Below, piece after piece: positions 1 through 64,000 of a DNA stretch of 64,000 nucleotides. The translations under genes and the position numbers were made by a program. The notes under the pieces are model-generated. The model did not search any database. It saw only the letters and a list, made by a program, of their open reading frames with translations, and had not been told where the DNA came from. Source of the stretch: Alphaproteobacteria bacterium (GTDB lineage Bacteria > Pseudomonadota > Alphaproteobacteria > ATCC43930 > CGMCC-115725); NCBI GenBank assembly GCA_021325525.1, contig JAJPHB010000067.1, forward strand, positions 1 through 64,000, in the 5' to 3' direction. How positions within the stretch are numbered: the first letter of the stretch is position 1; each line of letters opens with the position of its first letter.

Positions 1-747
1 ATCCTCGGCGGCATGGTGCAGCGCCGCGGCGGCACGGCGCGGCACGACGCCGTCGCCTGGGGCTTCGCGCGCGCCGCCGATGCGCGCGGCGTCGACATCA
101 TCCAGAATTGCCTCGTCACCGGCATCCGCCGCGAGGGCGGCCGGGTGGTCGGGGTCGAGACGAGCCGCGGCGCCATCGCGGCGAAGAAGGTCGCGGTCGC
201 CGCGGCGGGGCATGTCGGCACCGTCATGGCGAGCGCCGGGCTGCGCCTTCCGATCGAGAGCTTTCCCATCCAAGCCTATGTCTCCGAGCCGCTGAAACCG
301 GTGCTCGACACCGTCGTCATGTTCGGCCAGACCCATGTCTCGATCAGCCAGTCCGATAAGGGCGAGCTCGTCATCGGCGGCGCACGCGACAATTGGGTCT
401 CCTACGCGCAGCGTTCGAGCCTCCGCATCGCGGAGGATCAGCTCGCCACGATTCTCGACCTGTTTCCGATCTTCGGCCGGCTGCGCATGCTGCGGCAATG
501 GGCAGGAATCGTCGATTGCGCGCCCGATGCGAGCCCCATCATCGGGCTGACGCCAGTCGCCGGCCTCTACGTCAATTGCGGCTGGGGCACCGGCGGGTTC
601 AAATCGACGCCGGGCTCGGGCTGGGTCTTTGCCGACACCGTCGCCAACGACCGCCCGCATCCCCTGGCCGCGCCCTTTTCCCTCGCCCGCTTCGCCGCGG
701 GCCGCCTCATCGACGAGAGCGCGGCCTCGGCGGCAGTCGAAGCCTAA
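1..747 (+). CDS. FAD-dependent oxidoreductase, sarcosine oxidase beta-subunit (SoxB) type, 3' part
   Basis: The gene enters the window already open, so the N-terminal dinucleotide-binding part is missing; 248 residues remain. What is left is the substrate/FAD-cap half of a DAO-family flavoprotein. The stretch near the end reading NCGWGTGGFKSTPGSG is the typical C-terminal FAD-contact segment of heterotetrameric sarcosine oxidase beta subunits, preceded by DCAPDASPIIG. Family members oxidise sarcosine or related N-methyl or cyclic amines. In classical sox operons soxB is followed by soxD, soxA and soxG; here it is followed directly by a Nudix gene, so the product may be a stand-alone SoxB-like oxidase. 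The family is clear, the substrate is not. Confidence 0.8.
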   Translation: MLGGMVQRRGGTARHDAVAWGFARAADARGVDIIQNCLVTGIRREGGRVVGVETSRGAIAAKKVAVAAAGHVGTVMASAGLRLPIESFPIQAYVSEPLKPVLDTVVMFGQTHVSISQSDKGELVIGGARDNWVSYAQRSSLRIAEDQLATILDLFPIFGRLRMLRQWAGIVDCAPDASPIIGLTPVAGLYVNCGWGTGGFKSTPGSGWVFADTVANDRPHPLAAPFSLARFAAGRLIDESAASAAVEA

Positions 748-754
748 GCCTCAC

Positions 755-1192
755 ATGGCCAGGCGGACGAGCTGCGGCGTTCTCGTCACCGACGCGCACC
801 GCCTCCTTCTCGGCCATGCAACGCGCTCGCCGCGCTGGGACATTCCGAAGGGCCTCGTCGAGCCGGGTGAAAGTCTCACGGCTGCGGCCGTTCGTGAGCT
901 CCGTGAAGAGACGGGCCTCGCAGCGCCGCCGGGCGAGCTCCTGGATCTCGGCACGCATCCGTATCTCCGGGACAAGGATCTGGCGCTCTTTGCGTGGCGC
1001 CCCGTGCCGCTTCCCGAGCCCGGGCAACTCCGCTGCTCTTCCACCTTCGTTGCTTCCGGCGGCGTCGTCCTGCCCGAGTTCGACCGGTTCGCGGTTCTCG
1101 AGTGGGACGAGGCGCTGACCCGTACCGGCAAGAACTTGACGCGAGTCCTCTCTGCCGTCCGACCTCGTCTCGCAGCGGCATTGCGGGGCTGA
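755..1192 (+). CDS. Nudix hydrolase
   Basis: A 145-residue single-domain Nudix protein. The Nudix box is perfect: G-x5-E-x7-REL-R-EE-T-G-L (GLVEPGE followed by RELREETGL), the Mg-binding catalytic helix that hydrolyses nucleoside-diphosphate-linked compounds. The start at 755 is the first ATG after the preceding stop and gives a normal Nudix length; an upstream extension would run into soxB. It lies 7 nt after the SoxB-like gene, so the two are probably cotranscribed. dnaE follows in the same direction about 120 nt later, so a housecleaning (MutT-like or Ap4A-like) role is possible, but the substrate cannot be read from the sequence. Confidence 0.88.
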   Translation: MARRTSCGVLVTDAHRLLLGHATRSPRWDIPKGLVEPGESLTAAAVRELREETGLAAPPGELLDLGTHPYLRDKDLALFAWRPVPLPEPGQLRCSSTFVASGGVVLPEFDRFAVLEWDEALTRTGKNLTRVLSAVRPRLAAALRG

Positions 1193-1316
1193 GCGAGAAT
1201 TCCGTCGACGCTTGCAGACAAAACTCGCCGCCCGTGACCCCGAAGCGATAACGCGATACGATGGAGAGGCGAGTTCCCGCCTGCTCCGCGCCTCACGACC
1301 GATCGGGATAGCCGAC

Positions 1317-4300
1317 GTGGCCCACGCTGATTTCATCCATCTGCGCGTTCACTCGGCCTATTCGCTCTCGGCCGGGGCTATCAGAATCAAGCCGCTCGTC
1401 GGCCTCTGCAAGCAGATGAAGATGCCGGCCGTGGCGATCACCGATACGGGCAATCTGTTCGGCGCCCTCGAATTCGCGCAGGCCTGCATCGACGCCGGCG
1501 TCCAGCCGATCATCGGCTGCGAGTTCGGCTTGCGCCGCGAGGGCGGCGCCGAGCGTAGCCCGCGCCCGGGCCTGCCGCCCGATCCCGATCGAGTGGTGCT
1601 GCTGGTGCAAAGCGAGACCGGCTATCGCAACCTGTCGGCGCTCGTCAGCAAATCCTACCTGGAGACAAACGGCGGCGAGGCGCCGCAAGTGGCGGCCGCC
1701 GATCTCGCCGAGTACAGCGCAGGCCTCCTCTGCCTGACCGGAGGGCCGGGCGGCCCCATCGGGCGGCTGCTGGGCGAGGGCCAGAGCGCGGCAGCCGAAG
1801 CGATGCTGCTCCGCCTCGCCGCGCTGTTTCCGGGCCGCCTCTATGTCGAGCTGATGCGCCACGGCGTCGCCCTCGAGGACCGCATCGAGCCGCCGCTCGT
1901 CGAGCTCGCCTTGCGCCATGATCTGCCGCTCGTCGCCACGAACGATTGTTTTTTTCCCGATGCCGATTTCTACGAAGCGCATGACGCGCTCCTCTGCATC
2001 GCCGAGGGCGCCGTCGTCGGGCAGCGCAATCGCCGCCGCCTGACGCCCGACTATTGCTTCAAATCCGCAGCCGAGATGCGCGCGCTCTTCGCCGATTTGC
2101 CCGAAGCCTGCGACAACACGCTGGTCATTGCGCGCCGCTGCGCCTTCGTGCCGATGCCGCGAAAGCCCATTCTGCCGCCTTTCGCAACCGAAAGCGGGCG
2201 TTCCGAACCCGAGGAGCTGCGCGTTCAGGCAATGGCCGGACTGGAGCGGCGCCTCGCCGCCCATGTCTGGCGCCCGGAAATGAGCGACGAAGAGCGCGTC
2301 GCCGCCGCGAAGCCCTATCGCGAGCGCCTCGAATACGAGCTCGGCGTCATCGTCCAGATGGGCTTTGCCGGCTACTTCCTCATCGTCGCCGAGTTCATTC
2401 AGTGGGCGAAGGCTCAAGGCATTCCCGTCGGGCCGGGCCGCGGCTCGGGCGCCGGCTCATGCGTCGCGTGGTCGCTCACCATCACCGATCTCGATCCTCT
2501 GCGCTTCGGGCTGCTTTTCGAGCGCTTTCTCAATCCCGAGCGCGTCTCGATGCCGGATTTCGACGTCGATTTCTGCCAGGAACGGCGCGACGAGGTGATC
2601 CGGCATGTCCAGGAGAAGTACGGCCGCGACCGGGTGGCGCAGATCATCACCTTCGGCAAGCTTCAGGCGCGAGCGGTGCTGCGCGATGTCGGGCGCGTCC
2701 TCGAAATGCCTTATGGCCAGGTCGATCGCATCTGCAAGCTCGTGCCCAACAACCCCGCCAACCCCGTCACCCTGCAGCAGGCGATCGACGGCGATCCGGC
2801 GCTTCAGGCGATACGCGACGGCGACGAGACCGTGGCGCGGCTCATGACGGTAGCGCTGAAGCTCGAAGGCCTGTACCGCCATGCCTCGACCCATGCCGCC
2901 GGCGTCGTCATCGGCGACCGTCCGCTGCAGGAGCTGGTCCCGCTCTACCGCGACCCGCGCTCGGACATGCCGGTCACCCAGTTCAACATGAAGTATGTCG
3001 AGCTGGCGGGACTCGTGAAGTTCGACTTCCTCGGCCTCAAGACCCTGACGGTGCTGCAGCATGCCGTCGAGCTCATCGCCGCGCGGGGACCGCGGCTCGA
3101 CCTCTCGAACATCCCGCTCGACGACGGCCCGGCTTTCGAGCTCATGAAGCGCGGCGACACGGTTGGCGTGTTCCAGCTCGAAGGTCAGGGCATGCGCGAC
3201 ATGCTGAAGAAGCTGCTGCCCGACCGCTTCGAGGACATCATCGCCGTCGTCTCGCTCTACCGCCCCGGGCCGATGGAAAACATCCCGCGCTACATCGCGG
3301 TGAAGCATGGCAGGGAGAAGCCCGATTATCTGCACCCCTCGCTCGAGCAGATCCTCAAGGAAACGCACGGGATCATGATCTACCAGGAGCAGGTAATGCA
3401 GATCGCACAGGTGCTGTCGGGCTACACGCTCGGCGGCGCCGATCTGCTGCGCCGCGCCATGGGCAAGAAGATCAAGTCGGAGATGGAGGCGCAGCGCAAG
3501 CTCTTCGTCGACGGCGCCACAGAACGCGGCGTCGACCCTCGTGTGGCGGAGAACATCTTCGAGCAGGTGGCGAAATTCGCCGGTTACGGCTTCAACAAGA
3601 GCCACGCGGCGGCCTACGCCCTCGTCGCCTACCAGACCGCCTATCTGAAGGCGAACTATCCCGTCGAGTTCCTTGCCGCCTCGATGACTCTCGATCTCGG
3701 CAACACCGACAAGCTCAACGTCTTCCGCCAGGAACTGGATCGCCTCGGCATCAAGCTGCTGCCGCCCGACATCAACCGCTCGGGCGTCGAATTCACCGTC
3801 GAGGAGACGAAGGACGGGGCAGCCATCCGCTACGCCCTCGCGGCGGTCAAGGGAGTCGGCGCACAGGCGATGGCGGCGATCGTCGCCGAGCGCGAGGCCC
3901 ATGGCCGTTTCAAGGACCTCTTCGATTTCGCGCGCCGCGTCGACGCGAAATCATTCAACCGCCGCCAATTCGAGGGCTTGGTGAAAGCCGGCGCCTTCGA
4001 CAGCCTCAACCCCAACCGGGCCCAGACCTTCCAGGCCTGCGAGCTGCTGCTGCGCCATGCCAGCGCCGCCGCCGAGGAGCGGGAGAGCGCGCAGGTGAAC
4101 CTCTTCGGCGGTATGGATGCGGGAGCGCATCGGCCGCCGCTGCCGGTTACCGCCGATTGGCCGGCGATCGAGCGGCTTCAGAACGAATTCGATGCGATCG
4201 GGTTTTATCTTTCGGCGCATCCGCTCGACGCCTACGGCAAGAGCCTCGACCGCGTCTCTGTCGTGCGCGTCGTCGATCTCCCGGCGCGACTGGCCGCCAG

Positions 4301-4790
4301 CGGCTCCTCGCGCGTGAAGCTCGCCGGCATCGTCGTCGGCAAGAAGGAGCGCACTTCGGCACGCGGCAGCCGTTTTGCCTTCGTGCAGATGTCGGACACC
4401 TCCGGTTTCTACGAGCTCACCGTCTTCTCCGAGGTGCTGGGCGAGGCGCGGCCGCTCCTCGATTCCGGCCAACCGCTTCTGGTCACGGCCGATTGCCGTA
4501 CCGAAGAGGAGACGCTGCGCCTCACCGCGCAAAAGATCGAGCCGCTCGATGCCGTCGTGGCGCATGCGGCGGCCGGATTGCGCGTCTTCCTCGCAGAGGC
4601 GGAGGCCTTGAAGCCACTCAAGAGCATCATCGACCGCGAAGGGCCGGGGCGCGGCCGCCTCTCGATCGTCGTCCCGCTGACGCCGGCGCGCGAGGTCGAA
4701 ATCGCCATTCCCGGCGGCTACAAGATCGGCCCCGGCCTGCGCGCGGCGGTGAAGTCGCTGCCGGGGGTCATCGACGTACACGACATTTGA
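1317..4790 (+). CDS. dnaE: DNA polymerase III alpha subunit
   Basis: Replicative polymerase catalytic subunit, 1157 residues, close to the roughly 1160 of E. coli DnaE. An N-terminal PHP domain opens with FIHLRVHSAYSLSAGAI. The polymerase active site shows GPGRGSGAGSCVAW and the catalytic acidic triplet in MPDFDVDF. A C-terminal OB domain (VKLAGIVVGKKERTSARGSRFAF) is present. A sliding-clamp binding motif QVNLF stands at about residue 926. GTG at 1317 is preferred because the conserved PHP sequence begins four codons later; the frame stays open back to a TTG at 1212, which would add 35 unconserved residues. This is the housekeeping DnaE rather than the error-prone DnaE2, because clamp motif, length and conserved neighbours agree. 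Confidence 0.95.
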   Translation: MAHADFIHLRVHSAYSLSAGAIRIKPLVGLCKQMKMPAVAITDTGNLFGALEFAQACIDAGVQPIIGCEFGLRREGGAERSPRPGLPPDPDRVVLLVQSETGYRNLSALVSKSYLETNGGEAPQVAAADLAEYSAGLLCLTGGPGGPIGRLLGEGQSAAAEAMLLRLAALFPGRLYVELMRHGVALEDRIEPPLVELALRHDLPLVATNDCFFPDADFYEAHDALLCIAEGAVVGQRNRRRLTPDYCFKSAAEMRALFADLPEACDNTLVIARRCAFVPMPRKPILPPFATESGRSEPEELRVQAMAGLERRLAAHVWRPEMSDEERVAAAKPYRERLEYELGVIVQMGFAGYFLIVAEFIQWAKAQGIPVGPGRGSGAGSCVAWSLTITDLDPLRFGLLFERFLNPERVSMPDFDVDFCQERRDEVIRHVQEKYGRDRVAQIITFGKLQARAVLRDVGRVLEMPYGQVDRICKLVPNNPANPVTLQQAIDGDPALQAIRDGDETVARLMTVALKLEGLYRHASTHAAGVVIGDRPLQELVPLYRDPRSDMPVTQFNMKYVELAGLVKFDFLGLKTLTVLQHAVELIAARGPRLDLSNIPLDDGPAFELMKRGDTVGVFQLEGQGMRDMLKKLLPDRFEDIIAVVSLYRPGPMENIPRYIAVKHGREKPDYLHPSLEQILKETHGIMIYQEQVMQIAQVLSGYTLGGADLLRRAMGKKIKSEMEAQRKLFVDGATERGVDPRVAENIFEQVAKFAGYGFNKSHAAAYALVAYQTAYLKANYPVEFLAASMTLDLGNTDKLNVFRQELDRLGIKLLPPDINRSGVEFTVEETKDGAAIRYALAAVKGVGAQAMAAIVAEREAHGRFKDLFDFARRVDAKSFNRRQFEGLVKAGAFDSLNPNRAQTFQACELLLRHASAAAEERESAQVNLFGGMDAGAHRPPLPVTADWPAIERLQNEFDAIGFYLSAHPLDAYGKSLDRVSVVRVVDLPARLAASGSSRVKLAGIVVGKKERTSARGSRFAFVQMSDTSGFYELTVFSEVLGEARPLLDSGQPLLVTADCRTEEETLRLTAQKIEPLDAVVAHAAAGLRVFLAEAEALKPLKSIIDREGPGRGRLSIVVPLTPAREVEIAIPGGYKIGPGLRAAVKSLPGVIDVHDI

Positions 4791-4814
4791 CCGGAAGCCG
4801 TCCTCCGGGTCGGT

Positions 4815-5225
4815 TCAATCCCATTGCTCCGATTGCGGCACGGCATCGGTAATGGCGTAATAGTCGCCTTTGTCTGCGGTAAAGATATGGCGGGTTATCG
4901 CCAGGCCGGTCTTGCCGTCGACGGTGCCGGCGGCAATGCTGATATGATCGCTGCCTTCGCCTTGCCAGAACATCGTCGAGCCGCAGGTAGTGCAAAAGCC
5001 GCGCCGCGCCTTCGGCGAGGACCGGTACCAGCGCAACCCCGCTTCCTTCGCGAGGACGAAATCGCCGAGCCGGGCCGCGGTCGCCGCCATGAAGTGGCCG
5101 GTCTGGCGGCGGCATTGCGAGCAGTGGCAGGCGATGATCGGGCGCAGCGGACCGTGCACCTCGTAGCGGACGGCGCCGCAAAGACAGCCGCCGCGATGCT
5201 GCACAGAACCCGTCGCATCAGCCAT
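4815..5225 (-). CDS. GFA-domain (glutathione-dependent formaldehyde-activating enzyme-like) protein
   Basis: A 136-residue protein of the GFA/CENP-V zinc-binding fold. It has the cysteine pattern CLCG, CHCSQC and CTTCG typical of the family, and the usual GSDHISIAAGTVDG-like beta strand after the last zinc ligands. Founding members were linked to S-hydroxymethylglutathione formation, but most small GFA proteins have no proven reaction. The start at 5225 has a good GGGAG ribosome site 9-10 nt upstream. It is convergent with dnaE (24-nt gap) and divergent from rpsB; an 8-bp inverted repeat lies just upstream of its start. Confidence 0.88.
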   Translation of the reverse strand: MADATGSVQHRGGCLCGAVRYEVHGPLRPIIACHCSQCRRQTGHFMAATAARLGDFVLAKEAGLRWYRSSPKARRGFCTTCGSTMFWQGEGSDHISIAAGTVDGKTGLAITRHIFTADKGDYYAITDAVPQSEQWD

Positions 5226-5237
5226 GATCGGCTCCCA

Positions 5238-5267
5238 TAACCGTTTATAATAGTGACTACGGTTATA
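5238..5267. promoter_or_regulatory. Inverted repeat, operator-like, in front of the GFA gene
   Basis: Perfect 8-bp arms ATAACCGT (5238-5245) and ACGGTTAT (5260-5267) flank a 14-nt AT-rich core that contains TATAAT and a second small palindrome TAGTGACTA. The site lies 13 nt upstream of the GFA start codon, overlapping where its promoter must be. That is the layout of a repressor operator. No regulator gene is adjacent. Confidence 0.45.
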
Positions 5268-5369
5268 GCATGATTCTGCGATCCTGGCACGGGCGCATTC
5301 GAAGCATATTGTTCACCTCCTCTGCGGCTTGCAAAACCGGGCGATCCGGCTTATCACCACGCCCGCATT

Positions 5370-5474
5370 GAACCCCTCACACGGGGAGGCGGCCGTTTGC
5401 GCGGCGCGCTCCGGTGTCGGCGCCCAGGCGTCGATGACCCCCGTGGCGGCTTAACCGGAAAAGGATCCAGCACG
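5370..5474 (+). promoter_or_regulatory. Structured 5' leader of rpsB
   Basis: The 105 nt before rpsB can form a long-range stem: CACGGGG (5380-5386) pairs with CCCCGTG (5439-5445), enclosing a GC-rich segment that starts AGGCGGCC. The Shine-Dalgarno region (AAAGGA, about 5459-5464) follows the stem. rpsB operons of many Proteobacteria carry a leader through which ribosomal protein S2 represses its own operon, and this looks like such an element. The pairing is seen in the sequence; the function is inferred. Confidence 0.5.
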
Positions 5475-6290
5475 ATGACGATGCCCAGCTTCACCATGCG
5501 CCAGCTCCTCGAAGCCGGCGTCCATTTCGGCCATCACACCCGCCGCTGGAATCCGAAGATGGCGAGCTACATCTTCGGCGTCCGCAACGGCATCCACATC
5601 ATCGATCTCGAACAGAGCGTGCCGATGCTGCATCGCGGCCTCGAGGCTCTGCGCGACGTCGTCGCCGGCGGCGGCCGCGTGCTCTTCGTCGGCACCAAGC
5701 GCCAAGCGCAGGAGCCGATTGCCGAGGCGGCGAAGCGCTGCGGCCAATACTACATCAATCACCGCTGGCTCGGCGGCATGCTGACGAACTTCAAGACCAT
5801 CTCGCAATCGATCAAGCGTCTGCGCGAACTCGACGAGCGGATCAGCGAGACGCAAAGCGGATTGACGAAGCGCGAACTCCTCGAACTGACGCGCGATCGC
5901 GACAAGCTGGAACGCGCGCTGGGCGGGATCAAAGAGATGGGCGGACTCCCCGACATTCTCTTCGTCATCGACACCAACAAGGAGGCGATCGCCGTCCGCG
6001 AGGCGAATACGCTGAAGATCCCGGTGGTCGCCATCCTCGATTCGAATTCCTCCCCCGACGGCATCGCCTTCCCGATCCCCGGCAATGACGACGCGATGCG
6101 CGCCATCCATCTCTATTGCGACCTGGCGGCTGCCGCCGTCCTCGACGGCTTGCAGGCCGAGCTGAGTGGCTCGGGCGTCGATGTCGGGGCGCAGGAGGAA
6201 ATTCCGGGCGAGAGCCTGCCGGAAGAGGGCGAAGAGGTGCCGGCGCCGGCACCGGCGGGGGAGGGAGCTGGCGCCGAAGCCAGCCCGTGA
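5475..6290 (+). CDS. rpsB: 30S ribosomal protein S2
   Basis: 271 residues. Clear S2 signatures are [18 protein letters not shown] near the N-terminus, [15 protein letters not shown] in the middle and [21 protein letters not shown] further on. The C-terminus carries an acidic then Ala/Pro-rich tail of about 30 residues, longer than in E. coli and common in Alphaproteobacteria. The ATG at 5475 lies 10 nt after AAAGGA; a second in-frame ATG two codons later is also possible. It is first gene of the long operon with tsf, pyrH and frr, the usual bacterial order, and probably autoregulated through its leader. Confidence 0.97.
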
Positions 6291-6337
6291 GCGAGGCCGG
6301 CATGGCCCGATGCGAGAGATGAGCAGAGGTTAGAACG

Positions 6338-7261
6338 ATGGCCGAAATCACCGCCGCGCTCGTCAAGGAGCTGCGCGAGAAGACCGGCGCCGGGATGATG
6401 GACTGCAAGCGGGCGCTCGGCGAAACTGGCGGCGACCTCGAAGGCGCCGTCGACTGGCTGCGCAAGAAAGGGCTCGCCGCCGCCGCCAAGAAGGCAGGGC
6501 GCGTCGCCGCCGAGGGCCTCGTCGGCGTCGCGACACGCGATCGCGCGGGCGCCGTCGTCGAGCTCAATTCGGAGACGGATTTCGTCGCCCGCAACGAAGC
6601 TTTCCAGCACGCCGTGCGCGAAATCGCCGCGATTGCTCTCGACAAGGGCGAGATCGAGGCGGTGAAGGCGGCGCCGTTTCCGGGGACGGGCCGGAGCGTC
6701 GCCGAGGAGCTGACGCATCTCGTCGCGACGATCGGCGAGAACATGAATCTGCGGCGCCTGCGCCGTCTCGAAGTCGCCAAGGGCGCGGTCGTCTCGTACG
6801 TCCATGGTGCGCTGGCGGCGGGGCTCGGCAAGATCGGCGTCCTCGTCGCGCTCGAATCGGCGGGCGAGCCGGGGCGGGTAGCGGCGCTCGGCAAGCAGCT
6901 CGCGATGCATGTGGCGGCGGCCAACCCGCAATTCCTCGACATTGCCTCGGTCGACCAGGCCTCGCTCGACCGCGAGCGCGACGTGCTGCGCGAGCAAGCG
7001 AAGGCGAGCGGCAAGCCCGATGCCATCATCGAGAAAATGGTCGAGGGAAGGCTGCGCAAATATTACGAGGAGGTGGTCCTCCTCGAGCAGATCTTCGTCA
7101 TCGACCAGGAAACGCGGATTGCCAAGGTGATCGAAGCGGTGGGCAAGGAAGCCGGCGCGCCGATCCGGGTTGCCGGTTTCGTCCGCTATGCGCTCGGCGA
7201 GGGAATCGATAAGGGGCCGACGGACTTCGCCGCCGAGGTCGCGGCGCAACTCGGGCGCTGA
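6338..7261 (+). CDS. tsf: Elongation factor Ts
   Basis: Nucleotide exchange factor for EF-Tu, 307 residues, which is the usual length. The N-terminal UBA-like domain has the EF-Ts signature [19 protein letters not shown], and the core has the EF-Tu-contact motif [13 protein letters not shown] release depends on this segment. It follows rpsB by 47 nt with the ribosome site GAGGTTAGA before the ATG. Co-expression with rpsB is the rule in bacteria. Confidence 0.97.
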
Positions 7262-7310
7262 GGCTTTTTCGCGGCCTTTCCGGCGGCGCCATTGAGGGCG
7301 AGCATCGCCA

Positions 7311-7333
7311 GCCGGATTGTTGTATGATCCGGC
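7311..7333. other. Small stem-loop between tsf and pyrH
   Basis: Perfect 7-bp arms GCCGGAT (7311-7317) and ATCCGGC (7327-7333) enclose a 9-nt loop. There is no T-tract after it, so it is not a clear intrinsic terminator. It may attenuate or stabilise the message in the 146-nt tsf-pyrH gap, which otherwise holds nothing recognisable. Confidence 0.35.
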
Positions 7334-7407
7334 CGCTTTCGCGCCCCCGGCTTCGTCCGCGGCGCAACCGAGGGTGGTGCCGCGCCCGCGCACGAGGATT
7401 GGTGTCA

Positions 7408-8133
7408 ATGTCCCTGCCTGCCCGTTATCGCCGCGTCCTGCTCAAAATCTCGGGCGAGGCACTGATGGGCGAGCAGGATTACGGCCTCGATTCGGCGATG
7501 GTCGAGCGGATCGCCGCCGAGGTCAAGTCGGTGCACGCCCTCGGCGTCGAGATCTGCGTCGTCATCGGCGGCGGCAATATCTTTCGCGGCCTTGCGGGCG
7601 CCGCGCGCGGCATGGAGCGGGCGACGGCCGACTACATGGGCATGCTGGCGACGGTCATCAATTCGCTGGCCATGCAGAACGCGTTGGAAAAATGCGGCGT
7701 TCCCACCCGCGTCCAATCGGCGATCGGCATGCAGGCCGTGTGCGAGCCCTATATTCGCCGCCGGGCGATGCGTCACATGGAAAAGGGGCGCGTCGTCATT
7801 TTCGCCGCTGGGACCGGCAATCCGTTCTTCACGACCGATACGGCGGCAGCGCTCCGCGCCTCGGAGATGGGATGCGATGCGCTCTTGAAGGCGACGAAAG
7901 TCGACGGGGTCTACAGCGCCGATCCGAAGAAGGTCGCCGATGCGCGGCGCTATGATCGGCTCAGCTATCTCGACGTGCTGTCGCGGGATTTACAGGTGAT
8001 GGACGCGTCGGCAATCTCGCTCGCTCGCGAGAACCGCATCCCGATCCTCGTCTTCTCCATTCACAATCCCGGCGGCTTCGCCGATGTCGTCAACGGCAAA
8101 GGGCTTTTCACCATCATTACGGAGGAGAGCTGA
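7408..8133 (+). CDS. pyrH: Uridylate kinase (UMP kinase)
   Basis: 241-residue amino-acid-kinase fold enzyme that phosphorylates UMP to UDP with ATP; hexameric in bacteria and regulated by GTP/UTP. Visible motifs are [11 protein letters not shown] (phosphate-binding start), [10 protein letters not shown], and [31 protein letters not shown], cut here by function into nucleotide-binding and uridine-recognition parts. The ATG at 7408 is chosen because family homology starts there; the frame is open upstream to 7324 without conserved sequence. The UDP product feeds UDP-GlcNAc, hence both peptidoglycan and the lipid A genes downstream. Confidence 0.96.
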
Positions 8134-8136
8134 CAC

Positions 8137-8697
8137 ATGGCCGAGGATCCGCTGCTCAAGGATCTGCGTCGCCGCATGGACGGCGCGCTCGAGGCTCTGC
8201 GGAAGGAGCTTGGCGGACTCCGTACCGGGCGGGCCTCGACCCATCTGCTGGAGCCGGTGCATGTCGAAGCCTACGGTTCGGCGATGCCGCTCAACCAACT
8301 CGCCTCGGTGAGCGCGCCCGAGCCTCGCCTCCTCGTTGTCCAGGTCTGGGATCGCGCCATGGTGAAGGCGGTCGACAAGGCGATCCGGGAAGCCGGGCTC
8401 GGCCTCAATCCGCAGACCGAGGGTCAGGTCATTCGTGTCCCGATTCCCGATCTGACCGAGGAACGGCGCCGTGAGTTGACGCGGGTGGCGGCGAAATACG
8501 CCGAACAGGCGCGCGTCTCGGTCCGCAATGTGCGCCGCGATGGACTCGATCCGCTGAAGAAGAAAGAAAAGGACGGCGAGATCTCGCAGGATCAGCACCG
8601 TAAGCTGCAGCACGACATCCAGGCGTTGACCGACGACTACATCAAGAAGATCGACGAGACAGTCGCGCAAAAAGAAAAAGAGATTTTGCAGGTCTGA
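8137..8697 (+). CDS. frr: Ribosome recycling factor
   Basis: 186 residues, the standard RRF length. With EF-G it splits the post-termination ribosome. The tRNA-mimic three-helix bundle is visible: LRTGRAS early, then [33 protein letters not shown], and a lysine-rich C-terminal helix. It begins 3 nt after the pyrH stop, so translation is coupled. Confidence 0.97.
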
Positions 8698-8701
8698 TCG
8701 A

Positions 8702-9439
8702 ATGAACGGAACATCGCGTCTCGCGGCGCCGGCTCCGCCGGCGCATGTCGCCATCATCATGGACGGGAACGGGCGCTGGGCAACCTCGCGCGGCCTGCCC
8801 AGGATTGCCGGCCACCGTCGCGGCGCCGAGGCGGTCCGGCGCACGGTGCAGGGGGCGGGCGAGCTCGGGATCTCCTACCTGACGCTCTTCGGCTTCTCCT
8901 CCGAGAATTGGAAGCGCCCGCTCGCCGAGGTCGACGACCTGATGGGATTGCTGCGCCATTATCTGCGCGGGGAGATTGCCGAACTGCACAGGAACGGCGT
9001 CCGTCTGCGAGTGATCGGACAGCGTGCGCGGCTCGCGCCGGATATCGTGACTTTGATCGAGAATGGCGAGAAGCTGACGAGCGACAATCGTGGTCTCAAT
9101 CTGACCGTCGCGCTGTCTTACGGGGGCCGCGACGAAATCGCGATGACGGCGCGGAACATCGCGCGGCGGGTCGCGGCAGGGGAGCTCGATCCGGAGACGA
9201 TCGACGAAAGCTGTTTTGCAGATCACCTTTTAACCGCCGGGATGCCGGATCCCGACCTCGTGATCCGCACCAGCGGCGAGCAGCGGATCAGCAATTTCCT
9301 GCTGTGGCAGGCCGCGTATGCGGAGTTCATCTTCACCGACACTCTGTGGCCGGACTTCGCCAAGAGCGACCTCGAGAAGGCGCTGCGCGACTACCATGGC
9401 CGCCATCGCCGCTACGGCGCTTCCGTTGGCTCGCGATAG
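8702..9439 (+). CDS. uppS: Isoprenyl transferase: undecaprenyl diphosphate synthase
   Basis: Cis-prenyltransferase that adds isopentenyl units to farnesyl diphosphate to make the C55 lipid carrier for peptidoglycan and O-antigen. 245 residues. It has the catalytic [10 protein letters not shown] segment (Asp of the P-loop-like site), [10 protein letters not shown], the [14 protein letters not shown] block, and [21 protein letters not shown] with the conserved RxSGExRxSNF-type motif near the C-terminus. It starts 4 nt after frr and overlaps cdsA by 44 nt. Confidence 0.97.
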
Positions 9440-10238
9440 CCGGACCGCGCTGCGGCGCCGCGTTCTGTCGGCGTTGATGCTGGCGCCGGTGGCGCTCTTC
9501 GCGGTTTGGTTGGGAGGGCCTGTCCTCTCGGCGGTGACGGCGCTCGCCGGCGCTCTCATGGCATGGGAATGGGCGCGGCTCTGCGGCCGCGGCCGGCTCG
9601 GCACGCGCGGGATCATCGCGATCGTCGCGATCGTTGCCGCCACTGCCGTGGCGACGGGGGGGGCGCCCATCGCCGCCCTCGGGCTCATCCTCGCTGCAAC
9701 AGGCCTCGTTGTCTTTCTCGGCAGCCGATCCTTCGAGACTGTCATTGCCGCCTTCGGACTGGTCTGGATCGGCATTCCCTGCATCGCGCTCGTTTGGCTG
9801 TCGCAGGATGCGACCGCCGGCCGGGCGACCGTCTTCTGGATTCTCGCGGTGGTCTGGGCCACCGATATCGGCGCCTATGGCTTCGGCCGCACGCTCGGCG
9901 GACCGCGGCTGGCGCCGCGGGCGAGCCCGAACAAGACCTGGTCGGGATTGCTCGGCGGCATCCTCTGCGCGAGCGTCGCGGGGACGCTGGCCGCAGTGGC
10001 GTTCGGGGCGGCGCTCTCGCCTATGCTGCCGGCGCTCAGCGCCCTTTTGGCGATTATCGCGCAATCCGGAGACCTCGCCGAATCGATGATGAAGCGCCAT
10101 TTCGGTGTGAAGGATTCGAGCAACCTCATTCCCGGCCATGGCGGGTTGCTCGACCGCCTCGACGGCCTGCTCACGGTCATTCCGACCGTCGCATTCCTGA
10201 GCATCCTTGCGGGCGGCAGCATGATGACGTGGCGGTGA
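9396..10238 (+). CDS. cdsA: Phosphatidate cytidylyltransferase (CDP-diglyceride synthase)
   Basis: Polytopic inner-membrane enzyme that makes CDP-diacylglycerol from phosphatidic acid and CTP. 280 residues with about eight hydrophobic helices. The family signature is complete near the C-terminus: [11 protein letters not shown] followed by [15 protein letters not shown], which binds the two-metal CTP site. The ATG at 9396 gives [14 protein letters not shown] and places the start 44 nt inside uppS; a later start would cut the first helix. Such overlap in uppS-cdsA suggests translational coupling. Confidence 0.95.
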
Positions 10239-10255
10239 GGGCAGGAGTGAGGGCG

Positions 10256-11443
10256 ATGGGCGAAAAGCGCCAAAGGCGGCGTGTCACCGTGCTCGGCAGC
10301 ACCGGCTCGGTCGGCCGCAACACGATCGATCTCATCGAGCGTCAGACAGAGGATTTTTCCGTCGAGGCGCTGACCGCGCACCGCAACGTCGAAGTGCTAT
10401 CTGCTCAGGCCCGGCGGCTGAAGGCGCGCCTCGCCGTGGTCGGCGATCCCACCCGCTATGCCGAGCTGAAGCGCGCGTTGGCGGGAAGCGGCATCGAGGT
10501 CGCAGCGGGCGCGGAAGCGGTCGCCGAAGCGGCAGCGCGCCCGGCCGATTGGGTAATGGCGGCGATCGTCGGCGCCGCCGGCCTCGTGCCGACGCTCGAA
10601 GCTGTCCGGCGCGGCGCCATCGTCGCGCTCGCCAACAAGGAAGTCTTGGTCTGCGCCGGCGAACTCTTCATGGCCGAAGTGAGGCGCCACGGGGCGACAC
10701 TGCTCCCGGTCGACAGTGAGCACAACGCGATCTTCCAAGTGTTCGACAACGACCGAGTCGGCGCCATCGACCGGATCGTCCTGACGGGGAGCGGGGGCCC
10801 CTTCCGCGAACTCGCCTTCGACGCCATGGGCCATGTCACGCCGGAGCAGGCGATCGCCCATCCGAATTGGCGTATGGGTCCGAAGATCTCGGTCGATTCC
10901 GCGACCATGATGAACAAGGGCCTGGAGCTCATCGAAGCGCACCACCTGTTCGGACTTCCGGAACCGCAACTCGATATTCTCATCAACCATCAGTCGATCG
11001 TGCACGGCATGGTGGTCTACCGCGACGGCTCAGTGCTGGCGCAGCTCGGTGCCCCCGACATGCGCACGCCCATCGCCCATACGCTCGCCTGGCCCGAGCG
11101 CATGGCGGCGCCGACGCCGCGGCTCGACCTCGCCGCCCTCGGCCGGCTGACCTTCGCGGCGCCGGATGAAACGCGCTTCCCGGCGCTGCGCCTTGCGCGC
11201 GCCGCCTTGCGGCGGGGCGGCGCCTCCCCAACTATTCTCAATGCCGCCAATGAAATCGCAGTGCATGCTTTTCTCGAACGCGCCATCGGCTTTCTCGACA
11301 TCGCGCGTGTAGTCGAAGGTACGCTGGAGCGGCTGCGCGACGGCGTAATTGCCTCGCTGGAAGACGTCCACAATTTCGACACAGAGGCGCGTCAGCTTGC
11401 CGGCGGCCTGATCGGTCGGGAACGCCGGGCACGCGCCATTTAG
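10256..11443 (+). CDS. dxr: 1-deoxy-D-xylulose 5-phosphate reductoisomerase
   Basis: Second step of the MEP isoprenoid pathway; NADPH- and Mg-dependent. 395 residues. The nucleotide-binding start reads VTVLGSTGSVGRNTIDLI, and the metal/substrate site shows LANKEVLVCAGE, PVDSEHNAIFQ, LTGSGGPFRE and MGPKISVDSATMMNKGLELIEA-type sequence split over about 100 residues. The true start is the ATG at 10256 with GGAG upstream, although the frame is open far back through cdsA. Products lead to the undecaprenyl made by UppS, and ispDF later in the window continues the same pathway. Confidence 0.97.
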   Translation: MGEKRQRRRVTVLGSTGSVGRNTIDLIERQTEDFSVEALTAHRNVEVLSAQARRLKARLAVVGDPTRYAELKRALAGSGIEVAAGAEAVAEAAARPADWVMAAIVGAAGLVPTLEAVRRGAIVALANKEVLVCAGELFMAEVRRHGATLLPVDSEHNAIFQVFDNDRVGAIDRIVLTGSGGPFRELAFDAMGHVTPEQAIAHPNWRMGPKISVDSATMMNKGLELIEAHHLFGLPEPQLDILINHQSIVHGMVVYRDGSVLAQLGAPDMRTPIAHTLAWPERMAAPTPRLDLAALGRLTFAAPDETRFPALRLARAALRRGGASPTILNAANEIAVHAFLERAIGFLDIARVVEGTLERLRDGVIASLEDVHNFDTEARQLAGGLIGRERRARAI

Positions 11444-11461
11444 GAGAGCGAGATCACCAGC

Positions 11462-12598
11462 ATGAGCCTTCTCAGCGGCGGCCTCGGCTATATCGTGCCG
11501 TTCCTTGTCGTTCTCACTGTCCTTGTCTTTGTGCACGAGCTCGGCCACTACCTCGTCGCCCGCCGCAATGGCGTCAGGATCGAGGTGTTTTCGATCGGAT
11601 TCGGACCCGAGCTGCTCGGCTGGTTCGACCGCGCCGGGACACGGTGGAAGCTGAGCGCGATACCGCTCGGCGGCTACGTCAAGATGTTCGGCGACGCCGA
11701 TGCGAGTTCATCGCTGCCGACAGGCGTCATCGAGACGATGACGGCCGAGGAGCGCCGCGTCTCCTTCCACCACAAGCGTCTCGGCCAGCGCTTTGCCGTG
11801 GTGGTAGCGGGACCTGCCGCCAATTTCATATTCGCGATGCTGATTCTGGCGGTGCTCTATGCCACCGCAGGCCAGCCCTTCACCCCGCCCGAAGTTGTGC
11901 AGGTTCAGCCGAACAGCGCGGCTGCGAAGGGCGGCATCAAGCCGGGCGACCGGATCTTGCGGGTCGATGGCGAGCGGATCGAGCGCTTCGAGGACGTACA
12001 GCAGGCGGTCCGCCTCAATGACGGCGTGCCGATGCATATCCTCGTCCGCCGCGGCGATGCGGAAGTCGCGTTGACGGTGACGCCGCAGATCACCCCTATG
12101 ACCGACCGTTTCGGCAACGTTCATCACATCGCGCTGCTCGGGATCGGCGGCAGCGGCGTCGATTACGTGCGGCGCAATCCCGTCGCGGCCGTCGGCTGGG
12201 CCGCCGAGGAAACCTGGAACCTGACGAGCGGCACGCTGACGGCCCTGTGGCAGATGGTTATCGGGGCGCGCACGACCGAGGAGCTCGGGGGGCCGCTGCG
12301 CATCGCGCAGATGTCGGGCGAGATGGCGCAGGGCGGGGTCGTCGCGCTCATCGTGTTCATGGCGATGCTGTCGGTCAATCTCGGCCTCATCAATCTGTTC
12401 CCGATCCCGGTGCTGGACGGAGGCCATCTCCTCTTCTATGTGGCCGAGGCGATACGCGGTAAACCGCTCGGCCAAAAGGCGCAGGAATACGGGTTCCGGA
12501 TCGGGCTTGCCCTCGTCCTGACGCTGATGGTGTTTGCCACCTGGAACGATCTGGTGCATATCGGGATCGTCGAGTTCTTCCGCGGCTTGATCTCGTAA
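11462..12598 (+). CDS. rseP: Site-2 intramembrane zinc metalloprotease
   Basis: 378 residues. The catalytic zinc motif HELGH is at residues 25-29 inside the first transmembrane helix, the third ligand is in NLFPIPVLDGGH near residue 320, and a periplasmic PDZ domain lies between (PNSAAAKGGIKPGDRILRVDG). Members cut membrane-anchored anti-sigma factors in the envelope stress cascade and remove leftover signal peptides. The gene lies between dxr and bamA, as in most Proteobacteria, linking envelope stress control with outer-membrane assembly. Confidence 0.95.
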   Translation: MSLLSGGLGYIVPFLVVLTVLVFVHELGHYLVARRNGVRIEVFSIGFGPELLGWFDRAGTRWKLSAIPLGGYVKMFGDADASSSLPTGVIETMTAEERRVSFHHKRLGQRFAVVVAGPAANFIFAMLILAVLYATAGQPFTPPEVVQVQPNSAAAKGGIKPGDRILRVDGERIERFEDVQQAVRLNDGVPMHILVRRGDAEVALTVTPQITPMTDRFGNVHHIALLGIGGSGVDYVRRNPVAAVGWAAEETWNLTSGTLTALWQMVIGARTTEELGGPLRIAQMSGEMAQGGVVALIVFMAMLSVNLGLINLFPIPVLDGGHLLFYVAEAIRGKPLGQKAQEYGFRIGLALVLTLMVFATWNDLVHIGIVEFFRGLIS

Positions 12599-12625
12599 GG
12601 CTGCGGCGGTCCGGGGGGAAGCGCA

Positions 12626-14989
12626 TTGCGGTCTTGGTTCGGCAGCGTCTTTGTCTGTCTCTTCGCGGCGACGGCGCTCATCTGGGGTGCCGCGGCGTTC
12701 CCGGCCTCGGCCCAGACAGCGCCTTCCGCTGGCCAGCCGGCGCCAGCCGCCAATCCGCCGATCGCTGGAGAGGGGATCGTGCGCGAGATCCGGATCGAGG
12801 GCACGCAGCGGATCGAGCCTGAGACCGTCCGCTCCTATCTCCTCATTCAGCCCGGCGATCCGTTCAACAGCCAGCAGATCGACCGATCGCTCAAGGCGCT
12901 GTTCGCGACCGGCCTCTTTGCCGATGTGAGCTTGCGGCGCGATGGCGACGTGCTCGTCGTCCGCGTCCAGGAAAATCCGATCATCAACCGCGTCGCCTTC
13001 GAGGGAAACCGAAAATTCGACGACCAGACCTTGTCCGCCGAGCTCCAGCTCCGGCCGCGCGTCGTCTATACGCGGACCAAGGTGCAAGCCGATGTGAAGC
13101 GGCTGCTCGACCTCTATCGCCGCAGCGGCCGCTTCGCCGCGACGGTCGATCCGAAGGTGATCACCCTCGATCAGAACCGTGTCGATCTCGTCTTCGAGAT
13201 CGACGAAGGCTCGCTGACCGGGATCAGCAGCATCAATTTCGTCGGCAACAGGCATTTCAGCGCGAGCCGTCTCAAGGATGTGATCAACACCAAGGAGAGC
13301 CGCTGGTACCGTTTTCTGTCGACCAACGACACCTACGATCCGGACCGCATCACCTTCGATCGTGAGCTTCTGCGGAAATTCTATCTCGGCCAGGGCTACG
13401 CGGATTTCCGCGTGGTGTCGGCGGTGGCCGAGCTGACGCCGGCGCGAGACGCGTTCTTCATCACCTATACGGTCGAGGAGGGCGAGCGCTACAAATTCGG
13501 CAAGATCGATCTCGTCAGCCAGATCAAGGATCTCGACATCGCTCCCCTGAGGCCGCTGATCACGGTGAAGGAAGGCGACTGGTACAATGCCGACGAGGTC
13601 GAGAAGAGCATAACCAATCTCACCAACGAGCTCGGTAACCGGGGATTCGCCTTCGTCGACATTCGCCCCCGCGTCAATCGCAACCGCGAAGCAAGAACGG
13701 TCGATGTAACCTTCGACATCCAGGAGGGGCCGCGCGTCTATGTCGAGCGCATCGACATCACCGGTAATGTGCGGACGCTCGACAGCGTCATCCGCCGCGA
13801 GTTCCGCCTCGTCGAGGGCGATGCTTTCAACACCGCGAAGCTGCGCCGTTCGCAGCAGCGCATCCGCAATCTCGGCTTCTTCAAGAAGGTCGATGTCACC
13901 AACACCCAGGGCAGCGCCCCGGACCGCACGGTCATTACCGTCGATGTCGAGGAACAGTCGACCGGCGAGCTCTCGGTCGGCGGCGGCTTCTCGACGACGG
14001 ACGGGCCGCTGGGCGACATCAACCTGCGCGAGCGCAACCTTCTCGGCCGCGGGCTCGACGCCCGCGTCGGGTTCCAGCTCTCGGCCCGCGCCCAGCAAGT
14101 CGATCTGAGCTTCACCGATCCCTACTTCCTCGACCGAAACCTGTCGGCCGGCTTCGACCTTTTCCAGGTCGATCAACAGAACCAGCTCAATGCTGTCTTC
14201 AGCGAATTCAGCGTCGGCGGCGCCTTGCGCGCCGGCTATCAGCTCACGGAAAATTTGCGCCAGACGCTGACCTACACCCTGCGCACCGATCGAATCTTCG
14301 ACATTCAGCCGAATGCGTCGCTCTTCATTCAGCAGGAGGCGGGGCGGCGCCTCACCTCATCGGTCGGCCAGGTCCTGTCCTACGACAGGCGCGATAGCAT
14401 CACCGATCCGACCGAGGGCTACCTGGTCTCGCTCGGTACCGATCTCGCCGGCGCCGGTGGCGATGTGCGGTACGTCCGCAGCAAGGTGACCGGCGCCTAC
14501 TACTATCCCTTCTCTCCGGACTACATCCTCAGCCTGACCGGCGAGGTCGGCGACATTCACGGCCTCGGTCAGGGCGTCCGCATCGAGGATCGTTTCTTCG
14601 TCGGGGGCGACAATCTGCGCGGTTTCGCCACGGCCGGCATCGGTCCGCGCGACGTCACGACCAATGACGCGCTGGGCGGCAACGAATATTATGTCGGCTC
14701 GGTCGGCCTCTCCTTCCCGCTGGGCTTGCCGCAGGAATTCGGGGTATCGGGACGCGTCTTCAGCGATTTCGGCAGTCTTTTCGGCGTCGATCAACAGGCG
14801 ATCATCACGACCTCGACCTCGAGCGTCACCAGCTTCACCAATTCCCGGGCGCTTCGGCTCTCTGCCGGGACCGGCCTCTCGTGGAAATCGCCCCTCGGCC
14901 CGATCCGCCTCGATGTCGCCCTGCCGATCTTGAAACAGCCGCTCGACAAACGCGAATTCTTCCGGGTCGGCTTTGGTACGAGGTTCTGA
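12626..14989 (+). CDS. bamA: Outer-membrane protein assembly factor BamA
   Basis: 787 residues, the usual length. A signal peptide (about residues 1-30, ending ASAQT) is followed by five POTRA repeats, starting with GEGIVREIRIEGTQRIEPETV, and by a C-terminal 16-strand barrel with the lid-lock motif VRIEDRFFVGG. The last residue is Phe, the beta-signal end (RVGFGTRF). It inserts beta-barrel proteins and the LPS transporter. The start is TTG at 12626, placed 6 nt after GGGGGAA; this keeps an intact signal peptide, which later starts would break. Confidence 0.96.
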   Translation: MRSWFGSVFVCLFAATALIWGAAAFPASAQTAPSAGQPAPAANPPIAGEGIVREIRIEGTQRIEPETVRSYLLIQPGDPFNSQQIDRSLKALFATGLFADVSLRRDGDVLVVRVQENPIINRVAFEGNRKFDDQTLSAELQLRPRVVYTRTKVQADVKRLLDLYRRSGRFAATVDPKVITLDQNRVDLVFEIDEGSLTGISSINFVGNRHFSASRLKDVINTKESRWYRFLSTNDTYDPDRITFDRELLRKFYLGQGYADFRVVSAVAELTPARDAFFITYTVEEGERYKFGKIDLVSQIKDLDIAPLRPLITVKEGDWYNADEVEKSITNLTNELGNRGFAFVDIRPRVNRNREARTVDVTFDIQEGPRVYVERIDITGNVRTLDSVIRREFRLVEGDAFNTAKLRRSQQRIRNLGFFKKVDVTNTQGSAPDRTVITVDVEEQSTGELSVGGGFSTTDGPLGDINLRERNLLGRGLDARVGFQLSARAQQVDLSFTDPYFLDRNLSAGFDLFQVDQQNQLNAVFSEFSVGGALRAGYQLTENLRQTLTYTLRTDRIFDIQPNASLFIQQEAGRRLTSSVGQVLSYDRRDSITDPTEGYLVSLGTDLAGAGGDVRYVRSKVTGAYYYPFSPDYILSLTGEVGDIHGLGQGVRIEDRFFVGGDNLRGFATAGIGPRDVTTNDALGGNEYYVGSVGLSFPLGLPQEFGVSGRVFSDFGSLFGVDQQAIITTSTSSVTSFTNSRALRLSAGTGLSWKSPLGPIRLDVALPILKQPLDKREFFRVGFGTRF

Positions 14990-15625
14990 ATGTCGATGAT
15001 GCTCGCTCGCCGTGCGGCGGTCGCCGTGGCGCTCCTGGCCGCCGGTTCGATCGCTTCCGCGGCATCGGCCGCGGATGCGCCCGCGGCGCCTCCGGCGATC
15101 AACGTCATGGTGGTCGATACGGCGCGCGTCCTGCACGAGTCGAAGGCGGGGAAGGCGATCGAGAGCCAGCTCCGGCAGCGCTATACCTCCTATCAGCAGA
15201 GCATCTCGAAGCAGGAAGCCGATCTCGCTTCGGCTCAGCAGGAGCTGCAGAAGCAAAAGGCGATTCTTGCCCAAGACGCGTTCGCCGAGAAGGTGAAGGA
15301 GTTCGAGACGCGCTACGGCGAGGCGCGACAGAAAGCGCAGGAGTCACAGCGCGAGCTCGTGCAGGGCGAGAACGAGGCGAAGGGGAAGGTTCTTGTCGCG
15401 ATGCGGCAGATCCTGGAAGAGATGGCGCGCGAGCGCCACGCCAACCTTGTTCTCGACCGCACCGTGGTCATGATCTTCGATGCGCATTTCGAAGTGACGG
15501 ATGACGTGATCAAGCGCCTCGACGAGAAGATGCCGACCCTGACCGTGAGCTTCCATGCCCCCGAGCAGGCGGCGCCATCCCCCGGCAAGCCAGCGGCGAA
15601 GAAGCCGGCGCCCAAAAAGAATTAA
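14990..15625 (+). CDS. skp: Periplasmic OmpH/Skp-family chaperone
   Basis: 211 residues. A signal peptide (about 1-27, ending ASAASA) is followed by the short conserved core [19 protein letters not shown] and two long charged helices forming the Skp tentacles (about 50-170), then a Pro/Ala/Lys-rich tail. Skp holds unfolded outer-membrane proteins for delivery to BamA. The ATG directly abuts the bamA stop (TGAATG). The C-terminal tail with [12 protein letters not shown] is longer than in enterobacterial Skp. Confidence 0.92.
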
Positions 15626-16647
15626 TGGCCGATCCGCGCTTCTTCACCGTCGCCGGACCATTCACCCTGGCCGAGCTTGCGGCGCGGACAGGAACGGAAA
15701 TCGGCGGCGCCGGCAATCGCGACCTCGTCTTGCGCGATGTGGCGCCCGTGGACATGGCGGGCCCCACTGATGTGACCTTCCTCGACAATCGGAAATACGT
15801 CGAGGCGTTCACGCGGAGCCGCGCCGGCGCCGCCTTCGTGCATCGCGAGCTCGCGTCTCGCGCCCCGCGCGGCATGTCGCTCCTGATCGGCGATCAGCCC
15901 TACAAGGCCTATGCGCTGGCGGCGCAGGCCTTCTATCCGCCGTCGCGGTTGCGGCCGGGAATAGCTCAGAGCGCCGTCATCGATCCGACGGCGCGGCTGG
16001 GCCCTGGCTGCGAGATCGCTCCTCATGTCGTGATCGGCGCCGGAGTCGAGATCGGCGCCGATTGCCGGATCGGCGCCAACAGCGTCATCGGCGATGGCGT
16101 CGTCATCGGCGCGGGGGCACGGATCGGGCCGAATGTCACATTGAGCCACTGCCTCATCGGCGCACGCGTCACCATCCTTCCCGGGGCGCGCATCGGCCAG
16201 GACGGCTTCGGATTCGCTCCAGACCCCGCGGGCCATGTGCGGATCCCGCAGCTCGGCCGCGTCCGCATCGGCGACGACGTCGAGGTCGGCGCCAACACCA
16301 CGATCGACCGCGGCGCCGGCCCCGACACGATCATCGGCGACGGCACCATGATTGATAATCTTGTACAAATCGGGCACAACGTCACGATAGGCCGCCGCTG
16401 CGTCCTGGTCGCGCAAGTGGGGATCTCCGGAAGCACCACGCTCGACGATTTCGCCATGATTGGCGGTCAGGGCGGATTGGCCGGCCACCTGACGATCGGC
16501 AAGGGCGCCCGCATTGCCGCGCATAGCGGCGTCATGCGCGATGTCGGTCCGGGCGAAACCGTTTGCGGATTTCCGGCGCTGCCATCGCGGGAGTTTTGGC
16601 GCGGCGTCGCCCTGGTGCAGCGGCTGGCGCGGAAGAAGGGAGCGTAG
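15625..16647 (+). CDS. lpxD: UDP-3-O-acylglucosamine N-acyltransferase
   Basis: Third step of lipid A synthesis: adds the N-linked hydroxyacyl chain. 340 residues, with an N-terminal uridine-binding domain (about 1-100) and a left-handed beta helix built of hexapeptide repeats ([20 protein letters not shown] and many others). The catalytic His lies in [11 protein letters not shown]. The start codon shares one base with the skp stop (TAATG). The domain order and length match LpxD rather than LpxA. Confidence 0.96.
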
Positions 16648-16649
16648 GC

Positions 16650-17117
16650 ATGGACTCGGCCAGCCAGCAGCGGCGAGTGCCGGATATCGACATCCAACGA
16701 ATTCGGGAGATGATCCCGCACCGTTATCCCTTTCTCATGATCGACCGCGTTGTCGAGATCGTGCCGAACGAAAGCGCCGTCGGGATCAAGAACGTGTCGA
16801 TCAACGAGCCTTATTTTGCCGGCCATTTTCCGCAGCGGCCGGTGATGCCCGGCGTCCTCATCATCGAGGCGATGGCGCAGACGGCGGCGGTTCTGGTGGT
16901 CCAGACGATCGGCAAGGAGGCCGAAGGCAAGCTCGTCTATTTCACGAATGTCGAGAACGCGCGCTTCCGTCGGCCGGTCTTTCCCGGCGACACGCTGCGC
17001 GTGCATGTGCAAAAACAGCGCAACCGCCTCAGCGTCTGGAAGTTCTCCGCGGAAGCGCTCGTCGAAGGGCGAGTGGTCGCCGAGGCGACCTATGCCGCAA
17101 TGCTGATGGACGCCTGA
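16650..17117 (+). CDS. fabZ: 3-hydroxyacyl-[ACP] dehydratase FabZ
   Basis: 155-residue hot-dog fold dehydratase of fatty-acid elongation. Conserved parts are MIPHRYPFLMIDRV, then FAGHFPQRPVMPGVLIIEAM with the catalytic His and the Glu of EAMAQ. It starts 2 nt after the lpxD stop. FabZ competes with LpxA/LpxD for hydroxyacyl-ACP, which explains its conserved place between lpxD and lpxA. Confidence 0.97.
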   Translation: MDSASQQRRVPDIDIQRIREMIPHRYPFLMIDRVVEIVPNESAVGIKNVSINEPYFAGHFPQRPVMPGVLIIEAMAQTAAVLVVQTIGKEAEGKLVYFTNVENARFRRPVFPGDTLRVHVQKQRNRLSVWKFSAEALVEGRVVAEATYAAMLMDA

Positions 17118-17131
17118 GCCGGCATGACGAC

Positions 17132-17929
17132 ATGACGAGGATTCACGCGACGGCAATCGTCGAGCCCGGCGCGAAGCTGGCGGAGTCGGTTCTGGTCGGG
17201 CCTTACTGCCATATAGGCGGCGAGGTCGAGCTCGAGGACGGCGTCGCCCTCCATTCGCATGTCGTCGTCGCCGGGCGCACTACGATCGGCGCCGGAACCC
17301 GGATTTTTCCGTTCGCGTCGATCGGGCATCCGCCGCAGGACCTCAAATATGCGGGCGAGCCGTCGCGGCTCGTCATCGGTCGCGACAACACCATTCGCGA
17401 GCACGTGACCATGAATCCCGGCACCAAAGGCGGCGGAATGGTGACGCGCGTCGGCAATGGCTGTCTCTTCATGGTCGGAGTCCATGTCGCCCATGACTGC
17501 ACCGTGGGCGATCACGTCGTCATGGCCAACAACGCCACGCTCGGCGGCCATGTCGTCGTCGGCGACCATGCCGTTCTGGGCGGGCTCTCGGCAGTCCATC
17601 AATTCGTCCGCATCGGCCAGCATGCGATGATCGGCGGTATGTCGGGCGTCGAACGCGACGTCATCCCCTATGGTTCGGTGATGGGGGATCGCGCGCGGCT
17701 TTCCGGCCTCAACATCATCGGGATGCAGCGCCGCGGCTTCTCGCGCGAGGAAATCCAGACCCTGCGCAGCGCCTTTCAGCTTCTCTTCGCCGAGAACGGC
17801 ACGTTCAGCGTCAGGGTCGACGAGATTGCCGCGCGCTTTCCCGACTCGAAGCCGATTCAGGACATCGTGGCCTTCATCCGCGCCGATTCCAGCCGCGGCC
17901 TCTGCAAGCCCGATGGGAATGGCGGGTAA
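17132..17929 (+). CDS. lpxA: UDP-N-acetylglucosamine acyltransferase
   Basis: First step of lipid A synthesis. 265 residues: a left-handed beta helix from about residue 4 to 190 and a C-terminal helical domain. The catalytic His is in MVGVHVAHDCTVG. HPPQDLKYAGEPSRL is a characteristic LpxA segment. The ATG at 17132 follows the fabZ stop by 14 nt; the frame is open much further upstream without homology. The 3' end overlaps lpxI by 17 nt. Confidence 0.97.
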   Translation: MTRIHATAIVEPGAKLAESVLVGPYCHIGGEVELEDGVALHSHVVVAGRTTIGAGTRIFPFASIGHPPQDLKYAGEPSRLVIGRDNTIREHVTMNPGTKGGGMVTRVGNGCLFMVGVHVAHDCTVGDHVVMANNATLGGHVVVGDHAVLGGLSAVHQFVRIGQHAMIGGMSGVERDVIPYGSVMGDRARLSGLNIIGMQRRGFSREEIQTLRSAFQLLFAENGTFSVRVDEIAARFPDSKPIQDIVAFIRADSSRGLCKPDGNGG

Positions 17930-18737
17930 GCTCGGCATCCTCGCCGGTTCCGGCGATCTGCCGCGTCGCCTCATCGAAGCGTGCCGAGCCGCCGGGCGCC
18001 CTTTTTTCGTCCTCGCCTTCGCCGGCGAAGCCGATCCCGCAGCTCTCATCGGCGTGCCTCACGCCGTCCTTCGGCTCGGCGCTGCCGGCGACGGCTTCCG
18101 GCTCCTGCGGGAGAACGGTGTCGAGGAGCTGGTCTTTGCCGGCGCCATCCGCCGGCCGACGGTCGCTTCGCTGCGGCCGGACTGGCGCGCCGCCAAATTT
18201 TTCGCCCGCATCGGCTACCGTGCGCTTGGCGATAACGGGCTTCTGTCTGCTGTCATCCGCGAGCTGGAAGAGGAAGGCTTTCGGGTCGTCGGCGCCGATG
18301 CCATTCTCGGCGAGGGTCTCGCCCCCACGGGCCCGTTGGGGCGCCTGAAGCCGGATGCCCAAGCGGAAGCCGATATCGCTCACGGCCTCGCCGTCGCCCG
18401 CGCTCTCGGCGCCCTCGATATCGGCCAGGCGGTGGTCGTTCAGCAAGGCCTCGTCCTCGGCGTCGAAGCGATCGAAGGGACGGATGCGCTGTTGGCGCGC
18501 TGCGGAACGCTCCGCCGCGACGGGCCGGGCGGCGTTCTCGTCAAGATCGCCAAGCCGGGCCAAGAGCGTCGCGCCGATCTGCCGACGATCGGCCCCCGAA
18601 CGGTCGTAGGAGCGCGCGATGCGGGACTGCGCGGCATCGCCGTCGAAGCGGGATCGACCATCGTGCTCGACCGCACAGCCCTCGCAGAAGCGGCGGATCA
18701 GGCCGGGCTGTTCATTCTCGGCATTTCTCCCGCGTGA
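17913..18737 (+). CDS. lpxI: UDP-2,3-diacylglucosamine pyrophosphatase LpxI
   Basis: 274 residues of the LpxI family (former DUF1009), which replaces LpxH in most Alphaproteobacteria and releases UMP to give lipid X. N-terminal GKLGILAGSGDLPRRLIEACRA and the C-terminal block with RADLPTIGPRTV and TIVLDRTALAEAADQAG are typical. Two in-frame ATGs (17913, 17919) are possible starts, both inside the lpxA 3' end. It lies between lpxA and lpxB as expected. Confidence 0.94.
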   Translation: MGMAGKLGILAGSGDLPRRLIEACRAAGRPFFVLAFAGEADPAALIGVPHAVLRLGAAGDGFRLLRENGVEELVFAGAIRRPTVASLRPDWRAAKFFARIGYRALGDNGLLSAVIRELEEEGFRVVGADAILGEGLAPTGPLGRLKPDAQAEADIAHGLAVARALGALDIGQAVVVQQGLVLGVEAIEGTDALLARCGTLRRDGPGGVLVKIAKPGQERRADLPTIGPRTVVGARDAGLRGIAVEAGSTIVLDRTALAEAADQAGLFILGISPA

Positions 18738-19930
18738 GGCCGCGCGTGCCGGAAGAGTCGGCCGGCAAGGCGCCGTTCATCTTCATCATCGCCGGAGAGC
18801 CCTCGGGCGACGTCCTCGGCGGCGCGCTCATGGCGGCGCTCAAGGCGCGGACGGGCGGCGCGGTGCGGTTCGCCGGCATCGGCGGCGAGCGGATGGGCGA
18901 GGAGGGGCTGCGCTCGCTGGTGCCGATCGAGGAGCTGGCGATCATCGGCCTCGCCGAGGTCCTCCCCCGCGCACGCCGGATTTTTCGCCGAGTCCGCGAA
19001 ACGGTGGACGCGGTCGTCCGCCTGCGGCCCGACGCCGTCGTGACCATCGACAGCTCCGGCTTCACCTGGCGCGTCGCCCAGCGCCTGCGCGCCCGTGGCG
19101 AGACATTGCCGCTCATTCACTACGTGGCGCCGATGGTGTGGGCGTGGCGGGCCGGCAAGGCGCGGCGGATGGCGCGCTGGTACGATCACCTCCTGGCGTT
19201 GCTGCCCTTTGAGCCGCCCTATTTCGCGGCGGTCGGCCTGCCTTGCAGCTATGTCGGCCACCCCATTCTCGAAAGCGGCGCAGAGGCGGGGGACGGGCCC
19301 GGCTTCCGTCTTCGCCACGACATCCCGGCCGATGCGCCGCTCCTCTGTCTCTTGCCCGGCAGCCGCAGCGGCGAGGTCGGGCGGATGCTGCCGGTCTTCG
19401 CCGCGACGCTGCGCCATCTGCTGCCGGATTTCCCTCGCCTTCACCTCGTCGTGCCATGCGTCGATTTCCTGGCGGAGCGCGTCGAGCAGGTGGTCTCGGC
19501 CTGGCCGGCTCGGGCCATCGTGGTCCGCGGCCGGGCCGAAAAATACGCAGCTTTCGCCGCGAGCAACCTCGCCCTCGCGACCTCCGGGACGGTTGCACTC
19601 GAATTGGCCCTCGCCGAGCTTCCGGCGGTCATCGCCTATCGCGCGAACCCGGTCACCGCCTGGCTGCTCCGCCGCGTCGTCAAGGCGCCTTACGCCAACC
19701 TCGTGAACCTGATCCTCGGGCGCGAGGCGATCCCCGAATTGCTGCTGGAGGAGTGCACGCCGGACAGGCTAAGCTCGGCCGTCGCCGTGCTGCTCCGCAA
19801 CGGGGCGGCGCGTGCCGAACAGATCGACGCTTATCGCGAAGGTCTGGAGCGCCTCGGGCGCGGCGGGCTCTCTCCGGCTCTTCGCGCCGCCGACAAGGTG
19901 CTCGAGATCATCGCGGCGCGACATGCTTGA
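18734..19930 (+). CDS. lpxB: Lipid-A-disaccharide synthase
   Basis: GT-B glycosyltransferase joining lipid X and UDP-diacylglucosamine. 398 residues. Visible features are the N-terminal [16 protein letters not shown] glycine-rich loop, [33 protein letters not shown] in two adjacent conserved blocks, YVGHPILE and a C-terminal [19 protein letters not shown] block. The GTG start overlaps the lpxI stop (GTGA); a GTG four codons later is an alternative. It is the last lipid A gene of the operon. Confidence 0.96.
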
Positions 19931-19943
19931 CGGAGGAAGCCGA

Positions 19944-20384
19944 ATGGATACCGCGACCGCCACGAAGACCGGTGCCGACCAGCCTATCGTGACCAAGGCG
20001 CGCATGCTGCACACCATGATCCGGGTGCGCGATTTCGAGAAGTCGATCGACTTCTATACCCGCCTTCTCGGCATGAAGCTGATGCGCAAGAACGATTATC
20101 CGGCGGGGCGCTATTCGCTGGCCTTCGTCGGCTACGGCGACGAGAAGGAACAAGCGGTCATCGAGCTGACCTACAATTGGGACCAGACCGAGCCCTATAC
20201 GATCGGCAGCGGCTTCGGCCATCTCGCGATCGGCGTCGCCGATATTTACGGCGTCTGCGAGAAGCTCGCAGCGGCCGGCGTCAAAATCCCGCGCCCTGCG
20301 GGGCCGGTGAAGCACGGCACGACGGTGATCGCCTTCATCGAGGACCCGGACGGCTACAAGATCGAGTTGATCGACCGGCTCTAG
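19944..20384 (+). CDS. gloA: Lactoylglutathione lyase (glyoxalase I)
   Basis: 146-residue two-module VOC protein. Metal ligands are recognisable as HTMIRV (His), VIELTYN (Glu), GFGHLAIGV (His) and [13 protein letters not shown] (Glu), the GloA set. It converts the methylglyoxal-glutathione adduct to lactoylglutathione. The ATG at 19944 has GGAGG 7 nt upstream; an in-frame ATG seven codons earlier is less likely. Only 13 nt follow lpxB, so gloA rides on the lipid A operon, an addition to the usual order, which in most relatives ends at lpxB before gltA. Confidence 0.93.
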
Positions 20385-20405
20385 TCTAGCCGCGGGGGCG
20401 GCGGG

Positions 20406-20621
20406 TCAGCGCAGGAGGCCCGCCCAGAACAGCCAGCCGATGGCGATGCCGCCGGTGGCGATGAGGACACGGCGCCGCAGCTTCAGCAGCAGCGGCGCCG
20501 CGTTGTCGTTCGCCGGCCCCGGCACGCGCAGCGCCGCCGGATGCACGAGCGACACCCCGTCGCAGCAAGCGCGCCGCAGCTCCGCCGCGGCGCCGGTGTT
20601 GCGTCGTCGCTCACTAGCCAC
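20406..20621 (-). CDS. Candidate small membrane protein downstream of gltA
   Basis: A 71-residue reading frame with a GTG start that overlaps the gltA stop. A polar N-terminal half is followed by [10 protein letters not shown] and one C-terminal hydrophobic helix ([22 protein letters not shown]). Third codon positions are almost all G or C, like neighbouring real genes, and the overlap would allow coupling to gltA. There is no recognised domain and no strong ribosome site, so the gene is plausible but unproven. An ATG 33 nt further upstream, inside gltA, is an alternative start. Confidence 0.4.
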
Positions 20622-21945
20622 GCTGCGCCACGGGCACGTAGTGACGCCGCGCATGACCGGTATAGAGCTGGCGCGGGCGCCCGATCTTCTGCATCGGGTC
20701 TTCGATCATCTCGTTCCATTGTGCGACCCAGCCGACCGTCCGCGCGATGGCGAAGAGGACGGTGAACATCGAGACCGGGAACCCCATGGCGCGCAGGATG
20801 ATGCCGGAATAGAAATCGACGTTTGGGTAGAGCTTGCGATCGACGAAATAGCGGTCCTCGAGCGCGATGCGCTCCAGCTCCATCGCGAGGTCGAGAAGCG
20901 GCTCGTCGCGGACGCCGAGCGTGTCGAGCACCTCGTGGCAGGATTTCCGCAGCACGGCGGCGCGCGGGTCGTAGTTCTTGTAGACGCGGTGGCCGAAGCC
21001 CATGAGCCGCGTATGGCCGTCCTTCTCCTTGACGCGCTTCAGAAACTCAGGAATTCGCTCCTTGGTGCCGATCTCGGTCAGCATCTTCAGGACCGCCTCG
21101 TTGGCGCCGCCATGGGCGGGGCCCCAGAGCGAGGCGATGCCGGCAGCGATGCAGGCGAAGGGATTGGCACCGGACGAGCCGGCGATGCGCACCGTCGAGG
21201 TGGACGCATTCTGCTCGTGATCGGCATGGAGGATGAAGATGCGGTCCATGGCGCGAGCGAGGACCGGGTTGACCTTATATTCCTCGCAGGGAACCGCAAA
21301 CATCATATGGAGGAAATTCTCGGCGTAGCTGAGCGAGTTCTTGGGATAAATGAAAGGCTGGCCGACGGAATATTTATAAGCCATCGCCGCGATCGTCGGC
21401 ATTTTGGCGATCATTCGGTAGGACGCGATGGTGCGCTGGCGCGGGTCGTGGATGTCCGTCGAATCGTGGTAGAAAGCAGAGAGCGCGCCGACCACGCCGC
21501 ACATCACCGCCATCGGATGCGCGTCGCGACGGAAGCCGCGGAAGAAGGCGCTCAGCTGCTCATGCACCATGGTGTGGTGCGTGATGTCCCAGACGAATTG
21601 CCTCATCTGGTCGGCATTCGGCAGCTCGCCATTCAAGAGCAGGTAGCAGACCTCCATGAAGTCGCTCTTCTCGGCGAGCTCCTCGATCGGATAGCCGCGA
21701 TAGAAGAGCTCGCCCTTGTCGCCGTCGATATAGGTGATCGCCGATTGGCAGCTCCCCGTCGAGGTATAGCCCGGGTCGAAGGTGAAAAATCCAGTATCGC
21801 TGTAGAGGCGGCGCACATCGATGACGCTGGGGCCGAGCGAGCCCGTCATCAGCGGCAGCTCCCAGGAGCGTCCGGTCTTGTTGTCGGTGAGCGTCACCGT
21901 CCCGGTGTTCGATCCTGCTTTGCCGGGTGTGGTTTTTGCGTCCAT
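20614..21945 (-). CDS. gltA: Citrate synthase, type II
   Basis: 443 residues, the hexameric NADH-sensitive Gram-negative type. Catalytic residues are in [10 protein letters not shown] (His), [14 protein letters not shown] (His and substrate Arg) and NVDFYSG (Asp). The N-terminal beta domain (about 1-60), with [19 protein letters not shown] following it, is present as in type II enzymes. The start at 21945 has AGGA 10 nt upstream; the frame is open 12 codons further. Condenses acetyl-CoA from the pdh operon in this window with oxaloacetate. Adjacent to gltX on the same strand, as usual in Alphaproteobacteria. Confidence 0.97.
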
Positions 21946-22045
21946 CGGCTGCCGTCCTGAAGGGGTTTCGCTGCGCTGCAAAATGGCGCGCCCAGAGCAT
22001 AGGACTCTGTTGCTTAATTATCAAATAAGCGGCGAAGGCAGGGGA

Positions 22046-23449
22046 TCAATTCGCCATGGCGGCGGCGTCCTCGAGCCGCGCGATTGTCTCCTCCCGGCCG
22101 AGCACGGTCATGATCTCGAAGATGGGCGGCGACACCGTCGAGCCGGTCAGAGCGGCGCGGAGCGGCTGCGCGACGGCGCCGAGGGTGAGGCCGCGCTCCT
22201 CGGCGAAGCCACGCAGGCGGCTCTCGAGCGCCGCCGCCGACCACTGGGTCCCGACAAGCTCGGCGGCGAGGGCGCGCAGCGTCGCGCCCGCCCCGGCGAT
22301 AGCGCGCTCCGCCTTCTCGTCGAGCGCGATTGGCCGCACCGCAACATAAAAGCGCGCGCTCTGCGCCAGCTGGACGAGGGTCTTGGCGCGCGGCTTCAGC
22401 CCGGCCATGCCGGCCTGCAGCCGGGCGCGCGCCGCCCCGTCCAGACTCCGCCCCAGGAGATGCTCGATCCGCGGCGCCACCAGCTCGACGAGCCGCTCAT
22501 CGGAGGTCGAGCGGATATAGTGGCCGTTGAGGCTGTCCAGCTTGGCGAAATCGAAGCGCGCGGCGGCGCGGCCGACGCCGTCGATGTCGAACCAGGCGAT
22601 CGCCTGCTCGGTCGAGATGATCTCGTCATCGCCATGGCTCCAGCCCAGGCGCAGGAGATAATTGCGGAGCGTCTCCGGCAGATAGCCCATCTCGCGATAG
22701 GCTTCGACGCCGAGCGCGCCGTGGCGCTTCGAGAGCTTCGTCCCGTCGGGGCCATGGATGAGCGGCACATGGGCGAATTCCGGCACCGGCCAGTCGAGGG
22801 CGCGGTAGATCTGCGTCTGGCGGAAGGCGTTCGTCAGATGGTCGTCGCCGCGGATGACATGGGTGATCTCCATGTCGTGATCGTCGACGACGACGGAGAG
22901 GTTGTAGGTCGGCGTTCCGTCGGCGCGCAGGATGACGAGGTCGTCGAGCTGGGCGTTGGCGACGCTGACCTCGCCCTGGACATGGTCGCGGATGACCGTC
23001 TCGCCGGTCTGCGGCGCCTTGAGGCGGATGACGGGCTCGACTCCGGGCGGCGCCTCGCGGGGATCGCGATCGCGCCAGATGCCTTCATAGCGGATCGACC
23101 GCCCCTCGGCGCGCTGCCGCTCGCGCATCGCCGCGAGCTCGGCCGGGGTGCAATAGCAGTAATAGGCGCGGCCGGCGGCGAGCAGCCGGCGCGCCGCCTC
23201 GGCGTGCCGCTCGATCCGCTGCGACTGCATCACCGGCGCCCCGTCCCAATCGAGGCCGAGCCAGGAGAGCCCGCCCAGAATGGCCTCGACCGCCGCCTGC
23301 GTCGAGCGCGCCCGGTCCGTATCCTCGATGCGCAGGCGGAACGTGCCGCCGTGATGGCGGGCATAGAGCCAGTTGAAGAGCGCGGTGCGGGCGCCGCCGA
23401 TATGGAGGAAGCCGGTCGGCGAGGGGGCGAAGCGGACGGTGACGGGCAT
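22046..23449 (-). CDS. gltX: Glutamyl-tRNA synthetase
   Basis: Class I synthetase, 467 residues. The ATP site motifs are FLHIGGAR (HIGH type) and KLSKRHG (KMSKS type), with the RIEDTDRAR segment typical of GluRS. Many Alphaproteobacteria have two GltX copies, one of them charging tRNA-Gln for later amidation; which copy this is cannot be told here. The start at 23449 is the ATG in front of [12 protein letters not shown]; upstream in-frame sequence lacks homology. Gap to gltA is 100 nt. Confidence 0.96.
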
Positions 23450-23753
23450 GCGGGAGCCGGTTTCTGGGAGGGTTCCTCGGGGCGGCGGCGTCGGGCGCTC
23501 TTTACCATAACGCCGGAGCGGCGTCATGGGAGCGGCGCGAGGTGCAATTGCGGTGGCGCAACCGCAAAGCCGCTGCCACTGAGGCGCGTTCCGGTGGCGC
23601 AAGCCGAGGGTTTCTTCTGCTTGCCCTTCGGCGCATCCGATCTAGGTCAGTTCCGTCATCGGGCGACTCTCGCAGATGACGGAGAGTTCGGCTTGCTCGC
23701 CATTGGGGGTCGGCATTTCTCTCGCCCGAAAACCATTCTGAGCAGACCGGTTT
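23450..23753. other. Intergenic region with one hairpin, between gltX and a small gene
   Basis: About 300 nt without a convincing gene. It contains an inverted repeat with perfect 9-nt arms TCCGTCATC (23652-23660) and GATGACGGA (23675-23683) around a 14-nt loop, about 70 nt upstream of the small ORF at 23754. The promoter of gltX must lie in the first part. Nothing else is recognisable. Confidence 0.5.
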
Positions 23754-23927
23754 ATGACGACATCCACAGATGACGCGGCGCGTTGGCGTCGCCGCGCCGA
23801 ATACCTTCGAGCGCACGCCGAGAAGGTATCCGACTCGCGGACCAAGGACACTCTGAAGACCCTGGCCGAAAGCTGCGATCAATTGGCGCGGCAGGTTGAA
23901 GCGCGAACGCAGCCGATCCTGCGATGA
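23754..23927 (+). CDS. Small charged helical protein, unknown function
   Basis: 57 residues, starting MTTSTDDAARWRRRAEYLR and continuing as one or two amphipathic helices to the C-terminus. The layout WRxRAEYLRxxAEKVSDxxTKDTLKTLAESCDQLA matches a very common family of tiny rhizobial and methylobacterial proteins that has no known function (pattern remembered, not searched). It was missed by length-based ORF calling. The ribosome site is weak (GAGC about 10 nt upstream). It is first gene of accessory block A. Confidence 0.6.
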   Translation: MTTSTDDAARWRRRAEYLRAHAEKVSDSRTKDTLKTLAESCDQLARQVEARTQPILR

Positions 23928-24033
23928 TCACGCCGCGCGAGCGAAGGTGTTCGGAAAGGAAAACAGAAAGGAAAACGAGGTCAGGAAGGGAAAAAGAAGT
24001 CAGCGTCTATTTTATTCGTGACCAAGAATGGCA

Positions 24034-24068
24034 CCGTCATGGCGAGCGCCGCGACGCCATCCAAACTC
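24034..24068. repeat. Degenerate copy of a dispersed intergenic repeat
   Basis: The segment CCGTCATGGCGAGCGCCGCG (24034-24053) and the following GACGCCATCCAAACTC resemble the complement of the longer element at 36811-36895, which reads GTCATCGCGAGGAGCGAAAG then CGACGTGGCGATCCAGGAGTT. Elements of this type are scattered between genes in many Alphaproteobacteria. Only one arm is recognisable here. It lies 100 nt upstream of the GntR gene. Confidence 0.45.
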
Positions 24069-24169
24069 CCGAGCGCGCCGCAAGAGGAGCGATTGCCGTT
24101 GCCGCGAAGTGTTGTGGGACCGGTAGAGCCGCATAGAATGGAAGCACCTCTTCTTGGACGGAAAGCGCG

Positions 24170-24838
24170 ATGGATCGTTTCGCCGGAATCGCCGCGATCG
24201 GCGTACCGAAGCCGGAGACAATGGCCGATCGCGTCGCGAACGTGCTCCGCGAGGCGATCGCCAAAGGGACGCTGAGACCCGGAACCGTCCTCCGGCAAGA
24301 CGAGCTCGCCGCCCGGTTTCGTTTCAGCCGGATGCCGATTCGCGATGCCCTGCGTCAGCTGGAAGCCGAGGGGATCGTCTCGATTCACCCGACGAGGGGC
24401 GCCTTTGTCGCCGAGATGGATCGCGCCGAGATCCGCGACATCTATGCCGTCCGTGAATTGCTGGAATCGGAAGCCTTGCGCCTTTCGGTGCCCAAGCTGG
24501 ACAAGGAGCGGCTGGCCGAGGCCAAATCCATTCTCGAGCGCCTCGACCTCGAAGCCGACATCGGTCGCTGGGGGGCATTGAACAGGGCGTTCCACTTGTC
24601 GCTCTATGGGGCATGCGGAAACAACCGCCTGCTCGCGCTCATCGAGGCCCAGCACAAGACGGCCGACCGATACGTCCGTGTCATCTTGTCCAATCTCGAC
24701 TATCGCGCGCGATCGCAGGCGGAGCACAGGGAGATGCTCGACCGCTGCGCCGCCGGCGATGCCAAAGGAGCTGTGACGTCCTTGCGGAAGCACCTCCGGG
24801 ACGCAAGCCGGGCGCTCGTCCGTTCCACCATGAAATAA
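24170..24838 (+). CDS. GntR-family transcriptional regulator, FCD (FadR) subfamily
   Basis: 222 residues. An N-terminal winged helix (about 18-82) with GTLRPGTVLRQDELAARF and SRMPIRDALRQLEAEGIV matches the GntR consensus. The C-terminal all-helical FCD ligand domain (about 90-215) holds the metal/ligand-type residues in FHLSLYGACGN and EHREML. Such regulators usually bind carboxylate ligands and repress neighbours. A FAD oxidoreductase gene follows in the same direction 176 nt later, with a GTATAC-rich palindrome in front of it, so this regulator probably controls that gene. Its own start at 24170 lacks a strong ribosome site. Confidence 0.9.
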   Translation: MDRFAGIAAIGVPKPETMADRVANVLREAIAKGTLRPGTVLRQDELAARFRFSRMPIRDALRQLEAEGIVSIHPTRGAFVAEMDRAEIRDIYAVRELLESEALRLSVPKLDKERLAEAKSILERLDLEADIGRWGALNRAFHLSLYGACGNNRLLALIEAQHKTADRYVRVILSNLDYRARSQAEHREMLDRCAAGDAKGAVTSLRKHLRDASRALVRSTMK

Positions 24839-24979
24839 TTGCCCGTTCCATCCCGGATCCCCATCGAATACGAGAGTCCGCCGAGAGCATTCTTCGGCGC
24901 CGCCCGAGACTGCCCGCGGTGCCTCCGATCGGCCGTTCGATAGAGACAGGGGAGGCAAGGTCTCTTGCGCCGACTGGCA

Positions 24980-25003
24980 TTCTCGTATACGCGTATACGA
25001 GAA
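24980..25003. promoter_or_regulatory. 24-nt perfect palindrome, probable GntR operator
   Basis: The half-site TTCTCGTATACG is followed directly by its exact reverse complement, giving a perfect 24-nt palindrome with no spacer. It contains two GTATAC cores 2 nt apart. Operators of FCD-type GntR regulators often have a GTATAC-like centre. It ends at the ribosome site (AAGGAG, 25002-25007) of the oxidoreductase gene at 25015. A bound repressor would block initiation, and an RNA hairpin here would hide the ribosome site. A degenerate half-site (ATACGAGA) occurs at 24869-24876. Confidence 0.7.
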
Positions 25004-25014
25004 GGAGATCGGAG

Positions 25015-26229
25015 ATGGCGCGGATCAGCACTCAAGGGCCCATCGACGCCGTTGTCATCGGCGCTGGTATTGCCGGGTGCACCCTCGCCTATGAGCTGAC
25101 GCGGCATCGCTGTCGGGTCACCGTCCTGGAGCAGAGCTTCGTTGCGGCCGAGTCCTCGGGGCGAAATACCGGGACGCTTCTCAGCGGCCCGCAACCGGAG
25201 GTCGTCGAGCTCCTCGACGGCTCTGTCGAGGTCTATAGAGAGCTGGCGGACGGGCCCGTGCCCTTCGAGTTTGCCAAGATCGGCCACCTTCTGATTTCGG
25301 AGGACGAACAAAGTTTCGCGGCGGCGGCCGCCGTCGCCGAACGCTACAGGTCGGCGGGCGTCGGGATGGAAAAGGTTCTCGGCGCAGAGCTTACTCGCGA
25401 ATATCCGCGGCTCAAATTCAAGGTCTCCGGGGGCTATTTCGTCGAGCGCGCCTGGACGCTCGAACCGCTGGGGGCGACACATTCCTTTGCTCATGCCGCG
25501 CGCGAGGCCGGCGCCGTCATCCGGACCGGCCTGCGCGTCGCCCAGGTTTTTTCACGGAACGGCAAGGTCCAAGGTGTCCTGACCGATCAGGGAATCATTC
25601 CCGCGGATATGGTTTTCCTCGCCAATGGGCTCTGGATTTCGGACTTGCTGCGCCGGACCGTCGGCGACGGACCGCTCCCCGGCCTGCCGCTGACGGCGGG
25701 CCGCGGCTGGCTCATTCAGCTGGGCAAACTGGATTTCAGAATTCCATGGATCATCGAGGAGCTGACTTGGCCGGATCAGGAGGAATTGGGACGGCGCATG
25801 TCGCTCGATGGGCTGAGGGACGTCGCGGAGTTGCGGGATGACCGCATCGGCGTCGAAGCTATTTGCATGAACCCGATGCTGGGCGGCGATTTGCGCCTCG
25901 GCGCGACGGTTCAGCCCGCCTTTCGCGATCTTTTGCGCAATACGGAGGTCGCCAGCCGAATCGCCGCGCGGACGCTTCGCATGATCGCCGGCCTCGACGC
26001 AACGACGGTCAAGAATGTTTATCCTGGGAATCGGCCGATGCTGTCGGACGGGCTGCCCGTCGCCGGCCGCACAGCAATCGAAGGATTGTTTCTGCACGGC
26101 GGCATGGGCTCGATCGGCATGCATGCGGCGCCCGCGACCGCGCGATGGCTCGTCGATGCGGTCCTCTCCGGCGATGGCAACCCTCGCCAGAAATGGTTGG
26201 TACCGCAACGCTTTCCTGGATGGGACTGA
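25015..26229 (+). CDS. FAD-dependent amine/D-amino-acid oxidoreductase (DAO family)
   Basis: 404 residues. The N-terminal Rossmann FAD site reads VVIGAGIAGCTLAYEL with the ribose-binding Glu in VTVLEQ. The C-terminal FAD segment is GLFLHGGMGSIGMHAAPATAR, and PGNRPMLSDGLPVAGRT before it is typical of DadA/glycine-oxidase relatives. It probably oxidises a D-amino acid or secondary amine to an imine; substrate unknown. The ATG at 25015 has GGAG and AAGGAG upstream; the longer open frame is not conserved. It is controlled most likely by the GntR gene upstream through the palindrome at 24980-25003. It is distinct from the SoxB-like gene at the window start. Confidence 0.88.
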   Translation: MARISTQGPIDAVVIGAGIAGCTLAYELTRHRCRVTVLEQSFVAAESSGRNTGTLLSGPQPEVVELLDGSVEVYRELADGPVPFEFAKIGHLLISEDEQSFAAAAAVAERYRSAGVGMEKVLGAELTREYPRLKFKVSGGYFVERAWTLEPLGATHSFAHAAREAGAVIRTGLRVAQVFSRNGKVQGVLTDQGIIPADMVFLANGLWISDLLRRTVGDGPLPGLPLTAGRGWLIQLGKLDFRIPWIIEELTWPDQEELGRRMSLDGLRDVAELRDDRIGVEAICMNPMLGGDLRLGATVQPAFRDLLRNTEVASRIAARTLRMIAGLDATTVKNVYPGNRPMLSDGLPVAGRTAIEGLFLHGGMGSIGMHAAPATARWLVDAVLSGDGNPRQKWLVPQRFPGWD

Positions 26230-26463
26230 CGTCAGGCACCGCTCCGGAATTGTCGCGTCCAAGTCGAGGTAGAGCTCGACGCCGCGCCGGAAATGCCCCA
26301 CCCCACCCGGCCTTTCCACCCCAAAAAGGGGCGGAGAGGTGGCCGCCTGAGTTGCCGAAACTGGGTATTCGTTTTGATTGCGGATCGACTGGTCGTCGCA
26401 GGCGAGGTGACCTACAGTCGGCGAGTGGCACCGAGGCGGGCGCCACGAGGGGGAGGGGAGCGC
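26230..26463. other. Intergenic region without a gene
   Basis: 234 nt. It holds a C-rich and G-rich stretch with the short hairpin CCCCAAAAAGGGG (26320-26332), related in base pattern to the CCTCTCC/GGAGAGG repeats elsewhere in the window. A strong ribosome site (GGGGGAGGGG) stands at the end for the next gene. No convincing reading frame is seen. Confidence 0.5.
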
Positions 26464-26910
26464 ATGCGGATTTTCGAGAAGCCCGTCGAAACATTTGCCT
26501 TGCGGGGCGCCGTGCTCCTCGCGGCCTGGATCGGATTGGGATGTGTTCCCGGCGATGCCCAGACGATGCCGGCCGGAAAGGCGACGGCGAAGCTCGAGAA
26601 GCCGGTGGTGCTCGCGGTGTCGGGCGGAACCTGCGAGGATGACGGGAAGGGCAGCATCGGCGCCAATTTCGGCAATGCGCTTGCCTTCAATATCGGCCCC
26701 GCCACCGTCGGCATGCCGGAGATGAGCAAGGCGCCCTATACGGGGCCGGGTACCTACCGCAAGGTCATCATCAGCGGCTATCCCGACAAGAAGACCGTCT
26801 TCCTCGGCCTCGGCACCGTCGTCGTCAACGCCGACCGCCGGACCGGCACCTTCGCGACCGATGACGGCAAGGCCGCGGGATCATGGGATTGCGGCGCGCC
26901 GCTCCCATGA
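26464..26910 (+). CDS. Small exported protein of unknown function
   Basis: 148 residues. A hydrophobic N-terminal segment (residues 13-28) ends in GCVPGDAQT, consistent with export by signal peptidase I; Cys27 does not sit in a canonical lipobox, so lipidation is doubtful. The mature part has two cysteines (57 and 143), which could form a disulfide closing a beta-rich domain with GTYRKVIISGY and TVVVNADRRTGTF strands. No family is recognised. The start has an excellent GGGGAGGGGAG ribosome site. It is transcribed toward the membrane protein gene 140 nt downstream. Confidence 0.7.
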   Translation: MRIFEKPVETFALRGAVLLAAWIGLGCVPGDAQTMPAGKATAKLEKPVVLAVSGGTCEDDGKGSIGANFGNALAFNIGPATVGMPEMSKAPYTGPGTYRKVIISGYPDKKTVFLGLGTVVVNADRRTGTFATDDGKAAGSWDCGAPLP

Positions 26911-27049
26911 GCGGCTGATCGAATTGCCCCGAGAAGGTCACGCGACGCTCTGTTGACTTCCGGTTGAGCAAGAGGGATTCCATTCTCGGCGTCGTGGCGC
27001 CGCCGAGGCGGTTGCCGCTGCGCGCCATGGACTCTTCGCGAGGGCCGAG

Positions 27050-27880
27050 ATGCGCAAGCCCTTCCCGTTCGCTGGCGCCGTCGCCGCCATGATCCTGCGC
27101 GCCGCGGCCGCCTGCGCGCAGGGCGGCGCGGAAAGCCCGCCCCCGGCCATAAGCCCCGCGCCCTTGGCGGGCGCGGTCGTCGCGGTCCTGCTCGCCTTTG
27201 CCCTGGTCTGGATCGCGGCGCGCCGCTCGACGCTTCTTAAGGACAATCTGCTGCCGCAGATCGAGCCGCGGCGGCAGCCCTACAGCCTCGGGCGCTGGCA
27301 GATGGCGTTCTGGTTCACGCTCGTCTTCGCGGGTTTCGTTGCGATCTGGATCGCCACCGGCCAGTACAACGGCGTCGTCACCTCGCAGGAATTGTGGCTG
27401 ATGGGAATCTCCGCCGCCTCCGGCGTCTCGGCCATCGCCGTCGACGTCGTCAAGGACTCGCCCGCCGACGCGGCCAATCGCGGGCTCAAAGCCTTGGGCC
27501 TCGACACTTATGCGGATGTCGAGCGGGTGAGGGAGGAGATCCGGCAGCGCGAGAGGGAGCTCGCCGCGCAGCCCGCGCCCGAGAGCGCGCAGCGCCTCGC
27601 TCTCGAAATCCGCGACCGGCACTTGCTCCTCGCCGCCTATGAGAACGCGATCCGCCCCTTCGTCTCCGAAGGCTGGCTCAAGGACGTGACGACCGATCTC
27701 AACGGCGCGGCGCTGCACCGCGTGCAGAGCCTCGCTTGGACCTTGCTCCTCGGCATCGTCTTCGTCGTCGGCGTCATCACCCGGCACGCCATGCCGCAAT
27801 TCGACGCCTCCTTGCTGATCCTCCTCGGCATCAGCAATGCCGGCTATGTCGGCTTCAAATATCCCGAGCCGCAGCAATGA
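27050..27880 (+). CDS. Five-helix membrane protein with internal duplication, unknown function
   Basis: 276 residues. A signal-peptide-like start (1-23) and transmembrane helices at about 39-57, 85-103, 114-133, 228-246 and 251-269. Between helices 3 and 4 is a charged amphipathic stretch (about 155-205) likely to form a coiled coil. Helix pair 2/3 and pair 4/5 resemble each other: RWQMAFWFTLVFAGFVAIWI plus LWLMGIS against RVQSLAWTLLLGIVFVVGVI plus LLILLGIS. The C-terminal GYVGFKYPEP resembles an uncharacterised membrane family remembered from many bacteria. The gene overlaps or nearly abuts the phosphoesterase gene downstream. Confidence 0.78.
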   Translation: MRKPFPFAGAVAAMILRAAAACAQGGAESPPPAISPAPLAGAVVAVLLAFALVWIAARRSTLLKDNLLPQIEPRRQPYSLGRWQMAFWFTLVFAGFVAIWIATGQYNGVVTSQELWLMGISAASGVSAIAVDVVKDSPADAANRGLKALGLDTYADVERVREEIRQRERELAAQPAPESAQRLALEIRDRHLLLAAYENAIRPFVSEGWLKDVTTDLNGAALHRVQSLAWTLLLGIVFVVGVITRHAMPQFDASLLILLGISNAGYVGFKYPEPQQ

Positions 27881-27899
27881 CGGCGCGGCCGAGGCCCGC

Positions 27900-29321
27900 A
27901 TGCCGGCGCTAGGCGGGATAGAGCATGTCGTCGTGCTCATGCTCGAGAACCGCTCCTTCGATTGCATGCTGGGCACGCTCTACCCGCCCGATCCCGGCTT
28001 CGAGGGGCTCCGGGGCGACGAGCAGAACCTGTGGATGGGTCAGCGGGTCAAGGTCTGGCGCGTGCCGGGCGACACGCTCGATGCGCGATCGGCGACGATT
28101 CCTTCACCCGATCCCGGCGAGCTCTTCGCCGATATGACGATGCAGATCTTCGGGAGCCCGCCCGGCCCCACGCCCTCGATGAGCGGCTTCGTCGAAAACT
28201 ACATGCGCCAGCAGCCGACGCCGCCCGATTGCCGGGCGCCGATGCACTATTTCACGCCGGAGCAGGTGCCCGTTCTCTCCGCCCTCGCGCGCGCCTTCGG
28301 CGTCTGCGACCAATGGCACGCATCGGCGCCCTGCCAGACCTGGCCGAACCGCTTCTTCGTGCATTCCGGCACCTGCCTCGGCCATGTCGACAACGCCAAT
28401 TTCCCCTTTCCCTACACGGCGCCGAGCATCTTCCGGCGGATGAGCGAGCGCGGGCGCTCCTGGCGCGTCTATTTCCACGACGTCCCGCATGCGCTCATGC
28501 TTGCCGACATCTGGTCCGAGGCGCCGCTCCACTTCCGCTACTTCAGCGCCTTCCTCGCCGATTCGGTCAATGGCACGCTGCCGAATTACAGCTTCATCGA
28601 ACCGCGCTATTTCACCGATCTCTTCCTCAACAACATTCCGAATGACGAGCATCCGCCGCACAACGTGCTCTATGGCGAGGCGCTGATCGCCTCTGTCTAC
28701 AACGCCGTCCGCGCCTCGCCCTCTTGGAAGAAGACGCTCCTCGTCATCACATGCGACGAGCATGGCCGCTGCTTCGACCATGTGCCGCCGCCCGCGGCGG
28801 TGCCGCCCGATGATCGCCGGCCCGACGGCTTCGCCTTCGACCGCTACGGCGTCCGGGTGCCGACAATCATCGTTTCGCCCTATATGGCGCCAGGCAGCCG
28901 CGTCCGGGCGATGCCGACAGGCCTTCCCTCGGCGGCCGCGCCCTATCCTTTCGATCACACCTCGATCCTGGCGACGCTGCGCAAGCTCTTCGATCTCGGG
29001 CCGCCGCTGACGCGGCGCGATGCGGCGGCGCCCGATCTCTTGGGCGCGCTGAGCCTCGATGAGCCGCAAAATGACGGGCCCGCCCGCATCTCGGCGGAGG
29101 CGGCGAGAGCGACGATCGCGCAGCTCGAAGCGCGCGGCGCCGCCCCACCCAACCACATGCAGGCGGCTCTGAGCCGGATGGCAGCGCAATTGCCGCCGCG
29201 GCCGCCAGCACCGGGCGAAGCCCCGCCGCCCCCGGCGCCGCTCGGGGCGCCGGTCCCGGACACGGTCGCCAAGGCGCACGCCGCCTCGACTCTCCAGGCC
29301 CGGTCGTTTCTCGGGCTTTAG
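27900..29321 (+). CDS. Phosphoesterase of the phospholipase C / acid phosphatase (PF04185) family
   Basis: 473 residues. The N-terminal nucleophile region reads IEHVVVLMLENRSFDCMLG, the family signature. Further metal-site parts are VCDQWHASAPCQTWPNR, PNYSFIEPRYF, LLVITCDEHGRCFDH and a C-terminal FDHTSIL. Relatives hydrolyse phosphatidylcholine or other phosphodiesters and are normally exported. Here no signal peptide is visible at either start (27900, or 27837 inside the upstream gene), which is odd. The last 60 residues are Pro/Ala-rich. Reading directly behind the membrane protein suggests a functional pair. Confidence 0.85.
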   Translation: MPALGGIEHVVVLMLENRSFDCMLGTLYPPDPGFEGLRGDEQNLWMGQRVKVWRVPGDTLDARSATIPSPDPGELFADMTMQIFGSPPGPTPSMSGFVENYMRQQPTPPDCRAPMHYFTPEQVPVLSALARAFGVCDQWHASAPCQTWPNRFFVHSGTCLGHVDNANFPFPYTAPSIFRRMSERGRSWRVYFHDVPHALMLADIWSEAPLHFRYFSAFLADSVNGTLPNYSFIEPRYFTDLFLNNIPNDEHPPHNVLYGEALIASVYNAVRASPSWKKTLLVITCDEHGRCFDHVPPPAAVPPDDRRPDGFAFDRYGVRVPTIIVSPYMAPGSRVRAMPTGLPSAAAPYPFDHTSILATLRKLFDLGPPLTRRDAAAPDLLGALSLDEPQNDGPARISAEAARATIAQLEARGAAPPNHMQAALSRMAAQLPPRPPAPGEAPPPPAPLGAPVPDTVAKAHAASTLQARSFLGL

Positions 29322-29379
29322 GGCGGGTTATAGACTTCACATTTTGCGCATACGATCGAACGTTGTGACAGTGACCGAT

Positions 29380-29419
29380 ATCATCCCCTCTCCGCACCGC
29401 TGGGGCGGAGAGGGATGAT
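29380..29419. repeat. Hairpin repeat after the phosphoesterase gene
   Basis: Left arm ATCATCCCCTCTCCGC (29380-29395) and right arm GCGGAGAGGGATGAT (29405-29419) pair over 15 bp with one bulged C and a short loop. No T-tract follows. It may end transcription Rho-independently only weakly, or be a member of the CCTCTCC/GGAGAGG intergenic repeats seen at 56088-56235. The rest of the 254-nt gap to comEC shows no gene. Confidence 0.55.
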
Positions 29420-29575
29420 TTCGGAGTGGAGCGAGAAGCACACTGGAGGACGATCTCTCAACCGGGTGGCGCGGCGGGAGCGCCATGACCTATAGTTGCG
29501 GCCGCACAACGAAAGAGCGAAAGGACGGTCCGCATCATCGCGTTTTCGGGTCATAACGACGGGGAGACGAGGGCG

Positions 29576-31786
29576 GTGGCTGCCATGGGGCGCGCGGCCC
29601 GGCTGCTGCGGGCGGGCGCGGCGGCTTTGGCGCGATGCTTCCATGCCGAGCGTGAGCGCTGGGCGCTGTGGGTCCCGGTGTTCCTCGGCTGCGGCATCGG
29701 GCTCTATTTTTCGCTCACGGTAGAGCCCCCGGGATGGGTCGGGGCGGCGGCGACGCTCGCGGCCGCCTTCCTGGCGCTGCTCCTGCGGCGCCGGCCCAAC
29801 GCGCTGCTGCTCGGCGGCGCGGCGAGCCTCGTCGCGGCCGGCTTCGCGCTGGCGCAATTCCAGACCTGGCGCGTCGCGGCACCGGTGCTGGCGCATCAGC
29901 TCGGCCCCGTCGCCGTCGAAGGCCGGGTCCTCGAGATCGACCCGCTGCCGGAGAGCAGCCGCATCATCATCGCGCCCGCCCGGATGGAGCGGCTCGACGG
30001 AACGAGGCTGCCGGCGCGCATCCGCATCCGTCTCGGGCGCGGCGGCGACGACCTGCTGCCCGGCGACTGGGTTTCGACGCGGGCCATTCTCTATCCGCCG
30101 CCGGCTCCGGCGATGCCGGGCGCCTACGATTTCCAGCGCCGGGCCTTCTTCGACCGGCTCGGCGCCGTGGGTTTCGCGGTGGCGCCGGCGGTTCGCGAAG
30201 CGGCGCCCGACGGCAGCGGGCCGCCGCGCTGGGAAGTCGGGATCGCGGCGCTCCGCTCGGCGATGACGGCGCGCATCGCCGCGGCCCTGCCGGACCGCAG
30301 CGGGGGCGTCGCCGCCGCGATCATCACCGGCCAGACCCACGCCATCCCGGAGGCCGATGCGCAGGCCTTCCGCGATGCCGGGCTCGCCCACATCCTCGTG
30401 ATCGCCGGCTTGCATATGGGCATGGTCGCGGGCCTCGCCTTCGTCGGGCTGCGGGCGATGCTCGCCCTCATTCCGGCCGTGTCGCTGCGCTATCCGACGA
30501 AGAAATGGGCGGCCGCGTTCGCGCTCCTCGTCACCTTCTTCTACATGCTGCTTTCGGGGGCGACGGTTTCCTCGCGCCGCTCCTTCATCATGACGGGGCT
30601 CGTCCTGCTGGCCGTCCTCGTCGACCGCCTGCCGCTTTCGGCGCGCGGCCTCGCCTATGCGGCGACGGTGATTCTCGCCTGGACGCCGGTCAGCCTCACC
30701 GGGCCCAGCTTCCAGATGTCCTTCGCCGCGGTGGGCGCCCTCATCGCCTTCTACGAGACGTTCCGCCACCGTTTCTCGGCCTGGCGCCGCGGCGCCGGGC
30801 CTATCGGCCGCGCCGCGCTCTACCTTCTCGGCGTCGCGACGACGACGGTGGTCTGCACGCTGGCGACGACGCCCTTCACGATCTTCCATTTCAACCGGTT
30901 CGCCGTCTTCTCGGTGGCCGCCAACATCCTCGCCGTGCCCATCACCGGCTTCTGGGTCATGCCCTGGGCGATGATCGCCTGCTTCCTCATGCCCTTCGGC
31001 CTCGAAGCCGGACCGCTGCACGCGATGAGCTGGGGAATCGACGCGATCATCGCCATCGCGCGCGGTGTCACCTCCTGGCCGGGCGCCGTCATCGTCCTGC
31101 CGGCGATGCCGCTTTCGGGCCTATTGCTGGTGACGGCCGGCGGGCTATGGCTCACCATTTGGCAGCGGCGCTGGCGTCTTGCGGGTTTCATCCCGATCGC
31201 CGCCGGCCTCGCCGCCATCGCCTTCGTCACGCCGCCCGATCTGCTGGTTTCGGGCGATGCGCGCCTCATCGCGGCGCGCGCCGCCGATGGCAGCTACATG
31301 CTGTCGGGCCGGCCGGAGCGGATCGATGTCGAGACTTGGACGCGGCGCGGAGCGAGCGGCCCTGCAGCGCCGTTCCCGGAGCTCGGAACGAGCGCCGACG
31401 GCACGCTCGCCTGCGATGATCTCCGCTGCTTCTATCGCGCGAAGGGCCGAAGCGTCGCCCTGCCGCGGAGCGCGCGGAATCTCGAAGCGGAATGCCGGGG
31501 CGCCGATCTCGTCATTCTGCGCGAGCCGTCGCGCCGGCGCTGCCCGGCGCCGACGGCGATCGTCGACCGCTTCGATCTGTGGCGCCACGGCGCCCATGCA
31601 ATCTGGCTCGCCCCCGGCGGCGTGGCGATCGAAACCGTCGAGGCCTGGCGGGGCATACGCCCCTGGGCGCCGCGCCCGGTGCCGCGCCGGGTCTGGCGCG
31701 CCGAGCGGCGCGCTGCGACCGAGAGCACGGCCTCTCTCGCGCTCAATAGCGCCGGATCAGCCCTACCAGCCGTCCCTGCACCTTGA
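29576..31786 (+). CDS. comEC: ComEC/Rec2-family competence membrane protein
   Basis: 736 residues. An N-terminal DUF4131-type domain (about 25-210) with an OB-like part ([19 protein letters not shown]) is followed by the Competence domain with many helices, including [19 protein letters not shown] and [11 protein letters not shown], the core motif, and SRRSFIMTG. ComEC forms the DNA-uptake channel. The C-terminal 200 residues lack the metallo-beta-lactamase HxHxDH nuclease motif of the long form. The GTG at 29576 follows GGGGAG; an ATG three codons on is an alternative. It converges on lexA with a 44-nt tail overlap. Confidence 0.9.
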
Positions 31787-32450
31787 CCCGGTCGGGACCG
31801 AAGATGCGCGTCTCATAAGCCTTGTTCGCCGGTTCGAGGGCGATCGAGGCGCCGCGGCGGCGCAGCCGCTTCAGCGTGGCTTCGCTGTTGTCGACGAGCG
31901 CGACGACGATGGCGCCGTTCTCGGCCGTGTCGCAGCGCTCCAGGATCACCGTATCGCCGTCGAGAATGCCAGCATCGACCATGCTGTCGCCGGCGACTTC
32001 GAGAGCGTAATGCTCGCCCCGGCCGAGGAGGCTCGCCGGGACGCCGACGGAATTCGACTGGTCGCGCAGCGCCTCGATGGGCGTGCCGGCGGCGATGCGG
32101 CCATAGAGCGGCAGCTGCACGGCATCGGCGCCGACAGCGGCGGGCGCTCCCGGCAGCGCCACCTTGAAATCGCCGCGGATGACGGTCGGCGAGAAGCGTC
32201 CGCGCTCGCCCGGCTCGGCGCCGGCGATCGCCGTCTCCTCGGGCCGCTTCACGACTTCGAGGGCGCGCGCCCGGTGGGGCAGGCGGCGGATGAAGCCGCG
32301 CTCTTCGAGGCCGCTGATGAGCCGGTGGATGCCCGATTTCGATTTGAGGCCGAGCGCCTCCTTCATCTCCTCGAAGGAGGGCGAGACGCCGTTCTCGGCG
32401 AGGCGGCGGTTGATGAAGAGCAGGAGCTCGTGTTGCTTCTTGGTCAGCAT
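31743..32450 (-). CDS. lexA: LexA repressor (SOS regulator)
   Basis: 235 residues. An N-terminal winged helix ([17 protein letters not shown], residues 1-65) and a C-terminal S24 peptidase domain. The self-cleavage bond is Ala121-Gly122 in RIAAGTPIE, with catalytic Ser156 (VAGDSMVD) and Lys194 (SEATLKRL). RecA filaments on single-stranded DNA trigger cleavage. The start at 32450 is the ATG of the conserved N-terminus; 14 upstream codons are not conserved. It is last in the trp-moa-moe direction but separated by 109 nt that carry its own LexA box. Its 3' end overlaps comEC. Confidence 0.96.
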
Positions 32451-32486
32451 CGATGAGCACTCCGACAGGGGCGGAGAGGGCGCTTG

Positions 32487-32501
32487 GAACAAAACAAAAA
32501 C
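32487..32501 (-). promoter_or_regulatory. Probable LexA box of lexA
   Basis: Read on the minus strand the site is GTTTTTGTTTTGTTC, that is GTTT-N7-GTTC, one mismatch from the alphaproteobacterial SOS consensus GTTC-N7-GTTC. It lies 37-51 nt upstream of the lexA ATG, the right place for autoregulation. Confidence 0.65.
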
Positions 32502-32559
32502 GGTAACGACGTTCTAGTTTGGTTCGCCGGCGCCGTCAAGGCGCTTTTCTCGCGATTTT

Positions 32560-33773
32560 TCAGATGGCGAAGCGGTCGACGGCGAAGCGGAGGATGGGGA
32601 CGCTGCTTCCGGCCGGGGCCGCCGGCGCCAAAGGCGGGCGTATGACGAGGCAGTGGGCGCGGGCAAGGGTCGAGAGCATCGAGCTGTCCTGCCGCGCGAA
32701 GGGGCTGGCTTCGAGCATGCCGTCGGCGCCGCGCCGGCACTCGGCGCGAAGATAGTCCTGGCGCCCGTCATTGGCCGGCAGCGGCATGGCAAGGCGCGCC
32801 ATCTCCGAAGTTTCGGCGGGCGGAGCGAGACCGAGGAGGCGCTCCACGGCCGGCTTCACGAAGACGAGGCCGCAGACGAGGCTCGAGACCGGGTTGCCGG
32901 GAAGGCCGATGAGCCGCGTCCCGTGGACGTTCCCGACCATCAGCGGCTTGCCGGGGCGCATCGCGATTTTCCAGAAATCGAGCGCCAGCCCCGCGCCGGC
33001 GAGCGCCTCGCGCACGAGGTCGTGCTCGCCGACGGAGGCGCCACCTGTCGTGACGAAGAGATCGGCGCCGGCCGCCCCGGCCGCCGCGCGCTCGAGGCTG
33101 GCGCGATCGTCGTGGGCGATGCCGAGGAGAGTAGGGACGCCGCCGCAGGCGGTGACGAGAGCGGCGAGGGCGAGGGCGTTCGAGCTGACGATCTGGTTGG
33201 GGCCGACCGGCTCGCCCGGCATGACGATTTCGTCGCCCGTCGCCAGGATGGCGACGCGCGGCCGCCGGCGCACCCAGAGCCAGGGGTGGTTCATCGCTGC
33301 CGCGAGCCCGATGTCGCGCGCGGTCAGCAGGCGCCCGCTCGCGAGTCCCACCTCGCCGCAGCGGAAATCGAGGCCGGCGGGCCGGATATGGCGCCCCGGG
33401 GACGGCGCCTCGCGGATGATGACCGTGCCCAGCTCGGGGCGCTCGGCATCCTCCTGGAGAACGATCGCATCGGCGCCTTCCGGGACGGGCGCGCCGGTGA
33501 AGATCCGCGCCGCCTCGCCGGGGCCAATGGCGCGGCCGAGGGCTTGGCCGGCCGGAATCGAGCCGACCACCGCCAGCCGGGCCGGGATCTGCGCCGCATC
33601 GGCCGCGCGCACGGCATAGCCGTCCATCGCCGAGACGGCCGCGGGCGGCTGCGTCCGCCGCGCCGCGACATCCTCGGCAAGGACGCGGCCCAGCGCATTG
33701 GTAAGCGCCACCTGCTCGGCGGCGAGGGGCCGCAACGGCTCCAGCAACCGGGCCAGCGCCTCGGCGACCGGGA

Positions 33774-33777
<4 letters not shown>
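32560..33777 (-). CDS. moeA: Molybdopterin molybdenumtransferase
   Basis: 405 residues. Inserts molybdate into adenylylated molybdopterin. Conserved segments are [32 protein letters not shown] cut over the domain II/III border, [30 protein letters not shown] and GLPGNPVSS. The GTG start overlaps the moaC stop (GTGA), so translation is coupled. It continues cofactor synthesis after MoaC; other moa genes are outside the window. Confidence 0.95.
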
Positions 33778-34252
<475 letters not shown>

Positions 34253-34256
<4 letters not shown>

Positions 34257-35074
34257 GCCCGGGCCGCCTCTCTCGCGATCGCCGGCCGCGTGAGGAGGGC
34301 GCGCGTCGCCGCCGCGACATCCGCCTGCCGCATCAGCGATTCGCCGACGAGGAAGCAGCGCGCGCCCGCCTGCGCGAGCCGTGCCAGATCGGCCGGCGTC
34401 TCGATCCCGCTCTCGGCGACGAGGAGCCGGTCCGCCGGCACCGTCGCAGCCAGTGCCTCGGTCGTCGCGAGGTCGACGGCGAGAGTCTTCAGGTTGCGGT
34501 TGTTGATGCCGAGGAGCGGCGAGCGAAGGGCGAGGGCGCGGTCGAGCTCGGCGCGATCATGCACCTCGATCAGCACGTCCATGCCGAGCTCGTGCGCCAC
34601 GGCTTCGAGCGCCGCGGCGGCGGCATCCTCGAGCGCCGCCATGATGAGGAGGACGCAATCGGCGCCGAGGGCGCGGCTCTCGAAGATCTGGTAGGGATCG
34701 AGCATGAAGTCCTTGCGCAGCACCGGCAGCGCGCAAGCCCGCCGGGCGGCTGCGAGATATTCCGGCCGGCCGGCAAAATTCCGCTCCTCGGTCAGGACCG
34801 AGAGGCAGGCGGCGCCGCCCTCCTCGTAAGCACGGGCGAGGGCCGGGGGATCGAAATCGGCGCGGATGAGGCCCTTGCTCGGCGACGCCTTCTTGATCTC
34901 GGCGATGAGGCCATAGCCGCCGGCCGCGACCGCCGCGCGCAAGGCGGCAATGAAGCCGCGGGGCGGCGGCGCCGAGCGCGCCTGCCGCTCGATCTCGGCG
35001 AAGCCGAGCCGCGCCTTCGCCGCGGCCACCTCCGTGCGCTTCTCCGCGCAGATCCTGGCGAGGACGTCGCTCAT
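34253..35074 (-). CDS. trpC: Indole-3-glycerol phosphate synthase
   Basis: 273-residue TIM barrel catalysing ring closure to indole-3-glycerol phosphate. Recognisable strands are [19 protein letters not shown] (catalytic Lys), [27 protein letters not shown] and [29 protein letters not shown]. It is monofunctional, without a fused TrpF domain. It overlaps trpD and moaC by 4 nt (ATGA). Confidence 0.97.
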
Positions 35075-36105
35075 GCGGCCTCGCGCCCATTGGTGATGGC
35101 GACGAGCTTCGCCAGCGCCTCGGCGGCGCGGCCGCGATCGATGACCTCGGCCGCCCGCGCCATGCCCTCGGGCAAATCGCGCGCCTTCTCGGCGATGACG
35201 AGGGCGGCGGCGCTGCTGAAGAGGACGACGTCGCGGAGCGGACCCTTCGCGCCCGCCAGCAGCGCGCGCATCATCTCTGCATTCTCGGCCGCATTGCCGC
35301 CCTTCAGATCGGCGAGGGCGACGCGCTTCAGCCCGAACTCCTCGGGCGTCACCTCGAAGCTGCGCACGGTTCCGTCCTTGAGCTCGGCGACCTGCGAGGG
35401 GCCGGTCGTCGTCAGCTCGTCAAGGCCGGAGCCGTGGAAGACCCAGGCGCGCTCGCTGCCGAGCTTGCCCAGCACCTCGGCCATCGGCCGTACCCATTGC
35501 GGGGCGAAGACGCCGACGAGCTGGCGCCGCACCTCGGCGGGGTTGGAGAGCGGGCCCAAGAGGTTGAAGATGGTGCGCGTGCCGAGCTCGACGCGCGTCG
35601 GCCCGACATGGCGCATGGCGCTGTGATGGCGCGGCGCCATGAGGAAGCCGATCCGCGCCTCCCAGAGGCTGCGCGTCACGAGCGCCATATCGGCATCGAT
35701 ATTGACGCCGAGCGCCGCCAGCACGTCGGCCGAGCCGCATTGCGAGGAGAGGTTGCGGTTGCCGTGCTTGGCAACGGGCACGCCGGCGCCGGCGAGGACG
35801 AGGGCGGTCGCCGTCGAGATGTTGAAGGTGCCGGAGCCGTCGCCGCCGGTGCCGCACGTGTCCATGGCGCCGGGCGGCGCCTCGATCTTCAGCGCCTTCG
35901 CCCGCAGGGCGCGGGCGGCGCCGGTGATCTCCTCGACCGTCTCGCCGCGCACGCGCAGCCCCATGAGGAAGGCGCCCATCTGCGCCGGCGTCGCATTGCC
36001 GGACATCATCGCGTCGAAAGCGGTCTCGGCCTCGGCCTCGCTCAGCCGCTCGCCGGCCGCGACGCGGCCGAGCAGCGCCTTGAGCTCGCCCATATCCGAG
36101 GTCAT
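35071..36105 (-). CDS. trpD: Anthranilate phosphoribosyltransferase
   Basis: 344 residues. Joins anthranilate with phosphoribosyl pyrophosphate. The PRPP and anthranilate sites show [36 protein letters not shown] and [13 protein letters not shown]. It is monofunctional, not fused to the TrpG amidotransferase. Overlaps of 4 nt with trpG and trpC couple the genes. Confidence 0.97.
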
Positions 36106-36686
36106 GCGGCGGCGCTCTGGCGCGTGGCGAGGCGGAGGAAGTTGCCCAAGAGCCGGTGGCCGCCCTCGGAGGCGATGCTCTCCGGATGGAACTGCACGCC
36201 ATAGACGGGCCGCTCGTGGTGCTCGACGCCCATGACGAGGCCGTCCTCGCTCTCGGCGGTGACGGCGAGCGTGTTGGGCAGGCTGCGGCGCTCGACGATG
36301 AGGGAGTGATAGCGCGTCGCCTCGAAGGGGTCGGGGAGGCCGGCGAAGAGGCCGGTCCCGGCATGGCGGATGCGGCTCACCTTGCCGTGCATCGGCACCG
36401 GGGCGCGGATGACGCGCCCGCCGAAGACCTGCCCGATAGCCTGGTGGCCGAGGCAGACGCCGAGGATCGGCACCGCTCCCGCGCGCGCCACGAGGTCGAG
36501 GCAGATGCCGGCGCGGTCGGGATCGCTCGGTCCCGGCGAGATGACGATGCCCTGCGGGCGCAGGGCGAGCGCCTCCTCGACGCTGATGACGTCATTGCGC
36601 TTCACCATCACCTCGGCCCCGAGCTCGCCGAGATAGTGCCAGAGGTTGTAGGTGAAGCTGTCGTAATTATCGATGAGCAGAAACAT
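36102..36686 (-). CDS. trpG: Anthranilate synthase glutamine amidotransferase subunit
   Basis: 194-residue class I glutaminase. Catalytic Cys is in [11 protein letters not shown] and the His/Glu pair in [15 protein letters not shown]. It supplies ammonia to TrpE, and in many bacteria the same protein also serves 4-aminobenzoate synthase. It is separated from trpE by 223 nt that contain a dispersed repeat, unlike the tight joints further downstream. Confidence 0.96.
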
Positions 36687-36810
36687 GTGGAAGGCTTACC
36701 TGGTAGAGGCGGGCGGGCAGCCGCACCCGCCCTCTTATATCAGGTCGCAGGCGGAAGCGGAAAGCAGGGCCGCCCCCGGCTCAGGAGAGCGACAGCCTGC
36801 GTTTCTCCGC

Positions 36811-36895
36811 GTCGCCCTGACGAGCGGAGCGAAGCCATCCAGTTTCGGCGCTCGAACTCCTGGATCGCCACGTCGCTTTCGCTCCTCGCGATGAC
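36811..36895. repeat. Dispersed palindromic intergenic element between trpE and trpG
   Basis: An imperfect inverted repeat of about 85 nt. One arm contains GAGCGGAGCGAAGCCATCCAG, shortened here to GGAGCGAAGCCATCC, and the other CTGGATCGCCACGTCGCTTT followed by CGCTCCTCGCGATGAC. The arms pair around a loop near 36841-36858. Such elements with the words CTGGATCGCCACGTCGC and CTCGCGATGAC are abundant in many alphaproteobacterial genomes. It lies inside an operon, so it would be transcribed and could shape mRNA stability. Confidence 0.7.
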
Positions 36896-36909
36896 AGAAC
36901 CCGGTAGGA

Positions 36910-38415
36910 TTACCGTCCGGCGGCGAAGCGGACGGCTTCCTCGGCGGCGCGGAAGAGGGCGCGGGATTTGTCGAGGATCTCCTGGTACTCGGTCGCGGGA
37001 TCGCTGTCGGCGACGATGCCGACCCCGGCCTGCACGATCATCTGCCGGTCCTTGACGATAGCGGTGCGCAGCACGATGCAGGTGTCCATGCTGCCGTCGC
37101 CGGCGAAATAGCCGGCGGCGCCGCCATAGAGGTTGCGCCGCTCGGGCTCGAGCTCGTCGATGATCTCCATGGCGCGCACCTTGGGCGCGCCGGAGAGCGT
37201 CCCGGCGGGAAAACCGGCGGCGAGCGCGTCCATCGCCTCGTAGCGCGGGTCGAGCTTGCCCTCGACATGCGAGCAGATATGCATGACGTGGCTGTAGCGT
37301 TCGATCACCATCTTCTCGGTGACGCGCACCGTGCCGATCTTGGCGACGCGGCCGACGTCGTTGCGCGCGAGGTCGAGCAGCATGAGATGCTCGGCGCGCT
37401 CCTTGGGGTCGGCGAGCAGCTCCTCGGCGAGGCGGCGATCCTCCTCTGCTGTGGTGCCGCGCCGCCGCGTGCCGGCGAGGGGCCGGATGGTGACGGTGCC
37501 GTCGCGCAGGCGGACGAGGATTTCCGGACTCGACCCCACCACGGAAAACTCGCCGAAATCGAGGAAGAAGAGGAAAGGCGAGGGGTTGAGGCGGCGCAGC
37601 GCGCGATAGAGCGCGAAGGGCGGCAGGCGAAAGGGCAGGGTGAAGCGCATCGAAGGCACGACCTGGAAGATCTCGCCGGCGCGGATGTACTCCTTCGCCG
37701 TCTCCACCATGGCGAAGCACTGCTCGCGCGTCATGTTGGGGCGCGGCGCCGGCAGCTCGCGCACCGCCTCGGCGCTCTCGCGGCGATGCGGCAGGTTGCG
37801 CTCGAAATCGCTCAGAATGTCGGCGAGGCGGTCGCGCGCGAGGTCGTAGGCGGCGCGGGCGTCGATGCGCGGGTCGGGCCAAACCGGCGTCACGACGCTG
37901 ACGCGGTCGGCGATATTGTCGAAGATGCAGACGACCGTCGGGCGGAGGAAGACACCGTCGGGAATGCCGAGCGTGTCGGGCTTGCTGTCGGGCAGGCGCT
38001 CGATAAGCCCGACCATGCTGTAGCCCATGTAGCCGAAGAGGCCCGCGGCCATCGGCGGCAGCTCGGGCGGCGTCTCGACCCGGCACTCGGCGATGAGGCG
38101 GCGGAGCGAATCCAGCGGCGGCTCCTCGACCGGGGCGAAGGCCCCGGCGTCGCTGCGGGCGTTGCGGTTGATCTCGGCGCGGTTGCGGCGGCAGCGCCAG
38201 ATGATGTCGGGCTTGAGCCCGATGAAGGAATAACGGCCGCGGATGGCGCCGCCCTCGACCGATTCGAAGAGGAAGCTGTTCGGCCGGCCGTCGGCCAGCT
38301 TCAGCATCGCCGAGACGGGCGTCTCCAGATCGGCGACGAGGCTCGTCCAGACGAGGACGGGCCGGCCCGCGGCATAGGCGCGCGCGAAACCGGCGAAATC
38401 GGGAATGGCCTGCAT
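36910..38415 (-). CDS. trpE: Anthranilate synthase component I
   Basis: 501 residues. Converts chorismate to anthranilate with ammonia from TrpG. N-terminal feedback region (RPNSFLFESVEGG, tryptophan-site LLESxxGGxxxGRYS type) and C-terminal chorismate-binding domain with LAGTRRRGTTAEED, LARNDVGRVAKIGTVRVTE split over two strands, AGFPAGTLSGAPKVRAMEII and AGVGIVADSDPATEY. It is a separate subunit, not the fused TrpEG of rhizobia. It starts 12 nt after ppiD, so there is no room for a trp leader peptide or attenuator at this joint. Confidence 0.96.
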   Translation of the reverse strand: MQAIPDFAGFARAYAAGRPVLVWTSLVADLETPVSAMLKLADGRPNSFLFESVEGGAIRGRYSFIGLKPDIIWRCRRNRAEINRNARSDAGAFAPVEEPPLDSLRRLIAECRVETPPELPPMAAGLFGYMGYSMVGLIERLPDSKPDTLGIPDGVFLRPTVVCIFDNIADRVSVVTPVWPDPRIDARAAYDLARDRLADILSDFERNLPHRRESAEAVRELPAPRPNMTREQCFAMVETAKEYIRAGEIFQVVPSMRFTLPFRLPPFALYRALRRLNPSPFLFFLDFGEFSVVGSSPEILVRLRDGTVTIRPLAGTRRRGTTAEEDRRLAEELLADPKERAEHLMLLDLARNDVGRVAKIGTVRVTEKMVIERYSHVMHICSHVEGKLDPRYEAMDALAAGFPAGTLSGAPKVRAMEIIDELEPERRNLYGGAAGYFAGDGSMDTCIVLRTAIVKDRQMIVQAGVGIVADSDPATEYQEILDKSRALFRAAEEAVRFAAGR

Positions 38416-38427
38416 CGGATCAGCGCG

Positions 38428-40305
38428 TCATAACAGGCGGTCGATGTCCTTGCGGTTGATCTCGACGGGGTAGCGGGCGCGCAGAGCCTTGTCGAACTCG
38501 GCGAGGAGGTCGCTTTCCATGCCCTGGGCGAGGCGCTCGGACAGCTGGTCGACGCCGGCCTTGTCGGCCTTCGGATCGGGCTCCTCGATGCTCTTCACCT
38601 GCGCCACGTACCAGCCATCGGCACCTTCCGAGACGCCCGCTTCGCCCTGCTTCAGAGCGAAGATGCGGGCGACGAGCGTCGCCGGCAGCGCCTTCTCGCC
38701 GCTGCCGGTGCGCAGCAGGGGCGGCGAGGTCGTCACCTCGAGCTTCTTCCCGCCGGCGATCTCGGCGAGGCTCTTGCCGGGCCCGACCGCGGCGCCGATC
38801 GCCTTCGCTTCGGCCTCCGCCGCGGCGTTGCGCTTGTCGGCGAGCCACATCTCCTTGACCTTGTCCTTGACCTCGGCGAGCGGCTTCTCGGCGGAGGGCG
38901 TCACGCTGTCGACGCGGAGAAGGAAGTAGCCGTTGTCCTTCGTCTCGGTGAGGCGCGAGGTCTGCCCCTGGTCGGTGTTGAAGGCGGTGTGCAGGATCTC
39001 GGCATCCGAGACCGCCGCGTGCTCGCCCTTAGGATCGCGCCCGTCGAGATCGACGGCCGGCACCTTGGTCGTCTTCATTTTGAACTTCTCTGCCACCTGC
39101 TCGATGGTGGCGCCGCCGGCGAGGGCGTCCTCGATCTCGTTATGCTCCTTGAAGACCTCGTCGGCCGCCATGTCGCGCGCCACCTCGGTCTTGAGCTGGT
39201 CCTTCACCTCATCGAAGCTCTTGGTGCCGCCCTGCTGGATGCCGGTGACGCGCAGGATGTGCCAGCCGAGCGCGTCCTGCACCGGCTTGCTCGTGCCGTC
39301 CTTGGCAAGGGCGAAGGCGACGTCGGCCAAGGCCTGCGGCATGTCCTTGCGCTCGACCCAGCCGAATTTGATGGCGTCGGCGTCCTGCCCCGCCACCTCC
39401 TTGGCGACGGCGGCGAAATCCTTGCCGGCGGCGAGCTGGGCCTCGGCCTCCTTCGCCTTGGCCTCGTCGGGGAGCAGCATCTGCTCGATCTCGCGCCGCT
39501 CCGGCGTTTGGAACTCGTCCTGCCGCGAATCATACTCCTTGCGGAGCTTCTCCTCGGGGACGTCCATGCTGGCGGCAAGATCCTCGGGCCGCAGCTCCGC
39601 CACAGTGAAACCACGGTATTCAGGGGCGCGGAAGGCCTCCTGGTGCTTGTCGTAGAAGGCCTGGAGGTCGGCTTCGCTCGGCTCGGGAATGCCGGTCATC
39701 GCCGCGTTGGCGATGAAGACGGTGTCGGCGACGCGCTTCTCGTTCTGCCGGCGGAAGAGCGGGTCGACGAGCTCCGGCGGCGCCACGGCCCCGCCGGCGA
39801 CGGCGCCGGTCAGCACGCTGCGCTCGATGTCCTGGCGGACCGAGTTGAAGTAGCTCGCCTCGCTGAGCTGGTTGTTGGCGAGGATCAGCTTGAAGAGGTT
39901 GGGGTCGAAGGCGCCGCTGCTGTTGTGGAAGTTGGGGTTGGCGAAGATCGCGTTGTAGACGACCTGGTCGGCGACGCCGATGCCGAGGCGCTGCTCCTCG
40001 AGCGAGAGCAGGTCGCTCGCGACCATGCGGTTGAGGACGCCGTCAACGATGCCGAGCTGCTTTGCCTGATCGGCGTTGAAATTGCTGCCGAAGAGGCGCC
40101 GCATATTCTCCATTTCGCGGTTGACGGCGACCTGCAGCGCGTCGGCCTTGATCTTGATGCCGCCGACATCGGCGACGGTCGTCTCGGCCGGGGTGCGCTG
40201 GCGGAAGACATCGGCGATGCCCCAAATGCCGAAGCTGATGATGAGCACCGCGAAGAGAATCTTGACGATGAGGGAGCCGGCCCTAGACCGGATGGCTTGC
40301 AGCAT
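38428..40305 (-). CDS. ppiD: Membrane-anchored peptidyl-prolyl isomerase/chaperone PpiD
   Basis: 625 residues. A single N-terminal anchor (about 13-32, IVKILFAVLIISFGIWGIADVF) is followed by a SurA-N-like chaperone region, a parvulin PPIC domain (about 260-365, with KFGWVERKDMPQALADVAFAL and DALGWHILRV) and a second weaker PPIC-like C-terminal part. It helps folding of proteins leaving the Sec translocon. It is first gene of the ppiD-trpEGDC-moaC-moeA unit, as in many Alphaproteobacteria. Confidence 0.92.
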   Translation of the reverse strand: MLQAIRSRAGSLIVKILFAVLIISFGIWGIADVFRQRTPAETTVADVGGIKIKADALQVAVNREMENMRRLFGSNFNADQAKQLGIVDGVLNRMVASDLLSLEEQRLGIGVADQVVYNAIFANPNFHNSSGAFDPNLFKLILANNQLSEASYFNSVRQDIERSVLTGAVAGGAVAPPELVDPLFRRQNEKRVADTVFIANAAMTGIPEPSEADLQAFYDKHQEAFRAPEYRGFTVAELRPEDLAASMDVPEEKLRKEYDSRQDEFQTPERREIEQMLLPDEAKAKEAEAQLAAGKDFAAVAKEVAGQDADAIKFGWVERKDMPQALADVAFALAKDGTSKPVQDALGWHILRVTGIQQGGTKSFDEVKDQLKTEVARDMAADEVFKEHNEIEDALAGGATIEQVAEKFKMKTTKVPAVDLDGRDPKGEHAAVSDAEILHTAFNTDQGQTSRLTETKDNGYFLLRVDSVTPSAEKPLAEVKDKVKEMWLADKRNAAAEAEAKAIGAAVGPGKSLAEIAGGKKLEVTTSPPLLRTGSGEKALPATLVARIFALKQGEAGVSEGADGWYVAQVKSIEEPDPKADKAGVDQLSERLAQGMESDLLAEFDKALRARYPVEINRKDIDRLL

Positions 40306-40432
40306 GGACGCGGACCGCGGCTGATTTCGGCTGTGGAGAAGGCGCCGGGATCATAGGGACGGCGCAAGGCCGCCGCAACGGAATCGAGGTCGCAGGGCCT
40401 GGCGGTGCCGCCCGTGCCGGCGCGGCGGCGCC

Positions 40433-41683
40433 TCAGTAAGTCACCGAGACCGATGCCTCGCCCTTCGGTGTCGCCGCCGCCTCCGCGGCAGCACTGGCGA
40501 GATCGCGCAGGTAGTCCTCGCAGGCGTTCTCGTGGACGATCGTCAGCATGAGGTGGAGGCCGGGCGGGTCGCGAGTGAGGTTCGCGACCCAGCCGCGGCG
40601 CGCCAGGCTTTGCGCGACGAGGCGCGGATCGGCGCGCTCGCAGGCGAAGGAGAGCAAGGTGAGGTCGGGCTTGCCGATAACGCGAAAGCCCGGCAGGGCT
40701 TCGATCCCGGCGATGTAGCGGTCGCGGAGGGTCATGAGGCGCCGTGCCTCGCGCCGATAGCCCTCGGCGCCGAGATAATGGAGCGTCGCCCACGCGCCGG
40801 CGACGGCGCCGCCGGGACGCGTTCCGACAATCGTCGCCACGGCGTAGAGGCCGCTCGGCCATTCGTCGATCTCGAACATCGCGGCGGCGGCGCGCTCGGC
40901 GTCGCGAAAGAAGACCGTCGAGGCCGGCTTCGGCGTGAAGCCGTATTTGTGGAGATCGGCGGAGAGCGAGGTCACGCCGGGCAGCGCGAAATCGAATTCC
41001 GGCACGGGATAGCCGAGCTCCCGGGCGAAGGGGGCGAGAAAGCCGCCGACGCAGGCATCGACATGGAACCAGATGCCGCGCCGCTCGGCGAGGGCGCCGA
41101 GCTCCGCGATCGGATCGATGACGCCGCGCGGAAAGCAGGGCGCGGAGCCGACGATCATGATGGTGTCGTCGTCGGTGGCAGCGGCGATCGCTTGCGGGTC
41201 GGCGCGGAAATCGGCAGCGGTATCGGTGCGGCGAACCTCCAGATCCATGAGGCGCGCCGCCTTGCTGAACGCGGGATGCGCGGTATTCGCCATGACGAGG
41301 TTGCCGCGGTGTCCGGCATCGCCGCGCCGGCGGCGCGTCCAGTCGCGGCAGGCCTTCACCGCCATGATGATGCTCTCGGTGCCGCCGGTGCTGAGATGGC
41401 CGGCCGCGCCGTCGGGAGCATGGAAAAGATCGAGGCCGATCTCGATGATTTCCTTCTCCATCTGAACGAGGCTCGGAAAGGCGCGCCTTGCGCCGAGCGC
41501 GTTTTCGGTGAAGTAGAAGCCGTAGGCTTGCCGGCCGATATCGGAAACGTCGTCGGCGCCGCCGCGGAAGATGTAGGCGGGGAGGCGGCCGCCGCGCCAA
41601 TCGGTGTCCGCGGCCGAGCGGGCCTTCAGCTCGACGAGCAGCTCCGCGGCTGAACGCCCGGTCGCCGGCAGTGATTTGCGCAT
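40433..41683 (-). CDS. PLP-dependent decarboxylase, group II / sphingosine-1-phosphate lyase-like
   Basis: 416 residues, fold type I. The probable PLP lysine is Lys246 in SLSADLHKYGF, the aspartate of WFHVDACVGGF (Asp209) pairs with the pyridine nitrogen, STGGTESIIMAVKA (99-112) binds phosphate, and His136 in NTAHPAFSKAA stacks on the ring. This set fits sphingosine-1-phosphate lyase relatives and amino-acid decarboxylases; the bacterial substrate is unknown. It is transcribed in the same direction as the GntR gene 39 nt upstream and opposite to an ABC importer of organosulfur/amine type, so it may process the imported compound. Confidence 0.85.
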   Translation of the reverse strand: MRKSLPATGRSAAELLVELKARSAADTDWRGGRLPAYIFRGGADDVSDIGRQAYGFYFTENALGARRAFPSLVQMEKEIIEIGLDLFHAPDGAAGHLSTGGTESIIMAVKACRDWTRRRRGDAGHRGNLVMANTAHPAFSKAARLMDLEVRRTDTAADFRADPQAIAAATDDDTIMIVGSAPCFPRGVIDPIAELGALAERRGIWFHVDACVGGFLAPFARELGYPVPEFDFALPGVTSLSADLHKYGFTPKPASTVFFRDAERAAAAMFEIDEWPSGLYAVATIVGTRPGGAVAGAWATLHYLGAEGYRREARRLMTLRDRYIAGIEALPGFRVIGKPDLTLLSFACERADPRLVAQSLARRGWVANLTRDPPGLHLMLTIVHENACEDYLRDLASAAAEAAATPKGEASVSVTY

Positions 41684-41722
41684 GCCTTCCTCCTTCGACG
41701 AGCGCGCCGAACCACGCGGCGC

Positions 41723-42532
41723 CTATTCGGGCAGCAGCCTCTTCAGCACGGCGCGCCCGTCCTCGAGGTCGCGCTGGACGGCGCGAACCAGCGCCTTGGG
41801 GTCACGCCGACGGATCGCCTCCAGCATGGCCGCGTGATGGCGCCCACCCTTCCAGCCCGCGTCATAAGACACCGGAAAGAGCAGGTTCATCGACGGGCCG
41901 ACCTGAAGCCACAGCGTTTCCAGAATCTGCAGCAGCGACGGCATGCCGGCCGCGCCATAGATCATGAAGTGGAAATCCTCGTTGAGGCGCAGCGCGTCCT
42001 TGGTGGCGCGCCGGCGATAGGCCTCGCCATGCGCGGTATAGAGCGCCTCCATGCGCGCGAGCTGGGCGGCCGTCATCTTGGTGCAGCCGATCTCGGCGGC
42101 GAGCCCTTCGAGATTGAGGCGGATGACGCAGAGCTCCTCATACCGGTCCCGGGTCAAGATCGGGACGATCACCGTGCGGTCCGGTCCCTGCTCGAGGACG
42201 CGCTCGGCGACGAGGCGGTTCAGCGCCTCGCGTGCCGGCGTCAGGCTGACGCCGAGCGTCGCCGCGATTTCGCGGGTCGTCAGCCTTTCGCCCGGGGAGA
42301 GGGCGCCACGGCGCAGCGCCGTGCGCAGGCTCCGATAGGCTTGGTCGCCCAAGGTCTCGGGGCGATTGACGGGCCGCAGGCGGGCTGTGAGGGCCCGCTG
42401 CGGCGGCTGCCGCTCGGCGGCCGATCCGGCCTCGATCGGCTGCGCCTCGCCTTGGATTGCCCGTCTCACTCTCGTTCGCGCCTCTGAGGCCGCCCCATCG
42501 ACCCGCCGAATTGACCGGCCAAACCGTTGCAT
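41723..42532 (-). CDS. GntR-family transcriptional regulator, FCD subfamily
   Basis: About 269 residues. A winged helix (GDQAYRSLRTALRRG, LTTREIAATLGVSLTPAREALNRL) and a helical FCD domain with LNEDFHFMIYGAAG and HHAAML as ligand-site histidines. The N-terminus before the helix-turn-helix is unusually long (about 55 residues), so the real start may be later than the ATG at 42532; an ATG at 42544 would lie inside the palindrome upstream. It diverges from the ABC transporter genes and reads into the decarboxylase gene; it probably regulates both. Confidence 0.85.
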   Translation of the reverse strand: MQRFGRSIRRVDGAASEARTRVRRAIQGEAQPIEAGSAAERQPPQRALTARLRPVNRPETLGDQAYRSLRTALRRGALSPGERLTTREIAATLGVSLTPAREALNRLVAERVLEQGPDRTVIVPILTRDRYEELCVIRLNLEGLAAEIGCTKMTAAQLARMEALYTAHGEAYRRRATKDALRLNEDFHFMIYGAAGMPSLLQILETLWLQVGPSMNLLFPVSYDAGWKGGRHHAAMLEAIRRRDPKALVRAVQRDLEDGRAVLKRLLPE

Positions 42533-42548
42533 GATATAACACATATCA
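42532..42548. promoter_or_regulatory. Inverted repeat in the divergent gntR/ABC-transporter region
   Basis: TGATAT (42532-42537), 5-nt spacer AACAC, ATATCA (42543-42548): perfect 6-bp arms in an AT-rich patch at the divergent boundary. This is a good size for a dimeric GntR operator controlling both directions. Confidence 0.55.
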
Positions 42549-42691
42549 GTATAGCGAGGCCAGGAAATCTCGCTATGCCAGCCGATGGGCCGTGGCGGCG
42601 GCGCCCGGTTCCAGTTTTCGGGAGGAGCCGTGCGGCTTCAGCGCAAGGTCTTGCCGGTCGGCCTGCCGGGCAAGGGCAGCGGAGGCGGTGC

Positions 42692-43501
42692 ATGAGCGGC
42701 GTCGCGCCCGGCTCCGGCTCCGGAGACTCGGCGCAGCGCGGCGCCGCGATCACGATCGCCGGGCTGACGAAGACCTTCTGGCGCGGCGGCGAGGCGACCG
42801 AGGCGCTGGCGGCAATCGATCTCGAGGTTCCGGCGGGCGCGTTCGTCTGTCTCCTCGGGCCCTCCGGCTGCGGCAAATCGACTCTGCTTCACATCATCGC
42901 CGGCTTCCTCAAGGCGGATCGCGGCGAGGTTCTGGTCGATGGGCGGCGGGTGACCGGCCCCGGCGCCGAGCGCTGCATGCTCTTCCAGTCGCCGACCCTC
43001 TTCCCCTGGCTCACCACGCGCGACAACGTCCTCTTCGGGCCGCGCGCGCAGGGCAAGCCGCGGGCCGCGGCCGAGCGCGAGGCCGATCAGCTTTTGGAGC
43101 TGGTCGGGCTCGGCGCCTTCCGCCGCCATTACCCGCACCAGCTCTCGGGCGGGATGCGCCATCGCGCAGCGCTCGCCCGCGCGCTCATCAATCGACCGCG
43201 CATTCTCTTAATGGACGAACCTTTCGCCGCTCTCGACGCCATTACCCGCGCCTCGATGCAGGAGTTTCTGCTGGAGCTCTGGGAGCGGCAGCGGACGACG
43301 ATCATCTTCGTCACGCATGACGTCGAGGAGGCGAGCCTGCTCGGCGACCGTGTTTGCGTCATGTCGCCGCGGCCGGGCCGCATTCTCTCCGCGACCGAGG
43401 TGCGCCTGCCGCGGCCGCGCGGCGAAGCGACGCGCGACGCGCCCGACTTTGTCGTTCTCCGCCGGCAGATGCGCGCCGAGCTGGCGAGGGCCTGCCAGTG
43501 A
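42692..43501 (+). CDS. ABC transporter ATP-binding protein (NrtD/SsuB/TauB type)
   Basis: 269 residues. Walker A GPSGCGKST (56-64), Q-loop LFQSPTLFPWLT, signature LSGGMRHRAALARAL, Walker B ILLMDEPFAALD and switch FVTHDVEEA. LFPWLT after the Q-loop and the C-terminal SPRPGRI are typical of the nitrate/sulfonate/taurine importer group. The ATG at 42692 has GGAGG 6 nt upstream; earlier in-frame ATGs are in the operator region. The stop overlaps the permease start (GTGA). Confidence 0.93.
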   Translation: MSGVAPGSGSGDSAQRGAAITIAGLTKTFWRGGEATEALAAIDLEVPAGAFVCLLGPSGCGKSTLLHIIAGFLKADRGEVLVDGRRVTGPGAERCMLFQSPTLFPWLTTRDNVLFGPRAQGKPRAAAEREADQLLELVGLGAFRRHYPHQLSGGMRHRAALARALINRPRILLMDEPFAALDAITRASMQEFLLELWERQRTTIIFVTHDVEEASLLGDRVCVMSPRPGRILSATEVRLPRPRGEATRDAPDFVVLRRQMRAELARACQ

Positions 43502-44334
43502 CCGAACGGAGCATCGCGGCGCCGCCGCTCGCCGCTCCCGTCCGACGGCGCGGCGCGGCAGGCCTCAGCCGGCAGCGCATGCTCTTGTCGGCGGCCAGCA
43601 TCATCCTCGGCCTGGTGATCTGGCAGCTGACGGCGATGCTCGTCATTCGTGACACCGTGCTGCTGCCGACGCCGATCCAGACGGGCGCCACCCTCCTCCG
43701 CTATTTGCAGATGCCGTACCCGACCGATGGCGAGACGCTGATCGGCCATGCGGCAACGAGCGCGATGCGCATTTTCGCCGGCTTCGCCATCGGCACGGTC
43801 ATCGGCATCGCCACCGGTGCGCTGATGGCGGGGTTCCGGCCCTTCCGCGCCCTCGTCGATCCCTTCATCGAGATCACCCGGCCCTTGCCGCCGCTCGCCT
43901 TCGTCCCGGTGCTCGTCGTCTGGTTCGGCATCGGCGAGACGCCGAAGATCGTCCTCATCGCCATGGGCGTCGTGCCGGTCATGGCGATCTCGACCGCCGC
44001 GGCGCTCGACCGCGTTTCGGAAGACATGCTGAATGTCGCTCGCAGCCTCGGCGCCTCGGAGCTGCACACCATGCTGCATGTCCGCATCCGCGCCGCCGTC
44101 CCCCATATCGTCACCGGCATGCGCCTTGCCATGGGGCTTTCCTGGACGAGCATCGTCGCCGTCGAGATGATCGCGGCTACGGCCGGATTGGGCTACGTCA
44201 TCCTGCAGGCGGGGCTCTTTCTCAATACCAGCCTCATCTTCGCCGGAATCCTCATCATCGCCGCGCTCGGCATCGCCATCGATGCGCTGCTGCGCCTGCT
44301 CCAGCGCCGGCTCGACCCGACGATGAGCCGCTGA
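43498..44334 (+). CDS. ABC transporter permease (SsuC/TauC type)
   Basis: 278 residues with about six transmembrane helices, starting with one at 28-50. The EAA-type coupling motif that contacts the ATPase is ARSLGASELHTMLHVRIRAAVPHI. Helices and loops (TRPLPPLAFVPVLVVWFGIGE) match the BPD permease family of sulfonate, taurine and nitrate importers. The GTG start overlaps the ATPase stop, implying coupled synthesis of the two subunits. Confidence 0.93.
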   Translation: MTERSIAAPPLAAPVRRRGAAGLSRQRMLLSAASIILGLVIWQLTAMLVIRDTVLLPTPIQTGATLLRYLQMPYPTDGETLIGHAATSAMRIFAGFAIGTVIGIATGALMAGFRPFRALVDPFIEITRPLPPLAFVPVLVVWFGIGETPKIVLIAMGVVPVMAISTAAALDRVSEDMLNVARSLGASELHTMLHVRIRAAVPHIVTGMRLAMGLSWTSIVAVEMIAATAGLGYVILQAGLFLNTSLIFAGILIIAALGIAIDALLRLLQRRLDPTMSR

Positions 44335-44378
44335 GCGCGCGCCGACGACATCGAGATCATCAAGAGGGGAGGAGTACC

Positions 44379-45401
44379 ATGAGACCGGTCAACGCATCAT
44401 GGATCGCCGCCGGCGCGGCAACGGCCTTCATGGGCCTCGTCACCGGCAGCGCGGCCGCCGCCGAGGTCAACGTCTCGACCTGGGCGCATGGCGCGCCTCT
44501 GCAGGAGGCGGTCATCGCCTCGCAACCCGATTTGCTCAGGATGATCCCGGCCGAGATCAAATGGCTGCCGATCACCAGCGGCCCGGCGGCGCTCGCCGGC
44601 ATGAAGGGCGGCGCCTACAACATCGTCAACGGTGTCGGCAACCCGCCGGTCACGACCGCGATCGCCAAAGGCATCGACCTCAAAGTCGTCTGGGCGGAAT
44701 TCTTCGACAATGCCGGCGTCGTGCTCGATCCCGCCCTCGCCGGTCCCGAGCAGATGGCAGGAAAGACCTTCGGGACGCTGCAAGGCGCCTCGGAGGATTT
44801 CGCCTTCCACGGCTGGCTGAAATCGAAAGGCCTCGAAGGCAAGGTCAAGATCGTCGCCCTCGAACGCCAGGCGATGGTCGCCGCCTTCAAGACCAAGGCG
44901 ATCGCCGGTGGCGTCAATTCCGAGCCGGCGCTGAGCCAGATGGTCGCCGATGGCGGCAAGGTGGTGGCGACCGTCAAGGACATCAGCAAGCTCGGCTATC
45001 CCGCGCTCGACGTCGTCGCGGTCGATGCCGATTACGCCGCCAAGAACCCGGCGGTCGTGCAAGGCTATGTCTGCGCTCTCAAAGCCGCCTGGGATCTCAT
45101 GACCGGGCCGTCGAAGGACGAGGTTTTCCGCAAGGCCTCGGCCGCGGTCGGCGCCGACCCGGCCGTCGGCACGAAAGTCGGCGAATCCTGGCCGATCTGG
45201 AACCCGAAGGACGAGCTGACGCAGCAAGGGCTGGGCGAGCCCGGCCACCTCGCGGACGGCGCTGTGGCGCAGGCCTATTTCCGCACCGGACAGTGGCTGA
45301 AGGAGCAGGGCCGTCTCGACGCGCCGCCCAGCATGGACACGATCGTCGCCCATATCGATATCCGCTATGCGCAGAAGGCGCTGAGCGGCGGCTGCAAGTA
45401 A
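44379..45401 (+). CDS. Periplasmic substrate-binding protein (NMT1/TauA-like)
   Basis: 340 residues with a signal peptide (1-28, ending GSAAAA) and a periplasmic two-lobe domain of the NMT1/SsuA type: VSTWAHGAPLQEAVI, GGAYNIVNGVGNPPVTTAIAKGIDLKVVWAEF as substrate-cleft region, AGKTFGTLQGASEDFAFHGWL in the hinge region. Taurine-type proteins of this group bind sulfonates; others bind nitrate, pyrimidines or amidines, so the ligand stays open. Good ribosome site GGGAGGAG. It completes the importer with the two genes upstream. Confidence 0.9.
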   Translation: MRPVNASWIAAGAATAFMGLVTGSAAAAEVNVSTWAHGAPLQEAVIASQPDLLRMIPAEIKWLPITSGPAALAGMKGGAYNIVNGVGNPPVTTAIAKGIDLKVVWAEFFDNAGVVLDPALAGPEQMAGKTFGTLQGASEDFAFHGWLKSKGLEGKVKIVALERQAMVAAFKTKAIAGGVNSEPALSQMVADGGKVVATVKDISKLGYPALDVVAVDADYAAKNPAVVQGYVCALKAAWDLMTGPSKDEVFRKASAAVGADPAVGTKVGESWPIWNPKDELTQQGLGEPGHLADGAVAQAYFRTGQWLKEQGRLDAPPSMDTIVAHIDIRYAQKALSGGCK

Positions 45402-45485
45402 GGCGTCCGCGCCAGGATCGCCCGGGGGGCGTCCTGGCGCCGTTCGCGCAAAGCGAAGGCGTCCAGGGACCGAACCCGCGCCGGC

Positions 45486-45692
45486 TCAGCCCTGCCGCGC
45501 GCTCCGCTCCCGCTTCACGATCTTGTCGAGCTCGCCGAGGACGATGCGGGCCCCGCCCGGCTGCTGCGCCATCTCCAGCGGGCTCATATTCGCCAGATAT
45601 TTGCTCGGCCGACAGAGCAATTCCTGCGCCCGCGCCCCGGCAGCCTCTTCGAGAGCTGCCCGAACGAGCCAAATGCTCGCTTGCGACGACAT
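45486..45692 (-). CDS. Small DUF2384-like (MbcA/ParS/Xre antitoxin C-terminal) protein
   Basis: 68 residues. The segment LLCRPSKYLANMSPLEMAQQ and the following PGGARIVLGELDKIV fit the toxin-binding module of Xre/MbcA/ParS antitoxins: a helix, a proline turn, the (T/S)PLEMA motif and a final helix. The N-terminal DNA-binding part of full antitoxins is absent, and no RES-domain toxin gene is adjacent. GGGAGG lies 6 nt before the ATG, so the frame is very likely translated. It could be an orphan or a remnant. Confidence 0.65.
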   Translation of the reverse strand: MSSQASIWLVRAALEEAAGARAQELLCRPSKYLANMSPLEMAQQPGGARIVLGELDKIVKRERSARQG

Positions 45693-45777
45693 GCTGCCCT
45701 CCCGTATTTGTCGCGTTTTAGCTCATATGGCGACCCGCGCCCGGAGCGCAACCCCGGCCGCCATCGCGCCGCGCATG

Positions 45778-46077
45778 TCACGGCCGGCGCGGCTGGCGCG
45801 CCTTCAGGCGGCGGACGAAGGCGACGAGCCCGTCGCGGCGCTCGTCACGACGCGCCGATGCCTCGGCCGCCGGGCTTCGGCGGGAGGCGGCAGCCTCCGC
45901 CCGCCTCGGTGTTCGGCTCCCCGCGCGGAGGACCACATCGAGCCAGACCATCGCCGAGGCGTAATCGCGCGAGCGGCGGCACGCTCGCGCCCGCCGAAGC
46001 GCGACATCGGGCGCCGCTGCACCGTAGCCGGCAAGCAGAATTCCGGTCAGCAGCTCGACTTTCGCGCGGCGATCCAT
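45778..46077 (-). CDS. Hypothetical protein, doubtful
   Basis: 99-residue frame starting MDRRAKVELLTGILLAGYG. Third codon positions are strongly G/C as in real genes, but there is no ribosome site and no recognised domain, and the second half is Arg-rich, as is typical of spurious frames in GC-rich DNA. It occupies most of the 575-nt gap between the DUF2384-like gene and tpiA. If real, it is cotranscribed toward the DUF2384-like gene. Confidence 0.3.
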   Translation of the reverse strand: MDRRAKVELLTGILLAGYGAAAPDVALRRARACRRSRDYASAMVWLDVVLRAGSRTPRRAEAAASRRSPAAEASARRDERRDGLVAFVRRLKARQPRRP

Positions 46078-46266
46078 GCGGATCGGAACTCACGCGGGCG
46101 GGGCGAGTTCCTGCTCACGCGCGAGGGATCAGCGCCGCTGCCGGCTTTTCGCCTCGAAGGCGCAGATATCGCGGACTGACAGAGCGCGGCGTGGCGTGCC
46201 AGCGGCATGGCGTGGTAGAGCCGATGACCTCTACGAGGGTCGTGGGGCAAGGATCGGAGAGACGAG

Positions 46267-47040
46267 ATGACGGCAGAACGGCGGAAGCTTGTGGCCGGCA
46301 ATTGGAAGATGAACGGGCTGCGCGAGGACGGGCTGCGCCTTGCGCGCGAGATCGCGCATCGGGCGGTGGCCGCCGGCCGCGATGCCGGCGAGAGCCTTGC
46401 CTGCGATCTTCTCATCTGCCCGCCGGCGACTCTGCTCTCGGCGATCGGGCCGGTTCTCGCCGGCTCCAATGTCATGATAGGAGGTCAGGATTGCCATGCC
46501 GCTGCCAAGGGCGCGCATACCGGCGACATCTCGGCCGAGATGCTGAAGGATCTCGGCTGCAGCCACGTCATTCTCGGGCATTCCGAGCGGCGCGTCGGCC
46601 ATGGCGAGAGCGATGCCATCGTTCGCGCCAAGCTCGCGGCGGCCCGCCGGGCAGGACTCACCGGTATTCTCTGCGTCGGCGAGAGCGAGGCCGAGCGGGA
46701 TGCCGGGCGCGCCCTCGCCGTCGTCGAAGCGCAGCTCGCCGGCTCAATCCCCGACGGGATCGGCCCCCAAGAGATGATCGTCGCCTACGAGCCGATCTGG
46801 GCGATCGGCACCGGACGCACGCCGACGCCCCTCGATATCGCCGCCATGCACGCCCATATTCGAGCCGTGCTCGGGCGGCGCTTCTCCGGCGGGAACGGCG
46901 TCCGCATCCTTTATGGCGGATCCGTGAAGCCGGACAATGCGAGCGCGCTGATGGCGATCGCCGATGTCGATGGCGCGCTCGTCGGCGGCGCCAGCCTCGC
47001 CGCCGGCGATTTTTGGGCGATCGCCCGCAGTTGCGGCTAG
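46267..47040 (+). CDS. tpiA: Triosephosphate isomerase
   Basis: 257-residue TIM barrel interconverting the triose phosphates of glycolysis. Active-site motifs: VAGNWKMNG (Lys), VILGHSERR (His) and [12 protein letters not shown] (catalytic Glu), plus [10 protein letters not shown] for phosphate binding. It is first gene of the tpiA-secG-pyrG-kdsA-eno run; GGAGAGACGAG precedes its ATG. In relatives it lies back to back with ppiD; here about 6 kb of accessory genes separate them. Confidence 0.97.
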
Positions 47041-47137
47041 CCTTGCCGCCGAGTCGGCGCTAGAACACCGCCGCTCTGCGACGGCCGGCCGGACGGGCAG
47101 CCGGGCGCCGCTCTTTGCTATGGGAAGTCCTCCATCG

Positions 47138-47533
47138 ATGACCGCGGTCGTACTCGTCATTCACCTTATCCTCGCCGTCGCCATGATCGGCGTCGTCCTC
47201 CTGCAGAAGAGCGAGGGCGGCGGGCTCGGCATCGGCGGCGGCGGCATGTCGGGCTTCATGACGGGCCGGTCGACGGCGAACCTCTTGACGCGGACGACAG
47301 CGATCTTGGCCGCCGGCTTCTTCGCCACCAGCATTGCGCTCGCCTTCCTCGCCGGCACCGGCGGCACGCCGCGCTCCATCATGGATCGCCTGCCGCCCGC
47401 CTCGGGCGCGCCGGCGGCGCCGGCGCCCGGAGCCCCCGCCAATTCCGCTCCGGCAACGCCGGCAGCGCCGTCCTCCTCTCCGGCCCCGGCGCCCGCCCAG
47501 CCGGCGACGCCGAGCGTTCCGCTGGCGAAGTAG
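47138..47533 (+). CDS. secG: Preprotein translocase subunit SecG
   Basis: 131 residues. Two transmembrane helices (about 3-20 and 52-74) separated by the SecG loop VLLQKSEGGGLGIGGGG. The C-terminal 50 residues are a low-complexity Ala/Pro/Ser tail, longer than in E. coli but usual in Alphaproteobacteria. SecG stabilises the SecYE channel. The ATG at 47138 is chosen for the family start; an in-frame ATG at 47120 is possible. Confidence 0.93.
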   Translation: MTAVVLVIHLILAVAMIGVVLLQKSEGGGLGIGGGGMSGFMTGRSTANLLTRTTAILAAGFFATSIALAFLAGTGGTPRSIMDRLPPASGAPAAPAPGAPANSAPATPAAPSSSPAPAPAQPATPSVPLAK

Positions 47534-47543
47534 CCGGGCGCGA

Positions 47544-47578
47544 GCACGGCCCCGTGCGGCGCCGGGAAAGACCCGGCG
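47544..47578 (+). other. Two tandem hairpins between secG and pyrG
   Basis: GCACGG-CC-CCGTGC (47544-47557) and CGCCGGG-AAAGA-CCCGGCG (47560-47578) are perfect stems; CTCTTTTC follows about 8 nt later. The second stem with the weak T-run could partly terminate secG transcription before pyrG. CTP-dependent pyrG control by initial pyrimidine-run attenuation is known only in Gram-positives, so no such claim is made. Confidence 0.4.
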
Positions 47579-47632
47579 GCGCTGCTCTTTTCGCTGGCGC
47601 TCGCCGGTGCGCTTCACTTAGACTGAAGGTCC

Positions 47633-49258
<1,626 letters not shown>

Positions 49259-49282
49259 GCGGGAAGAGGTGAGCCCCATTCG

Positions 49283-50119
49283 ATGACCCCCCCTCGCCAC
49301 ATCACGGTCGGCTCCGTCACGATCGGCAACGACCTGCCGCTCGCCCTCATCGCCGGGCCGTGCCAGATCGAGAGCCGCGGCCATGCTTTCGAGATGGCCG
49401 AGGCGCTCGTCGAGATGACGCGGCGCCTCGGCATCGGCCTCGTCTACAAGAGCTCCTTCGACAAGGCCAATCGCAGCGCTATCGGCACGGCCCGCGGGAT
49501 CGGCATGCCGGAGGGCCTCGCCGTGCTAGCGGCGGTGCGCGAGCGCTTCGGCTGCCCGGTCCTGACCGATGTGCATGCGCCCGAGCAATGCCAGCCTGCG
49601 GCCGAGGCCGTCGACATCCTGCAGATCCCGGCCTTTCTCTGCCGGCAGACCGACCTCGTCCTCGCCGCGGCGCAGACGGGGCGGGCGATCAACGTCAAGA
49701 AGGGGCAGTTCCTCGCCCCCTGGGACGCCGCCAACATCGTCGAGAAGATCGCCTCGACCGGCAACGACAGGGCGATGCTGTGCGAGCGCGGCGTCAGCTT
49801 CGGCTACAACACGCTCATCTCCGACATGCGGGCGCTGCCGATCATGGCGCGCACCGGCTGCCCCATCGTCTTCGATGCGACGCATTCCGTCCAGCAGCCG
49901 GGCGGCCTCGGCAAGGCGAGCGGCGGGCAGCGCGAATTCGTCCCGGTCCTGGCGCGCGCCGCGGTCGCGGTCGGCGTCGCCGCGGTCTTCATGGAAACGC
50001 ATCAGGACCCAGACCATGCGCCCTCGGACGGACCCAATATGGTCCATTTGAAGGACATGCCGGCGCTCATCGAGACGCTTCTCGCCTTCGACCGCCTCGC
50101 CAAGGCGCGGCCTCTCTAA
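49283..50119 (+). CDS. kdsA: 3-deoxy-D-manno-octulosonate 8-phosphate synthase
   Basis: 278 residues. Condenses PEP and arabinose 5-phosphate to KDO-8-phosphate for the LPS inner core. Motifs: [56 protein letters not shown]. The Cys in AGPC, where E. coli has an Asn, marks the metal-dependent class II enzyme. It follows pyrG by 24 nt, the usual order. PEP is supplied by the enolase gene next downstream. Confidence 0.96.
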
Positions 50120-50122
50120 AGA

Positions 50123-50146
50123 CCCTTTCCCGCTCGCGGGAAGGGG
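50123..50146. repeat. Hairpin downstream of kdsA
   Basis: CCCTTTCCCGC and GCGGGAAGGGG form an 11-bp arm pair with one G-T wobble, 4 nt after the kdsA stop. No T-run follows. It resembles the CCTCTCCC-type intergenic repeats at 56088-56235 more than a true intrinsic terminator. Confidence 0.55.
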
Positions 50147-50196
50147 ATGAGGCGGGCCGCAAGATTCCCATGGAGTCCTTCTTGGCTTCGTGGTGA

Positions 50197-51516
<1,320 letters not shown>

Positions 51517-51544
51517 ACGCCGGCGTCGAATTCTTCGCGGCTGC

Positions 51545-51582
51545 GTCAATTCGCAATTGACCCGGCGACTCGCGCGTGATTC
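51545..51582. promoter_or_regulatory. Palindrome and two GANTC sites in front of ftsB
   Basis: A 17-nt palindrome with perfect 7-bp arms GTCAATT (51545-51551) and AATTGAC (51555-51561) is followed by GACTC (51567-51571) and GATTC (51578-51582), all within 50 nt of the ftsB start. GANTC is the methylation target of the cell-cycle methylase CcrM in Alphaproteobacteria. The region probably holds the ftsB promoter. Confidence 0.45.
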
Positions 51583-51591
51583 TCTAATCGG

Positions 51592-51915
51592 ATGATGGTC
51601 CTGCAGGAGATCAAGCGACGCGCCGGATTCATCGCCGGCCCCGTGCTCGGCATCAGCCTCATGGGCTATTTCGGCTACCATCTCGTGCAGGGCGAGCGCG
51701 GCCTGCTCGCTTGGCTCCGCCTGACGCAGGAGCTGAAGACCGCAACGGCCCAGCTCGCGGCGCTCGATGACGAGCGTAGCACCCTCGACCACCGCGTCGG
51801 CTTGCTGCGTCCGCAGCATATAGATCGCGACATGCTGGACGAGGAGGCGCGGGCGACGCTCAATCTCGCGGGGCCGCACGACATCGTGATCATGCGCGGC
51901 AGCCTGCCGCGCTGA
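51592..51915 (+). CDS. ftsB: Septum formation initiator FtsB/DivIC
   Basis: 107-residue bitopic protein: a short cytoplasmic N-terminus, one transmembrane helix (about 12-32) and a periplasmic coiled coil with heptad leucines (LTQELKTATAQLAALDDERSTL split over four turns), ending with DRDMLDEEARATLNLA, the family's conserved end. It forms the FtsQBL divisome subcomplex. Its place directly after eno supports the call. Two in-frame ATG codons start the gene. Confidence 0.9.
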   Translation: MMVLQEIKRRAGFIAGPVLGISLMGYFGYHLVQGERGLLAWLRLTQELKTATAQLAALDDERSTLDHRVGLLRPQHIDRDMLDEEARATLNLAGPHDIVIMRGSLPR

Positions 51916-52035
51916 CGCCCGCCCAAGGCGCGGTTTTGCCGGCCTGATCCATCGTCTTGCCCACAACTCGGCTGAGCTGGGCTGCGCCACCGCGATCGGC
52001 AGCCGCGGCGTGCGGGTCTCAATGCGAATTCAGGA

Positions 52036-52078
52036 CGATTAACCCGTTTCCGGTTAATCTTTTCTTTTGCATTGCAAA
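52036..52078. promoter_or_regulatory. Two adjacent palindromes upstream of pdhA
   Basis: GATTAACC-N7-GGTTAATC (52036-52058, perfect 8-bp arms) and TTTTGCA-T-TGCAAAA (52064-52078, perfect 7-bp arms) lie 118-160 nt before the pdhA ATG in the AT-rich part of a 280-nt gap. TTGCAT with TATGAA 15 nt later (52066-52092) could be a promoter overlapped by the second palindrome. This suggests dual control of the whole pdh operon. The remaining part of the gap up to 52195 holds no gene. Confidence 0.55.
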
Positions 52079-52195
52079 ACAATGTCTTATGAAAGAATTT
52101 TTTACCCGATGCCATTGCAATCGGCGTATGCGCACGCCATTTTACCGGCGATTTGCAGCCCTCGCGCAGGGCGCGGCTTCACCCCTGGGGGAGTC

Positions 52196-53209
52196 ATGGC
52201 GACGGTCAAGCGGAAACCGAGAGTAGCGCTCCCCGAAGAGGCGCCCGTATCGGCGGCCGAACTCCTCAAATATTACCGCTCGATGCTCCTCATCCGCCGC
52301 TTCGAGGAGAAGGCGGGACAGATGTACGGGATGGGCCTCATCGGCGGCTTCTGCCACCTCTACATCGGCCAGGAGGCGGTCGTCGTCGGCATGATGGCGG
52401 CGGCGAAGGAAGGCGACAGCACCGTCACCTCCTATCGCGACCACGGCCACATGCTGGCCTGCGGCATGGATCCCAAGGGCGTCATGGCCGAGCTGACCGG
52501 CCGCCGCACCGGCTATTCCAAGGGCAAGGGCGGCTCGATGCACATGTTCAGCCGCGAGAAGCGCTTCTTCGGCGGCCACGGCATCGTCGGCGCCCAGGTG
52601 CCGATCGGCACCGGCCTCGCCTTCGCCCACCGCTACAAGAACGATGGCGGCGTCTGCTTCACCTATCTCGGCGACGGCGCCATCAACCAGGGCCAAGTCT
52701 CGGAGAGCTTCAACATGGCGGCTCTCTGGAAGCTCCCGGTCGTCTATGTCATCGAGAACAATCGCTACGGGATGGGCACCTCGGTGCTGCGCGCCTCGGC
52801 GAGCCATGATCTCTATGTGCGCGCCCAGCCCTTCGGCATCCCGGCGATGCAGGTCGACGGCATGAACGTGCTCGCGGTGAAGGCGGCGGCCGATGTCGCG
52901 GTCGAGCATGCCCGCTCGGGCGAGGGGCCTTACGTGCTCGAAATGCTGACCTACCGTTATCGCGGCCATTCGATGTCGGACCCGGCGAAGTACCGCACCA
53001 AGGACGAGGTCAACCGCATGCGGGCCGAGCATGACTGCATCGACCAGGCAAAGAAGCGGCTGCTCGATGGCAATCTCGCGGATGAGAACGAGCTGAAGGC
53101 GATCGACAAGGAGGTCAAGGACCTCGTCGCCGCCGCGGCGCAATTCGCCCAGGACAGCCCCGAGCCCGACCCGTCGGAGCTGTGGACCGACGTGCTGAAG
53201 GAAGCCTGA
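52196..53209 (+). CDS. pdhA: Pyruvate dehydrogenase E1 component, alpha subunit
   Basis: 337 residues. Thiamine diphosphate site: GDGAINQGQVSESFNMAAL and ENNRYGMGTS, the GDG-x-N type motif. SREKRFFGGHGIVGAQVPIGTGLAFA and the phosphorylation-loop-like RYRGHSMSDPAKYR are typical of the heterotetrameric E1. GGGGGAG lies just upstream of the ATG at 52196; in-frame sequence further upstream is not conserved. With pdhB it forms E1, which decarboxylates pyruvate and loads E2. Confidence 0.96.
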   Translation: MATVKRKPRVALPEEAPVSAAELLKYYRSMLLIRRFEEKAGQMYGMGLIGGFCHLYIGQEAVVVGMMAAAKEGDSTVTSYRDHGHMLACGMDPKGVMAELTGRRTGYSKGKGGSMHMFSREKRFFGGHGIVGAQVPIGTGLAFAHRYKNDGGVCFTYLGDGAINQGQVSESFNMAALWKLPVVYVIENNRYGMGTSVLRASASHDLYVRAQPFGIPAMQVDGMNVLAVKAAADVAVEHARSGEGPYVLEMLTYRYRGHSMSDPAKYRTKDEVNRMRAEHDCIDQAKKRLLDGNLADENELKAIDKEVKDLVAAAAQFAQDSPEPDPSELWTDVLKEA

Positions 53210-53254
53210 GCGCATCCGCCGCCACGCGAACTCGCCAATCCTCTGGGGTCATTC

Positions 53255-54667
53255 ATGCCCGTCGAAATCCTGATGCCGGCCCTGTCGCCCACCATGACCG
53301 AGGGCAAGATCGCCAAATGGCTGAAGAGCGAAGGCGATTCCGTCAAGGCGGGGGACGTCCTCGCCGAGATCGAGACCGACAAGGCGACGATGGAGGTCGA
53401 GGCGGTGGACGAGGGCACGCTCGCCAAGATCGTCGTCCCGGCCGGAACCGAGCACGTCGCCGTCAACGCGCCGATCGCGCTCCTCGCCGGCGAGGGAGAG
53501 GATGCGGCGGAGATCGCCAAGGCCGGCCCCCGGGAGCCCGCTCCCGCACCCTCGACGCCCGCCGAGGAGGCGCCGGTCGAGGAGGTGGCGAAGACGAAGG
53601 CCCCGCAGCCTGGTCCGGTCGCCGGCCGCGCGGCCGCGCAGTTCCGCGGGGCGCCGGCGAGCGAGCCCGAATGGACGGGGAAGACGGCGACGATGACCGT
53701 ACGCGATGCGCTGCGCGACGCCATGGCCGAGGAGATGCGGCGCGACGACACCGTCTTCCTCATGGGCGAGGAGGTCGCCGAATATCAGGGCGCCTACAAG
53801 GTGAGCCAGGGGCTCCTGCAGGAATTCGGGCCGCGCCGCGTCGTCGACACGCCCATCACAGAGCATGGCTTCACCGGCCTCGGCGTCGGCGCCGCCTTCG
53901 GCGGGCTGCGGCCCATCGTCGAATTCATGACCTGGAACTTCGCCATGCAGGCGATGGACCAGATCATCAACTCAGCGGCGAAGACACTCTATATGTCGGG
54001 CGGCCAGATGGGCTGCCCCATCGTCTTTCGCGGCCCCAACTCGATCGCCTCCCGCGTCGCGGCGCAGCATTCGCAATGCTATGCGAGCTGGTATGCGCAT
54101 GTGCCGGGCTTGAAGGTGGTCGCCCCCTATACCGGCGCCGACCACAAGGGGCTCCTCAAATCGGCGATCCGCGACCCCAATCCCGTCATCTTCCTCGAGC
54201 ACGAGCTGGTCTACGGCCAGAGCTTCGAGGTGCCGATCGAAGGCGATTTCACCGTCCCGATCGGTAAGGCGCGGATCGCGCGGCCGGGCGATGGCGTCAC
54301 CATCATCGCCTTCTCGCGCATGGTGCAGATCGCGATGGAGGCGGCGCAGAAGCTCGCGGAAGAGGGCATCTCGGCCGAGGTCATCGATTTGCGCACGATC
54401 CGGCCGCTCGATGTCGAGACGATCGTCGCGTCAGTGAAGAAGACCAACCGGATCGTCTCGGTCGAGGAGGGGTGGGCGACGGCCGGCATCGGCTCGGAGA
54501 TCGCGGCGCTCGTCATGGAGCATGCCTTCGACTGGCTCGACGCGCCGCTCCGCCGCGTCGCCGGCAAGGATGTGCCGTTGCCCTATGCCGCCAATCTCGA
54601 GCGCCTCGCCGTTCCGCAAGTCGAGGATGTCATCGCCGCCGCCAAGGACGTCGGCTACCGCGCCTAG
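53255..54667 (+). CDS. pdhB: Pyruvate dehydrogenase E1 component, beta subunit with N-terminal lipoyl domain
   Basis: 470 residues, about 140 longer than a plain E1 beta. Residues 1-78 form a lipoyl domain with the lipoylated lysine in [10 protein letters not shown], followed by a Pro/Ala/Glu-rich linker and, from about 148, the transketolase-like E1 beta body ([38 protein letters not shown], then [11 protein letters not shown]-type sequence, here [12 protein letters not shown]). The fused lipoyl domain is an alphaproteobacterial trait. Its DNA shares 55 identical nt with pdhC. Confidence 0.96.
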
Positions 54668-54705
54668 CCCCGCCATCCGGGCACCCGTCTCAAGGGGGAA
54701 GATGA

Positions 54706-56082
54706 ATGCCGATCGAGGTGCTGATGCCCGCCCTCTCGCCGACCATGACCGAGGGCAATCTTGCGAAGTGGCACAAGAAGGAAGGCGATCCCGTCAAATC
54801 GGGCGACGTCATCGCCGAGATCGAGACCGACAAGGCGACGATGGAGGTCGAGGCGGTGGACGAGGGGAGGATGGGCAAGATCGTCGTCCCCGAGGGAGCG
54901 CAGGGCGTCAAGGTCAACGAAGTCATCGCCCTCATTCTGGAGGAGGGCGAGGACGCGGCGGCGCTCGCCGGCTCCGGCAAAGGCGCCGCGGCGAAAGCGC
55001 CGCCGGCGCCGGCGTCCACAGCCGAGACGGCAAAGCGGGCGCCGGCGCCAGCGCCGGAATCCCCGAAGACCGCGCCGCCGCCAGTCGCGGCGGCACGGGC
55101 CGGCGGCAACGGCGCCGATCACGGCGGGCGCCTCTTCGCGAGCCCGCTCGCGCGCCGCATGGCGCAGCAGGCTGGAATCGACCTCGCCCAGCTCAAAGGC
55201 TCGGGGCCGCAGGGCCGCATCGTCAAAGCCGATGTCGAGGCGGCGCTCGGCAAGCCCGGCGCCGCCCGCGCGGCGCCGGCCGCGAAGCCGGCGCCGGTCC
55301 CGGCTGCGCCCGCTGCGGCCGCACCCGCTCCGGCGGCGCCGCCACGGATCGGCGGTCCCTCCTTCGCCAAGCAGCAGGTGGTCGCGGCGGCGGGCAATAT
55401 CCCTTATGCCGAGATCCCGCATACCGGCATGCGGCGGACGATCGCGCGCCGCATGGTGGAATCGAAGCAGAACGTCCCGCATTTCAACCTTACCGTCGAT
55501 TGCGAGATCGACGCCCTCTTGAAAATGCGGGCCGAGCTCAACGCCAAGTCGAGCGACTACAAGATTTCGGTCAACGATTTCGTGATCCGCGCCGCGGCGC
55601 TCACCATGCGCAAGGTGCCGCGCGCCAACGCCTCCTGGAGCGACGAGGCGGTGCTGCAATGGCAGCAGGTCGATATCGCCGTCGCCGTCGCGCTCGAGGA
55701 CGGGCTCATCACCCCCATCGTCAAGCGCGCCGACCAGAAGGGGCTCGCGACCATCGCCGCGGAGATGAAGGATCTCGCGGCGCGCGCCCGCGCCGGCAAG
55801 CTGAAGCTCGAGGAGTTCCAGGGCGGCACCTTCTCGATCTCCAATCTCGGCATGTACGGCATCAAGGATTTCAATGCCGTCATCAACCCGCCGCATGGCT
55901 GCATCCTCGCGGTCGGTGCGGGCGAGCAAAGACCGATCGTCAAGAACGGCGCACTCGCCATCGCGACGGTGATGAGCTGCACGCTCTCCTGCGACCACCG
56001 CGTCGTCGACGGCGCGGTCGGCGCGCAATGGATCGCCGCCTTCAAGGCGATGATCGAAGACCCGCTGACGATGCTGCTTTAG
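54706..56082 (+). CDS. pdhC: Dihydrolipoamide acetyltransferase (E2) of pyruvate dehydrogenase
   Basis: 458 residues: one lipoyl domain (1-78, [10 protein letters not shown]), a Pro/Ala linker, a peripheral-subunit-binding domain (about 143-178, LFASPLARRMAQQAGIDLAQL), a second Ala/Pro linker, and the catalytic acetyltransferase domain from about 225 (TGMRRTIARRMVESKQNVPHF). The catalytic end is SCDHRVVDGAVGAQW (His and Asp). It forms the core of the complex that makes acetyl-CoA for GltA. Confidence 0.97.
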   Translation: MPIEVLMPALSPTMTEGNLAKWHKKEGDPVKSGDVIAEIETDKATMEVEAVDEGRMGKIVVPEGAQGVKVNEVIALILEEGEDAAALAGSGKGAAAKAPPAPASTAETAKRAPAPAPESPKTAPPPVAAARAGGNGADHGGRLFASPLARRMAQQAGIDLAQLKGSGPQGRIVKADVEAALGKPGAARAAPAAKPAPVPAAPAAAAPAPAAPPRIGGPSFAKQQVVAAAGNIPYAEIPHTGMRRTIARRMVESKQNVPHFNLTVDCEIDALLKMRAELNAKSSDYKISVNDFVIRAAALTMRKVPRANASWSDEAVLQWQQVDIAVAVALEDGLITPIVKRADQKGLATIAAEMKDLAARARAGKLKLEEFQGGTFSISNLGMYGIKDFNAVINPPHGCILAVGAGEQRPIVKNGALAIATVMSCTLSCDHRVVDGAVGAQWIAAFKAMIEDPLTMLL

Positions 56083-56087
56083 GTTTT

Positions 56088-56235
56088 CTCCCTCTCCCCG
56101 TGCGGGAGAGGGCCGGGGTGAGGGGGTTCGCCCCGACGAGCGCGATCTCGCGCGCCGCACCATTTCCCCTCACCCTCCCCATGCTGCGCATGGGTCCCCC
56201 CCCTCTCCCGCAAGGGGAGAGGGCGAAAAGGCAAG
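56088..56235. repeat. Composite palindromic repeat between pdhC and lpd
   Basis: Two palindromes, CCCTCTCCCCGTGCGGGAGA (from 56090) and CCCTCTCCCGCAAGGGGAGA (from 56201), face each other. Between them GGGGTGAGGGG and CCCCTCACCCTCCCC are also complementary, so the whole 148 nt can fold as one cruciform. It fills almost all of the pdhC-lpd gap. Similar CCTCTCC/GGAGAGG hairpins occur at 29380-29419 and 50123-50146. Confidence 0.75.
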
Positions 56236-56247
56236 GAGAGCCGCGGA

Positions 56248-57648
56248 ATGGCCGACACCACATTCGACCTCATCGTCATCGGCGGCGGGCCGGGCGGCTA
56301 TGTCGCGGCGATCCGCGCGGCGCAGCTCGGCATGAAAACGGCGGTCGTCGAGCGCGAGCATCTCGGCGGCATCTGCCTCAATTGGGGCTGCATCCCGACG
56401 AAGGCGCTGCTCCGTTCCTCGGAGATCAGCCATCTTCTGCATCACCTCGACCAGTTCGGCTTCTCGGCGAAGGACGTGGCCTACGACACCAAGAAGGTGG
56501 TCGAACGCTCGCGCAAGGTGGCAAAGCAGCTCGCGAACGGCGTCGCGTTCCTCTTGAAGAAGAACAAGGTCACCGTCTTCGACGGCGAGGGCCGGCTCGC
56601 CGGCAAAGGCAAGGTCGCGGTGGCAAAGGGCGGCAAGCCGGTCGCGGACCTCGCCGCCAAGAACATCATCATCGCGACCGGCGCCCGCGCCCGCACCCTG
56701 CCCGGCCTCGAACCCGACGGCAAGCTCGTCTGGACCTACAAGGAGGCGATGGTGCCCGAGACGATGCCGAAATCGGTCCTGGTCGTCGGCTCGGGGGCGA
56801 TCGGCATCGAATTCGCCAGCTTCTACCGCAACATGGGCGCCGAAGTGACGGTGGTCGAGGTGCTGGACCGCGTCGTTCCCGCTGAGGACGAGGAGATCTC
56901 CGCCTTCGCCCGCAAGGCTTTCGAGAAGCAGGGGATGAAGATCCACACCGGCGCGACGGTGAAGGGGCTGAAGCGGAACGCCAACGCCGTCACGGCGACG
57001 ATCGCGGTCGGCAGCAAATCGCTCGAAGTGGCGGCGGACCGCGTCGTGCTCGCCGTCGGCATCGTCGGCAACGTCGAGAATCTCGGCCTCGAAGGCACCC
57101 GGGTCCGAGTGGAGAAGACCCATATTCTGGTCGATGAATGGCTGGCCACCGACGAGCCCGGGATCTTCGCCATCGGCGATGTGGTGGGTCCGCCATGGCT
57201 CGCGCACAAGGCGAGCCATGAGGGCGTCATCTGCGTCGAGAAGATTGCCGGCCTCAACGATGTGCATCCGCTCGACACTGGCAATGTTCCGGGCTGCACC
57301 TACTGCATGCCGCAGATCGCGAGCGTCGGGCTGACCGAGAAGAAGGCGAGGGAGGCGGGGCGTGAAATCCGGGTCGGCCGCTTCCCCTATATCGGCAACG
57401 GCAAGGCAATCGCGCTCGGCGAGCCCGAAGGGCTCGTCAAGACGATCTTCGATGCCAAAACGGGCGAGCTCCTCGGCGCGCATATGATCGGCGCCGAGGT
57501 GACGGAGCTCATCCAGGGCTACGCCATCGCGAAGACCCTCGAAACGACGGAAGCGGAGCTCATGCACACGATCTTCCCGCATCCGACGCTCTCGGAGATG
57601 ATGCACGAATCCGTGCTTGACGCTTACGGCCGCGCCATCCACTTCTAG
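56248..57648 (+). CDS. lpd: Dihydrolipoamide dehydrogenase (E3)
   Basis: 466 residues. FAD site [18 protein letters not shown]; redox-active disulfide [19 protein letters not shown] site [15 protein letters not shown]; second FAD contact [11 protein letters not shown]-terminal dimer-interface His-Glu pair [11 protein letters not shown]. It reoxidises the lipoyl groups of PdhB/PdhC with NAD. It is cotranscribed with pdhABC, although the composite repeat lies in front and could change relative expression. Confidence 0.97.
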
Positions 57649-57677
57649 ATTTTGCGCCGCCGAGAAAGAAGACCCGA

Positions 57678-58631
57678 ATGCCCGCCCGCCTCGACGCGGA
57701 GACGCCGCGCCACCCGGAAAAGGCGCATCGGCCCGACAGCCCGATCCCGCGCAAGCCCGACTGGATCCGGGTCAAGGCGCCGGTGTCGCGCGAGTATCAC
57801 GAGACGCGAAAGCTCATCCGCGCCAACCGCCTCCACACCGTCTGCGAGGAGGCGGCCTGCCCCAATATCGGCGAGTGCTGGGCGCAGCGTCATGCGACGG
57901 TGATGATCCTCGGCAGCGTCTGCACGCGCGCCTGCACCTTCTGCAATGTCGCGACCGGCCGGCCGGATCTTCTCGATCCGCATGAGCCCGAGCGCGTCGC
58001 CGAGGCGCTGGCCGGGCTCGGCCTCGCCCATGTCGTGGTCACCTCGGTCGACCGCGACGATCTCGATGACGGCGGCGCCGGGCATTTCGCGCGCACCATC
58101 CGCGCCATCCGGGCGCGGGCGCCCGGCACGACCATCGAGGTGCTCACGCCGGATTTCCTGCGCAAGGACGGCGCCGTCGAGCAGGTCGTCGAGGCGAGGC
58201 CCGATGTCTACAACCACAACCTCGAAACCGTGCCGCGCCTTTACGCGACGGTGCGGCCGGGCGCGCGCTACTTCCACTCGCTGCGCCTCCTCGACCGGGT
58301 GAAGCGGCTCGATCCCGCCATCTTCACCAAATCCGGCATCATGGTCGGGCTCGGCGAGGAGAAGGGCGAGGTTCTGCAGGTGATGGACGATCTGCGCGCG
58401 GCCGAGGTCGATTTCCTCACCATCGGCCAATATCTGCAGCCGACGCCGAAGCATCACGCCGTGGAGCGCTTCGTCACGCCGGAGGAGTTCGATTCCTATC
58501 GCAAGCACGCGCAGGGCAAGGGCTTCCTCATGGTCGCCGCCTCGCCCTTGACGCGCTCCTCCTATCACGCCGGCGACGATTTCGCGAAGCTGCGTGCCGC
58601 GCGCGAGGCCAAGCTCGCCGCCTCGGGTTGA
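57678..58631 (+). CDS. lipA: Lipoyl synthase
   Basis: 317 residues, radical SAM enzyme that inserts two sulfur atoms into octanoyl-lysine. Both iron-sulfur motifs are present: auxiliary cluster [12 protein letters not shown] (Cx4Cx5C) and radical SAM cluster CTRACTFC (Cx3Cx2C), plus the C-terminal RSSYHAG serine motif. It starts 29 nt after lpd, so the modifying enzyme is made with its lipoyl-domain substrates. An ATG at 57678 is used. Confidence 0.97.
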
Positions 58632-58648
58632 GGCCGGCGGAAAAGCGC

Positions 58649-59137
58649 ATGCCGACCCACGCCGAGCAGCGGGTCCTGCCCTATACGCCCGAGCAGCTCT
58701 TCGACCTCGTCGCCGACGTCGAACGCTACCCCGAATTCCTGCCCTGGTGCCGCGGCGCACGCATCCGCGAGCGGCGCGGGAACGTCATCGTCGCCGACCT
58801 CCTCATCGGCTTCAAGATGGTGCGCGAGCGCTTCACTTCGAAAGTGGCGCTGAGCCCGCCGCACCGCATCGACGTCGCCTATGCCGAGGGTCCATTCCGC
58901 TATCTCGACAACCATTGGGTCTTCGAGCCGGCGGAGGGCGGCAGCTGCCGGATCGATTTCTTCGTCGATTTCGAGTTCCGCTCGCGCGTCCTGCAGAAGC
59001 TGATCGGCGTCCTCTTCAACGAGGCGGTGCGCCGCATGGTCGCGGCCTTCGAAGGGCGGGCGCGCCAGCTCTACGGTGCGCCAGCTGGTCCGGCGCAAGG
59101 CAAGGCCGAGGCCGCGGGAGACAAGCCGCCCACTTAA
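58649..59137 (+). CDS. Coq10/RatA-type START-domain protein
   Basis: 162 residues of the polyketide cyclase/SRPBCC group, ubiquinone-binding Coq10 subgroup: VLPYTPEQLFDLVADVERYPEFLPWCRGARI at the start and LIGFKMVRERFTSKV, FDFFVDFEFRSR-type strands (here IDFFVDFEFRSR) later. Relatives chaperone ubiquinone, or (RatA) were linked to ribosome association. The ATG at 58649 follows GGAAAAG. It ends convergently with the cinA gene, sharing TTAA. Placement behind lipA is standard in Alphaproteobacteria. Confidence 0.88.
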   Translation: MPTHAEQRVLPYTPEQLFDLVADVERYPEFLPWCRGARIRERRGNVIVADLLIGFKMVRERFTSKVALSPPHRIDVAYAEGPFRYLDNHWVFEPAEGGSCRIDFFVDFEFRSRVLQKLIGVLFNEAVRRMVAAFEGRARQLYGAPAGPAQGKAEAAGDKPPT

Positions 59138-59625
59138 CCCTGCTCTGCCGCCGCTCGTAGCAGGTCGAGCGCGCGGTCGACCGCGGCGTGACGGACGGCA
59201 CGGCGATCGCCGGCGAAGACGCGCCGCTCGCTCCGGCACGCGCCGCCGCGCCGGACAATCCCGAGATAGACGAGCCCGACCGGCTTCGTCGGCGTGGCGC
59301 CGCCGGGGCCGGCGATTCCCGTCACCGACACGGCGAGATCGACCGGCGCATGGGCGAGAACGCCGCTCGCCATCGCCTCGGCGACTTCGGCGCTGACGGC
59401 GCCATGCGCGGCGATGAGCGCGGCCGGCACGCCGAGAAGCTCGGTTTTCGCCTCGTTGGAATAGGTGACAAAGCCGCGCTCGACGACATCGGAGGAGCCG
59501 GCGATCTCGGTCAGCGCGGCGGCGATCATGCCGCCGGTGCAGGATTCCGCGGTGGCGAGCGTCAATCCCGCCCTCCGGCAGGCCACCAACACCGCCCGCG
59601 CCTTGGCCGTCAGCTCGTCAAGCAA
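59134..59625 (-). CDS. CinA C-terminal-domain protein (nicotinamide-nucleotide amidase type)
   Basis: 163 residues, only the C-terminal CinA domain (PncC-like), which deamidates nicotinamide mononucleotide in recycling. Motifs: LTLATAESCTGGMIAAALTE, with the nucleophile Ser, VTYSNEAKTELLGV and SVTGIAGPGGATPTKPVGLVYL cut as substrate loop. The N-terminal CinA pyrophosphatase domain is missing, as in E. coli PncC. No ATG fits; TTG at 59625 has GGAG 9 nt upstream and overlaps pgpA by 8 nt. Confidence 0.88.
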   Translation of the reverse strand: MLDELTAKARAVLVACRRAGLTLATAESCTGGMIAAALTEIAGSSDVVERGFVTYSNEAKTELLGVPAALIAAHGAVSAEVAEAMASGVLAHAPVDLAVSVTGIAGPGGATPTKPVGLVYLGIVRRGGACRSERRVFAGDRRAVRHAAVDRALDLLRAAAEQG

Positions 59626-60109
59626 TGCCCAGACTCCAGAGAAGGAAGAGCGCCGCGCCGGCATAGAGCGCCGCGAAGACGTCGTCGAGCATGATTCCCA
59701 AGCCGCCATGCAGGGCGCGATCGGCCCAGCGCGCCGGCCAGGGCTTGATCACGTCGGCGATGCGGAACAGCAAGAACCCGATCGCATAGGCGGAGAGGCT
59801 GTGCGGCGCGGCTGCGAGCACGAGCCATTGCGCCGCCACCTCGTCGATGACGACGAAGCCGGGATCGCGGACGGCGCCGGCGCGCGCGACGGTATCTGCC
59901 GCCCAACAGCCCGCCGCAAAGACGAGGATGGCGGCTATGGCGAGCCCCGCCTGCCCGAAGCGCCATTCGATCGCCCAGGCGAAGGGGAGGGCGGCGAGGG
60001 AGCCCCAGCTTCCCGGCGCCCATGGCAGCAAGCCGGCGCCGAACCACGTCGCGAGCAGCGCCGCCGGGTGGCGCAGCGGCAGGCCGAGACGGGTGAGCGG
60101 CACCATCAT
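59618..60109 (-). CDS. pgpA: Phosphatidylglycerophosphatase A
   Basis: 163 residues, integral membrane enzyme removing the phosphate of phosphatidylglycerol phosphate. Family motifs: [29 protein letters not shown] and [16 protein letters not shown], holding the metal-binding acids, with about four hydrophobic helices. The start overlaps the ispDF stop (ATGA). Together with CdsA it covers two steps of phospholipid synthesis in this window. Confidence 0.93.
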
Positions 60110-61269
60110 CCGCCGGGCAGCGGCAGACGCACCGTCGCCAGCGCTTGCGCCGCGATGCCTTCGCCGCGCCCCGTGAAGCCCAGCCCCTCGGTGGTCGTCG
60201 CCTTGATGCTGACGCGGTCGCGACCGATCGCGAGAATCTCGGCGATGCGCGCCGCCATCGCCGCGCGGTGCGGGCCGATTTTCGGCCGCTCGCAGATAAG
60301 CGTCACATCGACATGCGCGATGATGCCGCGGCGGGCAGCGACGAGATCCGCCGCGTGGCGCAGGAAACGATCCGACGCTGCGCCGCGCCAGCGCGGATCG
60401 GAGGGCGGGAAATGCATGCCGATGTCGCCGGCGCCGATGGCTCCGAGGAGAGCGTCGGTCAGGGCGTGGAGCCCGACATCGGCATCGGAATGGCCGACAA
60501 GGCCCTGATTATGCGGCACCGCGACGCCGCAGAGCCAGACCCGGTCGCCAGGACCGAAGGCGTGGACGTCGAAGCCCTGGCCTGTCCGCACATCGCCGAG
60601 CCGGCTCGCGAGATGCCGCTCGGCGCGCGCCAGATCGTCCATCGTCGTCACCTTGAAATTGTCCTCGCTCCCCGGGACGAGCGCAACGGCGAACCCCGCC
60701 TGCTCGGCCACGGCGGCATCGTCCGAGAGCTGCCGCCCTGCGGCGGCGCGGTGCGCCGCAAGGATATCGGCGAAGCGGAACCCCTGCGGCGTCTGGGCGC
60801 GCCAGAGGGCGGCGCGATCGACGGTCTCGGCGATGATGCCGGCAGCGCCGCGCTTCACCGTATCGGTCACCGGCAGCGCCGGGATCGCGCCGGCCCGCGC
60901 CGTAAGCGCATCGAGGACGCGATCGATCAGGCCAGCATCGACGAAGGGGCGGGCGCCGTCATGGATGAGCACGTGGTCGGGCGCGAGCTCGGCGAGGCTT
61001 TCGAGCCCGGTTCGGACGGAATCCTGCCGCTCGGCACCGCCCGGAACCGGCGGCAGAAGCTCGAGTCCCGCCGCCGCCTCGTCATAAAGAGCGCGGTCGT
61101 CCGGATGGATGACGGCCCGCAAAGCCTCGATCCGCGGGTGATGGCGCAGCGCGGAAAGGGTGTGGCGCAAGAGGCGCACGCCGCCGAGCGGCAGATATTG
61201 CTTCGGCAAGCGACCGCCGAGCCGAGTCCCGCGGCCGGCAGCGACGACGAGGGCGATGCAGCGCGTCAT
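60106..61269 (-). CDS. ispDF: Bifunctional MEP-pathway enzyme IspDF
   Basis: 387 residues. The N-terminal IspD half (1-225) has [22 protein letters not shown] cut into the CTP-binding loop and [10 protein letters not shown]; the C-terminal IspF half (from about 229) has [11 protein letters not shown] and [20 protein letters not shown] with zinc ligands Asp/His. It makes CDP-methylerythritol and the cyclodiphosphate. Fusion without IspE between is frequent in Alphaproteobacteria. The pathway step before it, dxr, is also in this window. Start at 61269; further upstream frame is unconserved. Confidence 0.96.
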
Positions 61270-61320
61270 GCCGGCGGCGGGCCGAAGCGTCGAAGGGCGG
61301 AGCAAGGGTGAGGGGCCATC

Positions 61321-61782
61321 TCAGTCACCTGCGAGGGATTTGCGCATGAAGACGCGCGCGAAGCCCGCCTCGGTCCCGCGACCCGTCTCCTCATAGCCGA
61401 GGGCGCGGTAGAGGCGCTGGTTCTCGGTCATGGTCTCATGCGTGTAGAGGCGGATTTCGCGGTGGCCGCGGCGCCGCGCCTCGCTCTCGGCGAAGGCGAG
61501 AAGGCGCCGGCCGAGGCCGCTACCCTGGCGTTCCGGCGCGATGGCGACATTGTCGAGGAGAAGATGGTCGGGCTTCTCCAAGAGCACGATGAGACCCGCG
61601 ACCCCGCCGTCCTCCTCGATCACCCATGCCGTACGCGCAGCGATGCGCGCCGCGTAATCGTCGAGCATGGGCCCGGGCGGCTTTCCCATGCGGGCGATGT
61701 AGCCTCGATAGGCCTCGCGGACGATCGCCTCGATGTCAGGCCGGTCGGCCTCGTCGGCAGGGCGGATGCGGGGTGCCGTCAC
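61321..61782 (-). CDS. GNAT-family N-acetyltransferase
   Basis: 153 residues. The acetyl-CoA loop is VAIAPERQGSGLGRRLLAFA (motif A, Q/RxxGxG/A) followed by the motif B region EIRLYTHETMTENQRLYRALGYEE. Substrate unknown. GTG at 61782 is chosen, since homology starts at RIRPADEADRPDIEAIV; a TTG ten codons upstream is an alternative. It reads into ispDF with a 51-nt gap and separates ispDF from the divergent dusB, which are neighbours in most relatives. Confidence 0.88.
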   Translation of the reverse strand: MTAPRIRPADEADRPDIEAIVREAYRGYIARMGKPPGPMLDDYAARIAARTAWVIEEDGGVAGLIVLLEKPDHLLLDNVAIAPERQGSGLGRRLLAFAESEARRRGHREIRLYTHETMTENQRLYRALGYEETGRGTEAGFARVFMRKSLAGD

Positions 61783-61890
61783 AGCATCGAACTCGCGAGA
61801 GGAGTGCGGCAAGAGTTACCGCGCCTGTTCGATGGGGTAAAGTTCTGCCCTTGCGTCAGGTTGCGCCGCACCGCGTTTCCCCGTATCCTC

Positions 61891-61905
61891 GCCTAAGTTT
61901 TAGGC
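61891..61905. promoter_or_regulatory. Palindrome upstream of dusB
   Basis: GCCTAA-GTT-TTAGGC, perfect 6-bp arms, ends 22 nt before the dusB ATG. The position suits a repressor site, or a leader hairpin, controlling dusB-ntrB. It does not match the NtrC consensus. Confidence 0.45.
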
Positions 61906-61927
61906 AATATCAGAAAATGCGCAAGAA

Positions 61928-62914
61928 ATGAGCATCTCGATCGGGTCAGTCACTCTCTCGGATCCGGTGCTCCTCGCACCGATGTCGGGCGTCTCGGATC
62001 TGCCGTTTCGGCGCCTCGTCAAATCCTTCGGCGCCGGGCTCGTCGTCTCCGAGATGATCGCCAGCGAGGCGATGATCCGCCAGACGCGCCAGTCGATGGT
62101 GATGGCGCGGAGCAGCGCCGACGAGCAGCCGATGGCGGTCCAGCTTGCCGGCTGCGAGCCGCGCGTGATGGCCGAGGCGGCGAAGCTCAACGCTGATCTC
62201 GGCGCGGCGCTCATCGACATCAATTTCGGCTGCCCGGTGAAGAAGGTGGTGAACGGTCATGCCGGCTCGGCGCTGATGCGCGACGAGGCGCATGCGGCGC
62301 GCATCCTGGAAGCGACGGTGAAGGCCGTCGACCTGCCGGTCACGCTCAAAATGCGCATGGGTTGGGACGATGCCAATCGCAACGCCCCGCGCCTCGCGCG
62401 GATTGCCGAAGAATGCGGCATCCGCATGATCACCGTGCATGGCCGCACGCGCTGCCAATTCTATTCGGGCAGCGCCGATTGGGCCTTCATCCGCGAGGTG
62501 AAGGCGGCGGTGCGGCTGCCCGTCATCGCCAATGGCGACATCAACACGCTCGAGGATGCGGCGCAGGCGCTCGCCCTATCCGGAGCCGACGGGCTGATGG
62601 TCGGCCGCGGCACCTATGGGCGGCCGTGGTTCGTGAACCAGGTGGCGCACTTCCTCAAAAGCGGGGCGCGCCTCCCGGATCCGCCGCTGTCGCAGCAGCG
62701 CGCCATCGTGCTCGACCATTACGAGGCGATGCTGGCGCATTACGGCAACGACACGGGCTGCCGCATCGCGCGCAAGCACGTCGCCTGGTATTCCAAGGGC
62801 TTGCCGGGATCGGCGGAGTTCCGCGCCGCAATCAACCAGACCGACGACACCGCCCGGGTACGCGGCATGATCCGGGGGTTCTACGACCCGCTCCTCGAGC
62901 GGCATGCCGCCTGA
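61928..62914 (+). CDS. dusB: tRNA-dihydrouridine synthase DusB (NifR3)
   Basis: 328 residues, FMN-dependent TIM barrel reducing uridine in tRNA D-loops. Motifs: [36 protein letters not shown] with the catalytic Cys, [17 protein letters not shown] and [13 protein letters not shown]. The dusB-ntrB-ntrC order is a hallmark of Alphaproteobacteria, where the gene was first named nifR3. Its stop overlaps the ntrB start region. Confidence 0.96.
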
Positions 62915-64000
62915 GATGGCGCGCGATCTCGCCGTGCTGGCCCGCCGCCGCGCCGCGCCCGGCCGGCCGGTCGACCCGGAGGCGGTCCTGGCGGCGCTGC
63001 CCGACGCGGTGCTCGTCCTCGACGGCGACGACCGCATCCTCTGGCTGAATGCCGCCGCCGAGCAGTTCTTCGGCGCCGGCGCCGCCAGCCTCGAAGGCCT
63101 CGCGCTCGCCGAGCTGCTGCCTGCCGACAGCCCGCTCTTCTCCCTGTTGCAGACCGCCCGGCGCCAGGGCGGCAGCATCGCCGAATACGGCGTGCCGATC
63201 GAAACTCCGCGCCTTGGTGCGCATGTCGTGACCTTGCAGGTGGCACCCCTCTTCGACCGGCCCGGCGCCGTCGTCGTCACCTTTCACGAGCGCTCGATCG
63301 CGCACAAGATCGACCGCCAACTCACGCACCGCAACGCCGCGCGCTCGCTGACCGCAATGGCCGCGATTCTGGCGCACGAAGTGAAGAACCCACTTTCCGG
63401 CATTCGCGGGGCGGCGCAGCTTCTCGAGCAGAACGCCGGGGCCGGCGACCGCGAGCTGACCCGCCTCATCTGCGAGGAGGCCGACCGCATCGTGGCGCTG
63501 GTCGGCCGCATGGAGGCTTTCGCCGACCCGCGGCCGCTCGAGCGCGCACCGGTCAACATCCATGAGGTGCTGGAGCGCGTCCGCAGGCTGGCGCAGGCCG
63601 GCTTTGCCCGCAATTGCCGCTTCATCGAAGAGTACGATCCGTCGTTGCCGGCGGTCCTCGGCAATCGCGATCTGCTCATTCAGGTGTTCTTGAATCTCGT
63701 GAAGAACGCCGCGGAAGCAACCGACGGAAAAGGCGAGATCGGCCTCGCGACGGCTTACCAGCAAGGCATTCGCCTAGCCGTGCCGGGCAGCGGGACGCGC
63801 CTCCATTTGCCGCTCCTCGTCTCGGTCAGCGACAATGGGGCCGGCATTCCGGAGGATCTTCGCCCGCATCTCTTCGACCCGTTCGTGACGACGAAGCACA
63901 ATGGCACGGGTCTCGGCCTTGCTCTCGTCGCCAAGGTGGTCGGCGATCATGGCGGCGTCATCGAGTTCAACAGCCAGCCGCGCCGCACCGTCTTCCGCGT
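62904..64000 (+). CDS. ntrB: Nitrogen-regulation sensor kinase NtrB, 5' part
   Basis: Runs off the window; about 365 codons are present. A PAS domain (about 25-130, [25 protein letters not shown]) is followed by the dimerisation helix with the phospho-acceptor His in [19 protein letters not shown], then the ATPase domain: N-box [12 protein letters not shown]1 [11 protein letters not shown]-box [10 protein letters not shown]2 [12 protein letters not shown]. Phosphorylates NtrC under nitrogen limitation, controlled by PII protein. The ATG at 62904 overlaps dusB by 11 nt; an ATG at 62916 is the alternative. Only a few C-terminal residues are missing. Confidence 0.95.

Follow-up and report, generated by a model that had tools for sequence, protein, structure and literature searches.

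A palindrome with twin GTATAC cores as a probable operator of a GntR-FCD regulator beside a DAO-family oxidase gene

In a 64,000-nt stretch of alphaproteobacterial DNA (the window), a perfect 24-nt palindrome, TTCTCGTATACGCGTATACGAGAA, lies between the gene of a GntR-FCD transcriptional regulator and that of a DAO-family FAD-dependent oxidoreductase (the oxidase). From its conservation beside orthologs of the regulator we conclude that the palindrome very probably serves as operator for the FCD-type GntR protein of the upstream gene, which would block the oxidase promoter, and that the feature is in all likelihood real and functional. The length of the palindrome is suggestive at the whole-genome scale, yet inconclusive; its conservation is decisive, and it is because of its place and its conservation that we call it non-random.

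The palindrome and the genes beside it

The palindrome occupies part of the 176-nt gap between the two genes, 141 nt past the stop of the regulator gene and 11 nt ahead of the oxidase ATG (25015). The features of the region are listed below.

24170..24838, + strand: GntR-FCD transcriptional regulator, 222 aa, presumed binder (Pfam GntR 6.8e-19, FCD 3.3e-27)
24864..24873, no strand: degenerate second site TCGAATACGA (9/10 of TCGTATACGA), possible loop partner
24964..24991, + strand: putative oxidase core promoter, placed by comparing the window with Reyranella sp. CPCC 100927 (locus L032)
24980..25003, no strand: putative twin-core operator TTCTCGTATACGCGTATACGAGAA, read directly and matched by a conserved block in 13 ortholog loci
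24982..24991, no strand: first (promoter-side) core element CTCGTATACG, from the alignment of the window and L032 upstream regions
24992..25001, no strand: second core element CGTATACGAG, the extra box at 8 bp, from the sequence and the ortholog comparison
25002..25007, + strand: Shine-Dalgarno (SD) sequence AAGGAG, read from the sequence
25015..26229, + strand: DAO-family FAD-dependent oxidoreductase, 404 aa, presumed regulated gene (Pfam DAO 8.1e-52)

The sequence-only reading of this DNA had described mirrored 12-nt arms at 24980-25003 with neither mismatch nor spacer, twin GTATAC cores, and a location downstream of a GntR-FCD gene, and all of this was confirmed: the arms are 100% complementary with no spacer, and the cores lie at 24985-24990 and 24993-24998 with their centres 8 bp apart. 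Its placement of the palindrome directly at the SD is loose: the overlap is confined to the first two A's of AAGGAG. The same reading had judged the chance of such a palindrome to be low, which holds at the scale of the window: this is the longest perfect spacerless palindrome there, the runners-up having 9-bp arms; 64000 x 4^-12 gives about 0.004 chance palindromes per 64-kb window, and arms of at least 12 appeared in one of 60 windows simulated by a first-order Markov chain, for an overall expectation of 0.004-0.02 per 64 kb. Extended to a genome of comparable size, however, the simulation predicts about 0.3-1 palindromes of such length, and a single chance case genome-wide would be unsurprising.

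The regulator clears the curated cut-offs of both of its domains (PF00392, 67.7 bits against 27; PF07729, 95.8 bits against 24.3) and belongs to the FCD (FadR/VanR) subfamily of the GntR superfamily, with an N-terminal winged helix and a C-terminal FCD domain. Across 12 aligned orthologs Arg54 and Arg58 of the recognition helix and Asn138 and His142 of the FCD metal site are invariant, the wing Gly77 is kept, and two further metal-site histidines (in 'EH' and 'KHL' motifs) are conserved 22 residues apart, a spacing as in Atu1419; by this alignment the protein retains the Asn/His residues of a putative FCD metal site. The oxidase had no match in the plasmid collection and none at E <= 1e-40 in the other genomes of the order. 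The window also carries a second GntR-FCD gene (41723-42544, - strand), divergent from an ABC-transporter gene; upstream of it TGATAT-GTGTT-ATATCA, a possible operator, covers the first predicted ATG, and the predicted start of that gene may therefore be too far upstream.

Conservation beside regulator orthologs

When the regulator sequence was searched against 84,980 genomes and a plasmid collection, six close orthologs (56-71% identity) were found in the genomes and further ones in the plasmids, the relatives belonging to Reyranella, Rhizobium, Agrobacterium, Mesorhizobium and Phyllobacterium. The block NATACTCGTATACNAG is present at all 13 intact close-ortholog loci (56-71% identity), always with its two cores 8 bp apart; in the 11 for which the distance was measured, 54-73 nt separate the start of the second core from gntR, which lies downstream. 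Since the Agrobacterium/Rhizobium plasmid loci include near-copies of each other, the 13 loci amount to fewer than thirteen independent observations. Five diverse loci share 92% identity over the 18-nt block, as against 29% over the flanks. The block is absent near regulator homologs of 45% identity or less (Bradyrhizobium and others), and its 15 specified bases were found in none of 384 other genomes of a class-wide sample. When 76 GntR homologs were examined for twin 6-bp cores in their upstream regions, most of the signal came from the ortholog group itself and from GC-rich noise.

The neighbours of the site change from one relative to another. In Reyranella sp. CPCC 100927 it stands between divergent gntR and an oxidase 75% identical to that of the window; in Mesorhizobium, Rhizobium and Agrobacterium the divergent neighbour is a D-Ala-D-Ala ligase-family gene, alone or together with a C39 peptidase-like gene, and in Phyllobacterium the divergent neighbours are other genes. 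The site thus tracks the regulator while its neighbours change, which indicates that it is the regulator's own operator; the proposal of the sequence-only reading that the palindrome serves as a DNA operator for the adjacent GntR-FCD protein is strongly supported by this phylogenetic footprint, which follows the regulator and not the target gene. Of the loci found, the window alone has the operator downstream of gntR; in the relatives it is upstream. As the gntR of the window has no copy upstream of it, the autoregulation suggested by the relatives is not evident here. We also observed that loci L033, L035, L036, L080-L082, L084 and L085 carry the ligase-family gene (at about 2150-3900), mostly together with the C39 peptidase-like gene, and that it is kept beside the regulator on many Agrobacterium/Rhizobium plasmids.

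Within the 4.79-Mb genome the twin site is unique: a genome search gave no second copy of the 16-nt core of the palindrome at up to two mismatches. A regulon was sought by pattern searches. The single core CTCGTATACGAG, at up to two mismatches, has 238 matches and its reversed control 205, and for that reason the search is uninformative about a regulon. The pattern GTATACNNGTATAC with one mismatch allowed has one other place in the genome (contig C150, position 1172 onward), where GTATACACGTCTAC (1172-1185; locus L093 of genome G000) precedes a small gene pair resembling, as judged by eye, an antitoxin and a PIN-type toxin. We take this place as unrelated; GTATACACGTCTAC is probably the operator of that pair.

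Proposed repression of the oxidase promoter and other readings

The upstream regions of the window and L032, read in the oxidase direction, align through CTTGC...ATTCTCGTATACG.GTAT.C, and in this orientation CTCGTATACG is the counterpart of the full palindrome of the relatives. A -35-like CTTGCG (24964-24969) is followed after a 16-nt spacer by a -10-like TATACG (24986-24991) inside the palindrome; the Reyranella counterpart of the -35-like element is CTTGCT, with 17 nt. This pair fails a generic sigma-70 scan, and the -35/-10 assignment for the oxidase is weak. With TATACG as the -10, transcription of the oxidase would start at about 24997.

We infer the following scheme of binding and repression. 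The regulator, as a winged-helix dimer (or tetramer) of a VanR-like FCD group, would bind the 10-bp element [T/G]CGTATACG[A/C], and the second core, 8 bp off, would take up a further dimer or subunit pair for stronger binding. Since the probable -10 box falls within the first core, the bound protein would block RNA polymerase until a metabolite in the FCD domain released the repressor and allowed the oxidase to be made. The degenerate site TCGAATACGA lies about 109 bp from the first core element, and its centre is 119 and 127 bp from those of the two main cores; it is a suggestive loop partner, picked out post hoc by analogy.

The palindrome could instead work mainly in the mRNA, as a hairpin occluding the ribosome site of the oxidase, a role that the sequence-only reading had offered beside that of operator. 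As RNA, a 10-bp stem with a CGCG loop is possible, and GUCUCUU at 24960 is able to pair with the SD region and extend the stem, but the computed folds are not unusually stable (z -0.84 and -1.27; 41 and 23 of 200 shuffles fold equally well) and only the AA of the ribosome site falls inside the palindrome. In the relatives, moreover, the element lies at least 50 nt from either start codon, so that the SD adjacency is not conserved, and no conserved stem including the SD was found. With the probable -10 box within the palindrome, the main oxidase transcript should also lack the left arm of the hairpin. The ordinary fold, the unconserved adjacency and the place of the -10 box together speak against the hairpin, which we regard as highly improbable, while read-through transcripts from gntR could fold into it.

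Many families of transcription factors bind palindromes and the GntR protein is a presumed binder, so the site might belong to a different factor (for example a TetR-type protein or a global regulator) and be adjacent to the GntR gene by accident. We consider this improbable: the element travels with the GntR ortholog group despite the changes of neighbour, it is absent elsewhere in the genome, and its GT-AT-AC core fits the published FadR-subfamily consensus. A chance palindrome, or a non-regulatory repeat such as a mobile-element end or a recombination site, draws some support from the number of equally long palindromes expected per genome, but is made very unlikely, to the point of being nearly negligible, by the footprint, with a single copy in the genome and a conserved block amid diverged flanks. 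The operator of the GntR-FCD protein is the reading we retain.

Comparison with known FCD operators and significance

The operator consensus of the FadR subfamily is NyGTM-N0-1-KACNy, and its sites typically have additional, weaker half-sites at 7-12 nt from their centre (Suvorova et al. 2015, PMC4494728). By sequence, the TCGTATACGA-type core in the window and at the 13 ortholog loci fits this consensus: two nucleotides separate GT from AC, and the relatives have an ATAC box at 8 bp. The window differs from such sites in that the extra box is perfected to a second full core, and the whole 24 nt is therefore symmetric.

A parallel in core sequence is Atu1419 of Agrobacterium fabrum (VanR group of FCD GntR proteins), whose binding site ATGTATACAT is a 10-bp palindrome with a GTATAC core and overlaps with -10 boxes; as a tetramer that loops the DNA, the protein also engages a degenerate second palindrome at a distance of 109 bp (PMC7797058). 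The window shares with it the GTATAC core, the -10 overlap (here putative) and a degenerate second site at about 109 bp, and its protein has an Arg at the equivalent recognition position and a similar Asn/His3 metal-site spacing; the relation between the two proteins is distant (PDB 6z74, E 3e-11). In contrast to Atu1419, the core is flanked by CG..CG and not AT..AT, the two cores of the window are merely 8 bp apart, and the target genes differ. Another FCD protein, NanR of E. coli, has closely spaced, repeated TATA-containing boxes in its (GGTATA)3 operator, where its dimers bind cooperatively side by side, and this cooperativity requires a 32-residue N-terminal extension (PMC8012715). The NanR boxes are direct repeats whereas the cores of the window are palindromic, and the regulator of the window lacks such a long extension, since its GntR domain starts at about residue 19.

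Two further loci suggest that the twin-core architecture may recur in this regulator group with another core. At L089 an oxidase ortholog (67%) lacks the twin-GTATAC motif and has at the equivalent place, in the oxidase/gntR intergenic region (about 2750-2780) beside a divergent gntR fragment, the perfect 20-nt palindrome GGATATTGGATCCAATATCC. At L008 (2075-2094; the same as L091 3062-3081) the apparent start codon of a GntR gene with 43% identity lies at the centre of another perfect 20-nt palindrome, TTTGGATCCATGGATCCAAA, in which two GGATCC cores are spaced by 8 bp. At L089 we also note that GGATATTGGATCCAATATCC stands a few nucleotides before the apparent ATG of the gntR ortholog; the gene would then be leaderless or have its start further on. 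It is conceivable, though we think it unlikely, that 8-bp-spaced twin cores, with the GGATCC variants of L008 and L089, represent an undescribed FCD operator architecture, whose regulon alternates between a D-amino-acid-type oxidase and D-Ala-D-Ala ligase-family genes and whose ligand is related to D-amino acids; as the 8-bp spacing falls short of a helical turn, two dimers would have to dock nearly side by side or share a tetramer.

In the literature searched, no GntR operator with the sequence of the palindrome was found, and a search for a GntR regulator of a D-Ala-D-Ala ligase or a D-amino-acid oxidase returned nothing on point. The pairing of the regulator with either a DAO-type oxidase or a D-Ala-D-Ala ligase-family gene suggests that its ligand may be related to D-amino acids. 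The proposed switch is of an ordinary kind, with a conventional mechanism; what is gained is a precise, testable putative operator for an uncharacterised group of regulators in relatives of Reyranella, Rhizobium, Agrobacterium, Mesorhizobium and Phyllobacterium, which opens a route to the target genes and the ligand of the regulator.

Follow-up and report, generated by a model that had tools for sequence, protein, structure and literature searches.

Locus organization and the pdhA leader

The window analysed here is a contiguous stretch of 64,000 nucleotides from the 4.79 Mb genome of an alphaproteobacterium, assembled in 172 contigs. At the locus of interest, the genes follow the order pyrG, kdsA, eno, ftsB, pdhA, pdhB, pdhC, lpd and lipA. 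Pfam supports the assignment of PdhA, PdhB, enolase and FtsB/DivIC, and the remaining neighbours were assigned by reading. Two palindromes, designated P1 and P2 (Table 1), lie in the 280 bp that separate ftsB from pdhA. The start of pdhA is likewise our reading, with the sequence GGGGGAG directly 5' of it.

A candidate promoter with sigma-70-type hexamers, which a simple consensus scan did not report, can be read between the palindromes and pdhA. Transcription of the pdh operon would start from it at about position 52150, and P1, P2 and the IHF-like core described below would then be centred at approximately -102, -78 and -65. A sigma-54 promoter was considered and rejected: the GG-N10-GC spacing fits some relatives and not the window, and the -10 hexamers, judged by eye and unscored, suit sigma-70.

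Among the 36 ORFs of the window scanned with Pfam, no regulator adjoins pdhA. The nearest regulator among them, of the GntR/FCD family (41726-42544), lies about 10 kb before pdhA next to an ABC transporter with an NMT1-type binding protein, and is probably local. The genome also encodes a second E1-like protein (L002, G000:C137:43268-44218) that is 36% identical to PdhA.

Table 1. Coordinates of genes and candidate regulatory features in the window
Feature	Coordinates	Strand	Remarks
gltA, citrate synthase	20614..21945	-	Pfam
Second-best PhaR-type site of the window	21966..21986	-	gltA leader
ftsB/divIC-like gene	51592..51915	+	Pfam; upstream of pdhA, same strand
P1, palindrome GATTAACC-N7-GGTTAATC	52037..52059	+	Member of class-wide A-TTAACY-N7-RGTTAA-T
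P2, palindrome TTTTGCATTGCAAAA (TTTTGCA-T-TGCAAAA)	52065..52079	+	Candidate PhaR/AniA box; 21-mer scored at 52062-52082
IHF-like core AAACAATGTCTTA	52077..52089	+	WATCARNNNNTTR with 1 mismatch; overlaps right arm of P2
Candidate sigma-70-type pdh operon promoter, TTGCAA-17-CATTTT	52115..52143	+	Reading, with similar hexamers in relatives
pdhA, pyruvate dehydrogenase E1 alpha	52196..53209	+	Followed by pdhB, pdhC, lpd

P1 is a conserved palindrome associated with pdhA

The original prediction placed two different perfect palindromes, 5 nt apart, in the pdhA leader. Both are present, and the span given for them (52036-52078) covers real sites, one base short at either end. With up to three mismatches allowed, each palindrome is the only match to its pattern in the 64 kb (shuffle means of 0.02 for P1 and 0.39 for P2). 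The proposed search of the 4.79 Mb genome returned a single perfect TTAACC-N7-GGTTAA site, accompanied by one site with one mismatch, and a single occurrence of the P2 core TTTGCANTGCAAA with at most one mismatch. The near-P1 site (L128 1501-1519; G000:C138:64957-64975) falls within the end of a glyS-like ORF, approximately 107 nt before a ppdK-like ORF (pyruvate phosphate dikinase), and is likely due to chance, since the reversed-pattern control is equally frequent (2). Both the P1 and P2 patterns were chosen after inspection, and the non-circular evidence is therefore their recurrence 5' of pdhA in other genomes.

Footprinting of the pdhA leaders of relatives, as originally proposed, revealed conservation, and the contrary outcome, with neither palindrome conserved, did not occur; a chance origin of P1 and P2 is ruled out by this conservation. 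PdhA was identified in 52 of 61 genomes, including the genome under study, at a cut-off of E ≤ 1e-100. Inspection by eye of the order's 30 best-matching pdhA loci showed P1 in 20, some of them degenerate (L006, L024, L032), and the whole element is absent from the other 10, belonging to genera g3, g5 and g11. The g5 and g11 loci (L016, L018-L023, L027, L029) lack both palindromes, and most of them share a short pdhA promoter, GGTTGCAA...TTTGNCACCATGCT. The four f2 loci that were read retain P1, with a G-T pair in two of them, and have no P2.

The association extends beyond the order. A joint pattern combining the right half of P1 with P2 matched 42 loci in a collection of 84,980 species; all 11 loci with alphaproteobacterial titles, including Acidisphaera and a Magnetospirillum MAG, have pdhA just downstream, and the other 31 show no pdhA within the stretch. 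The 61-bp element was also modelled as a profile from sequence alone; built on 20 sequences and run against 385 genomes, this profile matched 48 genomes at E ≤ 0.01. All 17 matches at E ≤ 1e-4 map to pdhA, 13 of them in genomes outside the profile alignment, and 21 of the 29 returned profile loci are at pdhA, the remaining eight being weak or partial.

We also compiled 100 further pdhA leaders from the 290 PdhA-positive genomes among these 385, leaving out most genomes already examined. In this sample, which is not random because it was picked mostly by order of PdhA similarity, TTAACY-N7-RGTTAA is exact in 24 leaders and reaches at least 10/11 in 40, a level attained by 0.25% of 2000 mononucleotide shuffles, none of which exceeds 10. 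Of the 385 genomes, 42 contain the strict 21-mer ATTAACY-N7-RGTTAAT, with exactly one site in each, and in 26 of these it lies at pdhA (18 of 30 returned loci, 4 assigned by coordinates and 4 of 8 fetched). Among the positive genomes, the 22 with 3.0 Mb or more all have the strict site at pdhA; the 16 sites away from pdhA are confined to genomes no larger than 2.0 Mb and are about as numerous as the matches to a reversed-pattern control (17 sites in 15 genomes). The remaining 343 genomes lack the strict form, and P1 is therefore common but far from universal. P1 resembles an operator belonging to a dedicated regulator.

As anticipated, sites of the E. coli PdhR type (ATTGGT-N3-ACCAAT) have no match near pdhA with three mismatches allowed. 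PdhR, a pyruvate-sensing member of the GntR family acting on aceEF-lpd, thus has an operator unlike the sites of the pdhA leader, and the genome contains no second strict P1 site of the kind that an autoregulated regulator gene would have. The CtrA site is TTAA-N7-TTAA, and P1 contains TTAA half-sites; their arrangement in P1, however, is TTAA-N11-TTAA, occurring about once per genome, unlike the site of a global regulator. TTAA-N7-TTAA itself is unmatched at P1, its only match in the window with at most one mismatch being at 22014, and an identity of P1 with the CtrA site, or with any other known from Alphaproteobacteria, is extremely unlikely.

P1 could instead act as an intrinsic terminator for eno-ftsB transcription and not as a protein site. 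A terminator scan calls P1 terminator-like, with the tail TTTTCTTTTG, and its RNA folds with a z of -2.6. Co-variation across 73 P1 elements points in the same direction, with Watson-Crick pairs at positions 5/13 in 49 elements vs 34.7 expected and at positions -1/19 in 45 vs 28.1 expected. A T-rich tail, however, follows only 24 of the 73 elements, so that the combination of stem and U-run is not kept in relatives. Moreover, the TTAAC/GTTAA blocks are nearly invariant, as is the N9 spacing, positions 5/13 form a C-A mismatch in 15 of the 73, and Rfam returned no match over the element, the only match, a weak one at 51741-51796 below the gathering score, falling outside it. A terminator would also leave unexplained both the core located at a fixed offset downstream and the single strict site per genome. 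We consider this explanation improbable as a replacement for the operator. The co-variation and the T-rich tails nonetheless make a part-time terminator role possible, and P1 may act in this way in some genomes, that of the window included.

An IHF-like core lies at a fixed distance from P1

The second conserved block of the pdhA leaders, in contrast to the palindromic P2, looks class-wide like an asymmetric IHF-like CAR-N4-TTR core. In the window, its CAA begins 22 nt after TTAACY-N7-RGTTAA of P1; one-mismatch matches to WATCARNNNNTTR number 8 in the window vs 14 expected, so that such a match is not significant alone. With a motif and an offset window picked after viewing the leaders, CAR-N4-TTR was found at offset 21-22 after P1 in 17 of 40 distant P1-bearing leaders from 24 families (shuffle mean 0.61, at most 4 in 2000 trials), at offset 32 in one more, and at offset 21-22 in 14 of 19 nearer leaders (shuffle mean 0.34). 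The family-weighted column profile, which is not conditioned on the motif, reads C 68%, A 84%, R 79% and, after four unconstrained positions, T 73%, T 85%, R 77%; an AT-rich block precedes the core by approximately 13 bp.

In IHF sites, the WATCAR element ends in R. The block shares with the IHF consensus WATCAANNNNTTR (PMC10380432) the CAR-N4-TTR core and the AT-rich DNA upstream, and its position between P1 and the promoter, at a constant distance from P1, is also IHF-like; the window's own site differs in having A for T in WATCAA. CAA-N4-TTR is also near the published NtrX motif, CAAN2-5TTG (PMC9223101), which would place pdhA under the control of NtrYX. The block is nevertheless asymmetric, with C at 68% on the left and A at 55% on the right, as befits the CAR...TTR shape of IHF sites and not a symmetric dimer site, and its inner spacing is fixed, whereas the NtrX sites published in that source vary. 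An NtrX site at this position is accordingly a very remote prospect, and we retain IHF as the candidate ligand. In the literature searched, as judged by titles and abstract openings, we found no description of P1 with an IHF-like core, nor of pdh operators in Alphaproteobacteria besides PhaR sites, though one in other wording may exist.

P2 resembles a PhaR box

P2 carries a TGC-N3-GCA (YGCR-N-YGCR) core, TGCATTGCA, at 52068-52076. The PhaR motif of S. meliloti consists of a YGCR-N-YGCR core with AT arms (PMC12542648). For B. diazoefficiens, a PhaR consensus TGCRNYGCASMA and a pdhA site, TGCAGTGCGGCA, are reported, together with pdhA expression 2.25-fold lower in a phaR mutant and some shifting in gels when PhaR was at its highest level (PMC6201568). 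A Methylorubrum phaR mutant also presents lower pdhA expression, and lower pdhB expression vs one control (PMC6520949). P2 is similar to the PhaR/AniA boxes of Bradyrhizobium (TGCRNYGCASMA) and Sinorhizobium (YGCRNYGCR) in its TGC-N3-GCA core, its AT arms and its location at pdhA. It differs from phasin-promoter boxes, which usually have TTGY/RCAA arms, in its TTTT/AAAA arms and in the adjoining P1. A single mismatch separates P2 from the B. diazoefficiens 12-mer, but such matches are not rare (25 in the window vs 21 expected).

We derived a matrix for the PHB-sensing regulator PhaR from 34 sites in 19 phasin promoters of relatives and of the genome under study; these sites had been chosen beforehand for TGC-N3-GCA and AT content. 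P2 is the top-scoring site of the 64 kb on either background. On a GC-rich background it scores 24.6 bits, above 14 of the 34 left-out sites (13 if the whole promoter is left out), and on a uniform background it scores 18.0 bits, above only 3 of 34; P2 therefore falls within the range of phasin sites, towards its low end. In sequence simulated at the composition of the window, a score at least equal to that of P2 would turn up 0.36 times per genome.

The genome encodes a PhaR homolog, with PF07879 over the cut-off at G000:C161:3100-3282. Across the order, phaR was identified in 40 of 43 genomes, including this one and genera without P2, so that the presence of phaR does not predict a P2 site; conversely, one genome that is 96% complete (G018) retains P2 with no phaR found. 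The P2 pattern TTTTGYNTTGCAAAACAA, with at most one mismatch, occurs in 14 of these 43 genomes, once in each, and its coordinates place it at pdhA in all except G013. At pdhA, the TGC-N3-GCA core is intact in loci of g1, g2, g6 and g10 and in some of g9; one half of it is broken in g7 and in other g9 loci, and the g8 loci, which have P1, lack it.

PhaR-type sites are also enriched in the class-wide sample of 100 pdhA leaders, being detected in 24, 19 and 11 leaders at thresholds of at least 9, 12 and 15 bits, respectively. Dinucleotide shuffles of the same leaders yield means of 2.6, 0.9 and 0.27 (maxima of 8, 4 and 2 in 100 trials), and two sets of control DNA yield 4, 1 and 0 of 109 pieces and 2, 2 and 0 of 76 pieces. 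Control sets containing motif-selected loci (21, 16 and 13 of 187; 9, 2 and 1 of 161) were set aside. Several class-wide leaders present the classical PhaR form elsewhere in the leader, such as TTGTGCAGCGCACAA (L238), and these displaced sites look like the product of site turnover.

The main alternative for P2 is that it constitutes a family-specific spelling of the IHF-like element, with incidental symmetry. The part conserved across the class, CAR-N4-TTR, lies to the right of the centre of P2, conservation within P2 is stronger in its right half than in its left, and the f2 loci keep the core with TGC-N3-GCA absent at that place; the low standing of P2 among phasin sites on the uniform background fits this explanation as well. 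Against it stand the top rank of P2 in the window under the PhaR matrix, the recurrence of TGC-N3-GCA at the register of P2 in several other families and the PhaR-type sites at other positions in other pdhA leaders. We judge this alternative unlikely, albeit with a substantial share of the probability. A PhaR box remains our preferred interpretation of P2, which probably adds another example of the known PhaR-pdhA link, because PhaR-dependent pdhA expression has been published for Bradyrhizobium and Methylorubrum. As a palindrome, P2 appears to be kept only in part of its home family and in a few other lineages, in a form that would fit PhaR there. The idea of two regulators put forward at the outset thus holds in that conservation gives good support to two separate sites for different proteins; the P2 palindrome, on the other hand, is not class-wide.

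A PhaR-type site in the gltA leader

The second-best PhaR-type site of the window lies just downstream of a candidate gltA promoter that we read as TTGATA-17-TATGCT, that is, in a repressor position. Scores like that of this site are expected 1.3 times per genome and 0.018 times per 64 kb in simulated sequence. PhaR of S. meliloti acts positively on Pdh proteins and negatively on gltA, and the gltA promoter of that species contains putative PhaR sites, binding to which was not evaluated in that study (PMC12542648). In the Table 3 entries examined, pdh is not among the motif-bearing genes, though Pdh responds to PhaR (PMC12542648). The window resembles the S. meliloti system in having a PhaR-type site at gltA too, with phaR in the genome.

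A proposed composite control region for pdh

The computations yield two conserved elements, a fixed spacing between P1 and the IHF-like core, a single strict P1 site per positive genome and a PhaR-like make-up of P2. From the sequence of the pdhA leader we infer binding, the direction of regulation and bending by IHF. We favour, at somewhat better than even chances, a model in which the ftsB-pdhA region constitutes a composite pdh control region, formed by a P1 operator, an IHF-type bend and a P2 PhaR box. P1 would be bound by a dimeric transcription factor dedicated to pdhA, and the IHF-type site, at its fixed distance, would bend the DNA that separates P1 from the sigma-70-type promoter, allowing an activator bound at P1 (about -102) to contact RNA polymerase. 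By analogy with published PhaR systems, free PhaR would bind P2 (about -78) when PHB is low and promote pdhA transcription, and PHB granules would titrate PhaR away, lowering that transcription. The same analogy suggests that PhaR probably represses gltA from the site after its -10 box.

Extended to the class, the proposal is that Alphaproteobacteria possess an ancient regulator dedicated to pdh, analogous to PdhR, which would bind A-TTAACY-N7-RGTTAA-T some 85-105 bp 5' of the transcription start and act via an IHF-type bend, with PhaR wired into the same region in some lineages, the window's included; we see the chances for and against this broader proposal as evenly balanced. Pyruvate dehydrogenase controls the principal passage from glycolysis to acetyl-CoA. 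If the model is true, carbon storage and pyruvate oxidation would be read out at one promoter, and a PhaR site at pdhA, with its matching gltA site, would extend the known link between PHB and pyruvate to a lineage represented here mainly by metagenome bins. A site found once per genome, and at pdhA in all positive genomes of at least 3 Mb, provides a clean bait for finding the regulator.

PhaR-type sites at other loci

Searches with a PhaR-type pattern in six genomes detected it only at pdhA in the genome under study, and in g2 at a few sites with no recognisable PHB genes beside them. The phasin promoters of the family (L150-L166) often contain two PhaR-type sites approximately 55 bp apart. 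In two g2 genomes (L131 and L142, near position 1501), a PhaR-like sequence, TTTTGCAACGCAATA, is located near the start of similar MFS-transporter-like ORFs.
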